A stretch of DNA of 64,000 nucleotides, taken from the NCBI RefSeq assembly GCF_014191715.1, contig NZ_JACHWY010000001.1, positions 1,736,001 to 1,800,000 on the forward strand, in the 5' to 3' direction. Under the pieces are notes generated by a model. That model saw only the letters and a list, made by a program, of their open reading frames with translations. It ran no database searches and was not told where the DNA came from. This document shows positions 1 through 64,000 of this stretch, in pieces; the first letter of the stretch is position 1; every line of letters begins with the position of its first letter. Origin of the DNA: Litorivivens lipolytica. GTDB taxonomy: Bacteria; Pseudomonadota; Gammaproteobacteria; Pseudomonadales; Spongiibacteraceae. The position numbers and the translations under genes were made by a program.

Positions 1-582
1 ATCAACACCTACAAAGACGCGGGCATTGATCGCATCGTAGCCCTGCGCGGCGACCTGCCGTCAGGCATGGGTGCCACCCGACTGGTGTACGCCAAGGAGC
101 TGGTGGAGTTTATCCGCAAGCACACCGGCGATCACTTTCAGCTGGAAGTGGCGGCCTATCCGGAGATTCACCCGGATGCGAAAAGCTATCAGGCAGATAT
201 CGATTTTCTGAAAGCCAAACTGGATGCGGGCGCCAACAGTGCCATCACCCAGTACTTTTACAGCATCGATGCCTGGCACTATTTTATGGATCACTGCCAA
301 AAAGCCGGTATCGACAAGCCGATCTACCCCGGCATCATGCCCGTCACTAACTTTGCCAATCTGGCGCGTTTTTCCCGCAACTGCGGCGCGGAGCTGCCCC
401 GCTGGATGACACAGAAGTTTGAAAGCTTTGGTAATGATGCAGAGTCTGCAAAAGATTTTGGCATTGACGTCGTCACCCGCCTCAGCGAGCAATTGCTGGA
501 AGCCGGCGCACCCGGCCTGCACTTCTATACAATGAATACGGTCGAGCCCGTACGTTCTATCTGGAACAATCTCGGTCTGTAA
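1..582 (+). CDS. metF: 5,10-methylenetetrahydrofolate reductase MetF, 3' part
   Basis: Reduces 5,10-methylene-THF to 5-methyl-THF, the methyl donor for methionine synthesis, using FAD and NADH in the cytosol. The gene enters from the left edge: 193 residues are visible, and by comparison with the roughly 290-residue family about 100 N-terminal residues are missing. The first visible codons continue the same frame. Recognisable family motifs are LRGDLP (visible residues 15-20, containing the aspartate that tunes the flavin), AAYPEIHPDAKS and the DAGANSAITQ segment of the (beta/alpha)8 barrel. It ends just before a strong bidirectional hairpin terminator. I am confident of the family; the start lies outside the window. 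Confidence 0.95.
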   Translation: MNTYKDAGIDRIVALRGDLPSGMGATRLVYAKELVEFIRKHTGDHFQLEVAAYPEIHPDAKSYQADIDFLKAKLDAGANSAITQYFYSIDAWHYFMDHCQKAGIDKPIYPGIMPVTNFANLARFSRNCGAELPRWMTQKFESFGNDAESAKDFGIDVVTRLSEQLLEAGAPGLHFYTMNTVEPVRSIWNNLGL

Positions 583-602
583 TTCAGCGCTTCAGGAAAA
601 TA

Positions 603-630
603 AAAAAGCCCGGCATTTGCCGGGCTTTTT
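603..630. terminator. Bidirectional rho-independent terminator between metF and the TonB receptor
   Basis: Perfect 12-bp inverted repeat AAAAAGCCCGGC (603-614), ATTT loop, GCCGGGCTTTTT (619-630). The A-run on one side and T-run on the other make it work for both convergent genes. Confidence 0.93.
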
Positions 631-646
631 AGTTTCAAACATCCGC

Positions 647-3049
647 TTAGAAATTCCAGCTAACCTCAACACCATAGGTGCGGGGCTCACCGGCAATGTA
701 TTCGTCAAAGCCGAAGTTCGCCTGCAGGTTCAGGCCGTAAACGTGATATTCCTCATCGGCCAGATTCTTGCCCCAGAGCGATACGCTGTAGCTGCCATCG
801 TTGGCATACCAGCCCAAGCGGCCATTCACCAGCCAGTAGGCATCCTGACGGATTTCGCCATAGCCGTACTGATCGTTGTAGGCGCTGTACCACTGCTCGT
901 CCTGATAGCTGGCGTTGGTGTTCAGGCTAAGATAACCGTAGTCGGTCAGCAGCAGGTCGTAGTCGATGGAGAAACTTGCATTCAACTTCGGCGCTGAGAT
1001 GAGTTCATTACCCGACAGGTCAACCTGATCGTCCGGATCATCCAACGTTTCGGTATTGGCCAGCGTCAGCTCGGAAAACTCGGTATCCAACATGCCAATC
1101 GCTGCCTGCACGGTCAGGCGCTCGGTGACCCGCGCCCACAACTCGGCTTCCACACCTTTGATGCTTGAGGCGCCGGCATTTTCCAGAAAGTTGGAAATAC
1201 CTACCACGTTAATGAATTGCTGATCGGTGTAGTCGTAGTAAAACGCTGCCGCGTTCAGGCGCATGCTGTTGCCCAGCAGGTCTGCTTTAAACCCGACTTC
1301 GTAAGCATCGATATATTCCGGTGCCGCATAGGCGCCACCATCCAGCGTGCGGCTGACATAGTACACACCGCCGTTAAAGCTGCCCGCACGATATCCCTTG
1401 CTGTAGCTCGCGTAAGCCATCCACTCTTCACTGAAGCGATAGTCGACACCGATTTTACCGGTCCACTCACGCTCGGTAGATTCCAGCTCCGGCGCTGAAG
1501 CGGTAGTGAAAGGACCGTGGGTGTAACCGCCTGCGGTAATGGCAGACAGAGCTGCTGGATTCGACAAAGCCAGCAAGGCGGTCGCGGGGTCGAGACGAAT
1601 CCAACCGTTGTCGACGCCGGTCGGGTTGCCCGGCACCCAGGTGCCCACGCCGTTACCGTTGTCGTCGTAACGAGACAGGTTCAGGTAGGGCATAGTGTTG
1701 GTATCGCGGGTATAGCGCAGACCGATATCCACACCAAAGTCCGGCGTAATATCAAAACGCATCTGGGTATAGGCTGCGGCGCTTTCTTTCTCGACTTCCA
1801 TGCGGTGAATGATTTCACCCACATCAATCAGGTAAGGCGCATCACCCAGCGTATCCGGTTTAGCTGTGACTACACGCGGGTCCGGCGTGGTTCGGAAAAT
1901 ATAGTAGGTGTTGCGCATGGCCAGATCTTCATAGCCGTAGTACAGGCCGGCGATGATATTAAACATGCCCTCGAAGGCCGAGGTAAAACGCAGATCCTGA
2001 CTATAGCTCTGGGAATCCGAGGCCCACAGAATTTCCAGCAAACCGTTGGGGCCGCCGTCAGTATCCTGCTCCTGATAATAATCCGCATCCAGATACGAAC
2101 TCACCGAAGTCAGGGTATAACTGTCGGCGTTGTAGTTCACGGTGAACACTGACAGGTCAGAGTGAGTAATCAGATCACCGGACTCATTGGATTCTACTTC
2201 GTGAAAACCCAGGCTTTCCGGGCGGTCATAACCGGTGTAATCAATGCTTTCACCATCAGAAGTACGGGTACGGCCCACACCTTTAGGCGACGTGCTGGTG
2301 CCATCGTTTTTCGATGCGCTGTATTTGAATACCGCATCCCAGCGATCATTGATCAACCAGTTCAGCGCCAGTCGTCCACCTTTGAAATCGGTCGCGGCGC
2401 CGTTCTCGTCCTGGCCTTTGATCTCCATCCAGCCGTCGCTTTCCTTGATCTTGCCGGACAAACGCGCCGCCAGCACACCGGAAATCAACTCAGCTTCCGC
2501 TCCCGCCTCAACACTGCGGGCATCGTAGTTGCCAGTGCCGACTTTTAGGTACCGAGTACCTTCGCCATCAAAGCCCGGCGTGCGGGTAATGATATTAATG
2601 GCGCCGCCGGTGGTGTTTTTGCCGTAGAGCGTACCCTGCGGGCCACGCAGTACTTCCAGGCGAGCGACATCAAAGAAGTTGGCACCGTGACTGTAAGTCG
2701 GGCCAAGATAAGCCTCATCGACATAAACCCCAATTGGACTCGCCTGATTGGAGCTGTAGTCGGACATGCTCACACCGCGAATGGCGAAGATCGGCTGGAC
2801 CTCACCATAGGCACCGCTGACCTGCATATTCGGCACCTGAGCACCCACATCAACGGCGTTATCAAAACCGAGCTTATCCAGCGAATCACCCGACAGGCCG
2901 GTAACCGCGACAGGAATATCCTGTGTGCTTTCACTACGTTTTTGGGCGGTGACCAGCACCTCTTCGAGCACAGGTGCAGCCTGAATAGCACCTGCAGACA
3001 GCAGGGATGCCGCCATCAGATAGCGGTAAGAATTTTTTCGACGCAACAA
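647..3049 (-). CDS. TonB-dependent outer-membrane receptor
   Basis: Outer-membrane active-transport receptor powered by TonB-ExbBD; the ligand is not evident. About 800 residues. An N-terminal signal peptide (basic LRRKNSYR then a hydrophobic stretch ending near AIQA) is followed by a TonB box EEVLVTAQKR, a plug domain with RGPQGTLYGKNTTGGAINI, and a long beta-barrel ending in aromatic F (EVSWNF). Start choice: the longest frame opens with TTG at 3070, but AGGGGA at 3056-3061 sits 6 nt before TTG at 3049, so I place the start there (TTG TTG CGT CGA); an ATG is lacking. The type resembles the receptors common in Sphingomonadales and Spongiibacteraceae that take up hydrophobic or aromatic compounds, but that substrate assignment is inference. 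It lies 3' of the D-2-hydroxyglutarate dehydrogenase gene and probably has its own promoter. Confidence 0.93.
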   Translation of the reverse strand: MLRRKNSYRYLMAASLLSAGAIQAAPVLEEVLVTAQKRSESTQDIPVAVTGLSGDSLDKLGFDNAVDVGAQVPNMQVSGAYGEVQPIFAIRGVSMSDYSSNQASPIGVYVDEAYLGPTYSHGANFFDVARLEVLRGPQGTLYGKNTTGGAINIITRTPGFDGEGTRYLKVGTGNYDARSVEAGAEAELISGVLAARLSGKIKESDGWMEIKGQDENGAATDFKGGRLALNWLINDRWDAVFKYSASKNDGTSTSPKGVGRTRTSDGESIDYTGYDRPESLGFHEVESNESGDLITHSDLSVFTVNYNADSYTLTSVSSYLDADYYQEQDTDGGPNGLLEILWASDSQSYSQDLRFTSAFEGMFNIIAGLYYGYEDLAMRNTYYIFRTTPDPRVVTAKPDTLGDAPYLIDVGEIIHRMEVEKESAAAYTQMRFDITPDFGVDIGLRYTRDTNTMPYLNLSRYDDNGNGVGTWVPGNPTGVDNGWIRLDPATALLALSNPAALSAITAGGYTHGPFTTASAPELESTEREWTGKIGVDYRFSEEWMAYASYSKGYRAGSFNGGVYYVSRTLDGGAYAAPEYIDAYEVGFKADLLGNSMRLNAAAFYYDYTDQQFINVVGISNFLENAGASSIKGVEAELWARVTERLTVQAAIGMLDTEFSELTLANTETLDDPDDQVDLSGNELISAPKLNASFSIDYDLLLTDYGYLSLNTNASYQDEQWYSAYNDQYGYGEIRQDAYWLVNGRLGWYANDGSYSVSLWGKNLADEEYHVYGLNLQANFGFDEYIAGEPRTYGVEVSWNF

Positions 3050-3072
3050 AATATTTCCCCTGAAAAGCAACG

Positions 3073-3094
3073 GATCGCAGCCACCGCTGCGATC
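3073..3094 (-). promoter_or_regulatory. Hairpin in the TonB-receptor 5' leader
   Basis: Perfect 8-bp inverted repeat GATCGCAG (3073-3080) and CTGCGATC (3087-3094) around a 6-nt loop, ending 11 nt before the Shine-Dalgarno AGGGGA. No T-run follows, so it is not a terminator. It could be a leader structure or a dyad operator; function is unknown. Confidence 0.5.
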
Positions 3095-3213
3095 AAACCG
3101 CGGCGAATGTTATCAAGGAAAACATAAAACAATTGCGAAATCGCGCCAGATCAATAACCGGCAGCCCCGACTGGGAACTGCGTCAGATCTAACGCGTAGA
3201 CGATAACGCAGGG

Positions 3214-4626
3214 TCAGTCAAAGACTTTACCGGGGTTCATCACACCCTTGGGATCAAACACCACCTTGATCGCCTTCATCGCCGCAATTTCAGCCGCGCT
3301 GCGGGTGTACTTGAGGTAGGGCTTTTTCAGCAGGCCGACGCCGTGTTCGGCGGACACACTGCCACCGAAGCGCTCGACGATATCAAACACTTCCAGACTC
3401 ACTTCGCTGCACTGCTCAAAAAACGTAGTCTTGTCGAGGCTATCGGGTTTGAGAATATTCAGGTGGACATTGCCATCGCCGATATGGCCAAACCAGATAA
3501 TCTCGAAATCCGGATAACGGGCGTTAACCACGTTTTCCACCGCCACCAGAAATTCGGGCACTTTGGAGATCACCGTGGAAATATCGTTTTTGTAGGGCGT
3601 CCAGCGGGAAATGGTCTCGGAGATATCCTCACGCAGGCGCCACAGGTTTTTCAGCTGTTCCAGTGACTGGCTCATCACCCCATCCACGACCCAGCCCTGC
3701 TCGACCGCTGCTTCAAACATTGCCATGGCCTGTTCTTCCACGTGTTCATTCAGGCGTTCGAACTCCAACAGGCAGTAAAAGGGCGTGACGCTTTCAAAGG
3801 GGCGGGCCAGCCCCTGATGCTCAACCACTTTCTGCAAGGCCTGCTCGGAGAAGAACTCAAAGGCAGTCAGATCAATGCCAGACTGAAACTGATTAAACAC
3901 CTTCATCAAGGCATCAAAATCCGGCACACCCAGCACCAGCGCGGTCAGGTCATGGGGCTGACGGGTGAGCTGAATAGTCGCTTCCACCACCACACCCAAG
4001 GTGCCCTCAGCACCGATAAAGAGCTGCCGCAGGTCGTAGCCGGCATTGTTTTTAAGCAAACCATTGTTCAGCTCCAGCAGCTCGCCGGTTCCGGTCACGA
4101 CCTTCAAACCGGCCACCCAGTCGCGGGTCATGCCATAGCGAATCACTTTAATACCGCCAGCATTGGTGGAGATATTGCCGCCAATCTGTGAAGAACCCGC
4201 TGAAGCGAAATCCACCGGGTAAAACAGGCCCTGCTCCTCGGCGTATTGTTGCAGCTGTTCGGTGATCACCCCGGCCTCGCAAACCACCGTGCGGTCGATG
4301 GGATCAAAACCGCTGATAGCGTTCATATAGTCCAGCGCCAGTACGACTTCACCGTTAGCCGCCACCGCGCCACCGCTCAGGCCGGTGCGACCACCACTGG
4401 GCACGATACCGAACTCCAGATCGTTGGCCCGGCGAATCACCGCCTGCACCTGCTCGATGGAGCGTGGAAAGACAATGGCGACGGGATTGGGGTCGACAGC
4501 GCGGGTCCAATCCCGACCAAAGGTGGCAAAATCCTCGTCTGAAACCCGCACATTGGCCTCGCCAACGATCTCTTGTAACTGGGAAACAATGACCTCGGCG
4601 CTCTCGCGGGACGCGGCTGAATTCAT
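3214..4626 (-). CDS. FAD-linked D-2-hydroxyglutarate dehydrogenase (GlcD/FAD_binding_4 family)
   Basis: Oxidises D-2-hydroxyglutarate to 2-oxoglutarate and passes electrons to a flavoprotein or quinone acceptor. 470 residues. A PCMH-type FAD domain (about 40-220) contains the pyrophosphate loop PSGGRTGLSGG (76-86). The C-terminal FAD-oxidase domain has FGHIGDGNVHLNI and SAEHGVGLLKK (about 425-435), which carry family histidines. The start is ATG 4626 (MNSAASRE); an open frame extends upstream to 5145 but runs antisense through serA. It is divergent from serA with only 114 nt between. In Pseudomonas the same pair is known: SerA makes D-2-hydroxyglutarate as a by-product that pulls the serine pathway forward, and this dehydrogenase recycles it. 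Glycolate or D-lactate oxidation is the alternative. Confidence 0.85.
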   Translation of the reverse strand: MNSAASRESAEVIVSQLQEIVGEANVRVSDEDFATFGRDWTRAVDPNPVAIVFPRSIEQVQAVIRRANDLEFGIVPSGGRTGLSGGAVAANGEVVLALDYMNAISGFDPIDRTVVCEAGVITEQLQQYAEEQGLFYPVDFASAGSSQIGGNISTNAGGIKVIRYGMTRDWVAGLKVVTGTGELLELNNGLLKNNAGYDLRQLFIGAEGTLGVVVEATIQLTRQPHDLTALVLGVPDFDALMKVFNQFQSGIDLTAFEFFSEQALQKVVEHQGLARPFESVTPFYCLLEFERLNEHVEEQAMAMFEAAVEQGWVVDGVMSQSLEQLKNLWRLREDISETISRWTPYKNDISTVISKVPEFLVAVENVVNARYPDFEIIWFGHIGDGNVHLNILKPDSLDKTTFFEQCSEVSLEVFDIVERFGGSVSAEHGVGLLKKPYLKYTRSAAEIAAMKAIKVVFDPKGVMNPGKVFD

Positions 4627-4740
4627 GGAGCTTATAACCTCAATATCTGGCAGTTGAAACGGCGTGAAATGGGCGATTCCGAAAGGGCGCTTATGGTACC
4701 ATACGCGCCTTTTCCTGTACCGCTGGACGCTCCGACACCC

Positions 4741-5967
4741 ATGGCAAAGAAATCCCTCGACAAGGCCAAGATCAAATTCCTCCTGCTGGAAGGCGTACAC
4801 CAGTCCGCCGTGAGCCTGCTGGAGAACGCTGGCTATACCAATATCGAGTACCACAAGAAGGCGCTGGAAGGCGACGAACTGCTGGAAAGCATCAAGGACG
4901 CCCATTTTGTGGGCATCCGTTCGCGCACCCAGATTACCCGCGAAGTGCTGGAAGCCGCCCCTAAACTGAACGCCATTGGCTGTTTCTGCATCGGCACCAA
5001 TCAGGTCGATCTCGGCGCAGCGGTCGAGCGCGGCGTCGCCGTGTTCAACGCCCCCTACTCCAACACCCGTTCGGTGGCTGAACTGGTGTTGGCCGAAGCC
5101 ATCCTGCTGCTGCGCGGCATTGCCGCCAAAAACGCCGCTGCCCACCGTGGCGAGTGGATGAAAACGGCTACGGATTCCTACGAAATTCGTGGCAAAAAGC
5201 TGGGTATTATCGGTTACGGCTCCATTGGCATGCAGCTTTCGGTACTGGCGGAAGGCCTCGGCATGGAAGTGATGTTTGCCGACACGGTCAACAAACTACC
5301 GCTGGGTAATGCGACGCAGGTAAGCCTGAGTCAGCTGTTGACCACCGCCGACATCGTCAGCCTGCACGTACCGGAAACCGCATCCACCAAAAACATGATC
5401 GGCCCGAAAGAATTCGAGCAGATGAAAAAAGGCTCGATTCTGATCAATGCCTCGCGCGGCACAGTGGTGGATATCGATGCTCTGTGCGACGCCCTGCGCG
5501 AAAGACGCCTGCTGGGTGCGGCCATCGACGTCTTCCCGGTTGAGCCCAAGAGCAACAGCGACGAATTTATTTCGCCCCTGCGCGAGTTCGACAATGTTTT
5601 CCTGACGCCCCACATTGGCGGCTCCACCATGGAAGCCCAGGAAAACATCGGCATGGAAGTCGCCGAGAAGCTGGTGAAGTACTCGGACAACGGGACCACC
5701 GTCACCTCCGTCAACTTCCCGGAAGTGGCCCTGCCCTCGCAAGACGGTCGCCACCGCCTGCTGCACGTGCACAAAAACGTGCCGGGCGTCATGAGCGCCA
5801 TCAACCAGATTTTCTCGGAAAACAACATCAACATCTCTGGCCAGTACCTGCAAACCAATGAGAATGTCGGCTATGTTGTGATCGATGTCGATCAGGAATA
5901 CGGCGAACTGGCCAAGAGCAAACTGAAAGATGTGACCGGCACCCTGCGCTGCCGCATTCTTTTTTAA
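4741..5967 (+). CDS. serA: D-3-phosphoglycerate dehydrogenase SerA
   Basis: First step of serine synthesis: 3-phosphoglycerate to 3-phosphohydroxypyruvate with NAD+. 408 residues, the E. coli-type length. The start at ATG 4741 (MAKKSLDKAKIKFLLLEGVH) matches the family N-terminus closely; an earlier in-frame ATG at 4654 would add a non-family extension. Seen: the NAD motif GIIGYGSIG (155-163), NASRGTVVD, the catalytic TPHIGGST histidine region, and a C-terminal ACT domain (about 335-408) for serine feedback. It is followed by a dispersed palindromic repeat rather than a normal terminator. Its divergent neighbour recycles D-2-hydroxyglutarate made by SerA. Confidence 0.97.
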   Translation: MAKKSLDKAKIKFLLLEGVHQSAVSLLENAGYTNIEYHKKALEGDELLESIKDAHFVGIRSRTQITREVLEAAPKLNAIGCFCIGTNQVDLGAAVERGVAVFNAPYSNTRSVAELVLAEAILLLRGIAAKNAAAHRGEWMKTATDSYEIRGKKLGIIGYGSIGMQLSVLAEGLGMEVMFADTVNKLPLGNATQVSLSQLLTTADIVSLHVPETASTKNMIGPKEFEQMKKGSILINASRGTVVDIDALCDALRERRLLGAAIDVFPVEPKSNSDEFISPLREFDNVFLTPHIGGSTMEAQENIGMEVAEKLVKYSDNGTTVTSVNFPEVALPSQDGRHRLLHVHKNVPGVMSAINQIFSENNINISGQYLQTNENVGYVVIDVDQEYGELAKSKLKDVTGTLRCRILF

Positions 5968-5973
5968 TTTACT

Positions 5974-6059
5974 CGTCATTGCGAGGAGTGTAACGACGAA
6001 GCAATCTCAGGCTACTGGAGCCACAGATGGGAGGTTGCTTCGCTATACTCGCAATGACG
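5974..6059. repeat. Dispersed palindromic repeat, family A, copy 1
   Basis: Imperfect inverted repeat bounded by CGTCATTGCGAG (5974-5985) and CTCGCAATGACG (6048-6059). Inner arms also pair (GAAGCAATCTC with GAGGTTGCTTC). The same unit recurs at 9966-10057 and 33790-33868. It lies 6 nt after the serA stop and could fold as a transcript-end structure. I see no coding potential. Confidence 0.9.
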
Positions 6060-6090
6060 GGGCACTTGAATAACCAAAGATGATTTAACA

Positions 6091-6456
6091 ATGGCCAACG
6101 CCGTCAGCAATCTGGCCGACCTCACAGGTAAAACCTGCGTTCTCGGCCTCAGCTACTACAACCCCGCCGGTGAGGTGCTGAACCAGCGCATGCTCGCCGC
6201 GCGGGTGTACAGCGCCAGCGAAGACGGCATTGTGCTGCGCCCCTTGCAGGACGAGCGCGACTTTACCCTGCCGCCGGAATTGAGCTGTTGGTTTATTGCC
6301 CCCAAGGGGGCGTTTACCGATAGCGAGGATCAGAAAATCGAAAACCCGGATTTTCTGGTGACCTGGGATGTTCACCGCAAAAAGGAAGACGGTGAAGAAG
6401 GTCAGCATGAATGGTGGGAATGGGTGCCCTGTACTGTACCGCCGACTGTAGGCTAA
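6091..6456 (+). CDS. Hypothetical protein of 121 residues
   Basis: Not recognised. 121 residues, soluble, with no signal peptide or membrane segment, and rich in acidic residues. It starts at ATG 6091 (MANAVSNLADLTGKTC) and contains a probable small beta-domain opening with TGKTCVLGLSYYNPAGE and ending in a tryptophan-rich HEWWEWVPC. It sits 66 nt upstream of ybiT on the same strand and just after a palindromic repeat, so it may begin a small operon with the ABC-F gene. The frame is well used, with GC-rich third positions like the neighbours, so I consider it a real gene. Function unknown. Confidence 0.75.
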   Translation: MANAVSNLADLTGKTCVLGLSYYNPAGEVLNQRMLAARVYSASEDGIVLRPLQDERDFTLPPELSCWFIAPKGAFTDSEDQKIENPDFLVTWDVHRKKEDGEEGQHEWWEWVPCTVPPTVG

Positions 6457-6522
6457 CTCCCAAACGCTTTTCAAACTCTCTACATTTCTCTCGCTGCGCT
6501 GCACGCGCAAAGGATTTTCTTT

Positions 6523-8127
6523 TTGATCACCACCGCCAATATCACCATGCAATTTGGTGCCAAGCCCCTGTTTGAAAATATCTCGGTAAAGTTCGGCGGC
6601 GGCAACCGCTACGGGCTGATCGGCGCCAACGGCTGCGGCAAGTCCACCTTTATGAAAATTCTGGACGGCAGCCTCAAGCCCACCTCCGGCAATGTGTCCA
6701 CCGACCCGAATGAGCGCATCGCCAAGCTGTCTCAGGACCAGTTCGCCTTTGAGAAATTCACGGTCATCGACACCGTGATTATGGGCCACACCGAGCTGTG
6801 GGAAATCAAACAGGAGCGCGACCGTATCTATTCGCAGGCAGAGATGTCTGAAGAAGACGGCATGAAGGTCGCCGAGCTGGAAACCCGGTTTATGGAGCTG
6901 GACGGCTACAGCGCCGAAAGCAGCGCCGGTGAAATTCTGCTCGGCGCGGGTATTGATTTGGAATACCACTTTAGCCCGATGAGCGAAGTCGCTCCCGGCC
7001 TGAAATTGCGGGTACTGTTGGCCCAGGCCCTGTTTTCCGATCCGGACATCTTGCTGCTGGACGAGCCCACCAACAACCTCGATATTCACACCATCCGTTG
7101 GCTGGAAGACGTGCTCAACCAGCGCAAAAGCACCATGGTTATCATCAGCCACGACCGCCATTTTCTGAATGCTGTGTGCACTCACATGGCGGACATCGAC
7201 TACGGCGAGCTGCGCGTTTACCCCGGCAACTACGACGATTTCATGACCGCCTCCACCGCCGCGCGCGAGCGACTGCAGGCCCAGAACGCGAAAAAATCTG
7301 CGCAGATTGCCGACCTGCAGCAATTTGTCAGCCGCTTCTCCGCCAACGCCTCCAAGGCCAAACAGGCCACTTCCCGCGCCAAGCAGATCGAGAAAATCCA
7401 GCTCGACGAGATCAAAGCCTCCAGCCGGGTATCGCCCTATATCCGCTTCACACAGGAAAAGAAACTACACCGTCAGGCGCTGACGCTGGAAAACATCGGT
7501 CACGGTTTTGACGAAACCCTGTTTGCCAAGGGCAATATGATTCTCGAGGCGGGCAGCCGGTTGGCGATTATTGGCGAGAACGGTGCTGGCAAAACCACCC
7601 TACTGCGCTGCCTGATGGATGAGCTGCAAATTAACGAAGGCGTAGTGAAGTGGGCGGAGAACGCCACGCTGGGCTACTGCCCTCAGGACAGCAGCAGCGA
7701 TTTCGACAACGACCTGAACCTGTTCGACTGGATGAGCCAATGGCGCAAACCCAACCACGACGACCAGATTGTGCGCGCCACACTGGGCCGCTTGCTGTTC
7801 TCCTCGGATGATTTCAACAAGCAAGCCAAGGTCTGCTCAGGGGGCGAAAAGAACCGCCTGCTATTCGGCAAACTGATGATGATGGACACCAACGTGCTGA
7901 TCATGGACGAACCGACCAACCATCTGGATATGGAGTCCATCGAGGCCCTGAACCTCGCGCTGGAGCACTACGACGGCACCCTGATCTTTGTCAGCCACGA
8001 CCGGGAGTTTGTCTCCTCATTGGCCACCCGCGTGATCGAAATCAAGAATCAGCAATTGATCGATTTTCAGGGTACTTACGACGAGTATCTGGCCCAGCAG
8101 GAAGTGGAAAGCCGCAAGGCTGGATGA
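6523..8127 (+). CDS. ybiT: ABC-F family ATPase YbiT
   Basis: A cytosolic twin-ATPase protein of the ABC-F class, which binds the ribosome E site and modulates translation. 534 residues without membrane segments. Domain 1 has Walker [10 protein letters not shown] (about 34-42), the YbiT-specific degenerate signature [16 protein letters not shown] instead of LSGG, and Walker [13 protein letters not shown]. Domain 2 has [17 protein letters not shown] and [12 protein letters not shown]. The linker [19 protein letters not shown] is typical of YbiT. The start is TTG 6523 ([12 protein letters not shown]), chosen because AAAGGA at 6509-6514 lies 8 nt upstream and E. coli YbiT begins at the same alignment point. 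It is followed by a repeat and then by the paralogue ettA. Confidence 0.95.
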
Positions 8128-8129
8128 AT

Positions 8130-8209
8130 CCCCTCACCCCGGCCCTCTCCCTCTGGAGAGGGGGCGCACTGAAGCCAGAATATAGGTTCCCTCTCCCGAG
8201 GGAGAGGGG
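8130..8209. repeat. Dispersed palindromic repeat, family B, copy 1
   Basis: Two nested hairpins: CCCCTCACCCC...CCCTCTCC/GGAGAGGGGG (8130-8165) and the perfect dyad CCCTCTCCC GAG GGAGAGGGG (8189-8209). Related copies are at 26083-26115 and 63914-63995. It fills most of the ybiT-ettA gap and may end or stabilise the ybiT transcript. Confidence 0.85.
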
Positions 8210-8290
8210 AAAACTGCTTCGCAATTGATTCAAAGGCGCAAGTCAGCTAACTTGCGCCCACCTCTCAAACGCAAGTCACGGGAACCCAAC

Positions 8291-9952
8291 ATGGCCCAAT
8301 ACGTATACACCATGAACCGGGTCGGCAAGGTTGTGCCGCCCAAGCGCGAAATCCTTAAAGACATCTCATTGTCGTTTTTCCCCGGCGCCAAGATCGGCGT
8401 ACTCGGTCTGAACGGGGCCGGTAAATCCACCCTGCTGCGCATCATGGCTGGCGTGGACACCGAATTTAACGGTGAAGCCCGCCCCCAGCCCGGCATCAAG
8501 GTCGGCTACCTGCCCCAGGAACCGGAGTTGGATGCAGAAAAGACCGTACGCGAAAGCGTGGAAGAAGGTCTGGGCGAAGTAAAAGAAGCCCAGGCTGAGC
8601 TGGAAAAGGTCTACGCCGCCTACGCTGAGCCCGACGCTGACTTCGATGCACTCGCCAAAAAGCAGCAGCAACTGGAAAACATCATTCAGGCCGCGGACGC
8701 CCACAATCTGGATCACCAGCTGGAAGTGGCCGCCGACGCCCTGCGTCTGCCCCCGTGGGATGCCAAAATCGCTAATCTGTCGGGGGGTGAAAAGCGCCGC
8801 GTCGCCTTGTGTCGCCTGCTGCTGTCCGGCCCGGATATGCTGCTGCTAGACGAACCCACCAACCACCTGGATGCCGAATCTGTAGCGTGGCTGGAGCGCT
8901 TCCTCTGCGACTTCAGCGGCACAGTGGTCGCCATCACGCACGATCGCTACTTCCTCGACAACGCCGCCGGCTGGATTCTGGAACTGGACCGCGGTCACGG
9001 CATCCCCTACGAAGGCAACTACTCCGACTGGCTGGAAGCCAAGGAAAAACGCCTGGAAATGGAAGCCAAATCCGAAGCCTCGCGCAAGAAGACTATCGAG
9101 TCGGAACTGGAATGGGTGCGCAGCAACCCCAAAGGCCGCCGCGCCAAGAGCAAGGCTCGTCTGCAGCGCTTTGAAGAACTGCAAAGTCAGGAATTCCAGA
9201 CCCGCAACGAAACCAACGAAATCTACATTCCACCGGGCCCACGCTTGGGCGACAAGGTGATTGAGGTCAATGGCATCAGCAAGTCCTACGGCGACCAACT
9301 GCTGTTCGACAACCTGAGCTTCTCCGTGCCCAAGGGCGCCATCGTCGGCGTGATCGGTGGTAACGGTGCTGGTAAGTCGACTCTGTTCCGCATGCTCACC
9401 GGCAAAGAAACGCCTGACAGCGGCAGCATCGAGATGGGCGAAACCGTCAAGCTGGTTTCTGTGGATCAGATGCGTGACAACCTCGACGACAGCAAAACCG
9501 TATGGGAAGCCGTCAGCGACGGTCACGACATTCTCAACATCAACGGCTACGAAGTGCCTTCGCGCGCCTACATCGGCCGCTTCAACTTCAAAGGCTCCGA
9601 CCAGCAAAAACGCGTTGGCGAACTGTCCGGCGGTGAGCGCGGCCGTCTGCAACTGGCCTGCACACTGCGCCAAGGTGGCAACGTATTGCTGCTCGACGAA
9701 CCCTCAAATGATCTGGACGTGGAAACCCTGCGCGCTCTGGAAGAAGCCCTGCTCACCTTCCCCGGCTGCGCCATGGTGATCTCTCACGATCGCTGGTTCC
9801 TCGACCGTATTGCCACACACATCCTCGCCTACGAAGGCAACTCGGAAGTAGTGTTCTTTGAAGGCAACTACACCGAGTACCACGAGGATCTGATCGCGCG
9901 TAAAGGCGAGAAGGCTCAGCCAGAGCGGGTGAAGTACAAAAAGTTGAAGTAA
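8291..9952 (+). CDS. ettA: Energy-dependent translational throttle protein EttA
   Basis: ABC-F factor that binds the ribosomal E site and gates entry of the 70S initiation complex into elongation according to ATP/ADP ratio. 554 residues, the usual EttA length. The start at ATG 8291 (MAQYVYTMNRVGKVVPPKR) matches EttA exactly; a longer frame from 8225 would run into the repeat. Domain 1 has GLNGAGKST, LSGGEKRR and [11 protein letters not shown]. Domain 2 has GGNGAGKST, LSGGERGR and LLLDEPSNDLD. The P-site tRNA-interacting linker SNPKGRRAKSKARL is present. A dispersed repeat begins 14 nt downstream. Confidence 0.97.
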   Translation: MAQYVYTMNRVGKVVPPKREILKDISLSFFPGAKIGVLGLNGAGKSTLLRIMAGVDTEFNGEARPQPGIKVGYLPQEPELDAEKTVRESVEEGLGEVKEAQAELEKVYAAYAEPDADFDALAKKQQQLENIIQAADAHNLDHQLEVAADALRLPPWDAKIANLSGGEKRRVALCRLLLSGPDMLLLDEPTNHLDAESVAWLERFLCDFSGTVVAITHDRYFLDNAAGWILELDRGHGIPYEGNYSDWLEAKEKRLEMEAKSEASRKKTIESELEWVRSNPKGRRAKSKARLQRFEELQSQEFQTRNETNEIYIPPGPRLGDKVIEVNGISKSYGDQLLFDNLSFSVPKGAIVGVIGGNGAGKSTLFRMLTGKETPDSGSIEMGETVKLVSVDQMRDNLDDSKTVWEAVSDGHDILNINGYEVPSRAYIGRFNFKGSDQQKRVGELSGGERGRLQLACTLRQGGNVLLLDEPSNDLDVETLRALEEALLTFPGCAMVISHDRWFLDRIATHILAYEGNSEVVFFEGNYTEYHEDLIARKGEKAQPERVKYKKLK

Positions 9953-9965
9953 GCAGTGAAGGCGC

Positions 9966-10057
9966 GAGATTGCTTCGCCAGGCTCGCAATGACGGGGTGT
10001 TGTACTATCAACAAGCCCACACCGTCATTGCGAGGAGTGCAACGACGAAGCAATCTC
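9966..10057. repeat. Dispersed palindromic repeat, family A, copy 2 (inside-out arrangement)
   Basis: Two half-units in inverted order compared with copy 1: GAGATTGCTTCGCC...CTCGCAATGACG (9966-9994) then CGTCATTGCGAGGAGTG...GAAGCAATCTC (10023-10057), separated by 28 nt. The half-units match the arms of the copies at 5974 and 33790. It lies between ettA and the lipocalin gene. Confidence 0.88.
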
Positions 10058-10140
10058 AAGCCGAATGGCATAGACCTCACGCGTTTGCTGCTACACTTGT
10101 TAAAAAACAATAGTCTGCAAAACAACAAGGTAGCACGCAC

Positions 10141-10683
10141 ATGAGACCTCTTCTGATTCTGCTTACTACTGTCTTCCTCAGTGGCTGCATGGGCATGCCC
10201 GACAAGGTCCAGCCCGTCGATAACTTTGAACTTCAGCGCTATCTGGGCACCTGGTACGAAGTTGCCCGCCTCGATCATTCCTTTGAACGCGGCCTGGAAC
10301 AGGTAACCGCCGAGTACACCCTGCAAGACAATGGTACGGTTGAGGTGCGCAATCGCGGTTTCGACACCAATGAGGGTGAGTGGAAGGAAGCGGTCGGTAA
10401 AGCCAAGCTTGCCGCCGAACCCAATCAGGGCTATCTAAAAGTTTCCTTCTTTGGGCCTTTTTACAGCTCCTACGTTATTTTCGAGCTGGGCAAGGATTAC
10501 GACTACGCCTTTGTCAGCGGTTTCAACAACGATTACCTGTGGCTGCTGTCGCGCACGCCAACCATCGACGACGCGCTAAAGCAGCGTTTCCTGAGCGAAG
10601 CCGCCAGCAAAGGTTTTAACACCGACGAGCTCATTTTTGTCGATCAGCAAAATCGCGATGACGCCGAGCTGAGCGGGCACTGA
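10141..10683 (+). CDS. blc: Outer-membrane lipocalin lipoprotein (Blc)
   Basis: Bacterial lipocalin anchored to the outer membrane, thought to bind lysophospholipids or fatty acids during envelope stress. 180 residues. Lipobox LSGC gives a lipidated Cys16; residue +2 is Met rather than Asp, so outer-membrane sorting is expected. Lipocalin motif GTWYEVARLDHSFERG (about 38-53) and later YVIFELGKDYDYAFVSG are typical of Blc. The start ATG 10141 has AAGG 10 nt upstream. It is monocistronic, between a repeat and a convergent esterase gene. Confidence 0.93.
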   Translation: MRPLLILLTTVFLSGCMGMPDKVQPVDNFELQRYLGTWYEVARLDHSFERGLEQVTAEYTLQDNGTVEVRNRGFDTNEGEWKEAVGKAKLAAEPNQGYLKVSFFGPFYSSYVIFELGKDYDYAFVSGFNNDYLWLLSRTPTIDDALKQRFLSEAASKGFNTDELIFVDQQNRDDAELSGH

Positions 10684-10710
10684 CTCTCGCGGAGCGCTGG
10701 CTTACTCACA

Positions 10711-12507
10711 TCAAGGCGAAGCAAACGCGCGCTGATAGGGATCAATCTCTGAGCACTGCGCTGCCGTATATTCCTGCTGACTCCAGTATTCGCGACTTTG
10801 GAATCCGGTGAGGAAGAGCTCGACATATATTTTGCAACGTAGGTCATGGGAAGCAATGGATGATGTCAGGCGCTGTTTGAGGGCTGACACGCTGTCTGAC
10901 TCAGACACCATTCGAACGCCGTTATCGGCATCGGTATCAAACACCATCCGTACTTCATGCTGCGCATCCCAAGGTTCCCATTGCGGTGATTGGCCGTTGC
11001 CACGCCCTGGATCACCACTGCGCGCAAACTCCCCCCAGTAGCCCATCATGGTTTGCGAAAGCTGTTCTCGTCCGGGAAGATTCTCTTCGTTGTAGAGAAA
11101 AGGGAGGCTGATGCCGCCTTCGAAATCACCAAATACGAAACCCAATTCCAGGGCGTGCCCGGCACCCAGTACCGAGGGCATATCAACCAACCAGTTAGAG
11201 GGCGTTTCGTCCCAATCAAAGCGGTAAGCGTACACGTTTGGGCCATCGTTGGCCGCCAGCAAACGGGCGGGCTCATCCACTGAAAGCACCTTCCACTGGT
11301 CAGAATACAGCGCAGCCAAGGTGTCGTAGTGCTCCTGGTCTTTTACTGTCGGAAACAGCCCAAAACGCTGGGTGACTAACGTTTCATCCTGCGCCATAAA
11401 CACTTTGGACTCGTCCCGGTTAGTACCAACCATGATTGGCACCCGGTTATAACCGCTACCGCTGGCAAAGGCGGCCTGCAGTGAGGTCAACGGCAGCACC
11501 TTACCATCACGAATATTGCTTGGAATCGAGTACATACCGAAACCTCCCGCTTCAAACACGGAGTGCAGATCAGCGATGGACAAAGCGCGCAAGCTGCTCT
11601 CAGTCACGGTGCTTAGAACACCAGCCTCGCGCAATGCTTGAATGACATTACCGGAGCTGTTGGGTGCGCCGCGCGGTGACTGATCCGATGTGTTTTCCGC
11701 CCAACTGCGCTCAACCGTTAAGGTTGAACCGCTTTGCACAATAGCCCGATGAAACAAACCGCTGGCAGACGGTGAAGCAATCAGCGCGTAAACATTGCGT
11801 CCACCCGCGGATTCACCAAATACCGTCACGTTATCCGGATCACCACCAAACGCTGCAATATTCGATTTCACCCACTTAAGAGCCGCGACAATATCCAGCA
11901 GACCATAATTGCCGGAGACATCTTCAGCACTTGCATCTTCATTTCGCAAGGCCTCATGACTGAACCAGCCAAGCACACCAAGCCGGTAATTTACCGTTAC
12001 GACAATAACCTGCTGACTACCCGCGAGATGATGCCCGTTGTAGGTATTGCCGGTACCCACGCTGTTACCGCCACCGTGAACCCAGACCATAACGGGCAGT
12101 TGCGCCGCCGCGAGTTCAGTAGGCAACATCGCTGGCGCCCAGACGCTCAAGGTTAAGCAATCTTCAGAGCCGACCAACTCGCCTTCGTCACCGGGAACCC
12201 CAGCACTGCCACCCCAAAACTGCACACAGGGTGGGCCGACCTCCAGCGCGTTGCGCTGCCCCGACCAAGACGCGAGAGATCGCGGTGCCTTCCAGCGCAA
12301 TTCGCCTACCGGGGGTTGTGCAAAGGGGACTCCACGCCAGGCGTGAGTTTCGAATTTATCGCGATAGCCCACTATTTCGCCCGCAGGTAGCTTACGCAGC
12401 GATTGCGGATCAGCAATTCGTTCCGGCGCTGGCTCATCGCCACCCACAAACAGATAACCACTCACAGCCGCGACAACAATGACCGCCAATACCAATCCCT
12501 TGCGCAT
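10711..12507 (-). CDS. Type-B carboxylesterase / lipase family hydrolase
   Basis: Alpha/beta-hydrolase cleaving carboxylic esters; the natural substrate is unknown. 598 residues, with an N-terminal hydrophobic segment (residues 5-22) that could be a signal peptide or anchor, so the enzyme is probably periplasmic or exported. Seen: oxyanion loop WVHGGGN (about 142-148), nucleophile elbow GESAGG with Ser about 233, GTNRDESKVF around the acidic member of the triad, and a GAGHALELGFVFGD histidine segment. ATG 12507 (MRKGLVLAVIVV) is a normal start. It is convergent with the lipocalin gene and downstream of the antiporter gene on the same strand. Confidence 0.9.
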   Translation of the reverse strand: MRKGLVLAVIVVAAVSGYLFVGGDEPAPERIADPQSLRKLPAGEIVGYRDKFETHAWRGVPFAQPPVGELRWKAPRSLASWSGQRNALEVGPPCVQFWGGSAGVPGDEGELVGSEDCLTLSVWAPAMLPTELAAAQLPVMVWVHGGGNSVGTGNTYNGHHLAGSQQVIVVTVNYRLGVLGWFSHEALRNEDASAEDVSGNYGLLDIVAALKWVKSNIAAFGGDPDNVTVFGESAGGRNVYALIASPSASGLFHRAIVQSGSTLTVERSWAENTSDQSPRGAPNSSGNVIQALREAGVLSTVTESSLRALSIADLHSVFEAGGFGMYSIPSNIRDGKVLPLTSLQAAFASGSGYNRVPIMVGTNRDESKVFMAQDETLVTQRFGLFPTVKDQEHYDTLAALYSDQWKVLSVDEPARLLAANDGPNVYAYRFDWDETPSNWLVDMPSVLGAGHALELGFVFGDFEGGISLPFLYNEENLPGREQLSQTMMGYWGEFARSGDPGRGNGQSPQWEPWDAQHEVRMVFDTDADNGVRMVSESDSVSALKQRLTSSIASHDLRCKIYVELFLTGFQSREYWSQQEYTAAQCSEIDPYQRAFASP

Positions 12508-12572
12508 AACCGCGCCCTCTCATTATTGTGATGTTGCGCTATACAGTAAGCTGGCCGTCAGGCGCTGGCAAA

Positions 12573-14363
12573 TCAGCTCTGGGCCGGCGGCACAAAACTC
12601 AGCAAGGTATCACCCACTTTTAAACTCGGGTTTTCTTTTGCCACCCAGTTCAGTCGCCCCTCTTTATCGACGACCGCTACCATGATGGCGTCATCAGGCA
12701 ATTGCATGATGATGTCATCGCCACTGTATTCTTCGGTGACACGGGTTTTCTGAAAGCGCCAGTCGCGGATCAGATTGTTCCACAGGGTGCCAAAGGTCAC
12801 CTTACGGGAAAATACGCTAACGCCGCGCCGAACGTGTGACACCCTGCGACGCTCGTTCTCTTCACTGTTCTCGGAGTCGGTCAGCTGATACACACGGTTG
12901 CGACCGATCTCGGAAGCAAAGTGATTGCACACCATTGAGTTGTAGGCGACATTACCAGTCGCGGCCAGCATGACTTTTACGCCATCGAGTTCCAGTGCTT
13001 CTTCAGCCCGTTCAGAGAGAATCTCACCGTACCAGGTTGGCACACCCTGCTGGCGAGCAGGTCGCAGGCGCGCCCAATCCGTATCAGCCAGCATTACATC
13101 AACTTTCAATTCTTTTAGAACCTTAGCCAGTTCGACCGACCAAGGTGAGGCACCGACAATCAAAACCCGACCAGAACCTTCCGCCCGCAGGCGCAGGCGC
13201 GATGCCAGTGGCCCGAGGCTGAAGCCATGCAAAATCACCGTTGCGAAGATCACCAGAAAAACCGCAGGCACCAGTAATTCAGCGCCCTCGTAACCCGCCT
13301 CAATCATGGCCGGTGCAAAGGCACCTGCTGAAGCGGCCGCCACCACGCCGCGCGGCGCAATCCAGCCCACCAGCAAACGCTCCTGCCAGGGCATGTTGAT
13401 ACGCGCAGTGGAGATCCAAACCGTAAGCGGACGTACCACAAACAGAAAGGCCAGCAACATCGCAATCAGCTGCCAGTTGATTTCGGTCAGCACGCGCGGC
13501 TCGAGTGAGGCGGTGAGAATCACGAACAGGAAGGACACCAGAATAATAGTGATGTATTCCTTGAAGCGGCGCATTTCTTCAATACTGCGCAGCCCCATAT
13601 TGCCCATCACCACACCCATGACGGTGACTGCCAGCAGGCCGCTTTCATGCAGCACCAGATGCGACAGGGCATAAACGCCAAGCGCCACCGCAATAATCAT
13701 CGGCGCCTTTAAATACTCCGGCACCCAGCTGCGACGAAAAGCAAAACCCAGCAGGTAGCCACCGCCGCCGCCAACCAATACCGCAATAACAATCGCTTCC
13801 GCCAGCGTATACAGGGCATGCCCCAGCCCGGTCGCTTCGCCGGAATAGAGGAAGTACTGGTAGACGATTACCGCCAGCATCACACCGAGAGGGTCATTAA
13901 TGATACCCTCCCATTTCAGGTAAGACGCGGTGCGACGATTCAGGTTGGCATGCTTAAGTAGCGGCATAATGACCGTCGGCCCGGTCACGACCAAAATGGC
14001 ACCCAGCAACAGCGCCACGGGCCAGCCTAAACCACCGACAAAATGTGCCGCCACGGAACCCAGCACCCAGGCAACCACCACCCCCACCGAGGTCAGGCGG
14101 CGCACCACACGACCGGCTTCGCGCAGCTCATGCAGTTGCAGATTCAAGCCGCCTTCAAACAGGATCACTGCCACAAACAGCTGGATGACTGCATTCAGAC
14201 TCGGGCCAAAGTCCACCGCCGGTTTTACCCAGCCGGAAATCGGCCCCAGAATCAGGCCAGCCGTTGCCAACAGCACAATGGCGGGTATTTTCAGGCGCCA
14301 GGCCAGCCATTGGCACAAAATCCCGCTGACCAGAATAACCACCAGTGCCAGTGACAACTCCAT
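12573..14363 (-). CDS. CPA1-type cation/proton antiporter with C-terminal RCK (TrkA-N) domain
   Basis: Inner-membrane Na+ or K+/H+ antiporter for pH and cation homeostasis. 596 residues. About twelve hydrophobic segments occupy residues 1-385, including GPTVIMPLL and GIINDPLGVM of the CPA1 core. A cytosolic TrkA-N/RCK domain follows (RVLIVGASPWSVELA..., about 402 on), then a TrkA-C-like tail ending GDTLLSFVPP, which suggests ligand gating by nucleotide or K+. Start: ATG 14363 (MELSLALVVI) with AGGGGAGAAGG just upstream; a TTG at 14381 is also in frame but would place the SD inside the gene. The family is clear; the transported ion is not. Confidence 0.9.
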   Translation of the reverse strand: MELSLALVVILVSGILCQWLAWRLKIPAIVLLATAGLILGPISGWVKPAVDFGPSLNAVIQLFVAVILFEGGLNLQLHELREAGRVVRRLTSVGVVVAWVLGSVAAHFVGGLGWPVALLLGAILVVTGPTVIMPLLKHANLNRRTASYLKWEGIINDPLGVMLAVIVYQYFLYSGEATGLGHALYTLAEAIVIAVLVGGGGGYLLGFAFRRSWVPEYLKAPMIIAVALGVYALSHLVLHESGLLAVTVMGVVMGNMGLRSIEEMRRFKEYITIILVSFLFVILTASLEPRVLTEINWQLIAMLLAFLFVVRPLTVWISTARINMPWQERLLVGWIAPRGVVAAASAGAFAPAMIEAGYEGAELLVPAVFLVIFATVILHGFSLGPLASRLRLRAEGSGRVLIVGASPWSVELAKVLKELKVDVMLADTDWARLRPARQQGVPTWYGEILSERAEEALELDGVKVMLAATGNVAYNSMVCNHFASEIGRNRVYQLTDSENSEENERRRVSHVRRGVSVFSRKVTFGTLWNNLIRDWRFQKTRVTEEYSGDDIIMQLPDDAIMVAVVDKEGRLNWVAKENPSLKVGDTLLSFVPPAQS

Positions 14364-14487
14364 GCCTTCTCCCCTTTTCAACTGTTCTCAGCTTAGTGCT
14401 ACGTAAGAAATGGCGCCATGTGATTTTTGACGCCGCACAAAAGACGGGTGTATTGTTTTGGCAACAGGCGTAAATAAGAGAATAACA

Positions 14488-15003
14488 ATGGCCGAATTCG
14501 AACCTGCCTATGAGGAAATGATCCGCAACGAGGGTGGCTACATTCTGCATAATGTGCCCGGTGATCGCGGCGGCGACACCTACGCTGGCATAGCCCGGCG
14601 CTACAATCCGCACTGGTCTGGCTGGCAATATATAGACAATGACGACCTGCAGAACCCCGCCCTCAGCGACAGCGTCAAAGCGTTTTACCGCGACCAGTTC
14701 TGGCGCCGCCTGCGTGGCGACGAGATTACAGACCAGCGGATTGCCGAAACCCTCTTTGACTTTGCGGTAAACGCCGGTCTAGGCACGGCGGTCAAACTGG
14801 CCCAGAACGTCCTCGAAACCCACCCCGACGGCATTCTCGGCCCAATAACCGTCGGCAAGCTCAACGCCTACCCGGCACAGGAATTCCTCTACCGCTACGC
14901 CATGGCGAAGGTGGCCCGCTACGCCGAAATCGTCAATCGCGACGGCAGCCAGTCCAAGTTTTTGCTGGGCTGGATCAATCGGACCCTGAAGGGCGTGGCC
15001 TAA
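14488..15003 (+). CDS. GH108-family lysozyme / endolysin-like peptidoglycan hydrolase
   Basis: Predicted N-acetylmuramidase. 171 residues: a GH108 domain with the motif NEGGYILHN...DRGGDTYAGIARR (residues 14-37, Glu15 the likely catalytic acid), then a PG_binding_3-like C-terminal half containing GILGPITVGKLN. It starts at ATG 14488 (MAEFEPAYEE), since the upstream TTG at 14458 has no Shine-Dalgarno. There is no signal peptide or membrane segment, so export would need a holin or another route, yet no phage gene lies nearby. Some chromosomal members are annotated as secretion activator proteins (ZliS-like). It stands alone between two unrelated genes. Confidence 0.85.
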   Translation: MAEFEPAYEEMIRNEGGYILHNVPGDRGGDTYAGIARRYNPHWSGWQYIDNDDLQNPALSDSVKAFYRDQFWRRLRGDEITDQRIAETLFDFAVNAGLGTAVKLAQNVLETHPDGILGPITVGKLNAYPAQEFLYRYAMAKVARYAEIVNRDGSQSKFLLGWINRTLKGVA

Positions 15004-15139
15004 GGAACGACCGCTTCACAGCTACCCCCTAAAATTAAAAGCCGTTCAGAATCGGCAAATTTTGCGCGCACCCACTTTAAAACACATGTTTTATTGCCTA
15101 TGATAATCTCCATTGCGACTCACGGGAGTGGAGACCACC

Positions 15140-15943
15140 ATGACAACACAACAATGGGCCCTGACAGCGGTCGCTGGACTCTTTGTACTCGGCTTTGTCA
15201 TAGAGCTGATTAACAGCCGAAAGCTTCCAGAGCGGCCCACCGCGCGTGATTATCTGCTTTCTATTGGCGGCCTGACCGGGCAGGCGATTTCCAGCCGTGT
15301 TGTTGGTGCCTTATTCGGCTTTTTGCTGGTCTGGATGATTCCGCAGCATGCCGGGAGCCTGGAAGATGCGCCGTTCTGGCCCGCCTTCCTGTTACTGTGG
15401 GTGAGTGAGGAATTCTGCTTTTATTGGGTGCACCGTTTTGCCCACACCAACAAACATTTCTGGAAGCTACACCGCACTCATCATTCCGCCAAACAACTTG
15501 GCATGCCCGTGCTGTTCCGCTACAACATATTCTGGCCCATGCTGCAGCCACAAGGCTGGTTTGCGGTTATCGCCATCTACCTGGGGCTGGAACACGTCTA
15601 TCTGCCCTTTATCATCATGACCTTCGGCATTGGACTGCTCACCCATGTGCAGTGGCGCTGGGATCTCAAACTTCACCAAATCCCGTCGTTGCGCCCTTTT
15701 ATGTGGGTTCTGGAACGCGTGATCACTCTGCCCGACACCCACCACGCGCATCATGGCCTCGGCAAAAATGGGCGCATTAAAAGCAACTATGCGACCTCAC
15801 TGATTTTATGGGATGTGATATTCGGAACAGCCTACTTCCCGCACGGCAAGCAAGAGCGCTTCGGCCTAGGTCCGCGCAAACTCAATACACTTGAGGAACT
15901 CGCGTGGCCGGTATTTCGGGAAAAATCGAAGGCAGGCCAGTAG
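15140..15943 (+). CDS. Sterol desaturase / fatty-acid hydroxylase superfamily membrane protein
   Basis: Di-iron membrane oxygenase of the sterol-desaturase/fatty-acid-hydroxylase family; the substrate cannot be read from sequence. 267 residues with about five hydrophobic helices. The three histidine clusters that ligate the iron pair are intact: HRFAH (98-102), HRTHH (111-115) and HHAHH (201-205). The start is ATG 15140, preceded by GGAGTGGAG; an in-frame TTG at 15113 is less likely. It is alone on its strand and convergent with the acyl-CoA dehydrogenase gene. A lipid or carotenoid hydroxylase is equally possible. Confidence 0.88.
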   Translation: MTTQQWALTAVAGLFVLGFVIELINSRKLPERPTARDYLLSIGGLTGQAISSRVVGALFGFLLVWMIPQHAGSLEDAPFWPAFLLLWVSEEFCFYWVHRFAHTNKHFWKLHRTHHSAKQLGMPVLFRYNIFWPMLQPQGWFAVIAIYLGLEHVYLPFIIMTFGIGLLTHVQWRWDLKLHQIPSLRPFMWVLERVITLPDTHHAHHGLGKNGRIKSNYATSLILWDVIFGTAYFPHGKQERFGLGPRKLNTLEELAWPVFREKSKAGQ

Positions 15944-15993
15944 AACAAACACGCAAAAACACTGCGGGTATACACTACCCGCAGCAAACAAGA

Positions 15994-17142
15994 TCAGCTC
16001 AAAATATCCCTAGAAATCACCAAGCGCTGAATCTCACTGGTACCTTCATAGATGGAGGTAATCCGCACATCGCGCGCCATCCGCTCCAGCGGATATTCCT
16101 TGTTATAACCATTCCCGCCCAACAACTGCAGGCCGGTATAACAGGCTTTATTGGCTGCTTCGGTGGCAAACAACTTTGCCATGGAGGCCTGTGTTGCGAA
16201 GGGTTTGCCCGCCTCTTTTAAACAGGCCGCCTGCATTAACAGAAGGCGCGCCGCTTCCATTTCGGTGTAGCCATCGGCCAGCATCCACTGCAGACCCTGA
16301 AAGTTCGACAGGGGCTGACCAAACTGTTCACGCTCTTTAATGTAGTCACGACCGTAGTCCAACGCGGCCTGGCCAATGCCCAGCGCCAGCGAACCGATGC
16401 CAATACGACCGCCGGCCAATTCACCGAGGGCCACCTGCAGCCCGCGATTTTCCTCACCCATCAGGGCACTGGCGGGAATGCGACAGTCTTCAAAGTACAC
16501 CGCATTGGTTGCCGAGGCTTTCTGGCCCATCTTTTCTTCTGCCGGGCAAACCACAAGACCGGGGATACCGTTTTCCACCAAAAAAACCGAGATGCCCTTT
16601 CCACGCTTAGCAGTTTTATCGGTCACGGCCCACACTACAAACACGCCGGCGTATTCACCGCTGGTGATATAGGCTTTGGAACCGTTAAGGATATAGCTGT
16701 CGCCATCTTTAACGGCTGTGGTGCGCATACCGGCCGGATCAGAACCTGCGCCCGGTTCGGTCAAACAGAATCCGCCGGCCGCATATTCACCAGAGGTAAT
16801 TTTGGGCAGATACTTTTGGCGCTGCTCTTCGTTGCCCATCGCCTGAATCACTTCCGCCACCATATTGGTGACCGAGGTCGTTACGGCCGTTGAAGCGCAC
16901 GCCTTGGCCAGCTCCGTAATCGCCAAACTGAAGGCCACCACGCCAGCTTCGGTGCCGCCGTATTCAGCCTTGATGTTTAAACCCATAAAGCCGAGTTCCG
17001 CCAGCTTTTTGAGATTGCCCATAAAGGCGTCTTTTTCTTCACCCTGATCAAACTTTGCCGCCAGCGGTGCCAGTTCGCTTTCGGCAAACTGAGTGGCGGT
17101 GTCGCGAATCATGGTTTGTTCTTCGCTGAGTTGAAAATCCAT
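15994..17142 (-). CDS. Acyl-CoA dehydrogenase
   Basis: FAD enzyme introducing the alpha-beta double bond into an acyl-CoA; electrons go to ETF. 382 residues, the standard short/medium-chain or branched-chain length. Seen: CLTEPGAGSDPAGM and GSKAYITSGEYAG around the flavin, and the catalytic glutamate in IYEGTSEIQ (about E366), the position used by short-chain, medium-chain and butyryl types. The C-terminal QLLGGNGYNKEYPLERMARD is conserved. ATG 17142 (MDFQLSEEQTMIRD) matches the family start. It is divergent from an Lrp-family gene with an 88-nt palindrome-bearing spacer, which suggests direct control by that regulator; a branched-chain or short-chain substrate is inference. Confidence 0.94.
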   Translation of the reverse strand: MDFQLSEEQTMIRDTATQFAESELAPLAAKFDQGEEKDAFMGNLKKLAELGFMGLNIKAEYGGTEAGVVAFSLAITELAKACASTAVTTSVTNMVAEVIQAMGNEEQRQKYLPKITSGEYAAGGFCLTEPGAGSDPAGMRTTAVKDGDSYILNGSKAYITSGEYAGVFVVWAVTDKTAKRGKGISVFLVENGIPGLVVCPAEEKMGQKASATNAVYFEDCRIPASALMGEENRGLQVALGELAGGRIGIGSLALGIGQAALDYGRDYIKEREQFGQPLSNFQGLQWMLADGYTEMEAARLLLMQAACLKEAGKPFATQASMAKLFATEAANKACYTGLQLLGGNGYNKEYPLERMARDVRITSIYEGTSEIQRLVISRDILS

Positions 17143-17182
17143 ACCTGTCTTATCCCATGTGTGAGACCCGTGTTGCGTAGAC

Positions 17183-17213
17183 CTATATTCTCGATATAGT
17201 GGAATAATTATTC
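17183..17213. promoter_or_regulatory. Two adjacent palindromes between the acyl-CoA dehydrogenase and Lrp genes
   Basis: CTATAT TCTCG ATATAG (17183-17199) and the perfect 12-bp palindrome GAATAATTATTC (17202-17213) lie in the only divergent promoter space of the pair. AT-rich dyads of this kind are typical Lrp/AsnC operators. Assignment is inference from position and symmetry. Confidence 0.5.
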
Positions 17214-17230
17214 TTTAATTAGGACTGAAA

Positions 17231-17707
17231 ATGGCTACAGAACTCAGCAAGCAGGACATTACGATCTTGGATATTCTGCAGAAAGACGCCAGCAAAACCT
17301 CGACTGAAATTGCTGAAACACTGAATATGTCACAGTCGCCGTGCTGGCGTCGCATCAACCGTATTGAGCAAGCCGGATTCGTCCGGAAGAAAGTTGCTCT
17401 GTTGGACAGAGAAAAACTCGGCATGGAACTGGTGGTGTTTACCACCGTGAACCTGACGACTGTGGGTCGACAATATCTGGAAGATTTTGAAGACGCCGTT
17501 CGCACGCTGCCCGAAGTGATCGAGTGCTACACCATGACCGGCGTCTGGGATTATATGCTAAAAGTGGTGGCCAAAGACATTCGCCACTACGAGGTATTCG
17601 TGCGCGAACGCCTGCTGAGCCTGCCGATGGTAGGTGAAACCCACTCCCACATTGCCGTAACGGAAATCAAAAATACCACAGAGCTGCCGCTCGACACTCA
17701 ACTTTAG
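17231..17707 (+). CDS. Lrp/AsnC-family transcriptional regulator
   Basis: DNA-binding feast/famine regulator, usually an octamer responding to an amino acid or its catabolite. 158 residues: a winged helix-turn-helix (about 5-62, with MSQSPCWRRINRIEQAG as the recognition part) and a RAM effector domain (about 68-150). The start ATG 17231 has TTAGGA 6 nt upstream. Being divergent from an acyl-CoA dehydrogenase, it most likely regulates that gene and itself, as BkdR-type regulators do in branched-chain amino acid breakdown; that link is inference. Confidence 0.93.
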   Translation: MATELSKQDITILDILQKDASKTSTEIAETLNMSQSPCWRRINRIEQAGFVRKKVALLDREKLGMELVVFTTVNLTTVGRQYLEDFEDAVRTLPEVIECYTMTGVWDYMLKVVAKDIRHYEVFVRERLLSLPMVGETHSHIAVTEIKNTTELPLDTQL

Positions 17708-17771
17708 TCTGGTTAGGAAATGAAAGTTGTCCGTAGGAATTCTTGAGCTTAATTGCTGACCCGACGGCGGC

Positions 17772-17880
17772 GGTGAGTCGTGCTGGATTGATGATTTCGG
17801 CCTCAGGGCCGCAATCACCCCTGCGGGGCGCCTCAGCGATGCTGCGGCGTCTAAAACGCTGTGCGTTTTGTCGAACCAGC
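17772..17880. repeat. Split duplicate of the tRNA-Lys T-arm region
   Basis: GGTGAGTCGTGCTGGATT (17772-17789) repeats the 3' end of the tRNA-Lys gene (17952-17969) with one mismatch, and TCGAACCAGC (17871-17880) repeats the next tRNA bases (17969-17978), but 81 nt of GC-rich sequence separate the two parts. No protein gene is apparent in 17708-17950. This could be a decayed tRNA copy or an old integration scar. Confidence 0.45.
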
Positions 17881-17913
17881 TTGAGGAAACAAAAACCAGA
17901 AAGGCCCGCATAC

Positions 17914-17945
17914 AAAAAAGCCCCGCTCATTTGAGCGAGGCTTTT
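17914..17945 (-). terminator. Rho-independent terminator after tRNA-Lys
   Basis: Read on the minus strand: AAAAGCCTCGCTC, AAAT loop, GAGCGGGGCTTTTTT; one C-A mismatch in an otherwise paired stem, ending in a six-T run. It starts 5 nt after the tRNA CCA. Confidence 0.85.
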
Positions 17946-17950
17946 GTGTA

Positions 17951-18026
17951 TGGTGGGTCGTGCTGGATTCGAACCAGCGACCAATTGGTTAAAAGCCAAC
18001 TGCTCTACCAACTGAGCTAACGACCC
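17951..18026 (-). tRNA. tRNA-Lys (anticodon TTT)
   Basis: 76-nt cloverleaf read on the minus strand: acceptor GGGTCGT pairs with ACGACCC, D-arm TTAGCTCAGTTGGTAGAGC, anticodon loop CTTTTAA, T-arm GCTGGTTCGAATCCAGC, and an encoded CCA at 17951-17953. It lies between the Lrp gene and grxD; in Pseudomonas a tRNA-Lys also follows queC. Confidence 0.97.
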
Positions 18027-18041
18027 TTAAAGAAGGCGCAT

Positions 18042-18069
18042 ATGGTAATGATTTCCTGACAAAAGACAA
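18042..18069 (-). promoter_or_regulatory. Probable tRNA-Lys promoter
   Basis: On the minus strand TTGTCT (18064-18069), 16-nt spacer, TACCAT (18042-18047), then a GC-rich GCGCC discriminator (18035-18039) of the type seen in stringently controlled stable-RNA promoters. It ends about 9 nt before the tRNA. Confidence 0.55.
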
Positions 18070-18222
18070 CCTTTTTTTGGAGAAATTTAAGCGCGCTAAA
18101 ACTGACTAAAAATGCATCAGCTTTGTGTGCCGACAGCGCCGTCATTGCGAGCGTTTTGTGGTCTAAACCTGTAAAATGGCGCGCCTAGCGTACTTGTGAA
18201 ACCGATTCAGCAGGTGGTAACC

Positions 18223-18558
18223 ATGGATATTATCGAAACGATCAAAAAGCAGATCGAAGACAACCCCATCATCCTCTACATGAAGGGCTCACCCAACCAG
18301 CCCCAGTGTGGCTTCTCGGCCCGCACCTCACAGGCGGTTATGGCCTGTGGCGAGCGCTTCGCCTTTGTTGACGTGCTGTCCAACCCGGACGTGCGCGCCA
18401 ACCTGCCGAAAGTAGGCAACTGGCCGACCTTCCCCCAACTGTGGGTTGAAGGTGAGCTGATTGGCGGCTGCGACATCGTCTGCGAAATGCACGAGAATGG
18501 TGAGCTGCAGACCTTGCTCAAGGAAGTTGCCGCAAAGCACCCCGCTCCCCAGCAGTAA
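18223..18558 (+). CDS. grxD: Monothiol glutaredoxin Grx4 (GrxD)
   Basis: Monothiol glutaredoxin that carries and delivers [2Fe-2S] clusters, often with BolA. 111 residues. Active-site CGFS (C29-S32) preceded by the KGSPNQPQ segment, with the glutathione-binding WPTFPQLW and GGCDIV motifs. It starts at ATG 18223 ([14 protein letters not shown]) after CAGGTGG; the frame is open nine codons further but without a family match. It ends at a perfect bidirectional terminator shared with convergent queC. Confidence 0.97.
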
Positions 18559-18570
18559 TCCCGTTACGCC

Positions 18571-18613
18571 ATAACAAAAACGCCCTGATGATCAGTCAGG
18601 GCGTTTTTGTTAT
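18571..18613. terminator. Bidirectional terminator between grxD and queC
   Basis: Perfect 18-bp arms ATAACAAAAACGCCCTGA (18571-18588) and TCAGGGCGTTTTTGTTAT (18596-18613) around a 7-nt loop, with A- and T-runs suited to both directions. Confidence 0.95.
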
Positions 18614-18630
18614 TGGTCGTCAACTAGGCC

Positions 18631-19311
18631 TCAAACGTAGCGGGTTGGATCATTGACCCCGGCCGCCACAAAGCCTTCCCGCCGCAGGTAGCAGCTGTCG
18701 CATTTTCCGCAGGCACGGCCGTCACTGTCCGCCTGGTAGCAGGATACGGTCAAGGCATAGTCTACCCCTAATGCCATGCCTCGCTGGATGATCTCGGCCT
18801 TGCTCAAATCGATGAGTGGCGTGCGAATGCGCAGGGGGTGCCCCTCGACACCGGCCTTGGTCGCCAAGTTAGCCATAGTCTCAAAGGCTTTGATAAAGTC
18901 CGGGCGGCAATCCGGGTAGCCCGAGTAGTCCACCGCATTGACCCCGATAAAAATATCATCCGCTTCAAGCACTTCGGCCCAGCCCAGCGCAATGGAAAGA
19001 AACACCGTATTGCGCGCCGGCACGTAGGTGATGGGGATACCGCCCTCATCACTGTGATCCGGCACCGCGATCTTGTCGTCAGTGAGCGCAGAGCCACCAA
19101 TGGCGGTCAGATCCAGCGGAATGACCTTGTGCTCGGCGGCCCCCAGATCTGTAGACACACGGCTGGCTGCCAACAGCTCAGCCCGGTGACGCTGGCCGTA
19201 ATCGAAGGCCAGTGCATAGCACTCATAGCCTTCCGCGCGGGCCATCGCCAGTACGGTGGCGGAATCCAATCCACCGGAGACTAGAATAACAGCGCGTTTT
19301 TTAGCAGTCAT
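18631..19311 (-). CDS. queC: 7-cyano-7-deazaguanine synthase QueC
   Basis: Converts 7-carboxy-7-deazaguanine to preQ0 with ATP and ammonia, for queuosine in tRNA. 226 residues. PP-loop SGGLDS (12-17) and a C-terminal zinc site of four cysteines (about C191, C201, C204, C207 in the stretch [18 protein letters not shown]). ATG 19311 ([17 protein letters not shown]). It follows queE with 3 nt between, so the two are co-transcribed and translationally close. Confidence 0.97.
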
Positions 19312-19314
19312 AAC

Positions 19315-19965
19315 TCAGCGGCCCGGCTCATCGTTCCAGAGAAGTTTGTGCAACTGGAGCTGAAACCGTACCGTAAGGTTATCAGCGACAATCCAGTCTG
19401 CGAGTTCGGATGCGTTTTGCTGCCCGAAGCTCGGCGAAAACAGCACCGCACCCACTTTGTCCGACAGCTGATAGTGATCAAGCTGGAGACGAGCCCAGTC
19501 ATAATCTCGCCGCGAGCAGATAACAAACTTGACCTGATCATGTGCTGTGAGCAGCGGGATGTTGTCCCACAGGTTACGACTGCTTTCGGCAGAATCCGGG
19601 GTTTTCAGATCGACCACCCGGGATACGCGCGGATCGACCTTATTAACCGGCATGGCGCCGCTGGTTTCCAGCGAGACCTCATAACCGGCGTCACACAAAG
19701 CCGTGAGCAGGGGTATACAGGATGGCTGGGCCAGCGGTTCGCCGCCGGTCACACAGACATGACGCGGCAAAAACGCCGCGACTTTTTCCAGCACTTCGGC
19801 CTGAGTGAGCCGCTCGCCACCGTGAAAGGCATATTCGGTATCGCAATACTGGCAGCGCAAAGGACAGCCGGTCAGGCGCACGAAGACCGTCGGCAGGCCC
19901 ACAGTGAGTGCCTCACCCTGCAGGGAATAGAAAATTTCAGTAATGCGCAGGCTGGTATCGGTCAT
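19315..19965 (-). CDS. queE: 7-carboxy-7-deazaguanine synthase QueE (radical SAM)
   Basis: Radical-SAM enzyme contracting the ring of 6-carboxytetrahydropterin to 7-carboxy-7-deazaguanine. 216 residues. N-terminal EIFYSLQGEA substrate motif, the cluster-binding CPLRCQYC (C34, C38, C41; CX3CX2C), and the SAM motif TGGEPL. ATG 19965 (MTDTSLRITE). It lies directly downstream of the tol-pal terminator, the same order as in Pseudomonas, and leads into queC. Confidence 0.96.
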   Translation of the reverse strand: MTDTSLRITEIFYSLQGEALTVGLPTVFVRLTGCPLRCQYCDTEYAFHGGERLTQAEVLEKVAAFLPRHVCVTGGEPLAQPSCIPLLTALCDAGYEVSLETSGAMPVNKVDPRVSRVVDLKTPDSAESSRNLWDNIPLLTAHDQVKFVICSRRDYDWARLQLDHYQLSDKVGAVLFSPSFGQQNASELADWIVADNLTVRFQLQLHKLLWNDEPGR

Positions 19966-19974
19966 AAATACAAA

Positions 19975-19996
19975 AATCCCGGCATAAGCCGGGATT
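19975..19996 (-). terminator. Terminator of the tol-pal-cpoB operon
   Basis: Perfect 9-bp dyad AATCCCGGC/GCCGGGATT with a 4-nt loop; on the minus strand it is followed by TTTTTG. It lies between cpoB and queE, so queEC may depend on read-through or on a promoter near here. Confidence 0.88.
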
Positions 19997-20028
19997 GGAA
20001 TTCCGGGGAAGGCAATGATACCCGATTG

Positions 20029-20781
20029 TCAGAAATTATCCTGCAGGAATTGCCGGGCGAATTTAATCGCCGAGCGGTTGCTGTCGCCGTGCTTGGCAAT
20101 CAGCTCACTCAGGATTTTCTTGGAGGCCGGTTTATTACCCGACAGAAAATGCACCTTACCGAGCTTATACATGGCATCGGGCACCTTGCTGTGATCCGGG
20201 TACTGCTTCAACAGAGAGCTAAAGGCAGCTTCCGCTGCTTTGAGATTGCGCGGAGTTTTCACCAACTGCAACTCACCCGTCCAGTAAATGGCATTGGGTG
20301 CGTAATTGCCTTGGGGAAAACGCTGCAGAAAATCTTCAAAGCCGGCAATTGCCTGCTCAAACTGCTTGGCCTTAACCAACTCATAGGCCTCACGATAAGC
20401 ATCGACTTCCTCAACCGGCACGGTTCCGGTCGCAACGGTTTTGTTGCTGCTGGAGCCGCTGGAGCGGGAGCTAGCACTGCCACCGGCACCACCGATGCGG
20501 CGATCCAGTTCAATGTAGCGATCCAGGCTCTGCTGTTTGAGGGTTCGAATCTCGTGACCCTGCTCCTCCACAATACCGCGCAGTTCCATCATTTCCCGCT
20601 GAAGGGTTTTCAGCTGGCTGTAGATTTCCATCTGCAGGGATTGTTCGGTAGGGATTTCACCCACGGCTTGAGCGGGCGCTCTGCCGGCGGGGGGCTGGGT
20701 AGCATCATAAATGGGCGCCTGGGCCCACAACTGTGCCGACAGCATTGCTGCTGCCGGCATCAGGTATTTCAGTACGTTCAT
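20029..20781 (-). CDS. cpoB: Cell division coordinator CpoB (YbgF)
   Basis: Periplasmic protein linking PBP1B peptidoglycan synthesis with Tol-Pal constriction. 250 residues: signal peptide ending near LWA/QAPIY, an N-terminal trimerising coiled coil (about 45-95, EQSLQMEIYSQLKTLQREM onward), a Ser/Gly-rich linker, and a C-terminal TPR domain (about 125-250, EAYELVKAKQFEQAIAGFED). ATG 20781. It follows pal by 22 nt and closes the tol-pal operon before a terminator. Confidence 0.95.
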   Translation of the reverse strand: MNVLKYLMPAAAMLSAQLWAQAPIYDATQPPAGRAPAQAVGEIPTEQSLQMEIYSQLKTLQREMMELRGIVEEQGHEIRTLKQQSLDRYIELDRRIGGAGGSASSRSSGSSSNKTVATGTVPVEEVDAYREAYELVKAKQFEQAIAGFEDFLQRFPQGNYAPNAIYWTGELQLVKTPRNLKAAEAAFSSLLKQYPDHSKVPDAMYKLGKVHFLSGNKPASKKILSELIAKHGDSNRSAIKFARQFLQDNF

Positions 20782-20803
20782 TTAACCGCTAAGTCGGACT
20801 GAA

Positions 20804-21313
20804 TTACTTCAGTTCAACGCGACGGTTTTGTGACCAGGCAGATTCGCCCTGACCGAAGGCTACCGGGCGCTCTTCACCGTAGCTAACGGTTTCGATGCGG
20901 TAGCGAGAGATGCCGTTCAGCACCATGTAGTCAGCAACAGCCTGGGCACGACGCTCACCCAGAGCAATGTTGTACTCACGAGTACCGCGCTCGTCAGCGT
21001 GACCTTCCAGACGGATGGTACCTACTGAGTCTTTCAGGAAAGAAATCTGGGCATCCAGATTACGACGAGCTTCAGCAGTCAGAGTCGATGAATCAAACTC
21101 GAAGTAGAAAACCGTTTGCAGGTTTTTCATTGCTTCTTCGCGATCGATCTCGGCCTGAGATTTGGCAGGCTGAACGTTGGCAGAACCGTCAAAACCTGAC
21201 AGAGATTGACCGCTGTCTACTTCACCGCCTTCCTCAGTATCAGTGCTAGAACAGGCCGCCAGCATCATCGCTGCGAAAACCACACCCAACATCTGCAATT
21301 TTTTGATTTCCAT
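20804..21313 (-). CDS. pal: Peptidoglycan-associated lipoprotein Pal
   Basis: Outer-membrane lipoprotein that binds peptidoglycan and TolB to pull the outer membrane inward at division. 169 residues. Signal peptide with lipobox LAAC (lipidated Cys21), an acidic linker, and an OmpA-like domain with FEFDSSTL and the diaminopimelate-binding LEGHADERGTREYN. ATG 21313 (MEIKKLQMLG) with AGGAAG upstream. A 118-nt spacer from tolB could carry an extra pal promoter. Confidence 0.97.
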   Translation of the reverse strand: MEIKKLQMLGVVFAAMMLAACSSTDTEEGGEVDSGQSLSGFDGSANVQPAKSQAEIDREEAMKNLQTVFYFEFDSSTLTAEARRNLDAQISFLKDSVGTIRLEGHADERGTREYNIALGERRAQAVADYMVLNGISRYRIETVSYGEERPVAFGQGESAWSQNRRVELK

Positions 21314-21431
21314 GGACTTCCTCTATTTCTCCAAAAAGTGTCTCTGGCTAGACAATAACACATTCATCTGGTTCGAAAGAATGTGACGCTTTGAGACTAC
21401 TGTCAACGATAACTCGTGAAGTAGCCAACAA

Positions 21432-22727
21432 TTACTTCAAAAATGGCGACCAGGCCGGTTCTCGCACATCGCCATAATCTGACGGCAATCGATAGTGCAC
21501 ATTGCCGTCAACCGACACCGCAGCCAACACGCCTCTGCCCTGATGCTTCGTCGCATACAGCAGAATCGTGTTGTTAGGCGCCATACTCGGGGATTCATCC
21601 AGCGAAGTTTCGGTGAGGATGGATACCCGGTTGCGCTTCAAATCCTGCAGGGCAATGTGGAACTGACCGTTTACACGGTGCACCATCACCAAGCCCTCTC
21701 CACCTTTCAGTACACGACCACGCGCATTGTAGTCACCCTCAAAGGTCAGGCGCTGAACTCGCTCGGACCGCAAATCAACGCGGTAGATTTGCGGCTTACC
21801 ACCCCGATCAGAGGTAAAGATCAGGGAGTTGTTGTCCATCCAGTCCGGCTCTGTGTCAATCGCGAAGTGATTGGTCACTCGCCGTAGAGCGCGCGTCGCC
21901 AAATCCATCACGTAGATTTCCGGGTTACCATCCTTGGAGAGCACCATCGCCATCGACTTACCGTCTGGCGACCACACGGGCCCACCGTTAATACCCCGGA
22001 AATTGGTCAGCTGAACGCGCTGCGCAGTATCCAGATTGTGCATGTAAATAGCGGGACGGGTGGTTTCGAAGGAGACGTAGGCAATGATTCTGCCATTGGG
22101 CGCCCAGGTTGGTGCGAGGATGGGCTCACTCTGCTCGAGCAACACTTGCTCGCGGGCACCATCAATATCACTCATCACCAGCCGGAAGACCTGTTTTCCA
22201 CCCTCCAGCCTGCGCGCGGAAACATACAGAAGCTTTGTTGCAAAAGCGCCTTTTATATTTGTTATTTTTTCATATATCTGATTACTGATGCCGTGGGCCA
22301 TGTCCCGAACATTGGCGCGACCACCCCGCTCTTCGCCGGTCATCATCTTGCGCTGAAGGTTAACATCGAACAGGGTGAACTCTGCCGCATAACCGCCTTC
22401 CGGCAGGCCGCGGGTTTTGCCAATCACCAGATAGTCGACACCGAGCGAACGCCAGTCGCGGTAGAACACCTCGGCCTCGGTTTTGGGCTGACTGAGCATA
22501 TCGGCCGGACTCATCGGCTCAAACTGACCGGTGCGGTGCAGGTCGGAACCGACGATGGCCGCAATATCATCCGGCAGCGAGACCCCGGCTTCCCAGCCGA
22601 AGGGCACAACAGCGATCGAGACCGGCTTGTCGCTGCCGCGGGTGATTTCGATGGTCAGCTCCGCCTGCGCCAGCGCGCTCACAATCATGCCACCACACAA
22701 CAGCAGGCTGGCCACTATCTTTCTCAT
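21432..22727 (-). CDS. tolB: Tol-Pal system beta-propeller protein TolB
   Basis: Periplasmic six-bladed propeller that shuttles between Pal and TolA/outer-membrane porins. 431 residues: signal peptide (cleavage near SALA/QAE), N-terminal alpha/beta domain (about 25-165), then WD40/PD40 repeats such as SPDGKSMAMVLSKDGNPEIY and FTSDRGGKPQIYRV. ATG 22727 overlaps the tolA stop by 4 nt (ATGA), so translation is probably coupled. Confidence 0.97.
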   Translation of the reverse strand: MRKIVASLLLCGGMIVSALAQAELTIEITRGSDKPVSIAVVPFGWEAGVSLPDDIAAIVGSDLHRTGQFEPMSPADMLSQPKTEAEVFYRDWRSLGVDYLVIGKTRGLPEGGYAAEFTLFDVNLQRKMMTGEERGGRANVRDMAHGISNQIYEKITNIKGAFATKLLYVSARRLEGGKQVFRLVMSDIDGAREQVLLEQSEPILAPTWAPNGRIIAYVSFETTRPAIYMHNLDTAQRVQLTNFRGINGGPVWSPDGKSMAMVLSKDGNPEIYVMDLATRALRRVTNHFAIDTEPDWMDNNSLIFTSDRGGKPQIYRVDLRSERVQRLTFEGDYNARGRVLKGGEGLVMVHRVNGQFHIALQDLKRNRVSILTETSLDESPSMAPNNTILLYATKHQGRGVLAAVSVDGNVHYRLPSDYGDVREPAWSPFLK

Positions 22728-23461
22728 CGCCGTAAATCCTCCGGTCGGAAATCAAAGACAAAGGTTTCAAAATACTGCTTGAACACCCGGTATTCCACAT
22801 TCTGCAGCTCCGGGAAGCCGCCGACTTTCTGCACTGCCTGCAGGGCCGATCGGTCAAAGGCTGCATCACCGCTACTGTCGATAACCTTAACATCCACGAC
22901 TTCGCCCGTGGGAATCAGGCGAATACGCAGCTTGACCCGCATGCCGTCACGCGCGCTCGGCGGGCGACTCCAGGCCAACTCTACCGCACGCGCTATCCGG
23001 CTCTCGTAAGTCGCAGCGACCTGACGCTGTTCCTGCGCCTCGAGCAGCTCTTCATCTTCAGACAGGGCGCTTTCCAATTCCCGACGCTGCTGTTCTTTAA
23101 GGGCATCACGTCGCGCCTGCTCCGCCTTCTCCTGCTCAGCCTTCTTTTTAGCCTCATCGACCTTGGGCTTGGGCGCCGGCTCTTTTTTCGGCTCGGGTTT
23201 GGGCTGGGGTTTGGGTTCCGGCTTAGGAGCAGGCTTGGGCTCGGGTTTTGGTGCTGGCTTGGGTTCTGGTTTGGGCTTCGGCGCTGGTTTGGGTTTGGGC
23301 TGAGGTTTTTCCAGCACCACCAACTCAGCATTGACGAACTTGGGCATGGGGCGAGCCAGCAGCTTGTCTTCAGCATCGGGAAGGCCAAACACCAGCAAAG
23401 CGATGCCAATACCATGCATCAGCAGGGTTAACAGGAGCGGTTTAATAAATGAGAGCCACAT
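22724..23461 (-). CDS. tolA: TolA, short form with Pro-Lys repeat spacer
   Basis: Inner-membrane energy-transducing link between TolQR and TolB/Pal. 245 residues, well below the 340-420 usual for TolA. One N-terminal transmembrane segment (about 6-26), then a Pro-Lys/Pro-Glu repeat (about 52-100) like the periplasm-spanning part of TonB, a short charged helix (about 100-150) where E. coli has a very long one, and a TonB/TolA-like C-terminal domain (about 150-245, SGDAAFDRSALQAVQKVGGF). Location between tolR and tolB makes the identity firm. ATG 23461, 3 nt after tolR. Confidence 0.93.
   Translation of the reverse strand: MWLSFIKPLLLTLLMHGIGIALLVFGLPDAEDKLLARPMPKFVNAELVVLEKPQPKPKPAPKPKPEPKPAPKPEPKPAPKPEPKPQPKPEPKKEPAPKPKVDEAKKKAEQEKAEQARRDALKEQQRRELESALSEDEELLEAQEQRQVAATYESRIARAVELAWSRPPSARDGMRVKLRIRLIPTGEVVDVKVIDSSGDAAFDRSALQAVQKVGGFPELQNVEYRVFKQYFETFVFDFRPEDLRR
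23162..23305. repeat. Low-complexity tandem repeat encoding the TolA Pro-Lys spacer
   Basis: About 144 nt of degenerate hexanucleotide-type repeats (plus-strand GGGTTTGGGC/GGCTTCGGC variants) encoding alternating PKP-(A/E)-PKP. Such tracts can change length by slippage in whole codon-pair units. It lies entirely inside tolA. Confidence 0.8.
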
Positions 23462-23464
23462 AGG

Positions 23465-23884
23465 CTAGCGGGGATTTTCCGTCACAAGCCCAACTGATGG
23501 CGCACCGGCACCCTGCAGCGCGGCCATCAGGGTAACCACTTCACCGTAGCGGACGGCCTCATCGCCCCACACCAACACTTTGGTTTCGGGCTTTTGCTTC
23601 ATGACCTTGCGCACACGCTCGGTAATATCATCCAGCGCACGAGCCTTTTCCGCATCACCCATATTAATGTAGAGAGTACCGTCGGCTTTGACCGATACGA
23701 TCAGGGGCTCATCATCCTGTTCGCCCATCGGCTCGGCCGGGGCTTTGGGCAATTCCACTTTAACGCCCTGCATAAGCAGCGGCGCCGTCACCATAAAAAC
23801 AATCAGCAGCACCAGCATCACGTCGATATAGGGAACGACGTTCATCTCGGCCATGGGTTTGCGTTTTTTGCGCGCGGCTTTCAT
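23465..23884 (-). CDS. tolR: TolR, proton-channel subunit
   Basis: Inner-membrane partner of TolQ, homologous to ExbD/MotB, forming the proton path that energises TolA. 139 residues: a single transmembrane segment with the proton-carrying aspartate in VPYIDVMLVLLIVFMV (about D21), then a periplasmic domain. The basic N-terminus is MKAARKKRKPMAEMN. ATG 23884, 9 nt after tolQ. Confidence 0.96.
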   Translation of the reverse strand: MKAARKKRKPMAEMNVVPYIDVMLVLLIVFMVTAPLLMQGVKVELPKAPAEPMGEQDDEPLIVSVKADGTLYINMGDAEKARALDDITERVRKVMKQKPETKVLVWGDEAVRYGEVVTLMAALQGAGAPSVGLVTENPR

Positions 23885-23893
23885 AACGCCCCC

Positions 23894-24580
23894 TTAGCGG
23901 CTGCTGTGTACCTGACGGTACAGCAGGCTGGAAAATTCCTCGGCAAAAGTCTGGTACTTGTTTTCGAGAGAATCCGCAGTGGCCGAGAAGCGGTTGAACG
24001 CAACCACCGCAGGAATCGCTGCGAACAGACCCATTGCGGTTGCCACCAAGGCCTCGGAGATACCCGGCGCCACAACCGCCAGCGTGGCCTGATGCATGGT
24101 CGCCAAGCCCTGGAAAGAACCCATGATGCCCCACACCGTACCTAACAGACCGACATAGGGGCTGGTGGAACCAACGGTGGCCAGAAACGGCAGGTTTTTC
24201 TCGAGACTGTCATCTTCGCGTGACAACGCAACACGCATGGCGCGTTCGGCACCATCCATAATCACTTCGGGGCTGGCATTCTTGCGGCGCAGACGATTGA
24301 ACTCCTTAAAGCCTGAACGGAAGATACTTTCGGTGCCGATAGCGCGATAGCCTTTTTCCGCCTTGGCGCTGCCTTCCTGATACAGGTCGCCGAGATCAAT
24401 ACCAGACCAGAACTGTTGTTCAAACAGACGGTAGGCACGCTGGGCCGCACTAAAATAGGACCAGCGCTGGATAATGACGAACCAGGATACAACCGACGCC
24501 AGCACCAGAATGCCCATGATGCACTGTACAAACAGGCTGGCATTCAGAATCAGATCCATTATCGTGAGTTCGTGGTTCAC
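23894..24580 (-). CDS. tolQ: TolQ, proton-channel subunit
   Basis: Three-span inner-membrane protein (ExbB/MotA family) that with TolR converts proton motive force into TolA movement. 228 residues; hydrophobic segments near 15-38, 135-158 and 170-195, with the signature TSPYVGLLGTVWGIMGSF. ATG 24580 (MNHELTIMDLIL), one nucleotide after the ybgC stop. Confidence 0.97.
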   Translation of the reverse strand: MNHELTIMDLILNASLFVQCIMGILVLASVVSWFVIIQRWSYFSAAQRAYRLFEQQFWSGIDLGDLYQEGSAKAEKGYRAIGTESIFRSGFKEFNRLRRKNASPEVIMDGAERAMRVALSREDDSLEKNLPFLATVGSTSPYVGLLGTVWGIMGSFQGLATMHQATLAVVAPGISEALVATAMGLFAAIPAVVAFNRFSATADSLENKYQTFAEEFSSLLYRQVHSSR

Positions 24581-24581
24581 C

Positions 24582-24983
24582 TTATTCTCCGTTTTGCAGT
24601 TGCGCGCGCATATCAGCAGGAATTCTTCGGGGTTTCAAGCTCTGACGGTCAACACAGGCGACTTGAACAGACCCCTGACATAAAATTTCAGAACCGCGTC
24701 TCACCGATTGCTCAAAGGTAATAGAAACACCCCGAACCGCAGAGACTGCAGCCGTGACGATAAGTTCATCGTCCAGCGTTGCCGGTTTTAAATATTTGAT
24801 GGCGGTCTCGGTCACCACAAACATACTGTCGTGACTGAAGATGGCCGTTTTGCCGTAACCGGCCGAGCGCATCCATTCGGTGCGAGCCCGCTCCATAAAC
24901 TTGAGGTAGTTGACGTAATAGACAATACCGCCAGCGTCAGTATCTTCTATATAGACACGAACTGGCAGGGAATATTCACGCAT
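24582..24983 (-). CDS. ybgC: Tol-Pal-associated acyl-CoA thioesterase YbgC
   Basis: Hot-dog-fold 4-hydroxybenzoyl-CoA-type thioesterase, first gene of the tol-pal cluster; thought to act in phospholipid or acyl-ACP metabolism. 133 residues with EDTDAGGIVYYVNYLKFMER (catalytic Asp about 16). The ATG shares one base with the ruvB stop (TGATG), so it is coupled to ruvB. Confidence 0.96.
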   Translation of the reverse strand: MREYSLPVRVYIEDTDAGGIVYYVNYLKFMERARTEWMRSAGYGKTAIFSHDSMFVVTETAIKYLKPATLDDELIVTAAVSAVRGVSITFEQSVRRGSEILCQGSVQVACVDRQSLKPRRIPADMRAQLQNGE

Positions 24984-26053
24984 CAGCCCTCATCCCGATC
25001 ATCAAGGGGCAGTTGATCTTGGGCTTGGGTGTGAGCTTGGCTGTGCGATTGGGGCAGCTTCAAACCGAAGTGACGGTAAGCGCTCTGGGTCACAACCCGG
25101 CCACGCGGGGTGCGAATGATATAGCCTTGCTGAATCAAATAGGGCTCAAGCACATCTTCAATGGTGCCACGCTCTTCGCTAATCGCCGCCGCCAGTGAGT
25201 CGACACCGACCGGGCCACCATCGAACTTTTCGATCATCGCCATCAACAAGCGGCGGTCGAGACGATCGAAGCCAAGGGCGTCGACCTTCAGCATATCCAG
25301 CGCCCGGTCAGAGATGCCCTTATCGATAAAGCCATCGCCTTTCACTTCCGCGTAGTCACGAACGCGCCTGAGCAGGCGATTGACAATCCGGGGGGTACCC
25401 CGCGCCCGGCGTGCAATTTCCAAGGCACCGCCATCGTCAATCCCGATACCCAGAATCCCGGCCGAGCGCTTAACAATATGCGTCAGATCCTTAACCTGAT
25501 AAAACTCCAGCCGCTGCACAATGCCGAAACGATCGCGCAATGGCGAGGTCAGTAGACCGGCGCGGGTGGTGGCGCCCACCAGGGTAAAGGGGGGCAGATC
25601 CAGTTTGATGGAGCGGGCCGCAGGGCCTTCGCCAATCATGATATCGAGCTGGTAATCCTCCATCGCCGGGTACAGCACCTCCTCCACATGGGGGCTGAGA
25701 CGATGGATCTCGTCGATAAAGAGCACATCACCCGGCTCAAGATTGGTCATCAACGCCGCCAGATCGCCCGCCTTTTCCAGTACCGGGCCGGAGGTGGTTT
25801 TCAAGGAAACACCCATCTCGTTGGCGAGAATGGAAGCCAGCGTGGTTTTACCCAGACCGGGCGGACCGAAGATCAGGGTGTGATCCAGCGGCTCTTCGCG
25901 CTTGCGGGCAGCGCTGACAAAAATCTCCATCTGCTCGCGCACCGCTTCCTGACCGACATAGTCCGCCAAGGTTTTCGGGCGAATCGCGCGATCCAGGTTT
26001 TCTTCCTGGGGATCTTGTTGCTCGGGCGCTATCAGTCGGTCGGTTTCAATCAT
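24983..26053 (-). CDS. ruvB: Holliday-junction branch-migration ATPase RuvB
   Basis: AAA+ hexameric motor that drives branch migration with RuvA. 356 residues: Walker [10 protein letters not shown], Walker [11 protein letters not shown], sensor 1 GATTRAGLL, arginine-finger region SPLRDRFG, and a winged-helix C-terminus ([20 protein letters not shown]). A low-complexity Gln/His tail ends the protein. ATG 26053. It is separated from ruvA by a 63-nt gap holding a family-B repeat. Confidence 0.98.
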
Positions 26054-26082
26054 CAGTCAGTTCATTCAGTTTGGGAGGTATG

Positions 26083-26115
26083 CCCTCACCCTAACCCTCT
26101 CCCACAGGAGAGAGG
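26083..26115. repeat. Dispersed repeat, family B, copy 2 (inside the ruv operon)
   Basis: CCCTCACCCTAACCCTCTCCC then ACAGGAGAGAGG; same unit as at 8130 and 63914 but shorter. It occupies the ruvA-ruvB junction and ends one nucleotide before the ruvA stop codon. Elsewhere in the block the genes nearly abut, so it looks inserted. Confidence 0.85.
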
Positions 26116-26116
26116 A

Positions 26117-26719
26117 CTATTTCTTACCTATCATAGCCTTCAAGGCCTGACGGATTAAGTCTTCCACGGCCAGCCCTTCGCCCTCAACCGCGGCAATGGC
26201 TCGCGCCGCTTCTTGTGGCTTGTAGCCCAACGCGATCAGGGCCTCTTCGGCCTCGCCTGCGGCATCAGCTTTAACGGCTGACGCATGAGTGACCGGCGCA
26301 CCGGCGACGGGCTCGTAATCCTTGAGCTTGTCGCGCATTTCAATCACCAGCCGCTCGGCAGTTTTCTTGCCTACGCCGGGCAACTTCACTAATGCCGCCG
26401 CATCTTCCGCCAGCACCAGCGCCACAAATTCACCGACATCGACACCGGAGAGAACGGTCAGTGCGAGTTTCGGGCCAACGCCGTTCACCTTGATCAGATC
26501 GCGAAACAGAGCCCGGCTTTGTGCGTCGATAAAGCCGAATAGTTGCTGGGCATCCTCGCGGACAACGTGATGCGTCAGAAGAATAACTTCGGCGCCGACC
26601 TCCGGCAGTTGATAGAGGGTGGTCATGGGAACCAGCACTTCGTAACCGACACCAGCGCACTCAACCAGTACTTCCGGTGCACGCTTTTCGACTAGCGTGC
26701 CGCGAATTCTTCCTATCAA
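26117..26719 (-). CDS. ruvA: Holliday-junction binding protein RuvA
   Basis: Tetramer that binds the four-way junction and loads RuvB. 200 residues: N-terminal OB-fold ([19 protein letters not shown]), two helix-hairpin-helix motifs ([24 protein letters not shown]), and a C-terminal RuvB-binding three-helix domain (about 150-200). ATG 26719 overlaps the ruvC stop by 4 nt. Confidence 0.97.
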
Positions 26720-27243
26720 GACAAACGTCCCCGTCGCATCCGACCGCGCACGGTCGGTTGATTCAATTTATTCAAACTCTGCTGGCTGTGGGCGTGGCAC
26801 AGCGCCGCCGCCAGCGCATCGGCAGCATCTTCCTGCGGCGCGGCCGGCAACTTCAGCAGGGTTTTTACCATATGCTGCACCTGCTCTTTATTGGCTGCGC
26901 CCGTTCCCACCACCGACTGTTTGATCTGGCGGGCGGTGTATTCCGCGACCGGCAAGCCGCGACTCACGCAGGCGGTTACCGCTGCGCCGCGAGCCTGGCC
27001 CAGCTTGAGCGCACTGCCGGCGCTCTTCGCCATAAACACTTCCTCCACCGCGACTTCGGTGGGGGTGTGCTCTTCAAGAATCTCGGAAATACACTCAAAA
27101 ATCACTTTCAGGCGAGCAGGCAGAGGGCCAACCGGCAGGCGGATTACGCCGCTGCTGATATAGGTATGCTGACTGCCTTCACAGGCAATCAGACCGAAAC
27201 CGGTTTTTACGGAGCCGGGGTCAATCCCCAGAATGATACGCAT
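26716..27243 (-). CDS. ruvC: Holliday-junction resolvase RuvC
   Basis: Endonuclease that resolves Holliday junctions, RNase-H fold. 175 residues. Catalytic acids are visible: Asp in ILGIDPG (D8), Glu in VAVEEVF, and the Asp pair in [14 protein letters not shown]. Start ATG 27243 ([10 protein letters not shown]), with AGG 8 nt upstream; a GTG two codons earlier (27249) is an alternative. It overlaps ruvA by 4 nt. Confidence 0.96.
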
Positions 27244-27307
27244 GGTCACCGCCTGCGAAAGCCGCTCGCGGGGGAGCGGTCATCCTTATTCTATGCAGGG
27301 GAGTGTA

Positions 27308-28054
27308 TCAGGAAAGTGCTTCCAGCACTGCGTCGGGAATCTCGGCATTGGTGTAGACATTCTGCACATCGTCGAGATCTTCCAGCATATCGATCAGACC
27401 CAGAATGGTTTCCGCGCCGCTCTGATCCAGCTCAACGGTGGTCGAGGGCTTCATGGTCACCTCGGCATTGGCCGGTTCGAAACCCGCCTCAACGATGGCG
27501 TTTTTGATCGCAGTGAATTCTTCCCACGGTGTATAGACGTCGATGGAGCCGTCGTCGGTGGCCACCAGATCATCCGCACCGGCTTCCAATGCCGCTTCCA
27601 TCAGCGCATCTTCATCGGCACCGGGCGCGAAGCTGATCAGGCCCACACGGCTGAACAAGTAGGCAACGGAACCATCAGTACCGAGATTGCCGCCGCGCTT
27701 GCTGAAGGCATGGCGCACTTCGGCCACGGTGCGATTGCGGTTGTCGGTCATGCATTCCACGAGCACCGCAACACCGCCAGAGCCGTAGCCCTCGTAGGTC
27801 ACTTCTTCGTAGTTGCTGTCGTCACCATCACCCGTGCCACGCGCAATGGCCTTTTCGATGGTGTCTTTCTTCATGTTGGCCGCAAGGGCCTTGTCCATGA
27901 CCGCGCGCAGTCGCGGGTTGTCCTCGGGTAGTCCGCCACCCATTTTGGCAGCGACTACAATTTCACGAATAATCTTGGTGAACACCTTGCCGCGCTTAGC
28001 ATCCTGCGCGGCCTTGCGGTGTTTTATATTGGCCCATTTACTGTGGCCCGCCAT
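27308..28054 (-). CDS. yebC: YebC/PmpR-family protein
   Basis: YebC family: described both as a transcription regulator (PmpR represses quinolone signalling in P. aeruginosa) and as a factor relieving ribosome stalling at proline-rich stretches. 248 residues, the standard length, starting [23 protein letters not shown], with [12 protein letters not shown] and [14 protein letters not shown] motifs. It lies 3 nt after aspS and before ruvC, the usual gammaproteobacterial order. Confidence 0.97.
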
Positions 28055-28057
28055 GAC

Positions 28058-29830
28058 TTACCCCTGTTTTTCCTCGGTTTTGCGCAGACGGATATTGAGT
28101 TCAGTGAGCTGCTTGCTTTCCACCACACCGGGCGCATCAGTCATCAGACAGGCGGCGGTCTGGGTTTTGGGGAAGGCAATAACGTCACGAATAGACTTGG
28201 CACCGGTCATCAGCATCACGATGCGATCCAGACCAAAGGCCAGACCACCGTGGGGCGGGCAGCCGTATTTCAGCGCATCCAAGAGGAAGCCAAACTTCTC
28301 GTCGGCCTCTTCCGGGCCGATACCCAGAATGCGGAATACCGCCTGCTGCATATCGCTCTTGTGAATACGGATCGAACCACCGCCCAGCTCGGTGCCGTTC
28401 AGCACCAGGTCATAGGCTTTGGACAGGGCAGCACCGGGGTTGGCTTCCAGCTCTTCCGGCGAGCAGGTCGGCGCGGTGAAAGGATGGTGCAGTGAAGTCC
28501 AGCCGCCATCGATTTCTTCGAACATGGGGAAGTCGACCACCCACAACGGTGCCCACTCGCGCTCGATCATGTTCAGGTCTTCGCCCAGCTTCACCCGCAG
28601 CGCGCCGAGGGCTTCGTTGACCACCGACGTTTTGTCCGCACCGAAGAAGATGATATCGCCATCGGCCACCGCCAGACGCTCCATCATCTGCATAACGATG
28701 TCGTCGGGCATGAATTTCAGAATCGGTGACTGCAGGCCTTCAACGCCCTTGGCCAGTTCGTTGACCTTGATCCAAGCCAGACCTTTGGCGCCGTAAATGC
28801 CGACAAATTTGGTGTACTCGTCGATTTCCTTGCGCGACAGCTTGGCACCGCCGGGCACTTTCAGCGCCGCAACGCGGCCTTTCGGATCATTGGCGGGACC
28901 GTTGAATACCTTGAAGTCGACCTGTTGCATCAGGTCTTCCACGTCGGTCAGCTCCAGCGGAATACGCAGGTCCGGGCGGTCGCTGCCAAAGCGCAGCATA
29001 GCCTCGGCGTAGCTCATGCGCGGCAGATCGCCGAGATCGACGTTGAGTACCTGTTGGAACAGCTCGCGGATCATGCCTTCGGTGATGGCCATGATCTCGT
29101 CCTGATCCATAAAGGAGGTTTCAAGGTCGATCTGGGTAAATTCGGGCTGACGGTCGGCGCGCAGGTCTTCGTCGCGGAAACATTTGGCGATCTGGTAGTA
29201 GCGATCCATGCCCGCCACCATCAGCAGCTGCTTGAACAGCTGAGGCGACTGGGGCAGCGCGAAGAATTTGCCAGCGTGGGTACGGCTGGGCACCAGATAG
29301 TCGCGGGCACCTTCTGGGGTCGCACGCGTCAGAATCGGCGTTTCAATATCCAGAAAGCCGTTGCTGTCCAGATAGTTGCGCAGAATCGAGGTGATGCGCG
29401 AACGCAGACGCAGCTTGTCAGCGATGTCATTACGGCGCAGGTCGAGGAAACGGTAGCGCAAGCGTACGTCCTCACCCACGTCGGTATGGGTATCGAGCTG
29501 GAAGGGCGGTGTTTCAGAGCTATTCAGAATTTCCAGCTCCTTGCCCAGCACTTCGATTTCACCGGTCGCCATATTTGGGTTCACGGTGCTCTCGGTACGG
29601 GCGCGCACGCGACCTTTCACCTGCAGAACGAACTCACTGCGCACCTTGTCAGCGCGCTGAAAGTGCTCTTCGGTATCCGGGTCAAACACCACCTGTACGA
29701 TGCCATCGCGGTCGCGCAAATCCAGGAAGATAACGCCGCCGTGGTCCCGGCGCCGGTCTACCCAACCGCATAAGGTGACTTCCTGATCAATGTGTTCCTT
29801 GCGGAGAGTGCCGCAATAATGGCTTCGCAT
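28058..29830 (-). CDS. aspS: Aspartyl-tRNA synthetase
   Basis: Class IIb synthetase charging tRNA-Asp. 590 residues: N-terminal OB anticodon-binding domain ([11 protein letters not shown] onward), class II motif 2 ([19 protein letters not shown]), bacterial GAD insertion (about 290-420), and motif 3 [11 protein letters not shown]. Start ATG 29830 ([16 protein letters not shown]), with AGGACAG upstream and a family match; a longer open frame to 29986 lacks both. Whether it is discriminating or also charges tRNA-Asn was not determined. Confidence 0.97.
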
Positions 29831-29891
29831 TCGTTCTGTCCTGTATCGTTCCGGGCCGCCGCGAGGCACCCGAATTCGTCTTAAAGTAAAA

Positions 29892-30137
29892 TCAGCTGGC
29901 GTCGGAGCTAGAGGAGCCGCCGGAACCTCCCCCACCCGCAATATTCTTGCGATTGCCGGATTTAAAGTCGGTTTCATACCAGCCACCGCCTTTCAGGCGG
30001 AAACCGGCAGCGGAAATCCGCTTTTTCAGGGTCGGCTTGTTGCAGCTGGGGCAATCCACCAGCGGGTCATCACTCATTTTCTGGATGGCTTCCAGCTCAT
30101 GAGCACAGTCTTCGCACTTGTATTCGTAAATTGGCAT
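29892..30137 (-). CDS. FmdB-family zinc-ribbon protein
   Basis: Small zinc-ribbon protein of the FmdB/CxxC_CxxC_SSSS family; function unclear. 81 residues: [11 protein letters not shown] start, two CxxC pairs (C8/C11 and C29/C32) and a Gly/Ser-rich tail ending GGSSSSDAS. Members are typically found upstream of aspS, as here (61-nt gap), suggesting the first gene of the aspS-yebC-ruv block. Confidence 0.95.
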
Positions 30138-30284
30138 AACGAAATCCTCGCTACCTTACCTTTCATTAGCGCCAGGGGCGCTAGAGCCAACGGGGGAGGA
30201 TGCCCCAAAAAAGGAGCCGGATTATACCGTAAACAGAGGAGAGGGATAAATGGCAATGGCCGACAAGGGGCCAAGAGAACGGAA

Positions 30285-30306
30285 GCCGGCCCCGAAAGAG
30301 GCCGGC
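30285..30306 (-). terminator. Hairpin after the HU-like gene
   Basis: GCCGGCC (30285-30291), 8-nt loop, GGCCGGC (30300-30306). It follows the HU-like stop on the minus strand by a few bases, but no good T-run follows, so termination is only probable. Confidence 0.45.
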
Positions 30307-30313
30307 AGGGCTA

Positions 30314-30772
30314 TCAGGAAGCGTATTCCTTGAGCTTTTTCAGCGGGCGGATCTTCACCGCGATGCTGGCAGGCTTGGCCTTGAAGGTGGTCTCTTCGCC
30401 AGTGAAGGGGTTGATGCCCTTGCGTGCCTTGCGAGCAGGCTTCTTCACAGTAACCACTTTCATCAGGCCAGGAATGGTGAACTCACCCAGGCCTTTCTTG
30501 GACACGCTGCGACCGATCAGAGATTCCAGCTCGTCCATCACCGCAGATACCTGCTTGCGGTTCAGATCAGTAGCGGTAGCGATCTCGTTGAGGATCTGAC
30601 TCTTGGTCATTTTCTCTTTGATCGGGCCAGTGGCCTTTTTCTTCGGTGCTGCTTTCTTAGCAGCTACTTTTTTGGCGGGTGCTTTCTTAGCAGCGACTTT
30701 CTTAGCAGGCGCCTTCTTGGCGGCAGCTTTTTTGGCCGGTGCTTTCTTCTTCGGAGCAGCTTTCTTTGCCAT
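30314..30772 (-). CDS. HU-family DNA-binding protein with histone-H1-like N-terminal tail
   Basis: Nucleoid protein. 152 residues. Residues 1-53 are almost only Lys, Ala and Pro, in PAKK(A/V)AAKK repeats like eukaryotic H1 tails; residues 55-143 form an HU/IHF fold (MTKSQILNEIATATDLNRKQ, FTIPGLMKVVTVKKPARKAR, NPFTGEE). The beta-arm with the DNA-intercalating region is changed: GLMKVVTVKKPARKARKG stands where HU has FGTFEVRERAARTGRNP-like sequence. Start ATG 30772 (MAKKAAPKKK); an upstream ATG at 30787 would add MGLSR. It has its own AT-rich upstream region (30773-30998) and is probably monocistronic. Tail length could vary through repeat slippage. Confidence 0.9.
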   Translation of the reverse strand: MAKKAAPKKKAPAKKAAAKKAPAKKVAAKKAPAKKVAAKKAAPKKKATGPIKEKMTKSQILNEIATATDLNRKQVSAVMDELESLIGRSVSKKGLGEFTIPGLMKVVTVKKPARKARKGINPFTGEETTFKAKPASIAVKIRPLKKLKEYAS

Positions 30773-30998
30773 ACGCGATAGTCCCATTTTGTTGTTTGAG
30801 TAGGTTTCCCCGACAGGTCGTTAGGTCATATATCAGTAGACAATCTGTTGATTTCACACTGTATATATAGAGCCTGCGCAAGATATAAGCGCATCCCGTA
30901 CTGTAATACAAGGGTTTTCAGGCAAAAAAGGCTTAAATTTTGTTCGATTTGATCAGAAATTCGGCTTTTATGCCGAGTACCAAACCGGACTTTCGAAA

Positions 30999-31403
30999 TC
31001 AGCCGATCAGAATTCTTTTCAACGCTTCGACCTGCGAAGCCAATTCCGATTCATCGTAGGCCTTTGCCGGATGAACTCCCCACACCGGTTTTGGCCACGC
31101 CGCGTCGCTACTGAATCGCGCAATATGGTGTATGTGCAGTTGCGGAACCATATTCCCCAGCGCCGCAACATTCATTTTTTCTGCCTTAAAATAGTCCGCC
31201 ATCGCCTGCGAAACCGCACTGGATTCACGCAACAATTGTTGCTGATCGGTATCGCTCAGCTCAAAGATTTCCCTTATACCTTCTCGCCGGGGCACCAGAA
31301 TGACCCACGGGTATTGGGCATCATTCATCAGCAACACCCGGCACAGGGTGAGGTCACCCAGCTCAATCGTATCGGCAGCTAATCGCTCGTCCAGTTGAAA
31401 CAT
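30999..31403 (-). CDS. HIT-family nucleotide hydrolase
   Basis: Histidine-triad-family protein, likely hydrolysing dinucleoside polyphosphates or nucleotide adducts. 134 residues. The motif reads [10 protein letters not shown] (about 88-97), so the first histidine of the canonical HxHxH is Gln, while the two following (H90, H92) are kept. Other fold features are [15 protein letters not shown] and WPKPVWG. Start ATG 31403 ([12 protein letters not shown]), preceded by AGGAGAG; the frame extends to 31463 without an SD. It is divergent from proS, the same neighbour as in Pseudomonas. Confidence 0.88.
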
Positions 31404-31489
31404 GCTCTCTCCTGTGTCGCCGCCCCTAACAATCCGACCGGGGAAGCGTGTAAAATGCGGCAAATTTTCCCAGCAAGGCTAAGAGTCGC

Positions 31490-33208
31490 ATGCGAGCCAG
31501 TCAATTTCTTATTGCCACCCAGAAAGAAACCCCTGCAGACGCCGAGGTGATCAGTCATCAGCTGATGCTGCGCGCCGGCCTGATTCGCAAGCTCGCCTCT
31601 GGCCTTTATACCTGGCTACCAGCCGGTCTGCGGGTTCTGCAAAAGGTTGAAAAGATCATTCGCGAGGAAATGAACCGCAGCGGCGCACTGGAAGTGCTGA
31701 TGCCCGTGGTTCAGCCCGCCGAGCTGTGGGAACAGTCCGGTCGCTGGCAACAATACGGCCCCGAACTGCTACGTATTAAGGATCGGCACGACCGCGACTT
31801 CTGTCTGGGGCCAACCCATGAGGAGGTTATCACCCATCTGGTCAGCAACGAGATTCGCAGCTACAAACAGCTACCGATCAATCTTTACCAGATCCAGACC
31901 AAGTTCCGCGACGAGATTCGCCCCCGTTTCGGGGTGATGCGCTCGCGGGAATTCATTATGAAAGATGCGTATTCCTTTCATCTGGATCAGGATTCGCTGG
32001 TGCGGACCTATGATGTGATGTACCAGACCTACTCAGCCATCTTTAATCGTATTGGTCTGGATTTCCGCCCAGTTATCGCCGACAACGGCTCGATCGGCGG
32101 CACCGGTTCCCACGAATTTCACGTACTGGCAGATTCCGGTGAAGACGATATCGCGTTTTCCGACAGCAGCGATTATGCCGCAAATATCGAAATGGCCGAG
32201 GCGGTTCAGCTGGGCGAGCGTGGCGTCGCCACTGCCGACCTGGAAAAGGTCGCCACGCCCAATGCAAAAACCATTGAGGAAGTCTGCAAAACCCTGTCCG
32301 TCGACCCAAAACAGACCGTCAAAACCCTACTGGTTTATGGCGTCAATGAAGAAGGCGAGCGCGAGGGCTTGGTTGCACTGGTACTGCGAGGCGATCACCA
32401 GCTGAATGAAATCAAAGCCGAAAAACAACCCGCCGTGTATGCCCCCCTGACCATGGCGTCCGACGAGGACATCAAAAAAGCGCTGGGTTGCAGCGCCGGC
32501 TCCATCGGCCCCGTGGGCATGAAACTCACCGTCATCGTCGATCGCAGCGCCAGCGCCCTGACCGACTTTGTCTGTGGCGCCAATGAAGACGGCTTCCACT
32601 ACACCGGCGCCAATTGGGAGCGGGACGCAGAATGCGCCACCGTTGCCGACATTCGCAATGTGGTTGAAGGCGACCCCAGCCCCGATGGCAAGGGTAACCT
32701 GCTGATCAAGCGCGGTATCGAAGTCGGTCATATCTTCCAGCTTGGCGATAAATATTCCAAAGCTCTGAATGCCAAAGTATTGGATGAGTCCGGTAAAGAG
32801 TCGGTGGTCACCATGGGCTGTTACGGCATAGGCGTTACCCGCGTGGTAGCCGCTGCCATCGAGCAGAACCACGACGCCCAGGGCATTATCTGGCCGGAGT
32901 CGATTGCGCCCTTCCAGCTCGCGCTGGTACCGATGAATATGCAGAAATCCGAGCGCGTTAAAGAGACCGCCGAGAAGCTGTATCAGGAACTCACGGCCGC
33001 CGGCATTGATGTGCTGATGGACGATCGCAACGAGCGCCCCGGTGTTAAATTCGCAGACATTGAACTGATGGGCATTCCCCATCGCATTGTGATTGGCGAT
33101 CGCGGACTGGATAACGGTACACTCGAATACCGCCATCGCCGCGCGGAAAATAACGAAGATATCAGCCTAGATGATGTTGTCAGCTTTATTCAGAGCAAGC
33201 TCGCTTAA
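31490..33208 (+). CDS. proS: Prolyl-tRNA synthetase
   Basis: Class II synthetase charging tRNA-Pro. 572 residues, bacterial form with an editing (INS, YbaK-like) insertion at about 224-405 ([15 protein letters not shown] onward). Start [18 protein letters not shown], motif 2 [17 protein letters not shown], motif 3 [13 protein letters not shown]. The C-terminal anticodon domain contains [20 protein letters not shown] 31490. Its last 38 nt overlap the start of the lytic transglycosylase gene. Confidence 0.98.
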
Positions 33209-33782
33209 ACCTGCCTTACTGGCCCTGCTGCTGTGGCTAACCGCCACCGCAGCATGGGCTCAGCCGACGCCCGCCGACACTGAACGTCGGGAATTACGTC
33301 AATTCCTGCTCAATACCATCAATGAAGCCAGCAGCTTCAAGGATCGCTTTGACGCCGAAGTCTGGCTGCTGGATATGTCCGGCAGGCTGGAGCGTTTTAT
33401 CGATGATCCGCAGACTCGCCTTGACCTTCTCCGAGCTATTCATCAGGAGGCCCGCGCTGCCAACCTGAAGCCCGATTTAGTACTGGCACTCATCGAAGTA
33501 GAAAGCGCCTTTGATCGCTACGCGGTTTCCAGCGCCGGTGCGCAAGGCTTGATGCAGGTCATGCCCTTCTGGAAAAACGAGATTGGGCGGCCTGAAGACA
33601 ACCTCACCGACCCCTACACCAACCTGCGCTACGGCTGCCGCATTCTTCAATATTACGTAGAAAAGGAAAAAGGCAACCTGATGCATGCGCTGGCGCGCTA
33701 CAACGGCAGCTACGGTAAGTACTGGTACCCACGACGGGTATTTGATGCCTGGGAGCGGCGCTGGCGGGCGGGGAATCTATAG
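33171..33782 (+). CDS. SLT-domain lytic transglycosylase
   Basis: Peptidoglycan lytic transglycosylase, exported. About 203 residues: signal peptide (hydrophobic [16 protein letters not shown], cleavage before QPTPA) and a C-terminal SLT domain with the catalytic glutamate in [10 protein letters not shown] (about E111) and the motif [15 protein letters not shown]. The start must lie inside proS, because the signal peptide is encoded across the proS stop: ATG at 33171 or 33174, or TTG 33177. No strong SD is visible, so translation may be coupled to proS. A family-A repeat follows 7 nt after the stop. Confidence 0.9.
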
Positions 33783-33789
33783 AGAATTT

Positions 33790-33868
33790 GTCATTGCGAG
33801 AAGTATAACGACGAAGCAACCTCCAACTACCCACTAGATTGCTTCGTTGCTGCGCGCCTCGCAATGAC
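33790..33868. repeat. Dispersed palindromic repeat, family A, copy 3
   Basis: Inverted repeat bounded by GTCATTGCGAG (33790-33800) and CTCGCAATGAC (33858-33868), arranged like the copy at 5974. It fills nearly the whole gap between the lytic transglycosylase and NUDIX genes, which are convergent. Confidence 0.9.
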
Positions 33869-33874
33869 GTGGCA

Positions 33875-34546
33875 TTAACCAGTAAAGTCGTAGCGCCAGT
33901 AATGCCCTTCCAGCCAACAGCGGTTGCGCGCGCCGGCCGCTGTTCCGTCTGTAGCCTCATAACCCGCATCACCCGCATACAACATGCAGATTTTGTCGTC
34001 GGCTGTGGCCATGCGGGGCTCAATGTAAGGCACCGTGCGTGACTTATAAAAAGCCTTTGCGTCTTCGATGCTTTCACACGCGGCCAATTCAGTCAGGGTC
34101 ACCAGCGTTGGCGGCAGCATTTTCAACTCACCCGCCTGATGCTCGGCAATCACATCCGCCGGCACACACCAGCGGTAGGCATCGATCTCGACCTTATCAA
34201 CCTCGATCTCGCCCACCGGCTGATCACTCAGAAAAAACCAGGTGGAAAAGCGCTTTTTCGATACTTCCGGTGCATCGGGGGTGGTCCAGTGAGAAATAAA
34301 CTGCAGGGATTCCTGAGCAACCGTAATGCCAGCCTCTTCGTGGGTTTCGCGAACCGCAGCCGCGCGGGCAGAGTTTTCTTCATCCGCATCGCCACCATCC
34401 TGTGGCTCCACCACACCGCCGGGGAAAACCCATGCACCTCTACCACTTTTACTCAGGCGACGAAGCAACAGGGTTTCAATCTGGCCATTGGCTTCCCTCA
34501 GTAAAACCAGAGTTGCGGCCGGTCTAATCGCCGCGCTGTCAGACAT
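33875..34546 (-). CDS. NUDIX hydrolase with an expanded Nudix box (NUDT19-like)
   Basis: NUDIX pyrophosphohydrolase. 223 residues. The catalytic box is present but stretched: GGVVEPQDGGDADEENSA precedes the RETHEEAGI helix, about ten residues longer than the canonical GX5EX7REUXEEXGU. Such an insertion is known from NUDT19-type CoA/acyl-CoA diphosphatases, so acyl-CoA or CoA hydrolysis is a plausible inference. ATG 34546 (MSDSAAIRPAATLVLLRE) overlaps the end of the peroxiredoxin gene by 8 nt, suggesting co-expression. Confidence 0.85.
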   Translation of the reverse strand: MSDSAAIRPAATLVLLREANGQIETLLLRRLSKSGRGAWVFPGGVVEPQDGGDADEENSARAAAVRETHEEAGITVAQESLQFISHWTTPDAPEVSKKRFSTWFFLSDQPVGEIEVDKVEIDAYRWCVPADVIAEHQAGELKMLPPTLVTLTELAACESIEDAKAFYKSRTVPYIEPRMATADDKICMLYAGDAGYEATDGTAAGARNRCWLEGHYWRYDFTG

Positions 34547-35381
34547 TTGCTGTTTCCTTATCGAGGAGGGATAAAAAGGCTTCGGGTTCGGGGCGTACCC
34601 GGTAGTTATCGGTCAGATCCGCATACAGCAGTGTTCCCTGCTCGTCGACCATCAAGACCGTCGGTAAAACCGTATCGACACCGTAACCGCTGATACCCGC
34701 GGCAATGCCACCCTCATGCAAAATATTCAGTTTGCGCGCTGCCCGGCCATCGCGATCTACAAAAAATTGCAGGGGAACGTCAAATTTCGCCGCGAGCTCT
34801 CGGGTCTGTTTGTGAGGCTGGGGACTGACCAGCGCAACATCGACACCGCGCTCCGCCAACTCTCGATACCGCTCGGCGAGCTCCCGCACCTGGGCCACAC
34901 ACAACGGGCACCAGTTGCCACGATAAAACAGGAGAATCAGTTTGCGACCGAGCAACTTTCTGGAGGGAATCGCGTTGCCGTCGGCATCCTCCAGCTCAAA
35001 ATCCGGCAGCGCCTGCCCAGCCTTCAGCAAAGCATTATCGCTGCGTCCAAGCCGGGAATACCAGAACACATAGGCTAAAACACCGCCTAGCCCAACCACC
35101 CACGCATAGATCATCGGCAGCAGCGGTTGATCGCCGGCAAGGCTGAGCAGGGCCCCGACTGCAGCGGCACCCACCTGAAGCGGCATCGTCTCCGACGTCC
35201 GCGCCTGTGAGCTCGCACCGAGGTAAATCATGAAGCCGAGCATCGGCAACAGTGCCAGAGCAGCGCCATACCACGCCAGATCAACCGGAGACGCGGTCGC
35301 AATGTGCCACAGTGAATGAGCCGCGCCCAGCAGGCAGGCGAGCAAAAAGGGAACGACAAAATAGCGTTTTAAGGAGTGCAT
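34539..35381 (-). CDS. Membrane-anchored AhpC/TSA-type redoxin
   Basis: Thiol peroxidase or redoxin domain fused to a membrane region. 280 residues: about three hydrophobic segments (8-28, 35-55, 68-108), then a thioredoxin-fold AhpC/TSA domain (about 120-275) with the active site YRGNWCPLC (C158, C161), followed by VALVSPQPHKQTRELA. The C-x-x-C arrangement is that of Prx-like2/AhpC-TSA proteins rather than typical 2-Cys Prx. It is translated just before the NUDIX gene, with which it overlaps by 8 nt. The substrate and which side of the membrane it faces are not determined. Confidence 0.82.
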   Translation of the reverse strand: MHSLKRYFVVPFLLACLLGAAHSLWHIATASPVDLAWYGAALALLPMLGFMIYLGASSQARTSETMPLQVGAAAVGALLSLAGDQPLLPMIYAWVVGLGGVLAYVFWYSRLGRSDNALLKAGQALPDFELEDADGNAIPSRKLLGRKLILLFYRGNWCPLCVAQVRELAERYRELAERGVDVALVSPQPHKQTRELAAKFDVPLQFFVDRDGRAARKLNILHEGGIAAGISGYGVDTVLPTVLMVDEQGTLLYADLTDNYRVRPEPEAFLSLLDKETANV

Positions 35382-35459
35382 GAAATCAGCCGCTTTATAA
35401 TTATGCTGCCATTATTGCCGAGCGCCGACGGAATGCCAAATGCGGCTTTTTCCGGCGTT

Positions 35460-35918
35460 TTACGCCGGAAAATAACGGCTGATGGTATCTACAACACAGG
35501 CCGGTTTGTCCTGACCTTCAATTTCTACCGTAACCCGCACAACCGACTGAATACCGCCTTTCATCTCTTCAACCGATACCAGCTCACCGCTACCACGCAC
35601 GCGCGAACCTACCGGCACGGGCGAAGGAAAGCGGATTTTCTCGCAGCCCACATTCACCCCCATGGAGATGCCCTGCACGTCGATAATCTGCGGCAGAAAC
35701 AGGTTGACCAGCGACAGAGTCAAATAGCCGTGGGCAATGCACTTGCCGAAAGGGCCGTCTTTGGCGCGCTCGGGATCGACGTGAATCCACTGGTGATCAC
35801 CGGTGGCATCCGCAAAAAGATTGATACGATTCTGGTCGATCTCCAGCCAATCGCTGTAGCCGAGGTGTTCGCCCTGCGCGTCTTTCAATTCGGCGGGATG
35901 GGAGAAAACTCTGGTCAT
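35460..35918 (-). CDS. MaoC-family (R)-specific enoyl-CoA hydratase-like protein
   Basis: Hot-dog-fold hydratase of the MaoC/NodN type acting on enoyl-CoA thioesters. 152 residues. Hydratase motif FADATGDHQWIHVDPERA with the Asp-His pair D41 and H46, then GPFGKCIAHGYLTLSL. ATG 35918 (MTRVFSHPAEL). The TAA stop lies in the loop of a 10-bp hairpin (35448-35472) with no T-run. It is monocistronic. Substrate unknown; a role in fatty-acid or polyhydroxyalkanoate metabolism is possible. Confidence 0.88.
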   Translation of the reverse strand: MTRVFSHPAELKDAQGEHLGYSDWLEIDQNRINLFADATGDHQWIHVDPERAKDGPFGKCIAHGYLTLSLVNLFLPQIIDVQGISMGVNVGCEKIRFPSPVPVGSRVRGSGELVSVEEMKGGIQSVVRVTVEIEGQDKPACVVDTISRYFPA

Positions 35919-36041
35919 AATGATGTCCTATTACCTTGATTGCGTCATTGCGTGTTATCGATTTTGCAAAGCTGCGGGACTATAGCATCGCCCACGCCAC
36001 GGATCACATCGTCCGTTTTTGCCATATTCGCTAACAAACCG

Positions 36042-36119
36042 CCGGTAAAACCTCTTGACGAGTAGGCTTCATCAGTAACCCACCGGTAAGCGTCCGGTAA
36101 TGATCGACACCGGTGAACG
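36042..36119. promoter_or_regulatory. Cluster of CCGGTRA motifs upstream of the RND efflux genes
   Basis: CCGGTAA at 36042, 36083 and 36094 and CCGGTGA at 36110. Two sit in longer direct repeats, CACCGGTAAGCG (36081-36092) and CACCGGTGAACG (36108-36119), 27 nt apart. They lie within 125 nt of the RND start, with no regulator gene beside them. A binding site for a TetR- or MarR-type repressor is a guess. Confidence 0.45.
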
Positions 36120-36163
36120 TGTTATAAAACACTGTAATCACTAAAATTTTCCGAGAGCTTCCT

Positions 36164-37402
36164 GTGGGCAAATTCGTTTACAACCTCTTCTTCTGTGCGG
36201 TTATTCTCGGCCTGGCCGCTGCCGGTGCCCTCACCCTGTATTTGAACCGCCCAGAACCTGCCAAGGTTGAGATCGAATCGACCCCGCTGGTCGTCGACGC
36301 GGCCGAAGTCGTAAAGCAAGACGTCCCGGTCAGTATCGACTCACAAGGCAGCGTCAGCCCCCGCACCCAGACCACATTGATCGCCGAAGTCTCAGGCCGG
36401 GTCGTGCAAGTGTCCGACAAATTTAAAGCCGGCGGTTTTTTTGAAGCCGGTGAAACCCTGCTCCAAATTGACGATCGCGATTATCGGGCCGAACTGAAAC
36501 GGGCAGAAGCCGCCGTCGCCAGCGCCCGCAGCCATCTCGCTCTGGAAAAGGGTCGCGCGCAAGTGGCCTACCGCGACTGGCTAAAGTTTTCCAACGGAGT
36601 GAAACGCAATAGCGAAGCCGACGCGCTGGCACAGCGTAAACCCCAGCTGGCCGAAGCGCAGGCAAAGCTCGATTCCGCAGAAGCAGATCTCCAGCGGGCT
36701 CGCGATAACCTCGAGCGAACCACCCTAAAATTGCCCTACGCCGGAATGGTTCAGGCCAAGCAGGTCGATATTGGACAATATGTTACGGTCGGCACCCAAC
36801 TGGCAAAAACCTTCGCCATTGATGTTGTAGAAGTCCGCCTGCCGATTCCCGACGACCGCCTCAGCTACCTCAACCTGCCGACCCTCACAGGCGATCAGAG
36901 CGCTCTGCCATCCGTCACCCTGAGCGCGCAACTCGGCGATCAGGTCGTGGAATGGCCGGCAAAATTAGTTCGAACCGAAGGCGTGCTGGATGATCGCAGT
37001 CGCGTCCTGTTCGCGGTAGCCGAAGTCGTCGACCCCTACGGTATCCTGACACCACGGGACACACCGCTCAGGGTCGGCACCTTTGTCCAAGCTTCCATTT
37101 CGGGCAAAACCATGCCCGACATCGTGGTACTGCCGCGGCATATTCTGCGTACCGGCAATCAGGTCTGGGTGATCGATGATAAAAATCGACTGATCAATCG
37201 ACAGGTCAAGCTGCTGCGCACGGACGGGGCACTAGCCTATATCTACCAGGGGCTTGAAGAAGGCGAGCGGGTTTCGCTGTCATCTGCGCCCCACGCGGTG
37301 GCCGGCACTCAGGTAGAACTCAACAATCAGGTTAAAACCAGTTCGCTCCTCACCGGTAAATCGGCGAAGTCAGACAGCCGCTTCCGGGACACGGGAGCTT
37401 GA
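36164..37402 (+). CDS. RND efflux periplasmic adaptor (membrane fusion protein)
   Basis: Periplasmic adaptor joining an RND pump to an outer-membrane channel. 412 residues: an N-terminal transmembrane or signal segment (about 5-26), a lipoyl half-motif (TTLIAEVSGRVVQVSDKFKAGGFFEAGETLLQ), an alpha-helical hairpin (about 110-180), the second lipoyl part (TLKLPYAGMVQAKQVDIGQYVTVG) and beta-barrel/MP domains. The start is GTG 36164 (MGKFVYNLFF), preceded by GAGAG. The RND pump gene follows after 1 nt. There is no outer-membrane factor gene in the operon, so a TolC-like protein encoded elsewhere is presumably used. Confidence 0.93.
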   Translation: MGKFVYNLFFCAVILGLAAAGALTLYLNRPEPAKVEIESTPLVVDAAEVVKQDVPVSIDSQGSVSPRTQTTLIAEVSGRVVQVSDKFKAGGFFEAGETLLQIDDRDYRAELKRAEAAVASARSHLALEKGRAQVAYRDWLKFSNGVKRNSEADALAQRKPQLAEAQAKLDSAEADLQRARDNLERTTLKLPYAGMVQAKQVDIGQYVTVGTQLAKTFAIDVVEVRLPIPDDRLSYLNLPTLTGDQSALPSVTLSAQLGDQVVEWPAKLVRTEGVLDDRSRVLFAVAEVVDPYGILTPRDTPLRVGTFVQASISGKTMPDIVVLPRHILRTGNQVWVIDDKNRLINRQVKLLRTDGALAYIYQGLEEGERVSLSSAPHAVAGTQVELNNQVKTSSLLTGKSAKSDSRFRDTGA

Positions 37403-37403
37403 T

Positions 37404-40400
37404 ATGGAAAACATCGACACTCAGCGCGGACTGATTGCCTGGTTTGCCCGCAACTCCGTTGCGGCCAATCTACTGATGGCCCTGATTCTCGCCACTGGCA
37501 TCGGGGCAGCCCTGAAACTGCCCAAGACGGTTCAGCCGCAGTTTGAAACGAACACCATCCAAATCACGGCCCCCTACCCTGGTGCCTCCCCCGAGGAAGT
37601 CGAGCTCGGTATCATTCTGAAAATCGAGGAAGCGCTCAAGGATATCGACGATATCGAAACGCTCCAGGCCACCGCACAGGAATCACTGGCAACCCTGAGC
37701 CTGGATATCAACGACAAGGTCGACATCAATGAAGTGCTCGACGAAGTCAAAAGTGCGGTCGACGGGATTGCCAATCTACCCGAAGAATCCGAGAAACCCG
37801 TTATCAATCATCTGGAATTCAAGGAACACGCGGCCAATATTCAGATCTGGGGCAATCTCTCCGAACGGGATATGAAATCCCTGATAGACCAGATCAAAAA
37901 TGAAGTGCTGCAGGAACCGGGCATTCGAATCGCGGAAGCCTTTGGTGGTCGAAACTACGAAGTATCCGTCGAAGTTCCGGAAGCCAACCTGCTCAAATAC
38001 CAGCTCTCTCTGGCCGAAGTCGCCGCGGCCATCCGCAGCTCATCACTGAATCTGCCGGGCGGCGCGATAAAAACAGATACAGGCGAAATCATGCTGCGCA
38101 CCAAGGGCCAGGCCTACCGCCAGCACGAATTCGAACGCATCCCGCTGATCACCTACCCGGATGGCACGCGTCTGGAACTTGGGGATATCGCCACAATCAA
38201 TGATGGCTTCGAGGAATCCAGCGGCTTTTCATTGTTCAACGGCGGTTTCAGCATGGGCGTTACGGTCTATGCCGCCAACGATCAAGACCTCTTGAAAGTC
38301 GCCGATGCCGCCAAGGCCTACGTCGAGCGCAAGAAACTCGAATTGCCTGAGGGCGTGAATATCGCCTACTGGGCAGATATCTCGTATTACCTCGAAGGCC
38401 GCTTGGGAATGATGATGAAAAATCTCGGGATGGGCGCCCTCCTGGTCTTTATCATTCTCACCCTGTTTCTGGATATTAAGCTCGCGTTCTGGGTGATGGT
38501 CGGTCTACCCCTGTGTTTTCTTGGCACCTTCGCCATGATGAGCACGCCGATGATCGATGTCAGTCTCAACATGATCAGCCTGTTTGGCTTCATTCTGGTG
38601 CTCGGAATCGTCGTCGATGACGCCATTATTATCGGTGAAAGCGCCGGAGACTTTTCCCAGAAATACGGGCATAGCACCGACGCCATTATCGCCGGGGCAA
38701 AACGGGTCGCAACACCCGCAACTTTCGGCGTCCTGACAACCATTATGGCCTTTTTGCCAACCCTGTTTGCCGACGGGGTATTCGCGCCCTTCCCCGCAGC
38801 CTTCGGCTGGGTTGTACTGTGTTGTTTGAGCTTCTCGCTGATCGAATCCAAGCTGATTTTGCCCGCCCACCTAGTGCATTCTAAGCCTTCCACCCGCGGC
38901 TTTTTCGCCCTGACCGACGCTCTGCAGCGAACCTGCAATCGGGTGCTGCAGGCCTTCGTGCTCGGCATGTATCAGCCCTTTCTGCGGGCCGCCATCAAAA
39001 ACCGTTACATCACTGCCTCCGTCTTCGTCGCCGCCATGATTCTGGCCGGCGGACTGGTCGCCGGTGGACTGGTCAGACTGGTGATGATGCCCTCGCTACC
39101 CAACGACTTTATTCAGGCAAAACTGGAAATGTCGGAGGGCACCACCGAAGCGCAATTGCTGGACGGCTACCGCGCGTTTAACGAGGCGATCATTGAAGTC
39201 AATTCGGACTACATTGCGAAAACCGGCAACGAAGAAGGGCTGATCAAACATATTTTCGCCTATGCCTATGGCGGGCGTTTCGTCAATTTTATGGCCGAGC
39301 TGACGAAGGCCGAGCAACGCACCATGGGCAGTGACGAGCTTTCCAAACAGTGGCGCGAAAAAATCGGCAATATCCCGGGCGCTCGCGTCATTTCAGTTTC
39401 TACCGCGCAAGATATGGGCGGCGGTCAGGATGTGCAGTTCAAACTGATCAGCAATTCGCCTCAGCAACTCAAAGCCGCTGCGCGAGACTTTGCCGCCTAC
39501 TTGGAAACTTACGACGGCGCCTACGATGTCAGAAACAGCGCTGACGCCTCGCAGGACGAGATTGTATTGAGTACAAAACCCATGGCGGAAGCACTGGGAA
39601 TCAGTCTGGCGGATATCGCCACCCAGGTTCGCCATGCGTTTTACGGCGCGGAAGCACAACGCATGCAGCGCGGCAATGACGAAGTCAAAGTCATGGCGCG
39701 CCTGCCGAAAGCGGAGCGCGAAGCCATCTCCGATCTTGAAAACCTGTATCTGAAAACCGGCGACAGCAACTTCGTACCCTTTTCTGTGCTCGCCAACGCC
39801 AGCATCGAACCCGGCTACAGCAAGCTGACGCGCATCGACGGTGAGCGCGCGGTCACGGTTGGAGCCGCGGTAGACCGCAATTACGCCGAGCCCGACAGCA
39901 TTGCCGGCGATCTGCTCGCCAACTACCTTCCCCAACTGAAGCAGAGGTATCCCGGTCTGGACTATCAGGCCGATGGCATGACGGAAGAATCCAGCAAAGT
40001 GTTTAACAGTCTTTTTGTGGGCTTTGCTCTGGCCCTGTTCGGCATTTACGCGCTTCTCGCCGTGCCACTTAAATCCTACCTGCAACCCATCATCATTATG
40101 GGCGTTATTCCTTTCGGCATTATCGGTGCCATTATTGGCCATCTGGTGATGGGGCTGCCGGTCGATATGATGTCTTTCTTCGGCATCATCGCCCTGTCAG
40201 GCGTGGTTGTGAACGACAGTCTGATTATGGTGGATTTCACCAATCGGGCGATGGCCAATGGCATGTCGGTTGTCGACGCGGTGGTGCAATCTGGAACGCA
40301 GCGCTACCGCGCCATCATGCTCACCTCACTGACCACCTTCTTTGGTCTGGCGCCCATGCTGATGGAAACCAGCGTACAGGCACAATTCGTTATCCCCATG

Positions 40401-40535
40401 GCGGTTTCGCTGGGCTTTGGCATTATCTTCGCAACCGTGATCACGCTGATACTGATCCCCTGCCTGTACGTCATCCTTGCGGATTTTACTCGCCGCCCAA
40501 GTGAGACAGCTCACGCAGAGCCCGCCTCAGCCTGA
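37404..40535 (+). CDS. RND-family efflux pump, HAE1-type inner-membrane transporter
   Basis: Proton-driven tripartite efflux pump. 1043 residues with twelve expected transmembrane segments and two large periplasmic loops. Proton-relay aspartates are visible in LVLGIVVDDAIIIGE (TM4); GVVVNDSLIMVDFTN is the matching helix of the second half. It starts MENIDTQRGLIAWFARNSVAANLLM. The substrate is not evident; this sub-branch (start ARNSVAANLLM, VVVNDSLIMVD) is common in marine gammaproteobacteria. It is coupled to the adaptor gene and convergent with dgkA. Confidence 0.94.
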   Translation: MENIDTQRGLIAWFARNSVAANLLMALILATGIGAALKLPKTVQPQFETNTIQITAPYPGASPEEVELGIILKIEEALKDIDDIETLQATAQESLATLSLDINDKVDINEVLDEVKSAVDGIANLPEESEKPVINHLEFKEHAANIQIWGNLSERDMKSLIDQIKNEVLQEPGIRIAEAFGGRNYEVSVEVPEANLLKYQLSLAEVAAAIRSSSLNLPGGAIKTDTGEIMLRTKGQAYRQHEFERIPLITYPDGTRLELGDIATINDGFEESSGFSLFNGGFSMGVTVYAANDQDLLKVADAAKAYVERKKLELPEGVNIAYWADISYYLEGRLGMMMKNLGMGALLVFIILTLFLDIKLAFWVMVGLPLCFLGTFAMMSTPMIDVSLNMISLFGFILVLGIVVDDAIIIGESAGDFSQKYGHSTDAIIAGAKRVATPATFGVLTTIMAFLPTLFADGVFAPFPAAFGWVVLCCLSFSLIESKLILPAHLVHSKPSTRGFFALTDALQRTCNRVLQAFVLGMYQPFLRAAIKNRYITASVFVAAMILAGGLVAGGLVRLVMMPSLPNDFIQAKLEMSEGTTEAQLLDGYRAFNEAIIEVNSDYIAKTGNEEGLIKHIFAYAYGGRFVNFMAELTKAEQRTMGSDELSKQWREKIGNIPGARVISVSTAQDMGGGQDVQFKLISNSPQQLKAAARDFAAYLETYDGAYDVRNSADASQDEIVLSTKPMAEALGISLADIATQVRHAFYGAEAQRMQRGNDEVKVMARLPKAEREAISDLENLYLKTGDSNFVPFSVLANASIEPGYSKLTRIDGERAVTVGAAVDRNYAEPDSIAGDLLANYLPQLKQRYPGLDYQADGMTEESSKVFNSLFVGFALALFGIYALLAVPLKSYLQPIIIMGVIPFGIIGAIIGHLVMGLPVDMMSFFGIIALSGVVVNDSLIMVDFTNRAMANGMSVVDAVVQSGTQRYRAIMLTSLTTFFGLAPMLMETSVQAQFVIPMAVSLGFGIIFATVITLILIPCLYVILADFTRRPSETAHAEPASA

Positions 40536-40556
40536 CCACGTGATCTCAAATAAAAT

Positions 40557-40955
40557 TTAAAGAAACGCCAGCAGTTTTGGCAGATAAATAATCAGCGCGA
40601 TGATCGCTGCTACCAAAGCAGCGATCAGCACCGCGGCCGCAGCGACATCCTTGGCCTTGCGAATCAGCGGGTCGTGTTGCGGCTCCACCCGGTCACACAA
40701 ATATTCAACGGCCGAGTTCAGCGCTTCAAACCCCATCACTAAGGCACTGGCCAGCAAAACGAGAGCCCATTCCTGAGCACTCAGCCCCAGCCAGATGCTC
40801 AAACCCACCACACCCACCAGTGCGAGCAAGTGAATTCGGGCATTGTGCTGCTCGCGCAAAAGCGTCATAAGCCCTTGCCAGGCAAAGACAAAGCTGCGCA
40901 GCCGGGCGCGCACTGAAAAGCGAGACGGGGAGTTTTCGTGGGAGTGTGTCGACAC
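40557..40955 (-). CDS. dgkA: Diacylglycerol kinase DgkA
   Basis: Small integral membrane kinase phosphorylating diacylglycerol (or undecaprenol) and recycling lipid from membrane-derived oligosaccharide synthesis. 132 residues with three transmembrane helices and the active-site stretch FEALNSAVEYLCDRVEPQHD followed by LIRKAKDVAAAAVL; the helix 1 Glu (REQHNARIHL) is kept. ATG 40955. It is convergent with the RND gene and divergent from glpE. Confidence 0.93.
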   Translation of the reverse strand: MSTHSHENSPSRFSVRARLRSFVFAWQGLMTLLREQHNARIHLLALVGVVGLSIWLGLSAQEWALVLLASALVMGFEALNSAVEYLCDRVEPQHDPLIRKAKDVAAAAVLIAALVAAIIALIIYLPKLLAFL

Positions 40956-41032
40956 AGGCAGCTCTTTTTGGATTTCGCCGAGCGAGCATAGCGGTTACCC
41001 TAGGGCTTTCGCAAACTTGCCGATAACGCCAT

Positions 41033-41341
41033 ATGACAACACCTGCTTTTAAACGTATTTCCGTCGCTGATGCTCAAAATCTGCTGAACGAACAGACCTG
41101 CACCCTCGCTGACATCCGCGATGGCCAGTCGTATGCCATGAGCCACGTGCCCGGCGCGGCCCACCTGGATGGCAATTCCGTCGAAGAGTTTCTGAAAGAA
41201 GCCAATCGCGAACAGCCGCTGATCATTTACTGTTACCACGGCAACAGTAGCCAGAGCGCCGCACAGTATTTCGCCGAACAGGGCTTCGCGGAGGTTTACA
41301 GTATCGATGGTGGCTTTGAAGTCTGGCGTCAGCAGCTTTAA
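41033..41341 (+). CDS. glpE: Thiosulfate sulfurtransferase GlpE
   Basis: Single-domain rhodanese that transfers sulfane sulfur from thiosulfate to a thiol acceptor. 102 residues; active-site loop CYHGNSSQSAAQYF with the nucleophilic cysteine about 68, and YSIDGGFEVW near the end, both as in E. coli GlpE. ATG 41033 (MTTPAFKRISVADAQNLL). It stands alone here, without glpG or glpR. Confidence 0.95.
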   Translation: MTTPAFKRISVADAQNLLNEQTCTLADIRDGQSYAMSHVPGAAHLDGNSVEEFLKEANREQPLIIYCYHGNSSQSAAQYFAEQGFAEVYSIDGGFEVWRQQL

Positions 41342-41384
41342 ATCAGCAAACCTGACGCCGGATTCATTATAGAGAGGAGGCGCC

Positions 41385-43178
41385 TCAGGGCGCCGTGCAC
41401 TCAACGCAATAGGCATAGTGTCCGCGCGGATCTGACATCGCTTGCAAGTGCTTGCCCAGCTGACCGATTGGCGACCACCATTGCGGCAAGCTAATCCGTG
41501 AACCGAGCCCAGACTGCTCAAGAAAATGACTGACCAGGGCCTGCAGCGGTGGCAGCTGCGGCTCGACCCAGACCTTGCGGTAATCGGTCATGCCGGCCAG
41601 ACTCGCCGCTGAGGCAATTGCATCTTCCAGACCACCGAGCTGATCTACCAAGCCCATCTGCCGGGCGTCGCTACCAGTCCAAACCCGGCCCTGCGCCAGC
41701 TTATCGACCTGCTCCGGATGCATATCGCGACCTTCGGCCACGATCTCAAGAAACTGCCGATAGCCGTGTTCAATACCCGATTGCATGGCACGCTTCACGA
41801 TCGGGTTTAGCGGACGATCCGGACGCAGCCCGCCGGCCACCGCGGTAGTGCCCACACCATCGGTGTTGATACCCATTTTCTCGAGACTGCGGTGAACCGT
41901 GGGAAAGGCTCCGAAGATACCGATGGAGCCGGTAATGGTGGCCGGCGTTGCCCAGATTTCATCCGCATTGGCGGCGATCCAGTAGCCACCGGACGCCGCC
42001 GCACTACCCATCGACACCACCAAGGGTTTGCCACTCTGCTTCAGCTCCAGCAGTTCCTGCCGAATCTGCTCCGAAGCAAAGGCCGAGCCACCGCCGCTGT
42101 CGATCCGCAGTACCACCGACTTGATGCTGTCGTCTTCGCGGGCACGGCGCACCAGCTCAGAGAAACTGTCGCCCCCAATACCGTCACTGACCTCGCCGTC
42201 GGCGATCACGCCCTGCGCGACCAGAACACCCACCGAGTCAGTAGTCGTTTCCAGTGGCGCATCACTGAGGCTCAAATACTCACGAAAGCCAACCCGGTTG
42301 TAATCACCATCGGCATCGCTGCCAACCTTCGCGCGCATCATGCCCAACCACTGCCGCTGGCTCACCACCTGATCTACCAGCCCGGACAGATGTGCCGCCT
42401 CGGAAAAATTGCCCTCGTGTTCCGCCATCACCTGATCGATATGATTTACATAGTGATCAAAGGCTTCCTCACTTAATCCGCGATTGACCAGGATTCGCTC
42501 GCGATAGTCTGTCCACAGAGAGCCGAGCCAGGACCGGTTCGCCTCGCGCGCTTCTTCGGACATGGAATCTCGCATAAAGGGTTCCATCGCGGACTTAAAC
42601 TCGCCCACCCGAAACACATGAAAGTCGACCGCCAGTTTGTCGAGGGCGGCCTTGAAGTAATTGCGATACACCGCAAAACCCTCGAGCACCACGCCACCCA
42701 TCGGGTCGAGATAAACTTCGTCTGCATGACTGGCCAACAGGTAGCTGTCCTGATCGTAGGCATCACTGATCGCCAGAACCGGCTTACCGGTAGCCTTGAA
42801 GCGGGCAATAGCCGCCGCCAGCTCGGAGGTCTTACTCATGCCGATATGTTCCAGCTCACCGAGCGACAACTGCAGGAGCTGAACGCGCTCATCGCCACTG
42901 GCGCGATCAATCGCATCAATCGCATCCTGCAGCCGCGTTTCCGCCAGTGCCTCACCTTCCACCAGCTCCGACAGCGGATCGGCCGGACTCAACTGATCCA
43001 CCACCAGACCGCGCAAGTTCAGTTCCAGCGCAAAGCGCTCGGGCAGGGTTGGCCCCTTGGAAAACAGGGCAAAACCCAGCGCGATCAAAAACAACAAAAA
43101 AACGGTATTGATCAGGAAGCGCCGCAGGCCTTCCAGAAAACCGCCAATGCGTGAAAACACGCCCCTGCGTTGACTCAT
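41385..43178 (-). CDS. sppA: Signal peptide peptidase SppA, 67-kDa type
   Basis: Membrane-bound serine/lysine protease that degrades cleaved signal peptides. 597 residues with one N-terminal transmembrane segment (about 22-42) and two tandem S49 domains. The catalytic lysine is in VGEFKSAMEP (about K195) and the nucleophile in VSMGSAAASGGYW (about S396), the split arrangement of E. coli SppA. ATG 43178, directly downstream (16 nt) of the DUF2069 gene on the same strand. Confidence 0.96.
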   Translation of the reverse strand: MSQRRGVFSRIGGFLEGLRRFLINTVFLLFLIALGFALFSKGPTLPERFALELNLRGLVVDQLSPADPLSELVEGEALAETRLQDAIDAIDRASGDERVQLLQLSLGELEHIGMSKTSELAAAIARFKATGKPVLAISDAYDQDSYLLASHADEVYLDPMGGVVLEGFAVYRNYFKAALDKLAVDFHVFRVGEFKSAMEPFMRDSMSEEAREANRSWLGSLWTDYRERILVNRGLSEEAFDHYVNHIDQVMAEHEGNFSEAAHLSGLVDQVVSQRQWLGMMRAKVGSDADGDYNRVGFREYLSLSDAPLETTTDSVGVLVAQGVIADGEVSDGIGGDSFSELVRRAREDDSIKSVVLRIDSGGGSAFASEQIRQELLELKQSGKPLVVSMGSAAASGGYWIAANADEIWATPATITGSIGIFGAFPTVHRSLEKMGINTDGVGTTAVAGGLRPDRPLNPIVKRAMQSGIEHGYRQFLEIVAEGRDMHPEQVDKLAQGRVWTGSDARQMGLVDQLGGLEDAIASAASLAGMTDYRKVWVEPQLPPLQALVSHFLEQSGLGSRISLPQWWSPIGQLGKHLQAMSDPRGHYAYCVECTAP

Positions 43179-43194
43179 GTTTATCCCCGCTTGT

Positions 43195-44559
<1,365 letters not shown>

Positions 44560-44684
44560 TGAAAACCTCTAATTCAAGATCGAAAGCCAATGTGATGCTG
44601 GATTACGCAGCAACACTTGGACTGCGAAAGGCAAGCAGGCATTATACACAGCGCTTAAAACCCCGCAGAGGTCATTACCGCGAC

Positions 44685-45143
44685 ATGCGCACACTCATCG
44701 GACTTTTTCTGGCCAGCCTGTTACTTGCAGCCTGCGGCGCTGACTCCAAGGCCAATCGAATTGCCAGCACTGACAGCGGCGTTTACTTCAGCCCCGGCGC
44801 TGCAACTGATCGCTGGATCGTGATCAATTACTGGGCCAAATGGTGCGCGCCCTGCCGCGACGAGATTCCTGAACTCAATCACTTTGCCGAAGCGTACTCG
44901 GATCAGGTTCTGGTACTGGGGGTAAATTACGATCGCTTGCAGGGTGAAGCGCTGACGGCAGATATCAGGGCACTCGGCATCGCCTTCCCGGTTCTACTCG
45001 CCGATCCGCACCCGGCGCTCGGTATTGAGCGACCGACCGCACTGCCGTCGACTTTACTGATTGCACCCGACGGCAGCCTTCAGCAGATACTGCTCGGACC
45101 ACAGACTGCAGACACCCTGCTGAAGCACATGCCCGAGCTGTAA
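44685..45143 (+). CDS. TlpA-like thioredoxin-fold lipoprotein
   Basis: Periplasmic disulfide reductase tethered by lipid. 152 residues: signal peptide with lipobox LAAC (Cys17) and a thioredoxin fold with active site WAKWCAPCRDE (C54, C57) and the cis-Pro region ALPSTLLI. Start ATG 44685 (MRTLIGLFLASLL), with GAGGT 11 nt upstream; an upstream ATG at 44559 would place a poor extension across the arsC promoter. The electron donor is not in the window. Confidence 0.9.
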   Translation: MRTLIGLFLASLLLAACGADSKANRIASTDSGVYFSPGAATDRWIVINYWAKWCAPCRDEIPELNHFAEAYSDQVLVLGVNYDRLQGEALTADIRALGIAFPVLLADPHPALGIERPTALPSTLLIAPDGSLQQILLGPQTADTLLKHMPEL

Positions 45144-45530
45144 GCTGTTGTTGCCAAAAGGTTACTGTTGTTTCTGGCACACGATGCTTGGCGGCGACGT
45201 GCGAGCTGCACAAAAAATAGCAAAAAAGTATAAATATTAAGCGCTTGGAAAGATTTTTCAGTTTATACACTGTCGCTGGGCACCAACGATCTACACAATC
45301 TCACAGACCACTGTTACACTCCCATAACCTTAGATGACTGGACTTTTCAGTCCATTTCGTTAAATTAAGGACAGTGGTAACAATAATAAAGTTACGTGTC
45401 AGGTGGTATCAGCACGACAACAAGCGCGATCAAGAAAGCCTCGCGCAACCGTTGGCCGTTCGTGCCGTTAAAAGACTTGGTTTCAGAGAATTCTAATAAT
45501 TTCTGCGCCGGACACTGGATGTAGAGGCTT
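45144..45530. other. 387-nt non-coding region upstream of the CHI-like/TonB-C gene
   Basis: No protein gene is apparent. It holds a 6-bp dyad TGGACT TTTC AGTCCA (45339-45354) nested in a wider inverted repeat ACCACTGT (45307-45314)/ACAGTGGT (45371-45378). It could be a long leader with regulatory structure. Nothing matching a known riboswitch was recognised. Confidence 0.5.
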
Positions 45531-46667
45531 ATGAACCGTTTTATTGCAGCTTTTCTGCTGACGCTTGCGTCGCAGGTTTCCTTCGCTCAAACCGAACTCG
45601 ACGGCATGTCATTGCGCGGCCTGGCGGTTTATCAGCAACTCCGTACCGATTACTACATCGGTGGCCTCTATCTACCGCAACCGGCATCGACACCCGATGA
45701 TGCCTTTTTCATGCCCGGACCGAAACGCATGGATTTGCGAGTTGTGACGGAGTCGTGGAGTGACCGCCGATTTTCCCAACAGTGGAACCAGCTGATCCTG
45801 ATCAACAACTCTCAGGATATTCAGCAGGCCCAACAGGACAACATCATCGCCTTCGCGACCATGCTGAAGGACGATCTGCGGGCCGGTGACCATATCACCA
45901 TCGACCTGCTGCCCGAACAGGGCACCGTAGTTAAACTGAACGGCACCACCCTGATGAAGACCGCAGACGCCGAGTTCTTCAACTTGCTGTTGTCGTGCTG
46001 GATTGGTGCTCGCCCGCCCTCAAGCGGATTCAAACAGGACATCCTGTCCATTCCCGGAGGGGAACGCGGTGCTGGCCTGATGACCAGCTTTGAAATGGCC
46101 GGGCCGACCCAAAGCCGTATTGCAGAAACCAAAGCCTGGGGCAGCGGCAAGAGCGCCGCGCCCGCCAAACCCAAACCCCAGAGCAAACCAGCCGACACCG
46201 GCCCATCTGAAGCCGACCGACTAGCCGCTGAAAAAGCCCGCCGCGAAGCCGCAGAGGCCGAGGCAGAAGCGGCCAGACAAGCTAAATTAGCGGCCGAGCG
46301 CGCCCGCAAAGAGGCAATCGCCAAAGCGCTGGCCGAAGCGGAAGCCAAAGCTAAAGCGGCTGCCCGCTCCAAGGAATTGATCAACGAATACAGCTCGACC
46401 ATGGTTCGCGCCAGTTACCAGCACGTTCGCTACCCCAAACGGGCACTGAAGCTGAATCAGCAGGGAACGGTATTGCTGGAGGTTATTATCGATCGCGGCG
46501 GTTCGCTGCTGTCCTCCAAGGTAATCCAGAGTTCAGGCTATTCGTCGCTGGATGAAGCCGCGGTGACAGCGGTAGAGAAAACTGCGCCCTTCCCGTCCAT
46601 TCCGAAAGAAATCCTGGGCAATCAAATCGAATTTACGCTGCCCTTTACCTTCCAGATCTCAAGCTGA
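45531..46667 (+). CDS. Secreted chalcone-isomerase-like protein with helical spacer and TonB C-terminal domain
   Basis: Unusual modular protein, function unknown. 378 residues: a signal peptide (1-19, cleavage near SFA/QTEL), a chalcone-isomerase-like domain (about 22-190, LRTDYYIGGLYLPQ and LKDDLRAGDHITIDLLPEQG), a linker rich in PKPKPQSKP, an Ala-Glu-Lys coiled coil (about 205-285, TolA-like), and a TonB-C domain (about 290-378, YPKRALKLNQQGTVLLEVI, SSGYSSLDEAAVTAV). There is no N-terminal anchor like that of TonB or TolA, so the TonB-C domain would float free in the periplasm. It has a long upstream region and no operon partner; the convergent DUF4404 gene follows. Confidence 0.82.
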   Translation: MNRFIAAFLLTLASQVSFAQTELDGMSLRGLAVYQQLRTDYYIGGLYLPQPASTPDDAFFMPGPKRMDLRVVTESWSDRRFSQQWNQLILINNSQDIQQAQQDNIIAFATMLKDDLRAGDHITIDLLPEQGTVVKLNGTTLMKTADAEFFNLLLSCWIGARPPSSGFKQDILSIPGGERGAGLMTSFEMAGPTQSRIAETKAWGSGKSAAPAKPKPQSKPADTGPSEADRLAAEKARREAAEAEAEAARQAKLAAERARKEAIAKALAEAEAKAKAAARSKELINEYSSTMVRASYQHVRYPKRALKLNQQGTVLLEVIIDRGGSLLSSKVIQSSGYSSLDEAAVTAVEKTAPFPSIPKEILGNQIEFTLPFTFQISS

Positions 46668-46678
46668 GAAGTCGCAAG

Positions 46679-46700
46679 CGGGCGCCAGAAACGGCGCCCG
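46679..46700. terminator. Hairpin between the TonB-C and DUF4404 genes
   Basis: Perfect 8-bp dyad CGGGCGCC/GGCGCCCG with a 6-nt loop (AGAAAC) between two convergent genes. No clear T-run on either strand, so termination is probable only from position. Confidence 0.55.
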
Positions 46701-46707
46701 ATTCACA

Positions 46708-46977
46708 TCACACACCAATACTGGCGAGCTTAATCATAATGTCGTTGAGGATACCGGCCATGGTCGGGTGTTCGGTTTCAAACTGTGAAACCATATCTTC
46801 AAGACGCCCCAGCAAGCCGGCCTGCTCTGCGTCCACACTGGAACCGGTGCTCAACTCCAGCTCGATATCTTCCAACAGCCCCATCAGGTTCGCCTTCTGG
46901 CTGTGGCCAACCTCCAGCTCGTCAATCTGCTGATGCAGATCTTCCAGCTGCTCGTGTATATTGCGTTTGTCCATCAT
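46708..46977 (-). CDS. DUF4404 family protein
   Basis: Small all-helical acidic protein of the DUF4404 family, function unknown. 89 residues (MMDKRNIHEQLEDLHQQIDE), amphipathic helices suggesting a coiled coil. GGAG lies 5 nt before the ATG at 46977; the next codon is also ATG. An open frame upstream to 47040 lacks an SD. Confidence 0.8.
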   Translation of the reverse strand: MMDKRNIHEQLEDLHQQIDELEVGHSQKANLMGLLEDIELELSTGSSVDAEQAGLLGRLEDMVSQFETEHPTMAGILNDIMIKLASIGV

Positions 46978-47055
46978 TCTACTCCACAGGTACGCCGCCG
47001 ACACACCGCGTCCGGGCGCGTAATCCCGGCAGCATAGCAACTCCGGCTGCGTAAA

Positions 47056-48120
47056 TCACGACAGGCGATAATCGCCAGGGGAGCGCCCGGTCCAGCGCTT
47101 GAAGGAGCGGTGAAAGGCACTGGGGTCGGAAAAACCCAACAGTTCAGCCACATCGCTCACGGTAAGTTCAGGGTTGCGCAGAAAGGCAATAGCCTCCTCC
47201 CGTCGCAGTTGATCTTTGATCCGCTGATAGGAGGTGCCCTCGCGATCCAGCCGTCGCCGCAGGGTGCGCTCCGACATATTCAATTGCCGGGCGAGCTCAT
47301 CAAAGGCCGGTAGCTCGCGACGGAAGTCATCGCCCAGCAGCTCGCGGATGCGCGCGGCGATCCCGCCATCAGATACCATGGGCTTGATCACCACATGGTA
47401 GGGCGCCAGTTTCAGAAAGCGCTCAAGATCGGATTCGCTGCGGGCAATCGGCTTGCGCAGTACGGAGTCGGCAAACTCCACCCAGTTGCTGCTTTCACCG
47501 AAATGCACCGGGCAATGAAAGAAATGATCCAGCCCGCGCCTGCGGCTGGGCTCACCGTCGGCACAACCCGCTTGCAAAAGCTCGATAGGTTGGTCGATCA
47601 ACCAGCTGCAAAAACGCACCCAGATCGCAAGACTGTAAAGCACACTGACCTGCATGCCCGGCTGCACGTCGGCACCGGACAGATAACTCAAACGCACGGT
47701 TTTGGCGGCAGGGTCGTGCTGCAGTTCGTGCTCCGCTCGACCGTCACCGCGCTCGCGACAGGTGGCGTTGAAATCCATCGCCCGGCGCAGCGCCTGTTCC
47801 AGATTGCGGCAGCCGATCATGCTGTAGGCCAGCATGCGGGTACCACCCAGCGGCGTATTCACCCCCGGCAAAAAGCCACCGCTCTCATCGCCAATGGAAC
47901 GAAACAAGGCCACGCACAAACGGCTGTATTGCTCAACGGTGACAGACTGAGGCTGCTCCACACCCAGCGGATTCTCATCCAGACCAGCAGCGGCTATCAG
48001 CTCACCGACATCACAACCGTAGTGACGCGCCTGCACCAGCACCGCTTTGACAAACGAGGCGGCAACACGCTCACCGGCGAGTTCGCGATCAGACATTTCG
48101 GCAGCAGTTTCCTCAGACAT
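47056..48120 (-). CDS. AraC-family transcriptional regulator (Arabinose_bd type)
   Basis: Transcription factor with an N-terminal effector/oligomerisation domain of the Arabinose_bd class (about 20-210) and a C-terminal AraC HTH (about 255-350: LARQLNMSERTLRRRLDREG and VSDVAELLGFSDPSAFHRSFKRWTG). About 354 residues. Start uncertain: ATG at 48129, 48120 or 48096 are in frame. A consensus TATAAT (48128-48133) overlaps the first ATG, so if it is the -10 box, translation begins at 48120 or 48096. Target genes are unknown; the propeller gene upstream on the same strand ends 22-31 nt earlier. Confidence 0.88.
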   Translation of the reverse strand: MSEETAAEMSDRELAGERVAASFVKAVLVQARHYGCDVGELIAAAGLDENPLGVEQPQSVTVEQYSRLCVALFRSIGDESGGFLPGVNTPLGGTRMLAYSMIGCRNLEQALRRAMDFNATCRERGDGRAEHELQHDPAAKTVRLSYLSGADVQPGMQVSVLYSLAIWVRFCSWLIDQPIELLQAGCADGEPSRRRGLDHFFHCPVHFGESSNWVEFADSVLRKPIARSESDLERFLKLAPYHVVIKPMVSDGGIAARIRELLGDDFRRELPAFDELARQLNMSERTLRRRLDREGTSYQRIKDQLRREEAIAFLRNPELTVSDVAELLGFSDPSAFHRSFKRWTGRSPGDYRLS

Positions 48121-48150
48121 GCGGCGCATTATACGCGCACAGGGCGGCCG

Positions 48151-49926
48151 CTACAGCAGCGCCTTCGCCATGGACTCAAGGGCATCAAACAGGGCTTCGC
48201 AATCATCGGTGTTTGTCTTGCAACGGCTCAATGCCGCCTCGGATTGTTGCAGCAAGGATTCCACGTGCCGTCCCAGCCCAGCCTCGAGCTCACCGCGCTT
48301 GACCGCCAGAGCCAGCACTTTGCGACTCGACCACAGCTGACTGTCGATACCTTCCAGAAACAGCGGATTACGGTTACTTGCCAGGGTATCGAGCCACTGA
48401 ATCGACGCCGTCAGTTGCTCTGCAAGACTGACCGGCGCCAGTGCGTAAATACCACCCCGGGGCTTTGGCCGGCGGATGGATTTAGGCAAGAGCCACTGGT
48501 AGCCGCCGTGGTGGGCAAGTGAGGCCTGCATGGACATCAGGTTGAGATAGACATCCCCAGTCGGACTGATACTGATCACCCCCTCACTGGAATCGGGCAC
48601 TCGCCACTCCTCCAGCACCGTGCCATCGGACGGATCGAGCGCCACCAGGTAGGCCTGCACCGGATGCACAAAATCGCGCACCAGAAAATTCACGTCGTAA
48701 CCAACCAGCAACGTCGCCCACAACAGACCATTGCTGATGGTGACCACGGAATCGATATACGCGTCAGGCTTGCCGCGACTGCCAATCAAACCAAAACGGG
48801 ACCACAGCTGGGGATGCCGGTCACGCGCCCATTCCCGATAATTGTTGCGCCACAGAACCTGACCGGTCTCTCCCTCTACCGCTATCAGCCGATCCCCTCC
48901 CAGCACGTAAACCATGTCGCCAGGACCGACCGAAGGCGAAGCATTTTCTCCCTCAGTGGCGCGCTGCCACAACAGTTTGCCGGTCTCGCTATCCAGCGCG
49001 TATAGCGTGCCACCATGCCCCACGGCATAAATCCGGCTCGCATCCGCAGACAGCACCGGACTGCTGCTAGTTCGAGCGGGCACTTCACTGGCATATCGGA
49101 TACTCAAGCCATCCGCGCCCACATCAATCGCAAATAGCTGGCCGACGTCACCGTCACCACCGCCCGCAGTCACAAACAAACGCGGCTGGTGCGGATGCAC
49201 GGCCGGCACATGGCTAACCGCGTAGCCCTGCCCGGTCAGCAGATCCCAGCCTTTCTGGCGAACCTTGTCATCCAGCAGACCTTTGGCCCACAAACCCTCG
49301 GGCAGAATACGCCCGGGTTCCCCGGCGGGCACGGGCAATCGCAGCGGTGGCACGGCCGGCCTGCCGGTGTTGCGATCAAACAGCACAACAACGCCATCGG
49401 CCGACACACCGCCCACATGCGAGCCGACAATGACACTGCCCATCAGCGGCTGGCGAATACCCAGATCACGCAAATTGGCAACCCAACGAACCTTTCCATC
49501 CACGGTGAAAGACCAAAACTGGTTGCTGTCTCCCACATAGACATGGCCATCGCGATCAAGCAGCGGTGCACTGAATACCGCCTCCGCATCGAGATCATCC
49601 TGCGACTGGGCGACGGGCGATTCCCACAACACACGTCCGGTTCGACTAATTGCGTGCAAATGGGCAAAGCCCTTGCCGCGCCCCGTCGTCACATAGAGCG
49701 TGCCATCCTCGGCGATCACCGGCGCGCTCCAGGAAGACGCTCCTTTCAAGGCCAGCCATTGGGGTTGTAACTGCGTGGTAACCAGCAGGGGAACGTGACT
49801 GGAATTGCGTCCATCCCCGTGCAGCGTTGCCCAACTGCTAGTCGCATAACCTTCCGACTGATGGGAAGGGGAAGCATGACTAAGTAGAGGACTTGTGCAC
49901 AGGAGCAGCAATGCGAACAGGCGCAT
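48151..49926 (-). CDS. Secreted PQQ-like beta-propeller protein
   Basis: 591 residues, predicted periplasmic. Signal peptide (MRLFALLLLCTSPLLSHA), then repeated PQQ/WD40-like blades such as APVIAEDGTLYVTT, SAPLLDRDGHVYVGD, GGTLYALDSETGKLLWQ and DRLIAVEGETGQVLWRN. The C-terminal 100 residues are helical. It lacks the catalytic Cys-Cys disulfide and metal ligands expected of PQQ alcohol dehydrogenases, so it is a structural or binding propeller like BamB rather than a proven dehydrogenase. Start ATG 49926, preceded by AAAGG 11 nt upstream; an open frame to 49989 lacks a family match. Confidence 0.82.
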   Translation of the reverse strand: MRLFALLLLCTSPLLSHASPSHQSEGYATSSWATLHGDGRNSSHVPLLVTTQLQPQWLALKGASSWSAPVIAEDGTLYVTTGRGKGFAHLHAISRTGRVLWESPVAQSQDDLDAEAVFSAPLLDRDGHVYVGDSNQFWSFTVDGKVRWVANLRDLGIRQPLMGSVIVGSHVGGVSADGVVVLFDRNTGRPAVPPLRLPVPAGEPGRILPEGLWAKGLLDDKVRQKGWDLLTGQGYAVSHVPAVHPHQPRLFVTAGGGDGDVGQLFAIDVGADGLSIRYASEVPARTSSSPVLSADASRIYAVGHGGTLYALDSETGKLLWQRATEGENASPSVGPGDMVYVLGGDRLIAVEGETGQVLWRNNYREWARDRHPQLWSRFGLIGSRGKPDAYIDSVVTISNGLLWATLLVGYDVNFLVRDFVHPVQAYLVALDPSDGTVLEEWRVPDSSEGVISISPTGDVYLNLMSMQASLAHHGGYQWLLPKSIRRPKPRGGIYALAPVSLAEQLTASIQWLDTLASNRNPLFLEGIDSQLWSSRKVLALAVKRGELEAGLGRHVESLLQQSEAALSRCKTNTDDCEALFDALESMAKALL

Positions 49927-50169
49927 GATCAGGATTACCTTTTTCGAGTTGTTGTGATCCACAAATGCAAGCATCCACATGAATGTCATCCAGATGCAAA
50001 TGAGTACCGTAACAGGTTCTTGTGACCCGAGACCAAACTCGGCACTCTATACGCGTTTCGGGCGCGTCAGGCAGTAAGGTAAAACCTGAAGCCGGAATAC
50101 TACTTACACAAAGGGCTTCGCCTAAAACAGCCCGGGCCAAAAAGCATATTCGATTTTCAAGGGGACTGC

Positions 50170-50985
50170 ATGGACACCAACGCACTCATTCAACAGGCCA
50201 TGGATTTTTTGATGGACTACGGCCCGCGCCTGCTCACCGCAATCGGCATTCTGATCGTCGGCTACTGGATTGCCAAGATTGTTAGCAGCCTGCTGGTGCG
50301 AACCCTGAACGCTCGCAAAATAGACGCCACCGTCAGCAACTTTGTCGGCAAACTGCTGTTCGGTACCCTGTTGGCCGTTTCGCTGATTCCGGCCTTGGGT
50401 CACGCCGGCATTCAGACCACCTCCATCTTGGCTGCCCTCGGCGCCGCCGGCCTCGCGGTCGGCCTCGCCTTGCAAGGCTCTCTGTCAAACTTCGCGGCAG
50501 GCGTACTGCTGATCGCCTTTCGCCCCTGCCGGGTCGGTGACTATATTGAAGCCGGCGGCACTGGCGGCACCGTAGAATCGATCAGTCTGTTTTCGACCAT
50601 GCTGATCACCCCGGACAACAAGCGCATTATGATTCCCAACTCGCGCGTCATGTCCAACCCCATCACCAACTACAACGCCATGCCCACTCGCCGCGTGGAT
50701 CTCACCATCGGTATCCCTTACACCGCCGACATTCCCAAAGCCAAGGCACTGATCAAGGAAATACTGGAAAAAGAAAGCCGCATTCTGCCCGAACCCGCGC
50801 CACTGATCGCCGTGCGCCAGCTGGCAGATTCGTCGGTCAATCTGGTGGTTCGCCCCTGGGTTAACAGCTCGGATTATTGGGGAACCCACGACGCTCTGCT
50901 CGAAGCCATCAAAATTGCACTCGACGAAGCGGATATGAGTATCCCCTTCCCGCAAATGGATGTGCACTTCCACAAAGAGGCCTGA
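50170..50985 (+). CDS. mscS: Small-conductance mechanosensitive channel MscS
   Basis: Heptameric inner-membrane channel releasing solutes during hypo-osmotic shock. 271 residues: TM1 and TM2 (about 20-40, 60-80), a pore-lining TM3 of Ala/Gly repeats (ALGAAGLAVGLALQGSLSNFAAG region, about 88-110), and the cytoplasmic cage beginning at FRPCRVGDYIEAG. ATG 50170 (MDTNALIQQAMDFLMDYG), preceded by AAGGGGA. E. coli MscS is 286 residues, so this is full length. Confidence 0.95.
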   Translation: MDTNALIQQAMDFLMDYGPRLLTAIGILIVGYWIAKIVSSLLVRTLNARKIDATVSNFVGKLLFGTLLAVSLIPALGHAGIQTTSILAALGAAGLAVGLALQGSLSNFAAGVLLIAFRPCRVGDYIEAGGTGGTVESISLFSTMLITPDNKRIMIPNSRVMSNPITNYNAMPTRRVDLTIGIPYTADIPKAKALIKEILEKESRILPEPAPLIAVRQLADSSVNLVVRPWVNSSDYWGTHDALLEAIKIALDEADMSIPFPQMDVHFHKEA

Positions 50986-51081
50986 GCCCGCTGCGGTCAA
51001 GGGCATTTTCTGGTAGCCTTCGCGCTCTGCGGGGGCAGCCAGACCCTCTGAACACGATTCTGAACCATCAATGGAGACACC

Positions 51082-51798
51082 ATGATCCGCTTGACACTGT
51101 TGGCGCTGCTTTCTTTTTTTAGCGCGGTTACTTTTGCCCAGGAAGGCTCATCCCCCTGGAGCGGCGACGCCGAACTCGGCTTTGTCGCCAGTGAAGGCAA
51201 CACTGACGCGAAAAGCGTTTCCGCCAATGCCTCACTGACCTGGCAACAGGATGCATGGAAGAACAACTCCGAATTCCAGACGTTGAACACCGAAAGTGCC
51301 GGCGTGCGTTCAGCCGAACGCTACTTCGTGTCGAACCGACTGGCCTACACCTTCAGCCCCCACAACTACCTGTTTAACTATGTGTCGTGGGAAGATGATC
51401 GCTTTAGCGGTTACAAGTACCGCGCCACCATAGCCTTCGGTTACGGTCGCCGTTTGATTGATAACGAAACCATGCTGTGGGACGCCGAGATCGGCCCCGG
51501 TTATCGCCGCGCCGAGCTGCTGGACAATTCCGGGGATGATGTCGAGGAAGACGCGATTCTGCGCATGGCCTCCAACTTCCGCTGGGAGCTGTCGCCGACC
51601 GCAACCTTTGAGCAGAAACTGGCGGTGGATCACGGCGAAGAAAACACCGTGTCGAAATCCACCACCTCGATCAAGACCACCGTGAAAGGCGGCATTGGTC
51701 TGAAAGTCGCTTACATTGTTCAGTACACCAGTGATGTACCGGCCGACAAAGTCCACGCGGACAAGCAGACCACCGTCACACTGGTATACAGCTTCTAA
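51082..51798 (+). CDS. DUF481 outer-membrane beta-barrel (YdiY-like)
   Basis: Predicted small outer-membrane protein of the DUF481/YdiY family; role unknown, often salt-induced. 238 residues: signal peptide (cleavage near TFA/QEGSS), then alternating barrel strands such as GFVASEGNTDAKSVSANASL and the closing TTVTLVYSF with C-terminal Phe. ATG 51082, preceded by GGAGACACC. It follows mscS by 96 nt, so the two may share osmotic regulation; that is inference. Confidence 0.9.
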   Translation: MIRLTLLALLSFFSAVTFAQEGSSPWSGDAELGFVASEGNTDAKSVSANASLTWQQDAWKNNSEFQTLNTESAGVRSAERYFVSNRLAYTFSPHNYLFNYVSWEDDRFSGYKYRATIAFGYGRRLIDNETMLWDAEIGPGYRRAELLDNSGDDVEEDAILRMASNFRWELSPTATFEQKLAVDHGEENTVSKSTTSIKTTVKGGIGLKVAYIVQYTSDVPADKVHADKQTTVTLVYSF

Positions 51799-51813
51799 CT
51801 CAGGCCTGGCGGG

Positions 51814-52116
51814 CTAAAAAATCCAGGCGATCAACAGCCACATCACAATAAAAAAGCTGAAAAAGCCCGCCAGCATAAACTGCAGTTCGCCTAACAAGCC
51901 GTCACCGGCCGCAAAGGCAAACACCACCAGCGTCAGCACCGTCAGAAAAAACGACACCACCGCCGCATCGCGCATGCCCAGCCCCGGCGCGAGCTGGGTG
52001 TTGGCAAACTCAGCCGCCAATGGCCACACCATCACCCCGGCCACTCCCAAAAGCAGAAGCAGCACCGCCATCAGGCTGAGCATTTTAAGGGCGTTTTTCT
52101 GTTCGAGATCGCTCAC
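51814..52116 (-). CDS. Hypothetical three-helix membrane protein
   Basis: 100 residues with three hydrophobic segments (about 14-34, 48-68, 77-99); not recognised. ATG 52116 (MSDLEQKNALKMLSL). It overlaps the upstream PH-domain gene by 4 nt, so the two are translated together and probably act as one membrane unit. Confidence 0.75.
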   Translation of the reverse strand: MSDLEQKNALKMLSLMAVLLLLLGVAGVMVWPLAAEFANTQLAPGLGMRDAAVVSFFLTVLTLVVFAFAAGDGLLGELQFMLAGFFSFFIVMWLLIAWIF

Positions 52117-52481
52117 TGCTCACCTTTGATGATTTCGCGAAACTCCTGCGGTCGCGGCATGCCTTTGGCATAAACTTCCGGCGCATCGCCGGCGGTAAAT
52201 ACCGACACATCGCCCACTCCGAACAGACGGTTCATAAAGGACTGATAGACCTTGACCGTGCGCACGGTCTTCATGTCCAGCTCGGTTCGGTCTTTGCTCA
52301 ACAAGCCCTGCTCAAGAATGATCTCGCCGTTGCCGATCTCCAACTTGGTGGCCTTACACTTCATAAACCAGACCAGCAGAATAATGATGCCAATGCCGAC
52401 CGGCACCAGAATGAGCGAAAGAATAAAGGCGAAGGGACGGGCGCGAAACATCGCGGGGTGTTCGCTATAACTTTGGGACAC
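52113..52481 (-). CDS. Membrane protein with bacterial PH domain (YdbS/bPH2-like)
   Basis: 122 residues: one or two hydrophobic segments (about 15-40) followed by a bPH2-like domain (KATKLEIGNGEIILEQGLLSKDRTELDMKTVRTVKVYQS). ATG 52481 (MSQSYSEHPAMFR). Its function is unknown; related proteins occur in envelope stress loci. It shares a 212-nt divergent region with the amidase gene. Confidence 0.8.
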   Translation of the reverse strand: MSQSYSEHPAMFRARPFAFILSLILVPVGIGIIILLVWFMKCKATKLEIGNGEIILEQGLLSKDRTELDMKTVRTVKVYQSFMNRLFGVGDVSVFTAGDAPEVYAKGMPRPQEFREIIKGEQ

Positions 52482-52693
52482 GCGAAAGCTCCTGAGTCTT
52501 ATTAGGTTGAGTAAGAGTGTACAAGCAGTCGCTTAATGGCGCTAATACTACGCCGCAACTTGCGAAGAATGACCGGGGCCTTGATGTTTCCTCAGCTCCT
52601 GCCACTATAGAGCGCTGCAAAGTTGTCACTGACAATATTGCGCCGGGACTCGCACCCAGCCAATACCCGTATATAACAAGAATAGGATCTAAA

Positions 52694-54196
52694 ATGTCTT
52701 TCAAGGAATACGCCGACTACGACGCACTGGGCCTCGCCGAACTGATTAACAAGGGCGAAGTTACCCCCAAGGAACTGCTCGCAGAAGCGATCAAGCGCCG
52801 CGACCGTGTAAACCCGAAGATCAATGCCGTAATCCGCAACATGGATGAGCAGGCCTTTGCCAACCTTGATCACCTGCCCAAGGGCGGCCCGTTTTACGGC
52901 GTCCCCTTTCTGCTGAAGGATTTTTGCGCCGCCTATAAAGGCGTGCCGCTGACCAATGGCAGCCGTGCCTTCAAAGACTACATACCCGATTACGATTGTG
53001 AGCTGGTCAAGCGATTCAAGGCCGCCGGACTGGTGACCTTCGGCAAAACCAATACCCCGGAGTTTGCCATTGTCGGCGCCACTGAGCCGTCCCTGCACGG
53101 TAAAACCTGCAACCCCTGGAATCTGGAGCGAACCGCCGGTGGTTCCAGCGGCGGCTCGGGTGCTGCGGTAGCGGCCGGCATCGTGCCGATGGCGAGCGGC
53201 GGCGATGGCGGCGGTTCACTGCGCATTCCCGCCGCCTGTGGCGGACTGGTCGGTTTCAAAACCACCCGCGGCCGGATTCCTCACGGCCCGGATCACGGCG
53301 ACCCCTGGTATGGTCAGGTGCAGGATGGTGTTGTCAGCCGCAGTGTGCGCGATAGTGCCGCCATGCTCGATGCCTTGCGCGGTGTCGATCTCGGCGCACC
53401 CTACGCCGAACCCCCACTGCAACAATCCCTGTTAAGTGCCTGCAGACAAGCCCCGAAAAAGCTGCGTATCGCCTTCTCCGAAGCGCCGTTGATGCGCGGC
53501 GGCAGCCTGCACCCGGAAGCGATCAAGGGGCTGCGCGACAGCGTCAAACTGCTGGAAGAACTGGGCCACGAGCTTGTTGAAGATGCGCCTGTCTTTAACA
53601 CCAACCACTTGGTGGAAGGCTATCTGATGCGCATTGCCACCTCCGTCGGCGGCGAAATCACCCTGTCTGAAGCAACGCTGGGACGGAAAATTAAACACGC
53701 GGAACTGGAACCGGAAACCTGGATGCTGGCTCAGCTCGGGCGCAGCTTTTCAGCCGCCGACTTTGATGTCGCCCACCGCCGGCTCTACACCCAGAGCCGA
53801 CTGTTTGAACGCTTTATGCAGAACTATGATGTCTTCCTCACGCCCACCCTCAGCGGGCCGGCGGTTGAACACGGTTATTTCAAATCAAAAGGCATCGAAA
53901 AACTGCTGTCACCCATCGCCAGTCGCTTTGCACTCGGCAAACTCAGCGCCAACAGCAGCACCCTGCAACGCCTTGCCAATCAGGCATTCGAGTGGGTCAG
54001 CAGTACGATGGTCTTTAATATTACCGGCAACCCCTCGGTGTCACTTCCCCTTCACTGGAGCAGTGATAGACTGCCGGTCGGCATGATGTTTACCGGACGC
54101 TTCGGCGAGGACGACACACTGTTTTCGCTCGCCGGCCAACTGGAACAAGCCAAACCCTGGTGGCAACAGCGCGCGCCGGTCTTTGCCGACGAGTGA
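52694..54196 (+). CDS. Amidase-signature-family amidase
   Basis: Ser-Ser-Lys hydrolase of the amidase signature family. 500 residues. Catalytic lysine in PFLLKDF (about K79), the Gly/Ser-rich signature GGSSGGSGAAVAAGIVPMAS and GGDGGGSLRIPA with the cis-Ser and nucleophilic Ser (about 155 and 179). The GGDGGGSLRIPA form is that of 6-aminohexanoate-cyclic-dimer-hydrolase-like (NylA) amidases rather than GatA; GatCAB subunit function is unlikely as no gatB/gatC are near. Start ATG 52694 (MSFKEYADYDALGLAEL), preceded by AATAGGA; an open frame to 52517 lacks an SD. A FAH-family gene follows after 23 nt. Confidence 0.9.
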   Translation: MSFKEYADYDALGLAELINKGEVTPKELLAEAIKRRDRVNPKINAVIRNMDEQAFANLDHLPKGGPFYGVPFLLKDFCAAYKGVPLTNGSRAFKDYIPDYDCELVKRFKAAGLVTFGKTNTPEFAIVGATEPSLHGKTCNPWNLERTAGGSSGGSGAAVAAGIVPMASGGDGGGSLRIPAACGGLVGFKTTRGRIPHGPDHGDPWYGQVQDGVVSRSVRDSAAMLDALRGVDLGAPYAEPPLQQSLLSACRQAPKKLRIAFSEAPLMRGGSLHPEAIKGLRDSVKLLEELGHELVEDAPVFNTNHLVEGYLMRIATSVGGEITLSEATLGRKIKHAELEPETWMLAQLGRSFSAADFDVAHRRLYTQSRLFERFMQNYDVFLTPTLSGPAVEHGYFKSKGIEKLLSPIASRFALGKLSANSSTLQRLANQAFEWVSSTMVFNITGNPSVSLPLHWSSDRLPVGMMFTGRFGEDDTLFSLAGQLEQAKPWWQQRAPVFADE

Positions 54197-54219
54197 TATT
54201 CAACTGCAGGACATAGCGT

Positions 54220-54900
54220 ATGAGTTTTCAACACCACTGGCTTGATGGCGAACCCATAGAACTGACCACCAAGAAAGTGGTGTGTGCCGGGCTGAATTAC
54301 GCTCTTCACGTCAAAGAAATGAACAGCAAGGCGCCGGACACCGAACCGGTGCTGTTTATCAAACCCGCTACTGCCTTACAAAGTCTTCACCAAGCACTGA
54401 CGATCCCCATGGATCGCGGCGCGGTGCATCACGAAGTGGAGATTGCCCTGCTGATTGGCAAGCGCCTGAAAAACTGCTCCGCATCCGAGGCGGTCAGCGC
54501 CATCAGTGGCGTGGGCCTGGCACTGGATCTCACCCTGCGCGATCTACAGAACGAGTTTAAAAAGGCGGGCCGCCCTTGGGAAAAAGCCAAGGGCTTCGAT
54601 GGCGCCTGCCCGATCTCGCACTTTGTGCCCATCAGTCAGTGCCCGCCGCTGGATAATATCGACCTTTCGCTTGAGGTAAATGGTAAGACTCGGCAGCGAG
54701 GCAACAGCCGCGACATGCTGTTCCCCATTCCCAGTCTGCTGTGTGCGATTAGCGAGTTCTTCACGCTGGAACCGGGGGATATTGTTCTCACTGGCACACC
54801 CGAAGGCGTCGGACCACTGCACCCCAGCGACGAACTGACTCTCAACCTCGGCCCATCACTAAGGGTAAACACTCGGGTTGCGCCCACACCGGCTCAGTGA
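54220..54900 (+). CDS. Fumarylacetoacetate-hydrolase-family protein (YcgM/FAHD1-like)
   Basis: Metal-dependent acylpyruvase/hydrolase of the FAH fold. 226 residues. Metal-ligand acids appear in HHEVEIALLIG (Glu about 71 and 73) and in ALDLTLRDLQ; the family motifs LTGTPEGVGPL and FDGACPISHF are present. ATG 54220. It is likely co-transcribed with the amidase gene, suggesting a shared degradative route; its last 7 nt overlap the convergent gene. Confidence 0.9.
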   Translation: MSFQHHWLDGEPIELTTKKVVCAGLNYALHVKEMNSKAPDTEPVLFIKPATALQSLHQALTIPMDRGAVHHEVEIALLIGKRLKNCSASEAVSAISGVGLALDLTLRDLQNEFKKAGRPWEKAKGFDGACPISHFVPISQCPPLDNIDLSLEVNGKTRQRGNSRDMLFPIPSLLCAISEFFTLEPGDIVLTGTPEGVGPLHPSDELTLNLGPSLRVNTRVAPTPAQ

Positions 54901-55487
54901 ATCCGGTCGTCTCCCGCAACCACAATGCCCAGTGCCCGCAGCTGCTCTTCCAACCGTGGATCCTGGTTGCGACGCCAGCGCTGGTACAGGCTCAGAATAT
55001 CCCCTGCGTCAAACTGGGTTTCCTTGGAACAGACCCGCGCCACCAGTTCCAGCATGCGGGTAAAGGTGGACGCCAGTTCTGAAAAGACATGGCGGTTCTG
55101 GTGAGCATTTTCCGAAAGGTAGCCATAGGCGCCCCCTCCCATACCCACAAAGTAATCCTTGAGAATGCCGCGCCGGGCATAGCTCTCAGGAAACAGCGCT
55201 CCCACGAATAAAGCCACGTCACCGAGTTGCCGCAAGATCAGGCAGCGCTCGCGGTGGTCATTGGCTTCATGGGCATCCTTGTAGAGCATAGCCAGCGGGC
55301 GAATACCGAGCTCACCCTCGTCATAGCAGAACAGTTGATCGCTATCGCCAAAACGGGCCAGCATATTGCCCATATACCAAAGCGTATCTTCCTGCGGGAT
55401 GGGGTTCAGCTCCGCCCCCTCGTCGTGCAGGCGTTCGCGAAAATAGTCGGCCAGTGTCCGTTCAAAGGTCGGCTGTGATCCAGGCAT
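54894..55487 (-). CDS. Hypothetical protein of 197 residues
   Basis: Not recognised. 197 residues, mainly helical, no signal peptide, with FVGMGGGAYGYLSE as its most distinctive stretch. It starts at ATG 55487 (MPGSQPTFERTLADYF), with AAGGAGG 6 nt upstream; a longer frame to 55520 begins MLPQQVRRRA without an SD. Its stop overlaps the FAH-gene end (7 nt). Similar uncharacterised proteins occur in other Gammaproteobacteria in my recollection, but I cannot name a family. Confidence 0.78.
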   Translation of the reverse strand: MPGSQPTFERTLADYFRERLHDEGAELNPIPQEDTLWYMGNMLARFGDSDQLFCYDEGELGIRPLAMLYKDAHEANDHRERCLILRQLGDVALFVGALFPESYARRGILKDYFVGMGGGAYGYLSENAHQNRHVFSELASTFTRMLELVARVCSKETQFDAGDILSLYQRWRRNQDPRLEEQLRALGIVVAGDDRIH

Positions 55488-55672
55488 CGGCGCCCTCCTT
55501 CTAACCTGTTGTGGCAGCACCTGTTTTGAATCTAGCGTCTCCTAGGCCAAATAACGATTGCGGGTTACCGAAACAAGCATCAGGCACTTCCCTAAAAATA
55601 TAAGCAGGAAGAAAAAAACTTTCCACTTATAAAAAGTCACAGCAATAGAGAAAAATAATCTAAAAACTGCCC

Positions 55673-55700
55673 CTTGAAATTGCTCCAAACGCTCCCATTT
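55673..55700 (+). promoter_or_regulatory. Probable sigma-32 heat-shock promoter 1 for groESL
   Basis: CTTGAAA (55673-55679), 13-nt spacer, TCCCATTT (55693-55700); this fits the sigma-32 consensus CTTGAAA-N13/17-CCCCATNT with one mismatch. It ends 90 nt before the groES ATG. Confidence 0.85.
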
Positions 55701-55705
55701 TGGCG

Positions 55706-55734
55706 CTTGAAAGCTGTGCGACTCATCCCCTGTC
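55706..55734 (+). promoter_or_regulatory. Probable sigma-32 heat-shock promoter 2 for groESL
   Basis: CTTGAAA (55706-55712), 14-nt spacer, CCCCTGTC (55727-55734); a perfect -35 and a partly matching -10. Starting from this promoter, the leader to the groES ATG would be about 50 nt. Confidence 0.65.
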
Positions 55735-55790
55735 GCCCAGCTCCTTCAAACCTAACAATAGTATTGAGACGTGAATTGGAGGAAAACCCA

Positions 55791-57736
<1,946 letters not shown>

Positions 57737-57761
57737 TCCATTAGGTCTCTTCATACTATCC

Positions 57762-57791
57762 CGCAGGGGTCGCTTCAGGCCCCTGCGTTTT
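57762..57791 (+). terminator. Terminator of groESL
   Basis: CGCAGGGG (57762-57769), 10-nt loop, CCCCTGCG (57780-57787), then TTTTCTT. The 3' arm and T-run lie inside the last codons of the convergent monooxygenase gene. Confidence 0.85.
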
Positions 57792-59271
57792 CTTCCTCAA
57801 GACTCACCAACTCGAAAGCCGAAAAATCCGGTTCCGCCATCGCTTCATAAAACTTTTTCTGAGTCCACGGCCAGGTGGCAGGTACCCCGTTCGCATCCAG
57901 ATACCAGCTCTGACAGCCGGATCCGAAGATTGTCTTTTTCGCCGCTTCCAAACGCGCCTTATCAAAGGCATCTAACGCGCTCTGCGTGGCGCAGACTTCG
58001 GCGCACTCGCCCGACTCCAGTTTCGCAATCAGTTGCTCGATGTAATGCCATTGGTGCTCGGCAATATCAATCAATGAGAAATTACCCACCGGCCCATTCG
58101 GCCCGTTGAGCATAAACAGATTGGGGAACTCCGGAATCGAAATCGACAGATAGGCGCGGGGGGTATCGGCCCATACCTCGTTCAGCTCAACACCGTTTCG
58201 CCCCACTACATTCATCGGCCGCATAAACTGATCTGCCTTAAAGCCGGTCGCCAGCGCAATCACATCCAGTTCATGCAGGGTGCCATCCTTCAAGCGGACA
58301 CCTTTTGCCTCGATGCGCTCAATGGCACCGAGCTCAACCTCAACGCTGGGGCGCTGTACGGCCTCGTAAAAGTCCGGGGAGTAGATCAGCCGCTTACAGG
58401 CCGCACGATAAGACGGCCGCAATTTTTCCCGCAGCTCCGGATCACGAATACTGTTTTCCAGGTAATCGCGAACAATGGTTTCGATTTCTTCCATTGCCGG
58501 TGACTCCGGCTCCACGATGGCATTGGTAAAACGCTCGACGTTGGCCAGATACTCGGGCTCGTTTTGCATGTACTTGAGCAGTTCCGGATCATTGCGAAAC
58601 GCCGCTTTCTGCTCCTCGCTGAACTCCGGATTTTCCACCGGCATAATCCACTGCGGGGTGCGCTGAAAATGCACCAGCTTTTTCACCCGCTTGGACAGGG
58701 CCGACACAATCTGCACCCCGGTCGACCCGGTACCGATCACGCCAATGCGACGATCATCAAGCGGCACGCTGTGGTCCCAGCGCGAGGTATGAAAGATCGC
58801 GCCCTCAAAATCCTCAATCCCGTCGATGTCCGGGTAGCGCGGCACGTGCAAGACGCCCGTGGCGGCAATCACCACATCCGCCTCATCGCGCAGCCCGCTT
58901 TTCGTTTCGATCTGCCAGCGACCATTTCGGTATTCGCAACTGATGATTTCTTCATTGAAACGAATCAGCTTGTCGATGCCATATTTGCGGGTGGTGCGCT
59001 CAAAGTAGTCCTGAATCTCGGCGCCTGGCGGCAGGTAGCGACTCCAGTCCGGGTTCGGCTCGAAGGAATAGGTATAGGAATGCGAGGGCACATCGCAGGT
59101 CAGGCCCGGGTAGGTGTTCTCGCGCCAGGTGCCGCCGATGCGATCGGCCTTTTCATAAACCGCCACCTCGCCGTGCCCCGCCTCTCGCAGCTTGATCGCA
59201 GCCAGAATGCCCGCCATTCCCGCACCCATCACGACAAAGCGAAGCTCTCGCTGACTCTCCGTTGCACTCAT
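57775..59271 (-). CDS. Baeyer-Villiger-type flavin monooxygenase
   Basis: FAD/NADPH class-B monooxygenase that inserts oxygen next to a carbonyl, turning ketones into esters or lactones. 498 residues. N-terminal FAD motif VVMGAGMAGILAA, NADPH-binding GVIGTGSTGVQ, and the BVMO fingerprint FEGAIFHTSRWD (FxGxxxHxxxWP/D). RIGGTWRENTYPG is the usual flavin region. ATG 59271 (MSATESQRELRF). Substrate not determined: cyclic ketone, steroid or phenylacetone-type. It stands alone and is convergent with groEL. Confidence 0.93.
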   Translation of the reverse strand: MSATESQRELRFVVMGAGMAGILAAIKLREAGHGEVAVYEKADRIGGTWRENTYPGLTCDVPSHSYTYSFEPNPDWSRYLPPGAEIQDYFERTTRKYGIDKLIRFNEEIISCEYRNGRWQIETKSGLRDEADVVIAATGVLHVPRYPDIDGIEDFEGAIFHTSRWDHSVPLDDRRIGVIGTGSTGVQIVSALSKRVKKLVHFQRTPQWIMPVENPEFSEEQKAAFRNDPELLKYMQNEPEYLANVERFTNAIVEPESPAMEEIETIVRDYLENSIRDPELREKLRPSYRAACKRLIYSPDFYEAVQRPSVEVELGAIERIEAKGVRLKDGTLHELDVIALATGFKADQFMRPMNVVGRNGVELNEVWADTPRAYLSISIPEFPNLFMLNGPNGPVGNFSLIDIAEHQWHYIEQLIAKLESGECAEVCATQSALDAFDKARLEAAKKTIFGSGCQSWYLDANGVPATWPWTQKKFYEAMAEPDFSAFELVSLEEENAGA

Positions 59272-59455
59272 TACCCTTCCTCACTGACAAAGCTTGATGG
59301 ATACCCATGCTAGGGGTGAGACGCCAGCAGCAATACGTCCACATGGAGTATTTTTTGCGGCAGCAGCCAAAATTGCAGATTTTGCCACGATAGAACCTCG
59401 GGACCCTGCAATCGTTTTGCTATATTAGCAGCACATTCTAAAACGGAGAGTTTTC

Positions 59456-61585
59456 ATGCCCGCTGCGCTGCGCTACCTGTTGTTTGCACTTGCCGGCCTG
59501 CTGGTGTTGGGCGCTGTCGCCATCGGCGGCATTCTGTTGCTGCTCGACCCGAATGATTACAAACCCCATATTGAAAAAGCCGCCGAAACCCACACCCGCC
59601 TCGACCTGCAACTGGATGGCGATATCGGTTGGTCGTTTATTCCCCTCGGCCTCGAACTGAACAAGGTCAGCGCCTCATTAGACGACGCCCCCTTTGTCGA
59701 GCTCGACAAACTGGTCGCCCGCGTCAGTCTGCGCTCTCTCATTGCCATGCAGCCTGCCGTGCACCGCTTTGAACTGGCCGGGCTGGAACTCAATCTCGTC
59801 AAAGCCGAAGACGGCAGCGGCAACTGGGAAAGAGTAATGCCCGAGGGCAGCGGGCAAGCTGCTACCGAAAAAGCAGCTGAAGAGAAAGCACCAACAGAAA
59901 GCTCCGATTCGGGCGAACTCCAGTTCAATGTCAGCGAAGTGGCCATCAGTGATATGCGCCTGCATTACCACGATAAAGTCACTGGCCAGAAAGTGACACT
60001 GGATGATTTCGCGCTGAATGCCAGCAACATTAAACCCGGTGCAGCCTTCCCCCTCGATTTGCAGTTTCATCTGGCCACCACCGAGCCGACTCTGGATATC
60101 AACACCCAGCTCAGCACCCGCCTGACGCTAGGCGAGGCCTTTCAACAATTTTTGCTGCAGGAACTGAACGGTACGATAAAGCTGCAAGGCGAACCCACCA
60201 ATAACCAGCCGGTAGAACTGGCCCTGAGCGGCAAGGTTGATGCCAGCCTTGCCGACAGTCGAATTCAGCTCGCCCCATTGAATGTCAGCGTCAACCAGAT
60301 GCAGCTCAGCACCCAACTGGATGTAAAGCAGTTTGATACCACCCCGCAACTCTCCGGCAACCTGAACATTGCCGAGTTCTCTGCGCGCAAGCTGCTCACC
60401 CAGCTCGGCATCAGTCTGCCCCCCATGCAGGACAGCACCACGCTGGAGAAAGTCGCGCTGGATGCCACCCTCGGCGGCAAGCCCGGACAGATCACCATCA
60501 AGCCGCTCACGCTGCAATTGGATAGCAGCAAACTCAGCGGCGAAGTGCGTTACACCCTCGACAGCGGCGCCCTGTTTAGCCGCCTGAATCTCAATGCCCT
60601 GAACGCAGACCGCTACCTGCCACCGCAGACAGAAACCACCGCTGAAGCAGAAAGCACTCCTGAAGCGCCCACAGCAGCGGAAACCGACCTGCTGCCACTG
60701 GAAACCCTGCGCGGACTGAACCTGGATATCGGGCTGACCGCCGGTGAGCTGATCGCCAATCAGATTGCGATCAAACAACTGAAGCTGCAGGCCACCGCCG
60801 CCAAAGGCATGATCAAGATAAGCCCCCTCAGTGGCCAGCTGTATGAAGGCGCGTTTAACGCCAATGCCACCATTGATGGCAGCAGCGATAATCCGCGCTG
60901 GCAGGTGCAGGCAAACGTCAGTGACGTAAAAACCCTGCCGCTGTTAACCCAGCTCGCCGAGATGCAGCAATTTTCAGGTCGCGCCAATATCAATCTTGAC
61001 CTGAACACCCGCGGTAATCGCGTGAGCGTGCTGCGCAACAATGCCAAAGGTAAGGCGGACTTTGCGATCGCCGAAGGTCGCCTTGAGGGCACCAGCATGA
61101 GCGCCTATGCCTGTCAGGGCATCGCCCTGATGAATAAAGAAACAATCGACACCAGCGCCTGGCCCAAGGTTACCGACTTTGAAAACCTCAGCGGCGCGAT
61201 CACCATCAACGGCAACTCGATCAAGAATCAGGCTTTAACAGCCCAGCTCAAAGGCATGGCGCTGGAAGGCGAAGGTGACGTCAATATCGACAGCATGGAG
61301 CTCGACTACCGCGCTGGCCTGCGCATTCTCGGCAACGTGCACGGAGATCCGGCCTGCCGGGTCAACGAGAAGCTCAAGAACCTGATCATCCCAGTCAAAT
61401 GCGAGGGCGCATTGGCCGGTGAGGAAGGCCTGCCCTGCAAATTCGACACCGTGCGCTTCCGCGAAACGGTAAAAGACATGGCCAAGGCCGAAGCCAAACA
61501 AAAGGCCAATGAAGAGATCGATCGCGGCAAGGAAAAACTCAAGGAAAAGGCCGCGGAAAAGTTCCAGAAACTGTTCGGCCGCTGA
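59456..61585 (+). CDS. AsmA-family envelope protein
   Basis: AsmA/TamB-type protein thought to help phospholipid transport or outer-membrane assembly, anchored in the inner membrane. 709 residues: one N-terminal transmembrane segment (about 6-30), LLLDPNDYKPHIEKAAE then repeated beta-strands, a low-complexity acidic linker (about 135-150 and 395-410), the conserved GRANINLDLNTRG/RNNAKGKADFAIAEGR C-terminal motif, and a Lys-rich tail. ATG 59456, preceded by GGAGAG. Two hairpins and then argD follow. Confidence 0.92.
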   Translation: MPAALRYLLFALAGLLVLGAVAIGGILLLLDPNDYKPHIEKAAETHTRLDLQLDGDIGWSFIPLGLELNKVSASLDDAPFVELDKLVARVSLRSLIAMQPAVHRFELAGLELNLVKAEDGSGNWERVMPEGSGQAATEKAAEEKAPTESSDSGELQFNVSEVAISDMRLHYHDKVTGQKVTLDDFALNASNIKPGAAFPLDLQFHLATTEPTLDINTQLSTRLTLGEAFQQFLLQELNGTIKLQGEPTNNQPVELALSGKVDASLADSRIQLAPLNVSVNQMQLSTQLDVKQFDTTPQLSGNLNIAEFSARKLLTQLGISLPPMQDSTTLEKVALDATLGGKPGQITIKPLTLQLDSSKLSGEVRYTLDSGALFSRLNLNALNADRYLPPQTETTAEAESTPEAPTAAETDLLPLETLRGLNLDIGLTAGELIANQIAIKQLKLQATAAKGMIKISPLSGQLYEGAFNANATIDGSSDNPRWQVQANVSDVKTLPLLTQLAEMQQFSGRANINLDLNTRGNRVSVLRNNAKGKADFAIAEGRLEGTSMSAYACQGIALMNKETIDTSAWPKVTDFENLSGAITINGNSIKNQALTAQLKGMALEGEGDVNIDSMELDYRAGLRILGNVHGDPACRVNEKLKNLIIPVKCEGALAGEEGLPCKFDTVRFRETVKDMAKAEAKQKANEEIDRGKEKLKEKAAEKFQKLFGR

Positions 61586-61594
61586 TTTGGCAAA

Positions 61595-61613
61595 GGGCCC
61601 GCCAGCCGGGCCC
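61595..61613 (+). terminator. Hairpin downstream of asmA
   Basis: GGGCCCG (61595-61601), 5-nt loop, CGGGCCC (61607-61613). No T-run follows; termination is uncertain and it may act with the later hairpin at 61689. Confidence 0.4.
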
Positions 61614-61688
61614 TGCAGCGGAATAATTGCCGCCTTTACCGGGGGCATTGCCAGCCCCCATTAATGGTTATATGATGATTCGTTCGGT

Positions 61689-61710
61689 GGGCAGCGGTAG
61701 CTGCCCTTTT
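61689..61710 (+). terminator. Rho-independent terminator or attenuator before argD
   Basis: GGGCAGC (61689-61695), GGTA loop, GCTGCCC (61700-61706), then TTTTACGTTTT. Either the end of the asmA transcript or, being 65 nt before argD, part of an argD leader. Confidence 0.75.
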
Positions 61711-61774
61711 ACGTTTTATCTGCAACATTCTGATCGACCTCTGATCTGGAATTACCAAGGAACTGGGGATAGTC

Positions 61775-62962
61775 ATGACCAATACGGTGATGTCGACCTA
61801 CAATCGGTTGCCCGTGAGCTTTTCTCACGGCAAGGGAGTCTGGCTCGTAGACGAGCAGGACAAGCGCTATCTGGATGCCATCAGCGGCATCGGTGTAAAC
61901 GCACTGGGCCACGCCCACCCCGAACTGACACGCCGCATTCAGGATCAGGCCGGACAACTGCTGCACACCTCCAACCTGTACGGCGTAAAAAACCAACAGG
62001 CGTTGGCAGATCAACTCTGCGCCCTGTCCGGCATGGACAACGCCTTCTTCTGTAATTCCGGTGCCGAAGGTAACGAGGCCGCCATCAAATTGGCACGCCT
62101 GTACGGCCACAAACGCGATATCGACCGACCGACCGTGGTGGTTATGGAAGGTGCCTTTCACGGCAGAACCCTAGCCACCCTGACCGCCTCCGGCAGCCGC
62201 AAGGTTCAGGCCGGTTTTGAACCGCTGGTCAATGGCTTTACCCGCGCGCCCTTCGGCGATATCAGCGCACTGGAAAACATTGCCAAGAACAACAGCGACG
62301 TCTGCGCCATTCTGCTCGAACCCATTCAGGGTGAAGGCGGTATCAATGTGCTGCCCGACGGCTTTCTCGAACAACTGCGCGCACTCTGCGACAAGCATCA
62401 GTGGCTACTGATGCTCGACGAAGTTCAGACCGGCAACGGCCGTACCGGCAAGTTCTTTGCCTACCAGCACAGCACGGTTATGCCCGACGTGGTCGTGACC
62501 GCCAAAGGTCTTGGCGGCGGCATGCCCATTGGCGCCTGTCTGGCACGCGGCGAAGCGGCCGAGCTGTTCAAGCCCGGCAATCACGGCACCACCTTTGGCG
62601 GCAACCCGCTGGCCTGCGCGGCCGGCCTTGCGGTAGTGGATGCCCTGCAAAACGACAAACTGATAGAAAACGCCCAACAGCGCGGCCAACAACTGGTCGA
62701 CGGCCTCAACCAGCGACTGGGCAATGTCAAAGGCGTAATCACCGTTCGCGGCAAAGGTTTGATGGTCGGCATTGAACTGGCCGCAGCCTGTGGCGAACTG
62801 GTACAGCAGGCACTGGATGCCGGGCTGCTGATTAACGTCACCTCCGAAAAAGTGGTGCGCCTGTTGCCGCCGCTTGTTATCAACCAAGATGAAGTTCAGC
62901 AGCTGATCGACACCCTGTGCCCCCTGATTGAAAACTGGGCCGCACAGCGCGACGCTGCCTGA
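61775..62962 (+). CDS. argD: Acetylornithine aminotransferase ArgD
   Basis: PLP aminotransferase producing N-acetylornithine for arginine synthesis (and possibly the lysine step). 395 residues. Pyridoxal-binding Lys in TAKGLGGGMPIGA (about K244), the cofactor aspartate in MLDEVQTGNGRTG (D215), and FFCNSGAEGNEAAIK. ATG 61775, with GGGGA upstream. argF follows after 30 nt; the pair is an arginine-biosynthesis operon. Paralogues (succinylornithine, 4-aminobutyrate) differ mainly in specificity, and the argF neighbour supports ArgD. Confidence 0.95.
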   Translation: MTNTVMSTYNRLPVSFSHGKGVWLVDEQDKRYLDAISGIGVNALGHAHPELTRRIQDQAGQLLHTSNLYGVKNQQALADQLCALSGMDNAFFCNSGAEGNEAAIKLARLYGHKRDIDRPTVVVMEGAFHGRTLATLTASGSRKVQAGFEPLVNGFTRAPFGDISALENIAKNNSDVCAILLEPIQGEGGINVLPDGFLEQLRALCDKHQWLLMLDEVQTGNGRTGKFFAYQHSTVMPDVVVTAKGLGGGMPIGACLARGEAAELFKPGNHGTTFGGNPLACAAGLAVVDALQNDKLIENAQQRGQQLVDGLNQRLGNVKGVITVRGKGLMVGIELAAACGELVQQALDAGLLINVTSEKVVRLLPPLVINQDEVQQLIDTLCPLIENWAAQRDAA

Positions 62963-62992
62963 TCAACTCCCAAGTTAATAGAAGTCACTACG

Positions 62993-63907
62993 ATGGCCGT
63001 TCGGCATTTTTTGAGCTTAATGGATTGCTCACCCAGCGAATTGCAGCAGATTATTCAGCGTGCAATCGAAATGAAAGCCCAGCACAAAGCGCGCACCGCA
63101 GAAGCGCGCTTTAACAACTACGTGCTGGGCATGCTGTTTGAGAAAGCCTCCACCCGCACCCGCATTTCCTTTGAGGCCGGCATGGCCCAGATGGGCGGCC
63201 ACGCCATGTTCCTCGCCCCGGAGCACACACAGCTCGGTCGCGGCGAACCGATTGAAGACAGCGCCCGAGTGATGTCCTCCATGGTCGACATCATCATGAT
63301 GCGCACCTACGGTCACGACATCATCGAACGCTTTGCGGAGTACTCGTCAGTGCCGGTGATCAACGCCCTGACCGACGACTTTCACCCCTGCCAGTTACTG
63401 GCCGATATCCAGACCTACGTGGAGCATCGTGGCAGTATTCAGGGCAAGAAGGTGGCCTGGATCGGCGACGGCAATAACATGTGCCAGAGCTATATCAACG
63501 CCGCCATCCAGTTTGATTTTGAACTGGCAATTGCCTGTCCGCGCGGCTTCGAACCGCGCAAGGATCTGGTCGAACAGGCCAAGGATCGCGTCAAGATCAC
63601 CACCATCCCAAGCAAGGCGGCTCGCGACGCTGACCTACTGGTTACCGACGTATGGGCCTCCATGGGTCAGGAAAAGGAAAAAGCCCAGCGCCGCCGCCAG
63701 TTCGCCGGTTTTCAGGTAAACGAAGAGCTGATGGCCCAGGCCAAGAGCGATGCGCTGTACATGCACTGCCTGCCAGCCCATCGCGGCGAGGAAATTTCCG
63801 CTGGCCTGATGGACAGCCCCGACACCGTGATCTGGGATGAAGCGGAAAACCGCCTGCACGCGCAAAAGGCGCTGATGGAATTTTTGCTGCTGGAAGCGGC
63901 GAACTAA
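62993..63907 (+). CDS. argF: Ornithine carbamoyltransferase ArgF
   Basis: Makes citrulline from ornithine and carbamoyl phosphate. 304 residues. Carbamoyl-phosphate motif [11 protein letters not shown] (about 48-58), ornithine-site FHPCQ (about 126), and [11 protein letters not shown] with the catalytic cysteine near the end. ATG 62993 ([13 protein letters not shown]). It is complete within the window and directly followed by a family-B repeat. Confidence 0.97.
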
Positions 63908-63913
63908 GACATA

Positions 63914-63995
63914 CCCTCACCCCGACCCTCTCCCAGAGGGAGAGGGAGCACTCTTTTAACCCCCTCTCCCCACGGGAGAGGGCTGGGGTGAGGGG
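63914..63995. repeat. Dispersed palindromic repeat, family B, copy 3
   Basis: Fullest copy: outer arms CCCTCACCCC and GGGGTGAGGG plus two inner hairpins CCCTCTCCC/GGGAGAGGG. It begins 7 nt after the argF stop and reaches near the window end, so the next gene lies outside. Confidence 0.88.
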
Positions 63996-64000
63996 ACCAG

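Follow-up and report, generated by a model that had tools for sequence, protein, structure and literature searches.

A family of probably secreted proteins joining a chalcone-isomerase-like domain to a TonB C-terminal domain: candidate soluble adaptors of the periplasm

TonB C-terminal (TonB_C) domains are treated as the working end of an energised, membrane-anchored machine, which raises the question of what such a domain does on a chain that appears to be cut free of the membrane. A gene of this kind lies in Litorivivens lipolytica, in a stretch of 64,000 nucleotides that we analysed as a whole (hereafter the window; contig NZ_JACHWY010000001.1, positions 1,736,001 to 1,800,000), where an open reading frame at 45531-46667 on the plus strand encodes 378 residues. 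The original prediction, made from the letters alone, described a four-part chain of signal peptide, chalcone-isomerase-like (CHI-like) domain, coiled coil and TonB_C domain, and proposed a domain search and a structure prediction. These returned Chalcone_3 and TonB_C domains with confident CHI and TonB/TolA folds; signal peptide, CHI-like and TonB_C parts were borne out by Pfam, NCBIfam and AlphaFold2, and a long helix is predicted (Table 1). The anatomy of the fusion, comprising its domains, predicted folds, a signal-peptidase-like site, its place in one clade and purifying selection, is well supported. As to function, our reading is tentative, possible rather than probable: the fusion would be a soluble, non-energised periplasmic adaptor or ligand carrier that grips TonB-dependent receptors while holding a hydrophobic ligand, the binding steps being ones that we infer.

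Table 1 Features of the fusion gene in window coordinates, with examples of the cyclic-nucleotide-binding (CNB) neighbour (see text) in other genomes.
Feature	Position	Strand	Basis
Sec signal peptide, residues 1-19	45531..45587	+	sequence; predicted cleavage between SFA and QTE
CHI-like / fatty-acid-binding-protein-like domain, residues 24-172	45600..46046	+	Pfam, AlphaFold2, fold match, AtFAP1 profile match
Two-helix extension of CHI-like domain, residues 173-204	46047..46142	+	AlphaFold2 helices 177-189, 194-204
Probably flexible Pro/Lys/Ala segment, residues 205-226	46143..46208	+	pLDDT <50 at 207-225
Long Ala/Glu/Arg/Lys helix, residues 227-296, TolA-II-like linker	46209..46418	+	AlphaFold2
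TonB C-terminal domain, residues 298-375	46422..46655	+	Pfam, TIGR01352, fold match
387-nt non-coding leader	45144..45530		gap to preceding ORF
CNB neighbour examples	L092:10227-10889, L040:6842-7543, L110:7930-8595		

The fusion family is apparently undescribed. As the original prediction had suspected of the combination, the papers listed from an open-licence library included none joining chalcone-isomerase-like proteins and TonB, and nothing usable on the function of bacterial CHI-like proteins; the word 'chalcone' is absent from the main text of a study of TonB/TolA evolution (PMC12204202). A survey of how often the architecture occurs, likewise proposed at the outset, indicates that it is not a one-off. 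Searching 293 sampled genomes of the window's order (presumably GTDB Pseudomonadales) with an alignment of 20 fusions, we found full-length relatives in at least 56 genomes, with at least 62 genes in 17 families by our own reading. The rows counted span both domains and are listed to an E-value of about 1e-20, the two overlapping rows of genome G037 being taken as one gene; both counts are minima, as verified fusions with one-domain rows (for example L086 of G093) fall outside the 62. In a sample of the class (370 genomes), the window's own protein was the only full-length match among the matches listed, and in a sample of the phylum (397 genomes), three genomes matched at E ≤ 1e-35, these being the window's genome and two others from its order. 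One other genus of the family was sampled, and its 18 genomes gave no full-length match, though most of those searched carry a separate Chalcone_3 match. This patchy occurrence suggests that the fusion is dispensable for many relatives.

Both domains lie in one frame in 42 non-duplicate loci according to home-made profiles. Fourteen loci are titled Spongiibacteraceae, Oceanicoccus, Thalassolituus, Kangiella/Kangiellaceae, Gammaproteobacteria and, once, Verrucomicrobiaceae (probably a mislabelled MAG); the protein of Kangiella aquimarina DSM 16071 contains both Pfam domains. A quick tree was built from 114 CHI-like domains, 57 from fusions and 57 standalone. All 57 fusions fall into one group (SH-aLRT 96), consistent with a single origin of the family; the tree has SH-aLRT support only, is rooted for drawing, and leaves out identical or short rows and fusion rows holding X. 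It needs three label changes, and two standalone rows sit inside the fusion clade: L021, which is cut by a contig end, and L022, which, as a CHI-only frame, has probably lost the tail. Comparison of three congeners puts dN/dS at 0.08-0.14 in the CHI-like part; for TonB_C it is 0.02-0.10 in two pairs, the third having saturated synonymous sites. These values are rough, since several comparisons approach synonymous saturation. Both domains clearly appear to be under purifying selection, and the linker diverges faster (dN 0.16-0.37). A chance reading frame or frame artefact is ruled out by this selection together with homologous open frames in many genomes. A viral protein was also considered and rejected, with no match at E ≤ 0.001 in a viral structure library and a G+C content (57.3%) near that of the window (56.4%).

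The C-terminal domain scores above the curated cut-off of TonB_C (PF03544; E 2.4e-17, 63.6 bits against 24.6), as a TonB energy transducer would, and also matches the NCBIfam model TIGR01352 (tonB_Cterm; E 2.3e-19, 69.5 bits against 27.1). AlphaFold2, run on 15 sequences (the window protein and 14 relatives), gave a mean pLDDT of 83.8 for the whole protein and a pTM of 0.50, which leaves the arrangement of the domains undefined; ten-residue blocks of the TonB_C domain reach pLDDT 85-94. The modelled domain superposes on H. pylori TonB (6sly; Z 12.1, rmsd 2.3, 94 residues) and, over residues 260-375 of the model, on P. aeruginosa TolA-III (1lr0; Z 11.8, rmsd 3.2, 113 residues), and has the fold of the TolA/TonB C-terminal domains. 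Residues Y301, P302, G312, L340, A347, P371 and F374 are invariant across the 20 aligned fusions. Seven of the 56 distinct members carry two TonB_C domains; three such double fusions (L098, L104, L109) lie on the same strand beside small genes that we read from their sequences as porin-like and PstS-like, a possible operon; the pair from L098 had no Pfam match.

Ahead of the TonB_C domain, AlphaFold2 predicts a low-confidence stretch (207-225) and then a single helix of 70 residues. The coiled coil originally proposed here is not supported, with Ile, Leu, Val, Met or Phe at 5 of the 20 a/d positions in the best register; with no clear heptad pattern, this Ala/Glu/Arg/Lys helix looks more like a long helix of the TolA-II type. 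The linker is long in all 56 distinct members (60-236 residues, median 109.5) though its composition changes, and in 17 of the 56 it contains at least 14% Pro, so a helical rod is not general.

These features bear on an alternative that we regard as unlikely, in which the fusion acts as a TolA-like envelope tether. Its TonB_C domain would bind TolB, another periplasmic protein or peptidoglycan, its CHI-like domain would sit on a lipid or membrane protein, and the whole would form a passive periplasmic strut. TolA has the same succession of a long Ala/Glu/Lys/Arg helix (domain II) and a C-terminal domain of the same fold (domain III), and the structural tie between TolA and TonB leaves room for a partner other than a TonB box; moreover, the NCBIfam TolA model TIGR02794 gives a weak match (29.7 bits, under its cut-off of 59.45). 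Sequence profiles nevertheless favour TonB, with PF06519, the Pfam TolA model, also below its cut-off (14.4 bits against 25; E 0.045, compared with the TonB values above), and the Pro-rich linkers speak against a rod as a general feature. Unlike TolA, the fusion has no predicted retained anchor, and the genome has a TolA-like gene of its own elsewhere, at about 22.8 kb of the window, which we named by reading its sequence.

Turning to possible partners of a TonB-like domain, the 3.49 Mb genome contains 54 TonB-dependent receptor matches, all over cut-off, and TonB boxes are therefore probably plentiful. There are four TonB_C matches, the fusion and three others whose sequences we read as TolA, an anchored TonB and a TonB encoded next to ExbB/ExbD; on this reading, ordinary TonB is present apart from the fusion. 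At the locus itself, a gene that we read as TlpA-like lies upstream on the same strand and a DUF4404 gene (Pfam) lies convergently 40 nt downstream, and no receptor, Ton gene or ExbB/ExbD was recognised beside the fusion among the window's reading frames.

The original claim that the gene stands alone between unrelated genes thus holds at the window locus, but not across the family, where a gene for a cyclic-nucleotide-binding (CNB) protein adjoins the fusion in 28 of the 56 fusion genomes, divergently in all 28 and with 228-622 nt between matches. For this count, 48 of 77 CNB rows were used, the other 29 being in genomes without a counted fusion or (in G037) on another contig. A homologue of the CNB protein (E ≤ 1e-25) is present but elsewhere in 8 of the 56 genomes, and none was found in 20, including the window's; at the same threshold there was none in the sampled genomes of family f21, which we take to be Pseudomonas-like. 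Fisher's test of co-occurrence gives p 5e-13, a value that ignores kinship and is not to be taken at face value. The window's genome does have two CNB-profile matches, both Crp-like proteins whose C-terminal part is, by our own reading, a DNA-binding HTH.

The CNB neighbour itself has about 215-250 residues, with PF00027 as the sole Pfam match in two proteins tested. An AlphaFold2 model of one shows a CNB roll followed by helices only, and its best Foldseek matches are CNB proteins; conserved R, W and N residues mark the C-terminal helices. No DNA-binding domain was found by Pfam in the two proteins, or by AlphaFold2 and Foldseek in the one, so the neighbour is not an obvious regulator. P. aeruginosa has a cAMP-binding protein other than Vfr, CbpA, as described in PMC3419228; the neighbour would likewise be a non-Vfr cAMP-binding protein, its own cAMP binding being putative. 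Where present, a CNB protein as the conserved neighbour points to signalling more than to uptake, which counts against the adaptor reading. The CNB partner does not serve as a general clue to function, since it was not found in the window's genome or in 19 further fusion genomes; it offers a lead for some of the family but does not explain the window gene.

Other genes recur near fusions in smaller numbers. In six loci (L040:9160-9723, L092:7842-8405, L049, L089, L107 and L110), the fusion is flanked on its other side by a convergent gene whose product has about 187 residues; the protein from L040 had no Pfam match at E ≤ 0.01. L050, L087, L102 and L109 have an SBF (sodium/bile-acid-symporter-like) gene adjacent or close to the fusion, checked with Pfam in L050. 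In genome G027, a standalone Chalcone_3 gene (L102:7764-8321) divergently adjoins the fusion gene (8686-9900).

Receptors and CNB genes together enter into a second alternative, a competitive brake, which we consider rather improbable. Here the soluble TonB_C domain would fill TonB boxes and block energised TonB, to an extent set by the ligand of the CHI-like domain or by cAMP-linked expression. A TonB_C domain with no predicted anchor, the excess of receptor matches over TonB_C matches (54 to four) and the divergent CNB gene in half of the fusion genomes would all fit. The window's genome, however, lacks that CNB neighbour, which in any case carries no detected DNA-binding domain and is no obvious regulator, and a brake could be argued to have no need of so long a linker.

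Whether the protein could itself be an energised TonB depends on its N-terminus. This reads as a Sec signal peptide, MNRFIAAFLLTLASQVSFA followed by QTE, with a small-x-Ala site. We applied our own sequence rule, which requires a small residue at -3, Ala at -1 and a polar residue immediately following, the site lying 7-22 residues into the hydrophobic stretch. A signal-peptidase-I-like site was found in 54 of the 56 distinct fusions, the window protein included, against 3 of 15 TonB_C proteins that lack a CHI domain; this control set is assumed to be anchored, and two of its members are nearly identical. L032, a fusion with an N-terminus truncated by the contig, was excluded. One of the two N-termini that fail the rule reads VGA followed by P. 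The hydrophobic stretch contains His in 8 of the 56 fusions, the window protein not among them, and in 11 of the 15 other TonB_C proteins, and its mean run is 14.2 in 69 fusion rows compared with 15.8 in the 15. SHLS is the motor-binding motif of TonB according to PMC12204202; the exact pattern S-x-H-x-L-x-S is absent from all 56 fusions and also from all 15 other proteins, and so fails to separate the two sets. In the window protein, no second membrane segment is evident past the signal, where the top 19-residue hydropathy is 1.19.

An uncleaved N-terminal anchor would have undone the original prediction; the distribution of sites, judged by this sequence rule only, instead indicates that the N-terminus is cleavable rather than retained as the transmembrane anchor of a TonB energy transducer, and the fusion protein is probably secreted. 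The fusion shares with TonB its C-terminal domain, by sequence and fold, and a long linker on the scale of the periplasm, but in place of an ExbB/ExbD-coupled anchor it has a predicted cleavable signal peptide, and it has an additional CHI-like domain. We therefore hold it very unlikely that the fusion is an anchored, energised TonB variant, in which an uncleaved N-terminal segment would couple to ExbB/ExbD and the CHI-like domain would be an insertion after the anchor. The similar lengths of the hydrophobic runs would agree with such a variant, as would the two N-termini without a site by rule, though one of these is the VGA sequence above. The frequency of cleavage sites and the scarcity of His tell against it, as do a folded domain that in the model begins about 8 residues past the predicted cleavage site, the lack of a recognised ExbB/ExbD beside the gene, and the separate ordinary TonB systems that we read in the genome.

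The original prediction would equally have fallen had its first domain not been CHI-like, and here the predicted structure upheld it. Residues 25-172 match Chalcone_3 (PF16036; E 3.2e-24, 86.3 bits, cut-off 27), AlphaFold2 models residues ~27-172 confidently, with the two extra helices of Table 1 following, and comparison of this model by Foldseek and VIA-align gives Z 14.2 to 6ms8 (rmsd 2.5 Å over 151 residues). With both the profile score and the CHI fold, it belongs to PF16036. VIA-align scores AtFAP1 (4doo) almost as high (Z 14.0, rmsd 3.0 over 151 residues), and AtFAP1 is also the best sequence relative in the PDB (E 3.3e-9), followed by AtFAP3 (E 0.019), when searched with a profile of fusion and standalone CHI domains. 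No CHI enzyme appeared among the nine PDB sequences up to E 10, the seven besides AtFAP1 and AtFAP3 being unrelated proteins. This leans towards the carrier reading, and by its nearness to AtFAP1 in sequence the CHI-like domain may bind lipids or fatty acids. AtFAP1 differs in being a plant fatty-acid-binding protein with no TonB_C domain, and ligand binding by the bacterial domain is putative. PhuW is a candidate CHI-like relative.

Residue 34 aligns, by motif alignment, with what we take to be the active-site Arg36 of CHI. Among the 56 standalone rows that have a residue at this position, 52 have Arg; none of the 57 fusions does, the residue there being Y (22), H (17), F (11), E (6) or I (1), with Tyr in the window protein. 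The fusions therefore lack, at this position, what would be the conserved active-site Arg of a catalytic chalcone isomerase, which argues against isomerase chemistry. A periplasmic isomerase-like enzyme recruited to receptors by its TonB_C tail is on this ground highly improbable, even though the nearest fold matches include catalytic CHIs. Besides residue 34, the fusion clade is marked by R79, N92 and R196; R196 is present in 56 of the 57 fusion rows, and W203 in all 43 rows that have a residue at its position, the other 14 being gapped. Standalone rows were cropped to the model match, and gaps at R196 and W203 partly reflect this cropping.

Standalone Chalcone_3 (PF16036) proteins carry the homologous domain but are about 180-235 residues long in most cases among the matches listed, and mostly keep the Arg. 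The window's genome also encodes one, of 183 residues (L114:6817-7368). Its gene is divergent to a putative cluster that we take to be oxidoreductase, DUF1365 and cyclopropane-fatty-acid-synthase-like, a setting in keeping with a link between the domain family and lipids.

The region 5' of the fusion gene, non-coding for 387 nt as originally described and measured here to the preceding reading frame, is AT-richer than the gene (44.2% against 57.3% G+C). A 26-nt stretch (45374-45399) is identical in an alignment of three congeners while the leader has otherwise diverged, and contains the dyad GTAAC-N9-GTTAC (45377-45395). The dyad is exact in the leader, and the window has three matches at up to one mismatch against 0.51 expected. 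A terminator-like hairpin (45336-45354) precedes the conserved stretch. A shared operator is not supported, since 3 of the 42 fusion loci have the dyad upstream and all three belong to the window's genus; nor is a known RNA, with no Rfam match in the 1901 bases searched. On the plus strand of the leader there is no promoter-like site, and on the minus strand there is one, against 0.8 expected by chance.

Taken together with the anatomy, the adaptor reading would work as follows. The fusion protein would be released into the periplasm, given its predicted signal peptide, and its TonB_C domain would dock by beta-strand addition on the TonB boxes carried by TonB-dependent receptors of the outer membrane. 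The linker would hold the CHI-like domain as far as about 10 nm away, where it may bind a hydrophobic acyl- or lipid-like molecule. With no ExbB/ExbD-coupled anchor, the protein would deliver no proton-motive force and hence be a non-energised adaptor, which could take up or hand over its hydrophobic ligand at the periplasmic mouth of the receptor, or else sense that ligand.

A broader and more speculative proposal, which we think doubtful, is that the family adds a third type to the TonB-fold envelope proteins, next to TonB and TolA. It would be a soluble, unpowered 'ligand-relay' adaptor that brings an acyl- or lipid-binding domain to TonB-dependent receptors, where imported hydrophobic substrates would be received, and that arose once in one order and is partly tied to a CNB partner.

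If the adaptor reading is true, TonB-box recognition would have a second, unpowered use, by a conserved family in which a signal peptide and a domain that probably binds lipid replace the anchor. There would also be a hint of how hydrophobic compounds imported by receptors may be handled in the periplasm of receptor-rich bacteria. The question is testable, since a strain that is cultured and named, Kangiella aquimarina DSM 16071, has one member.
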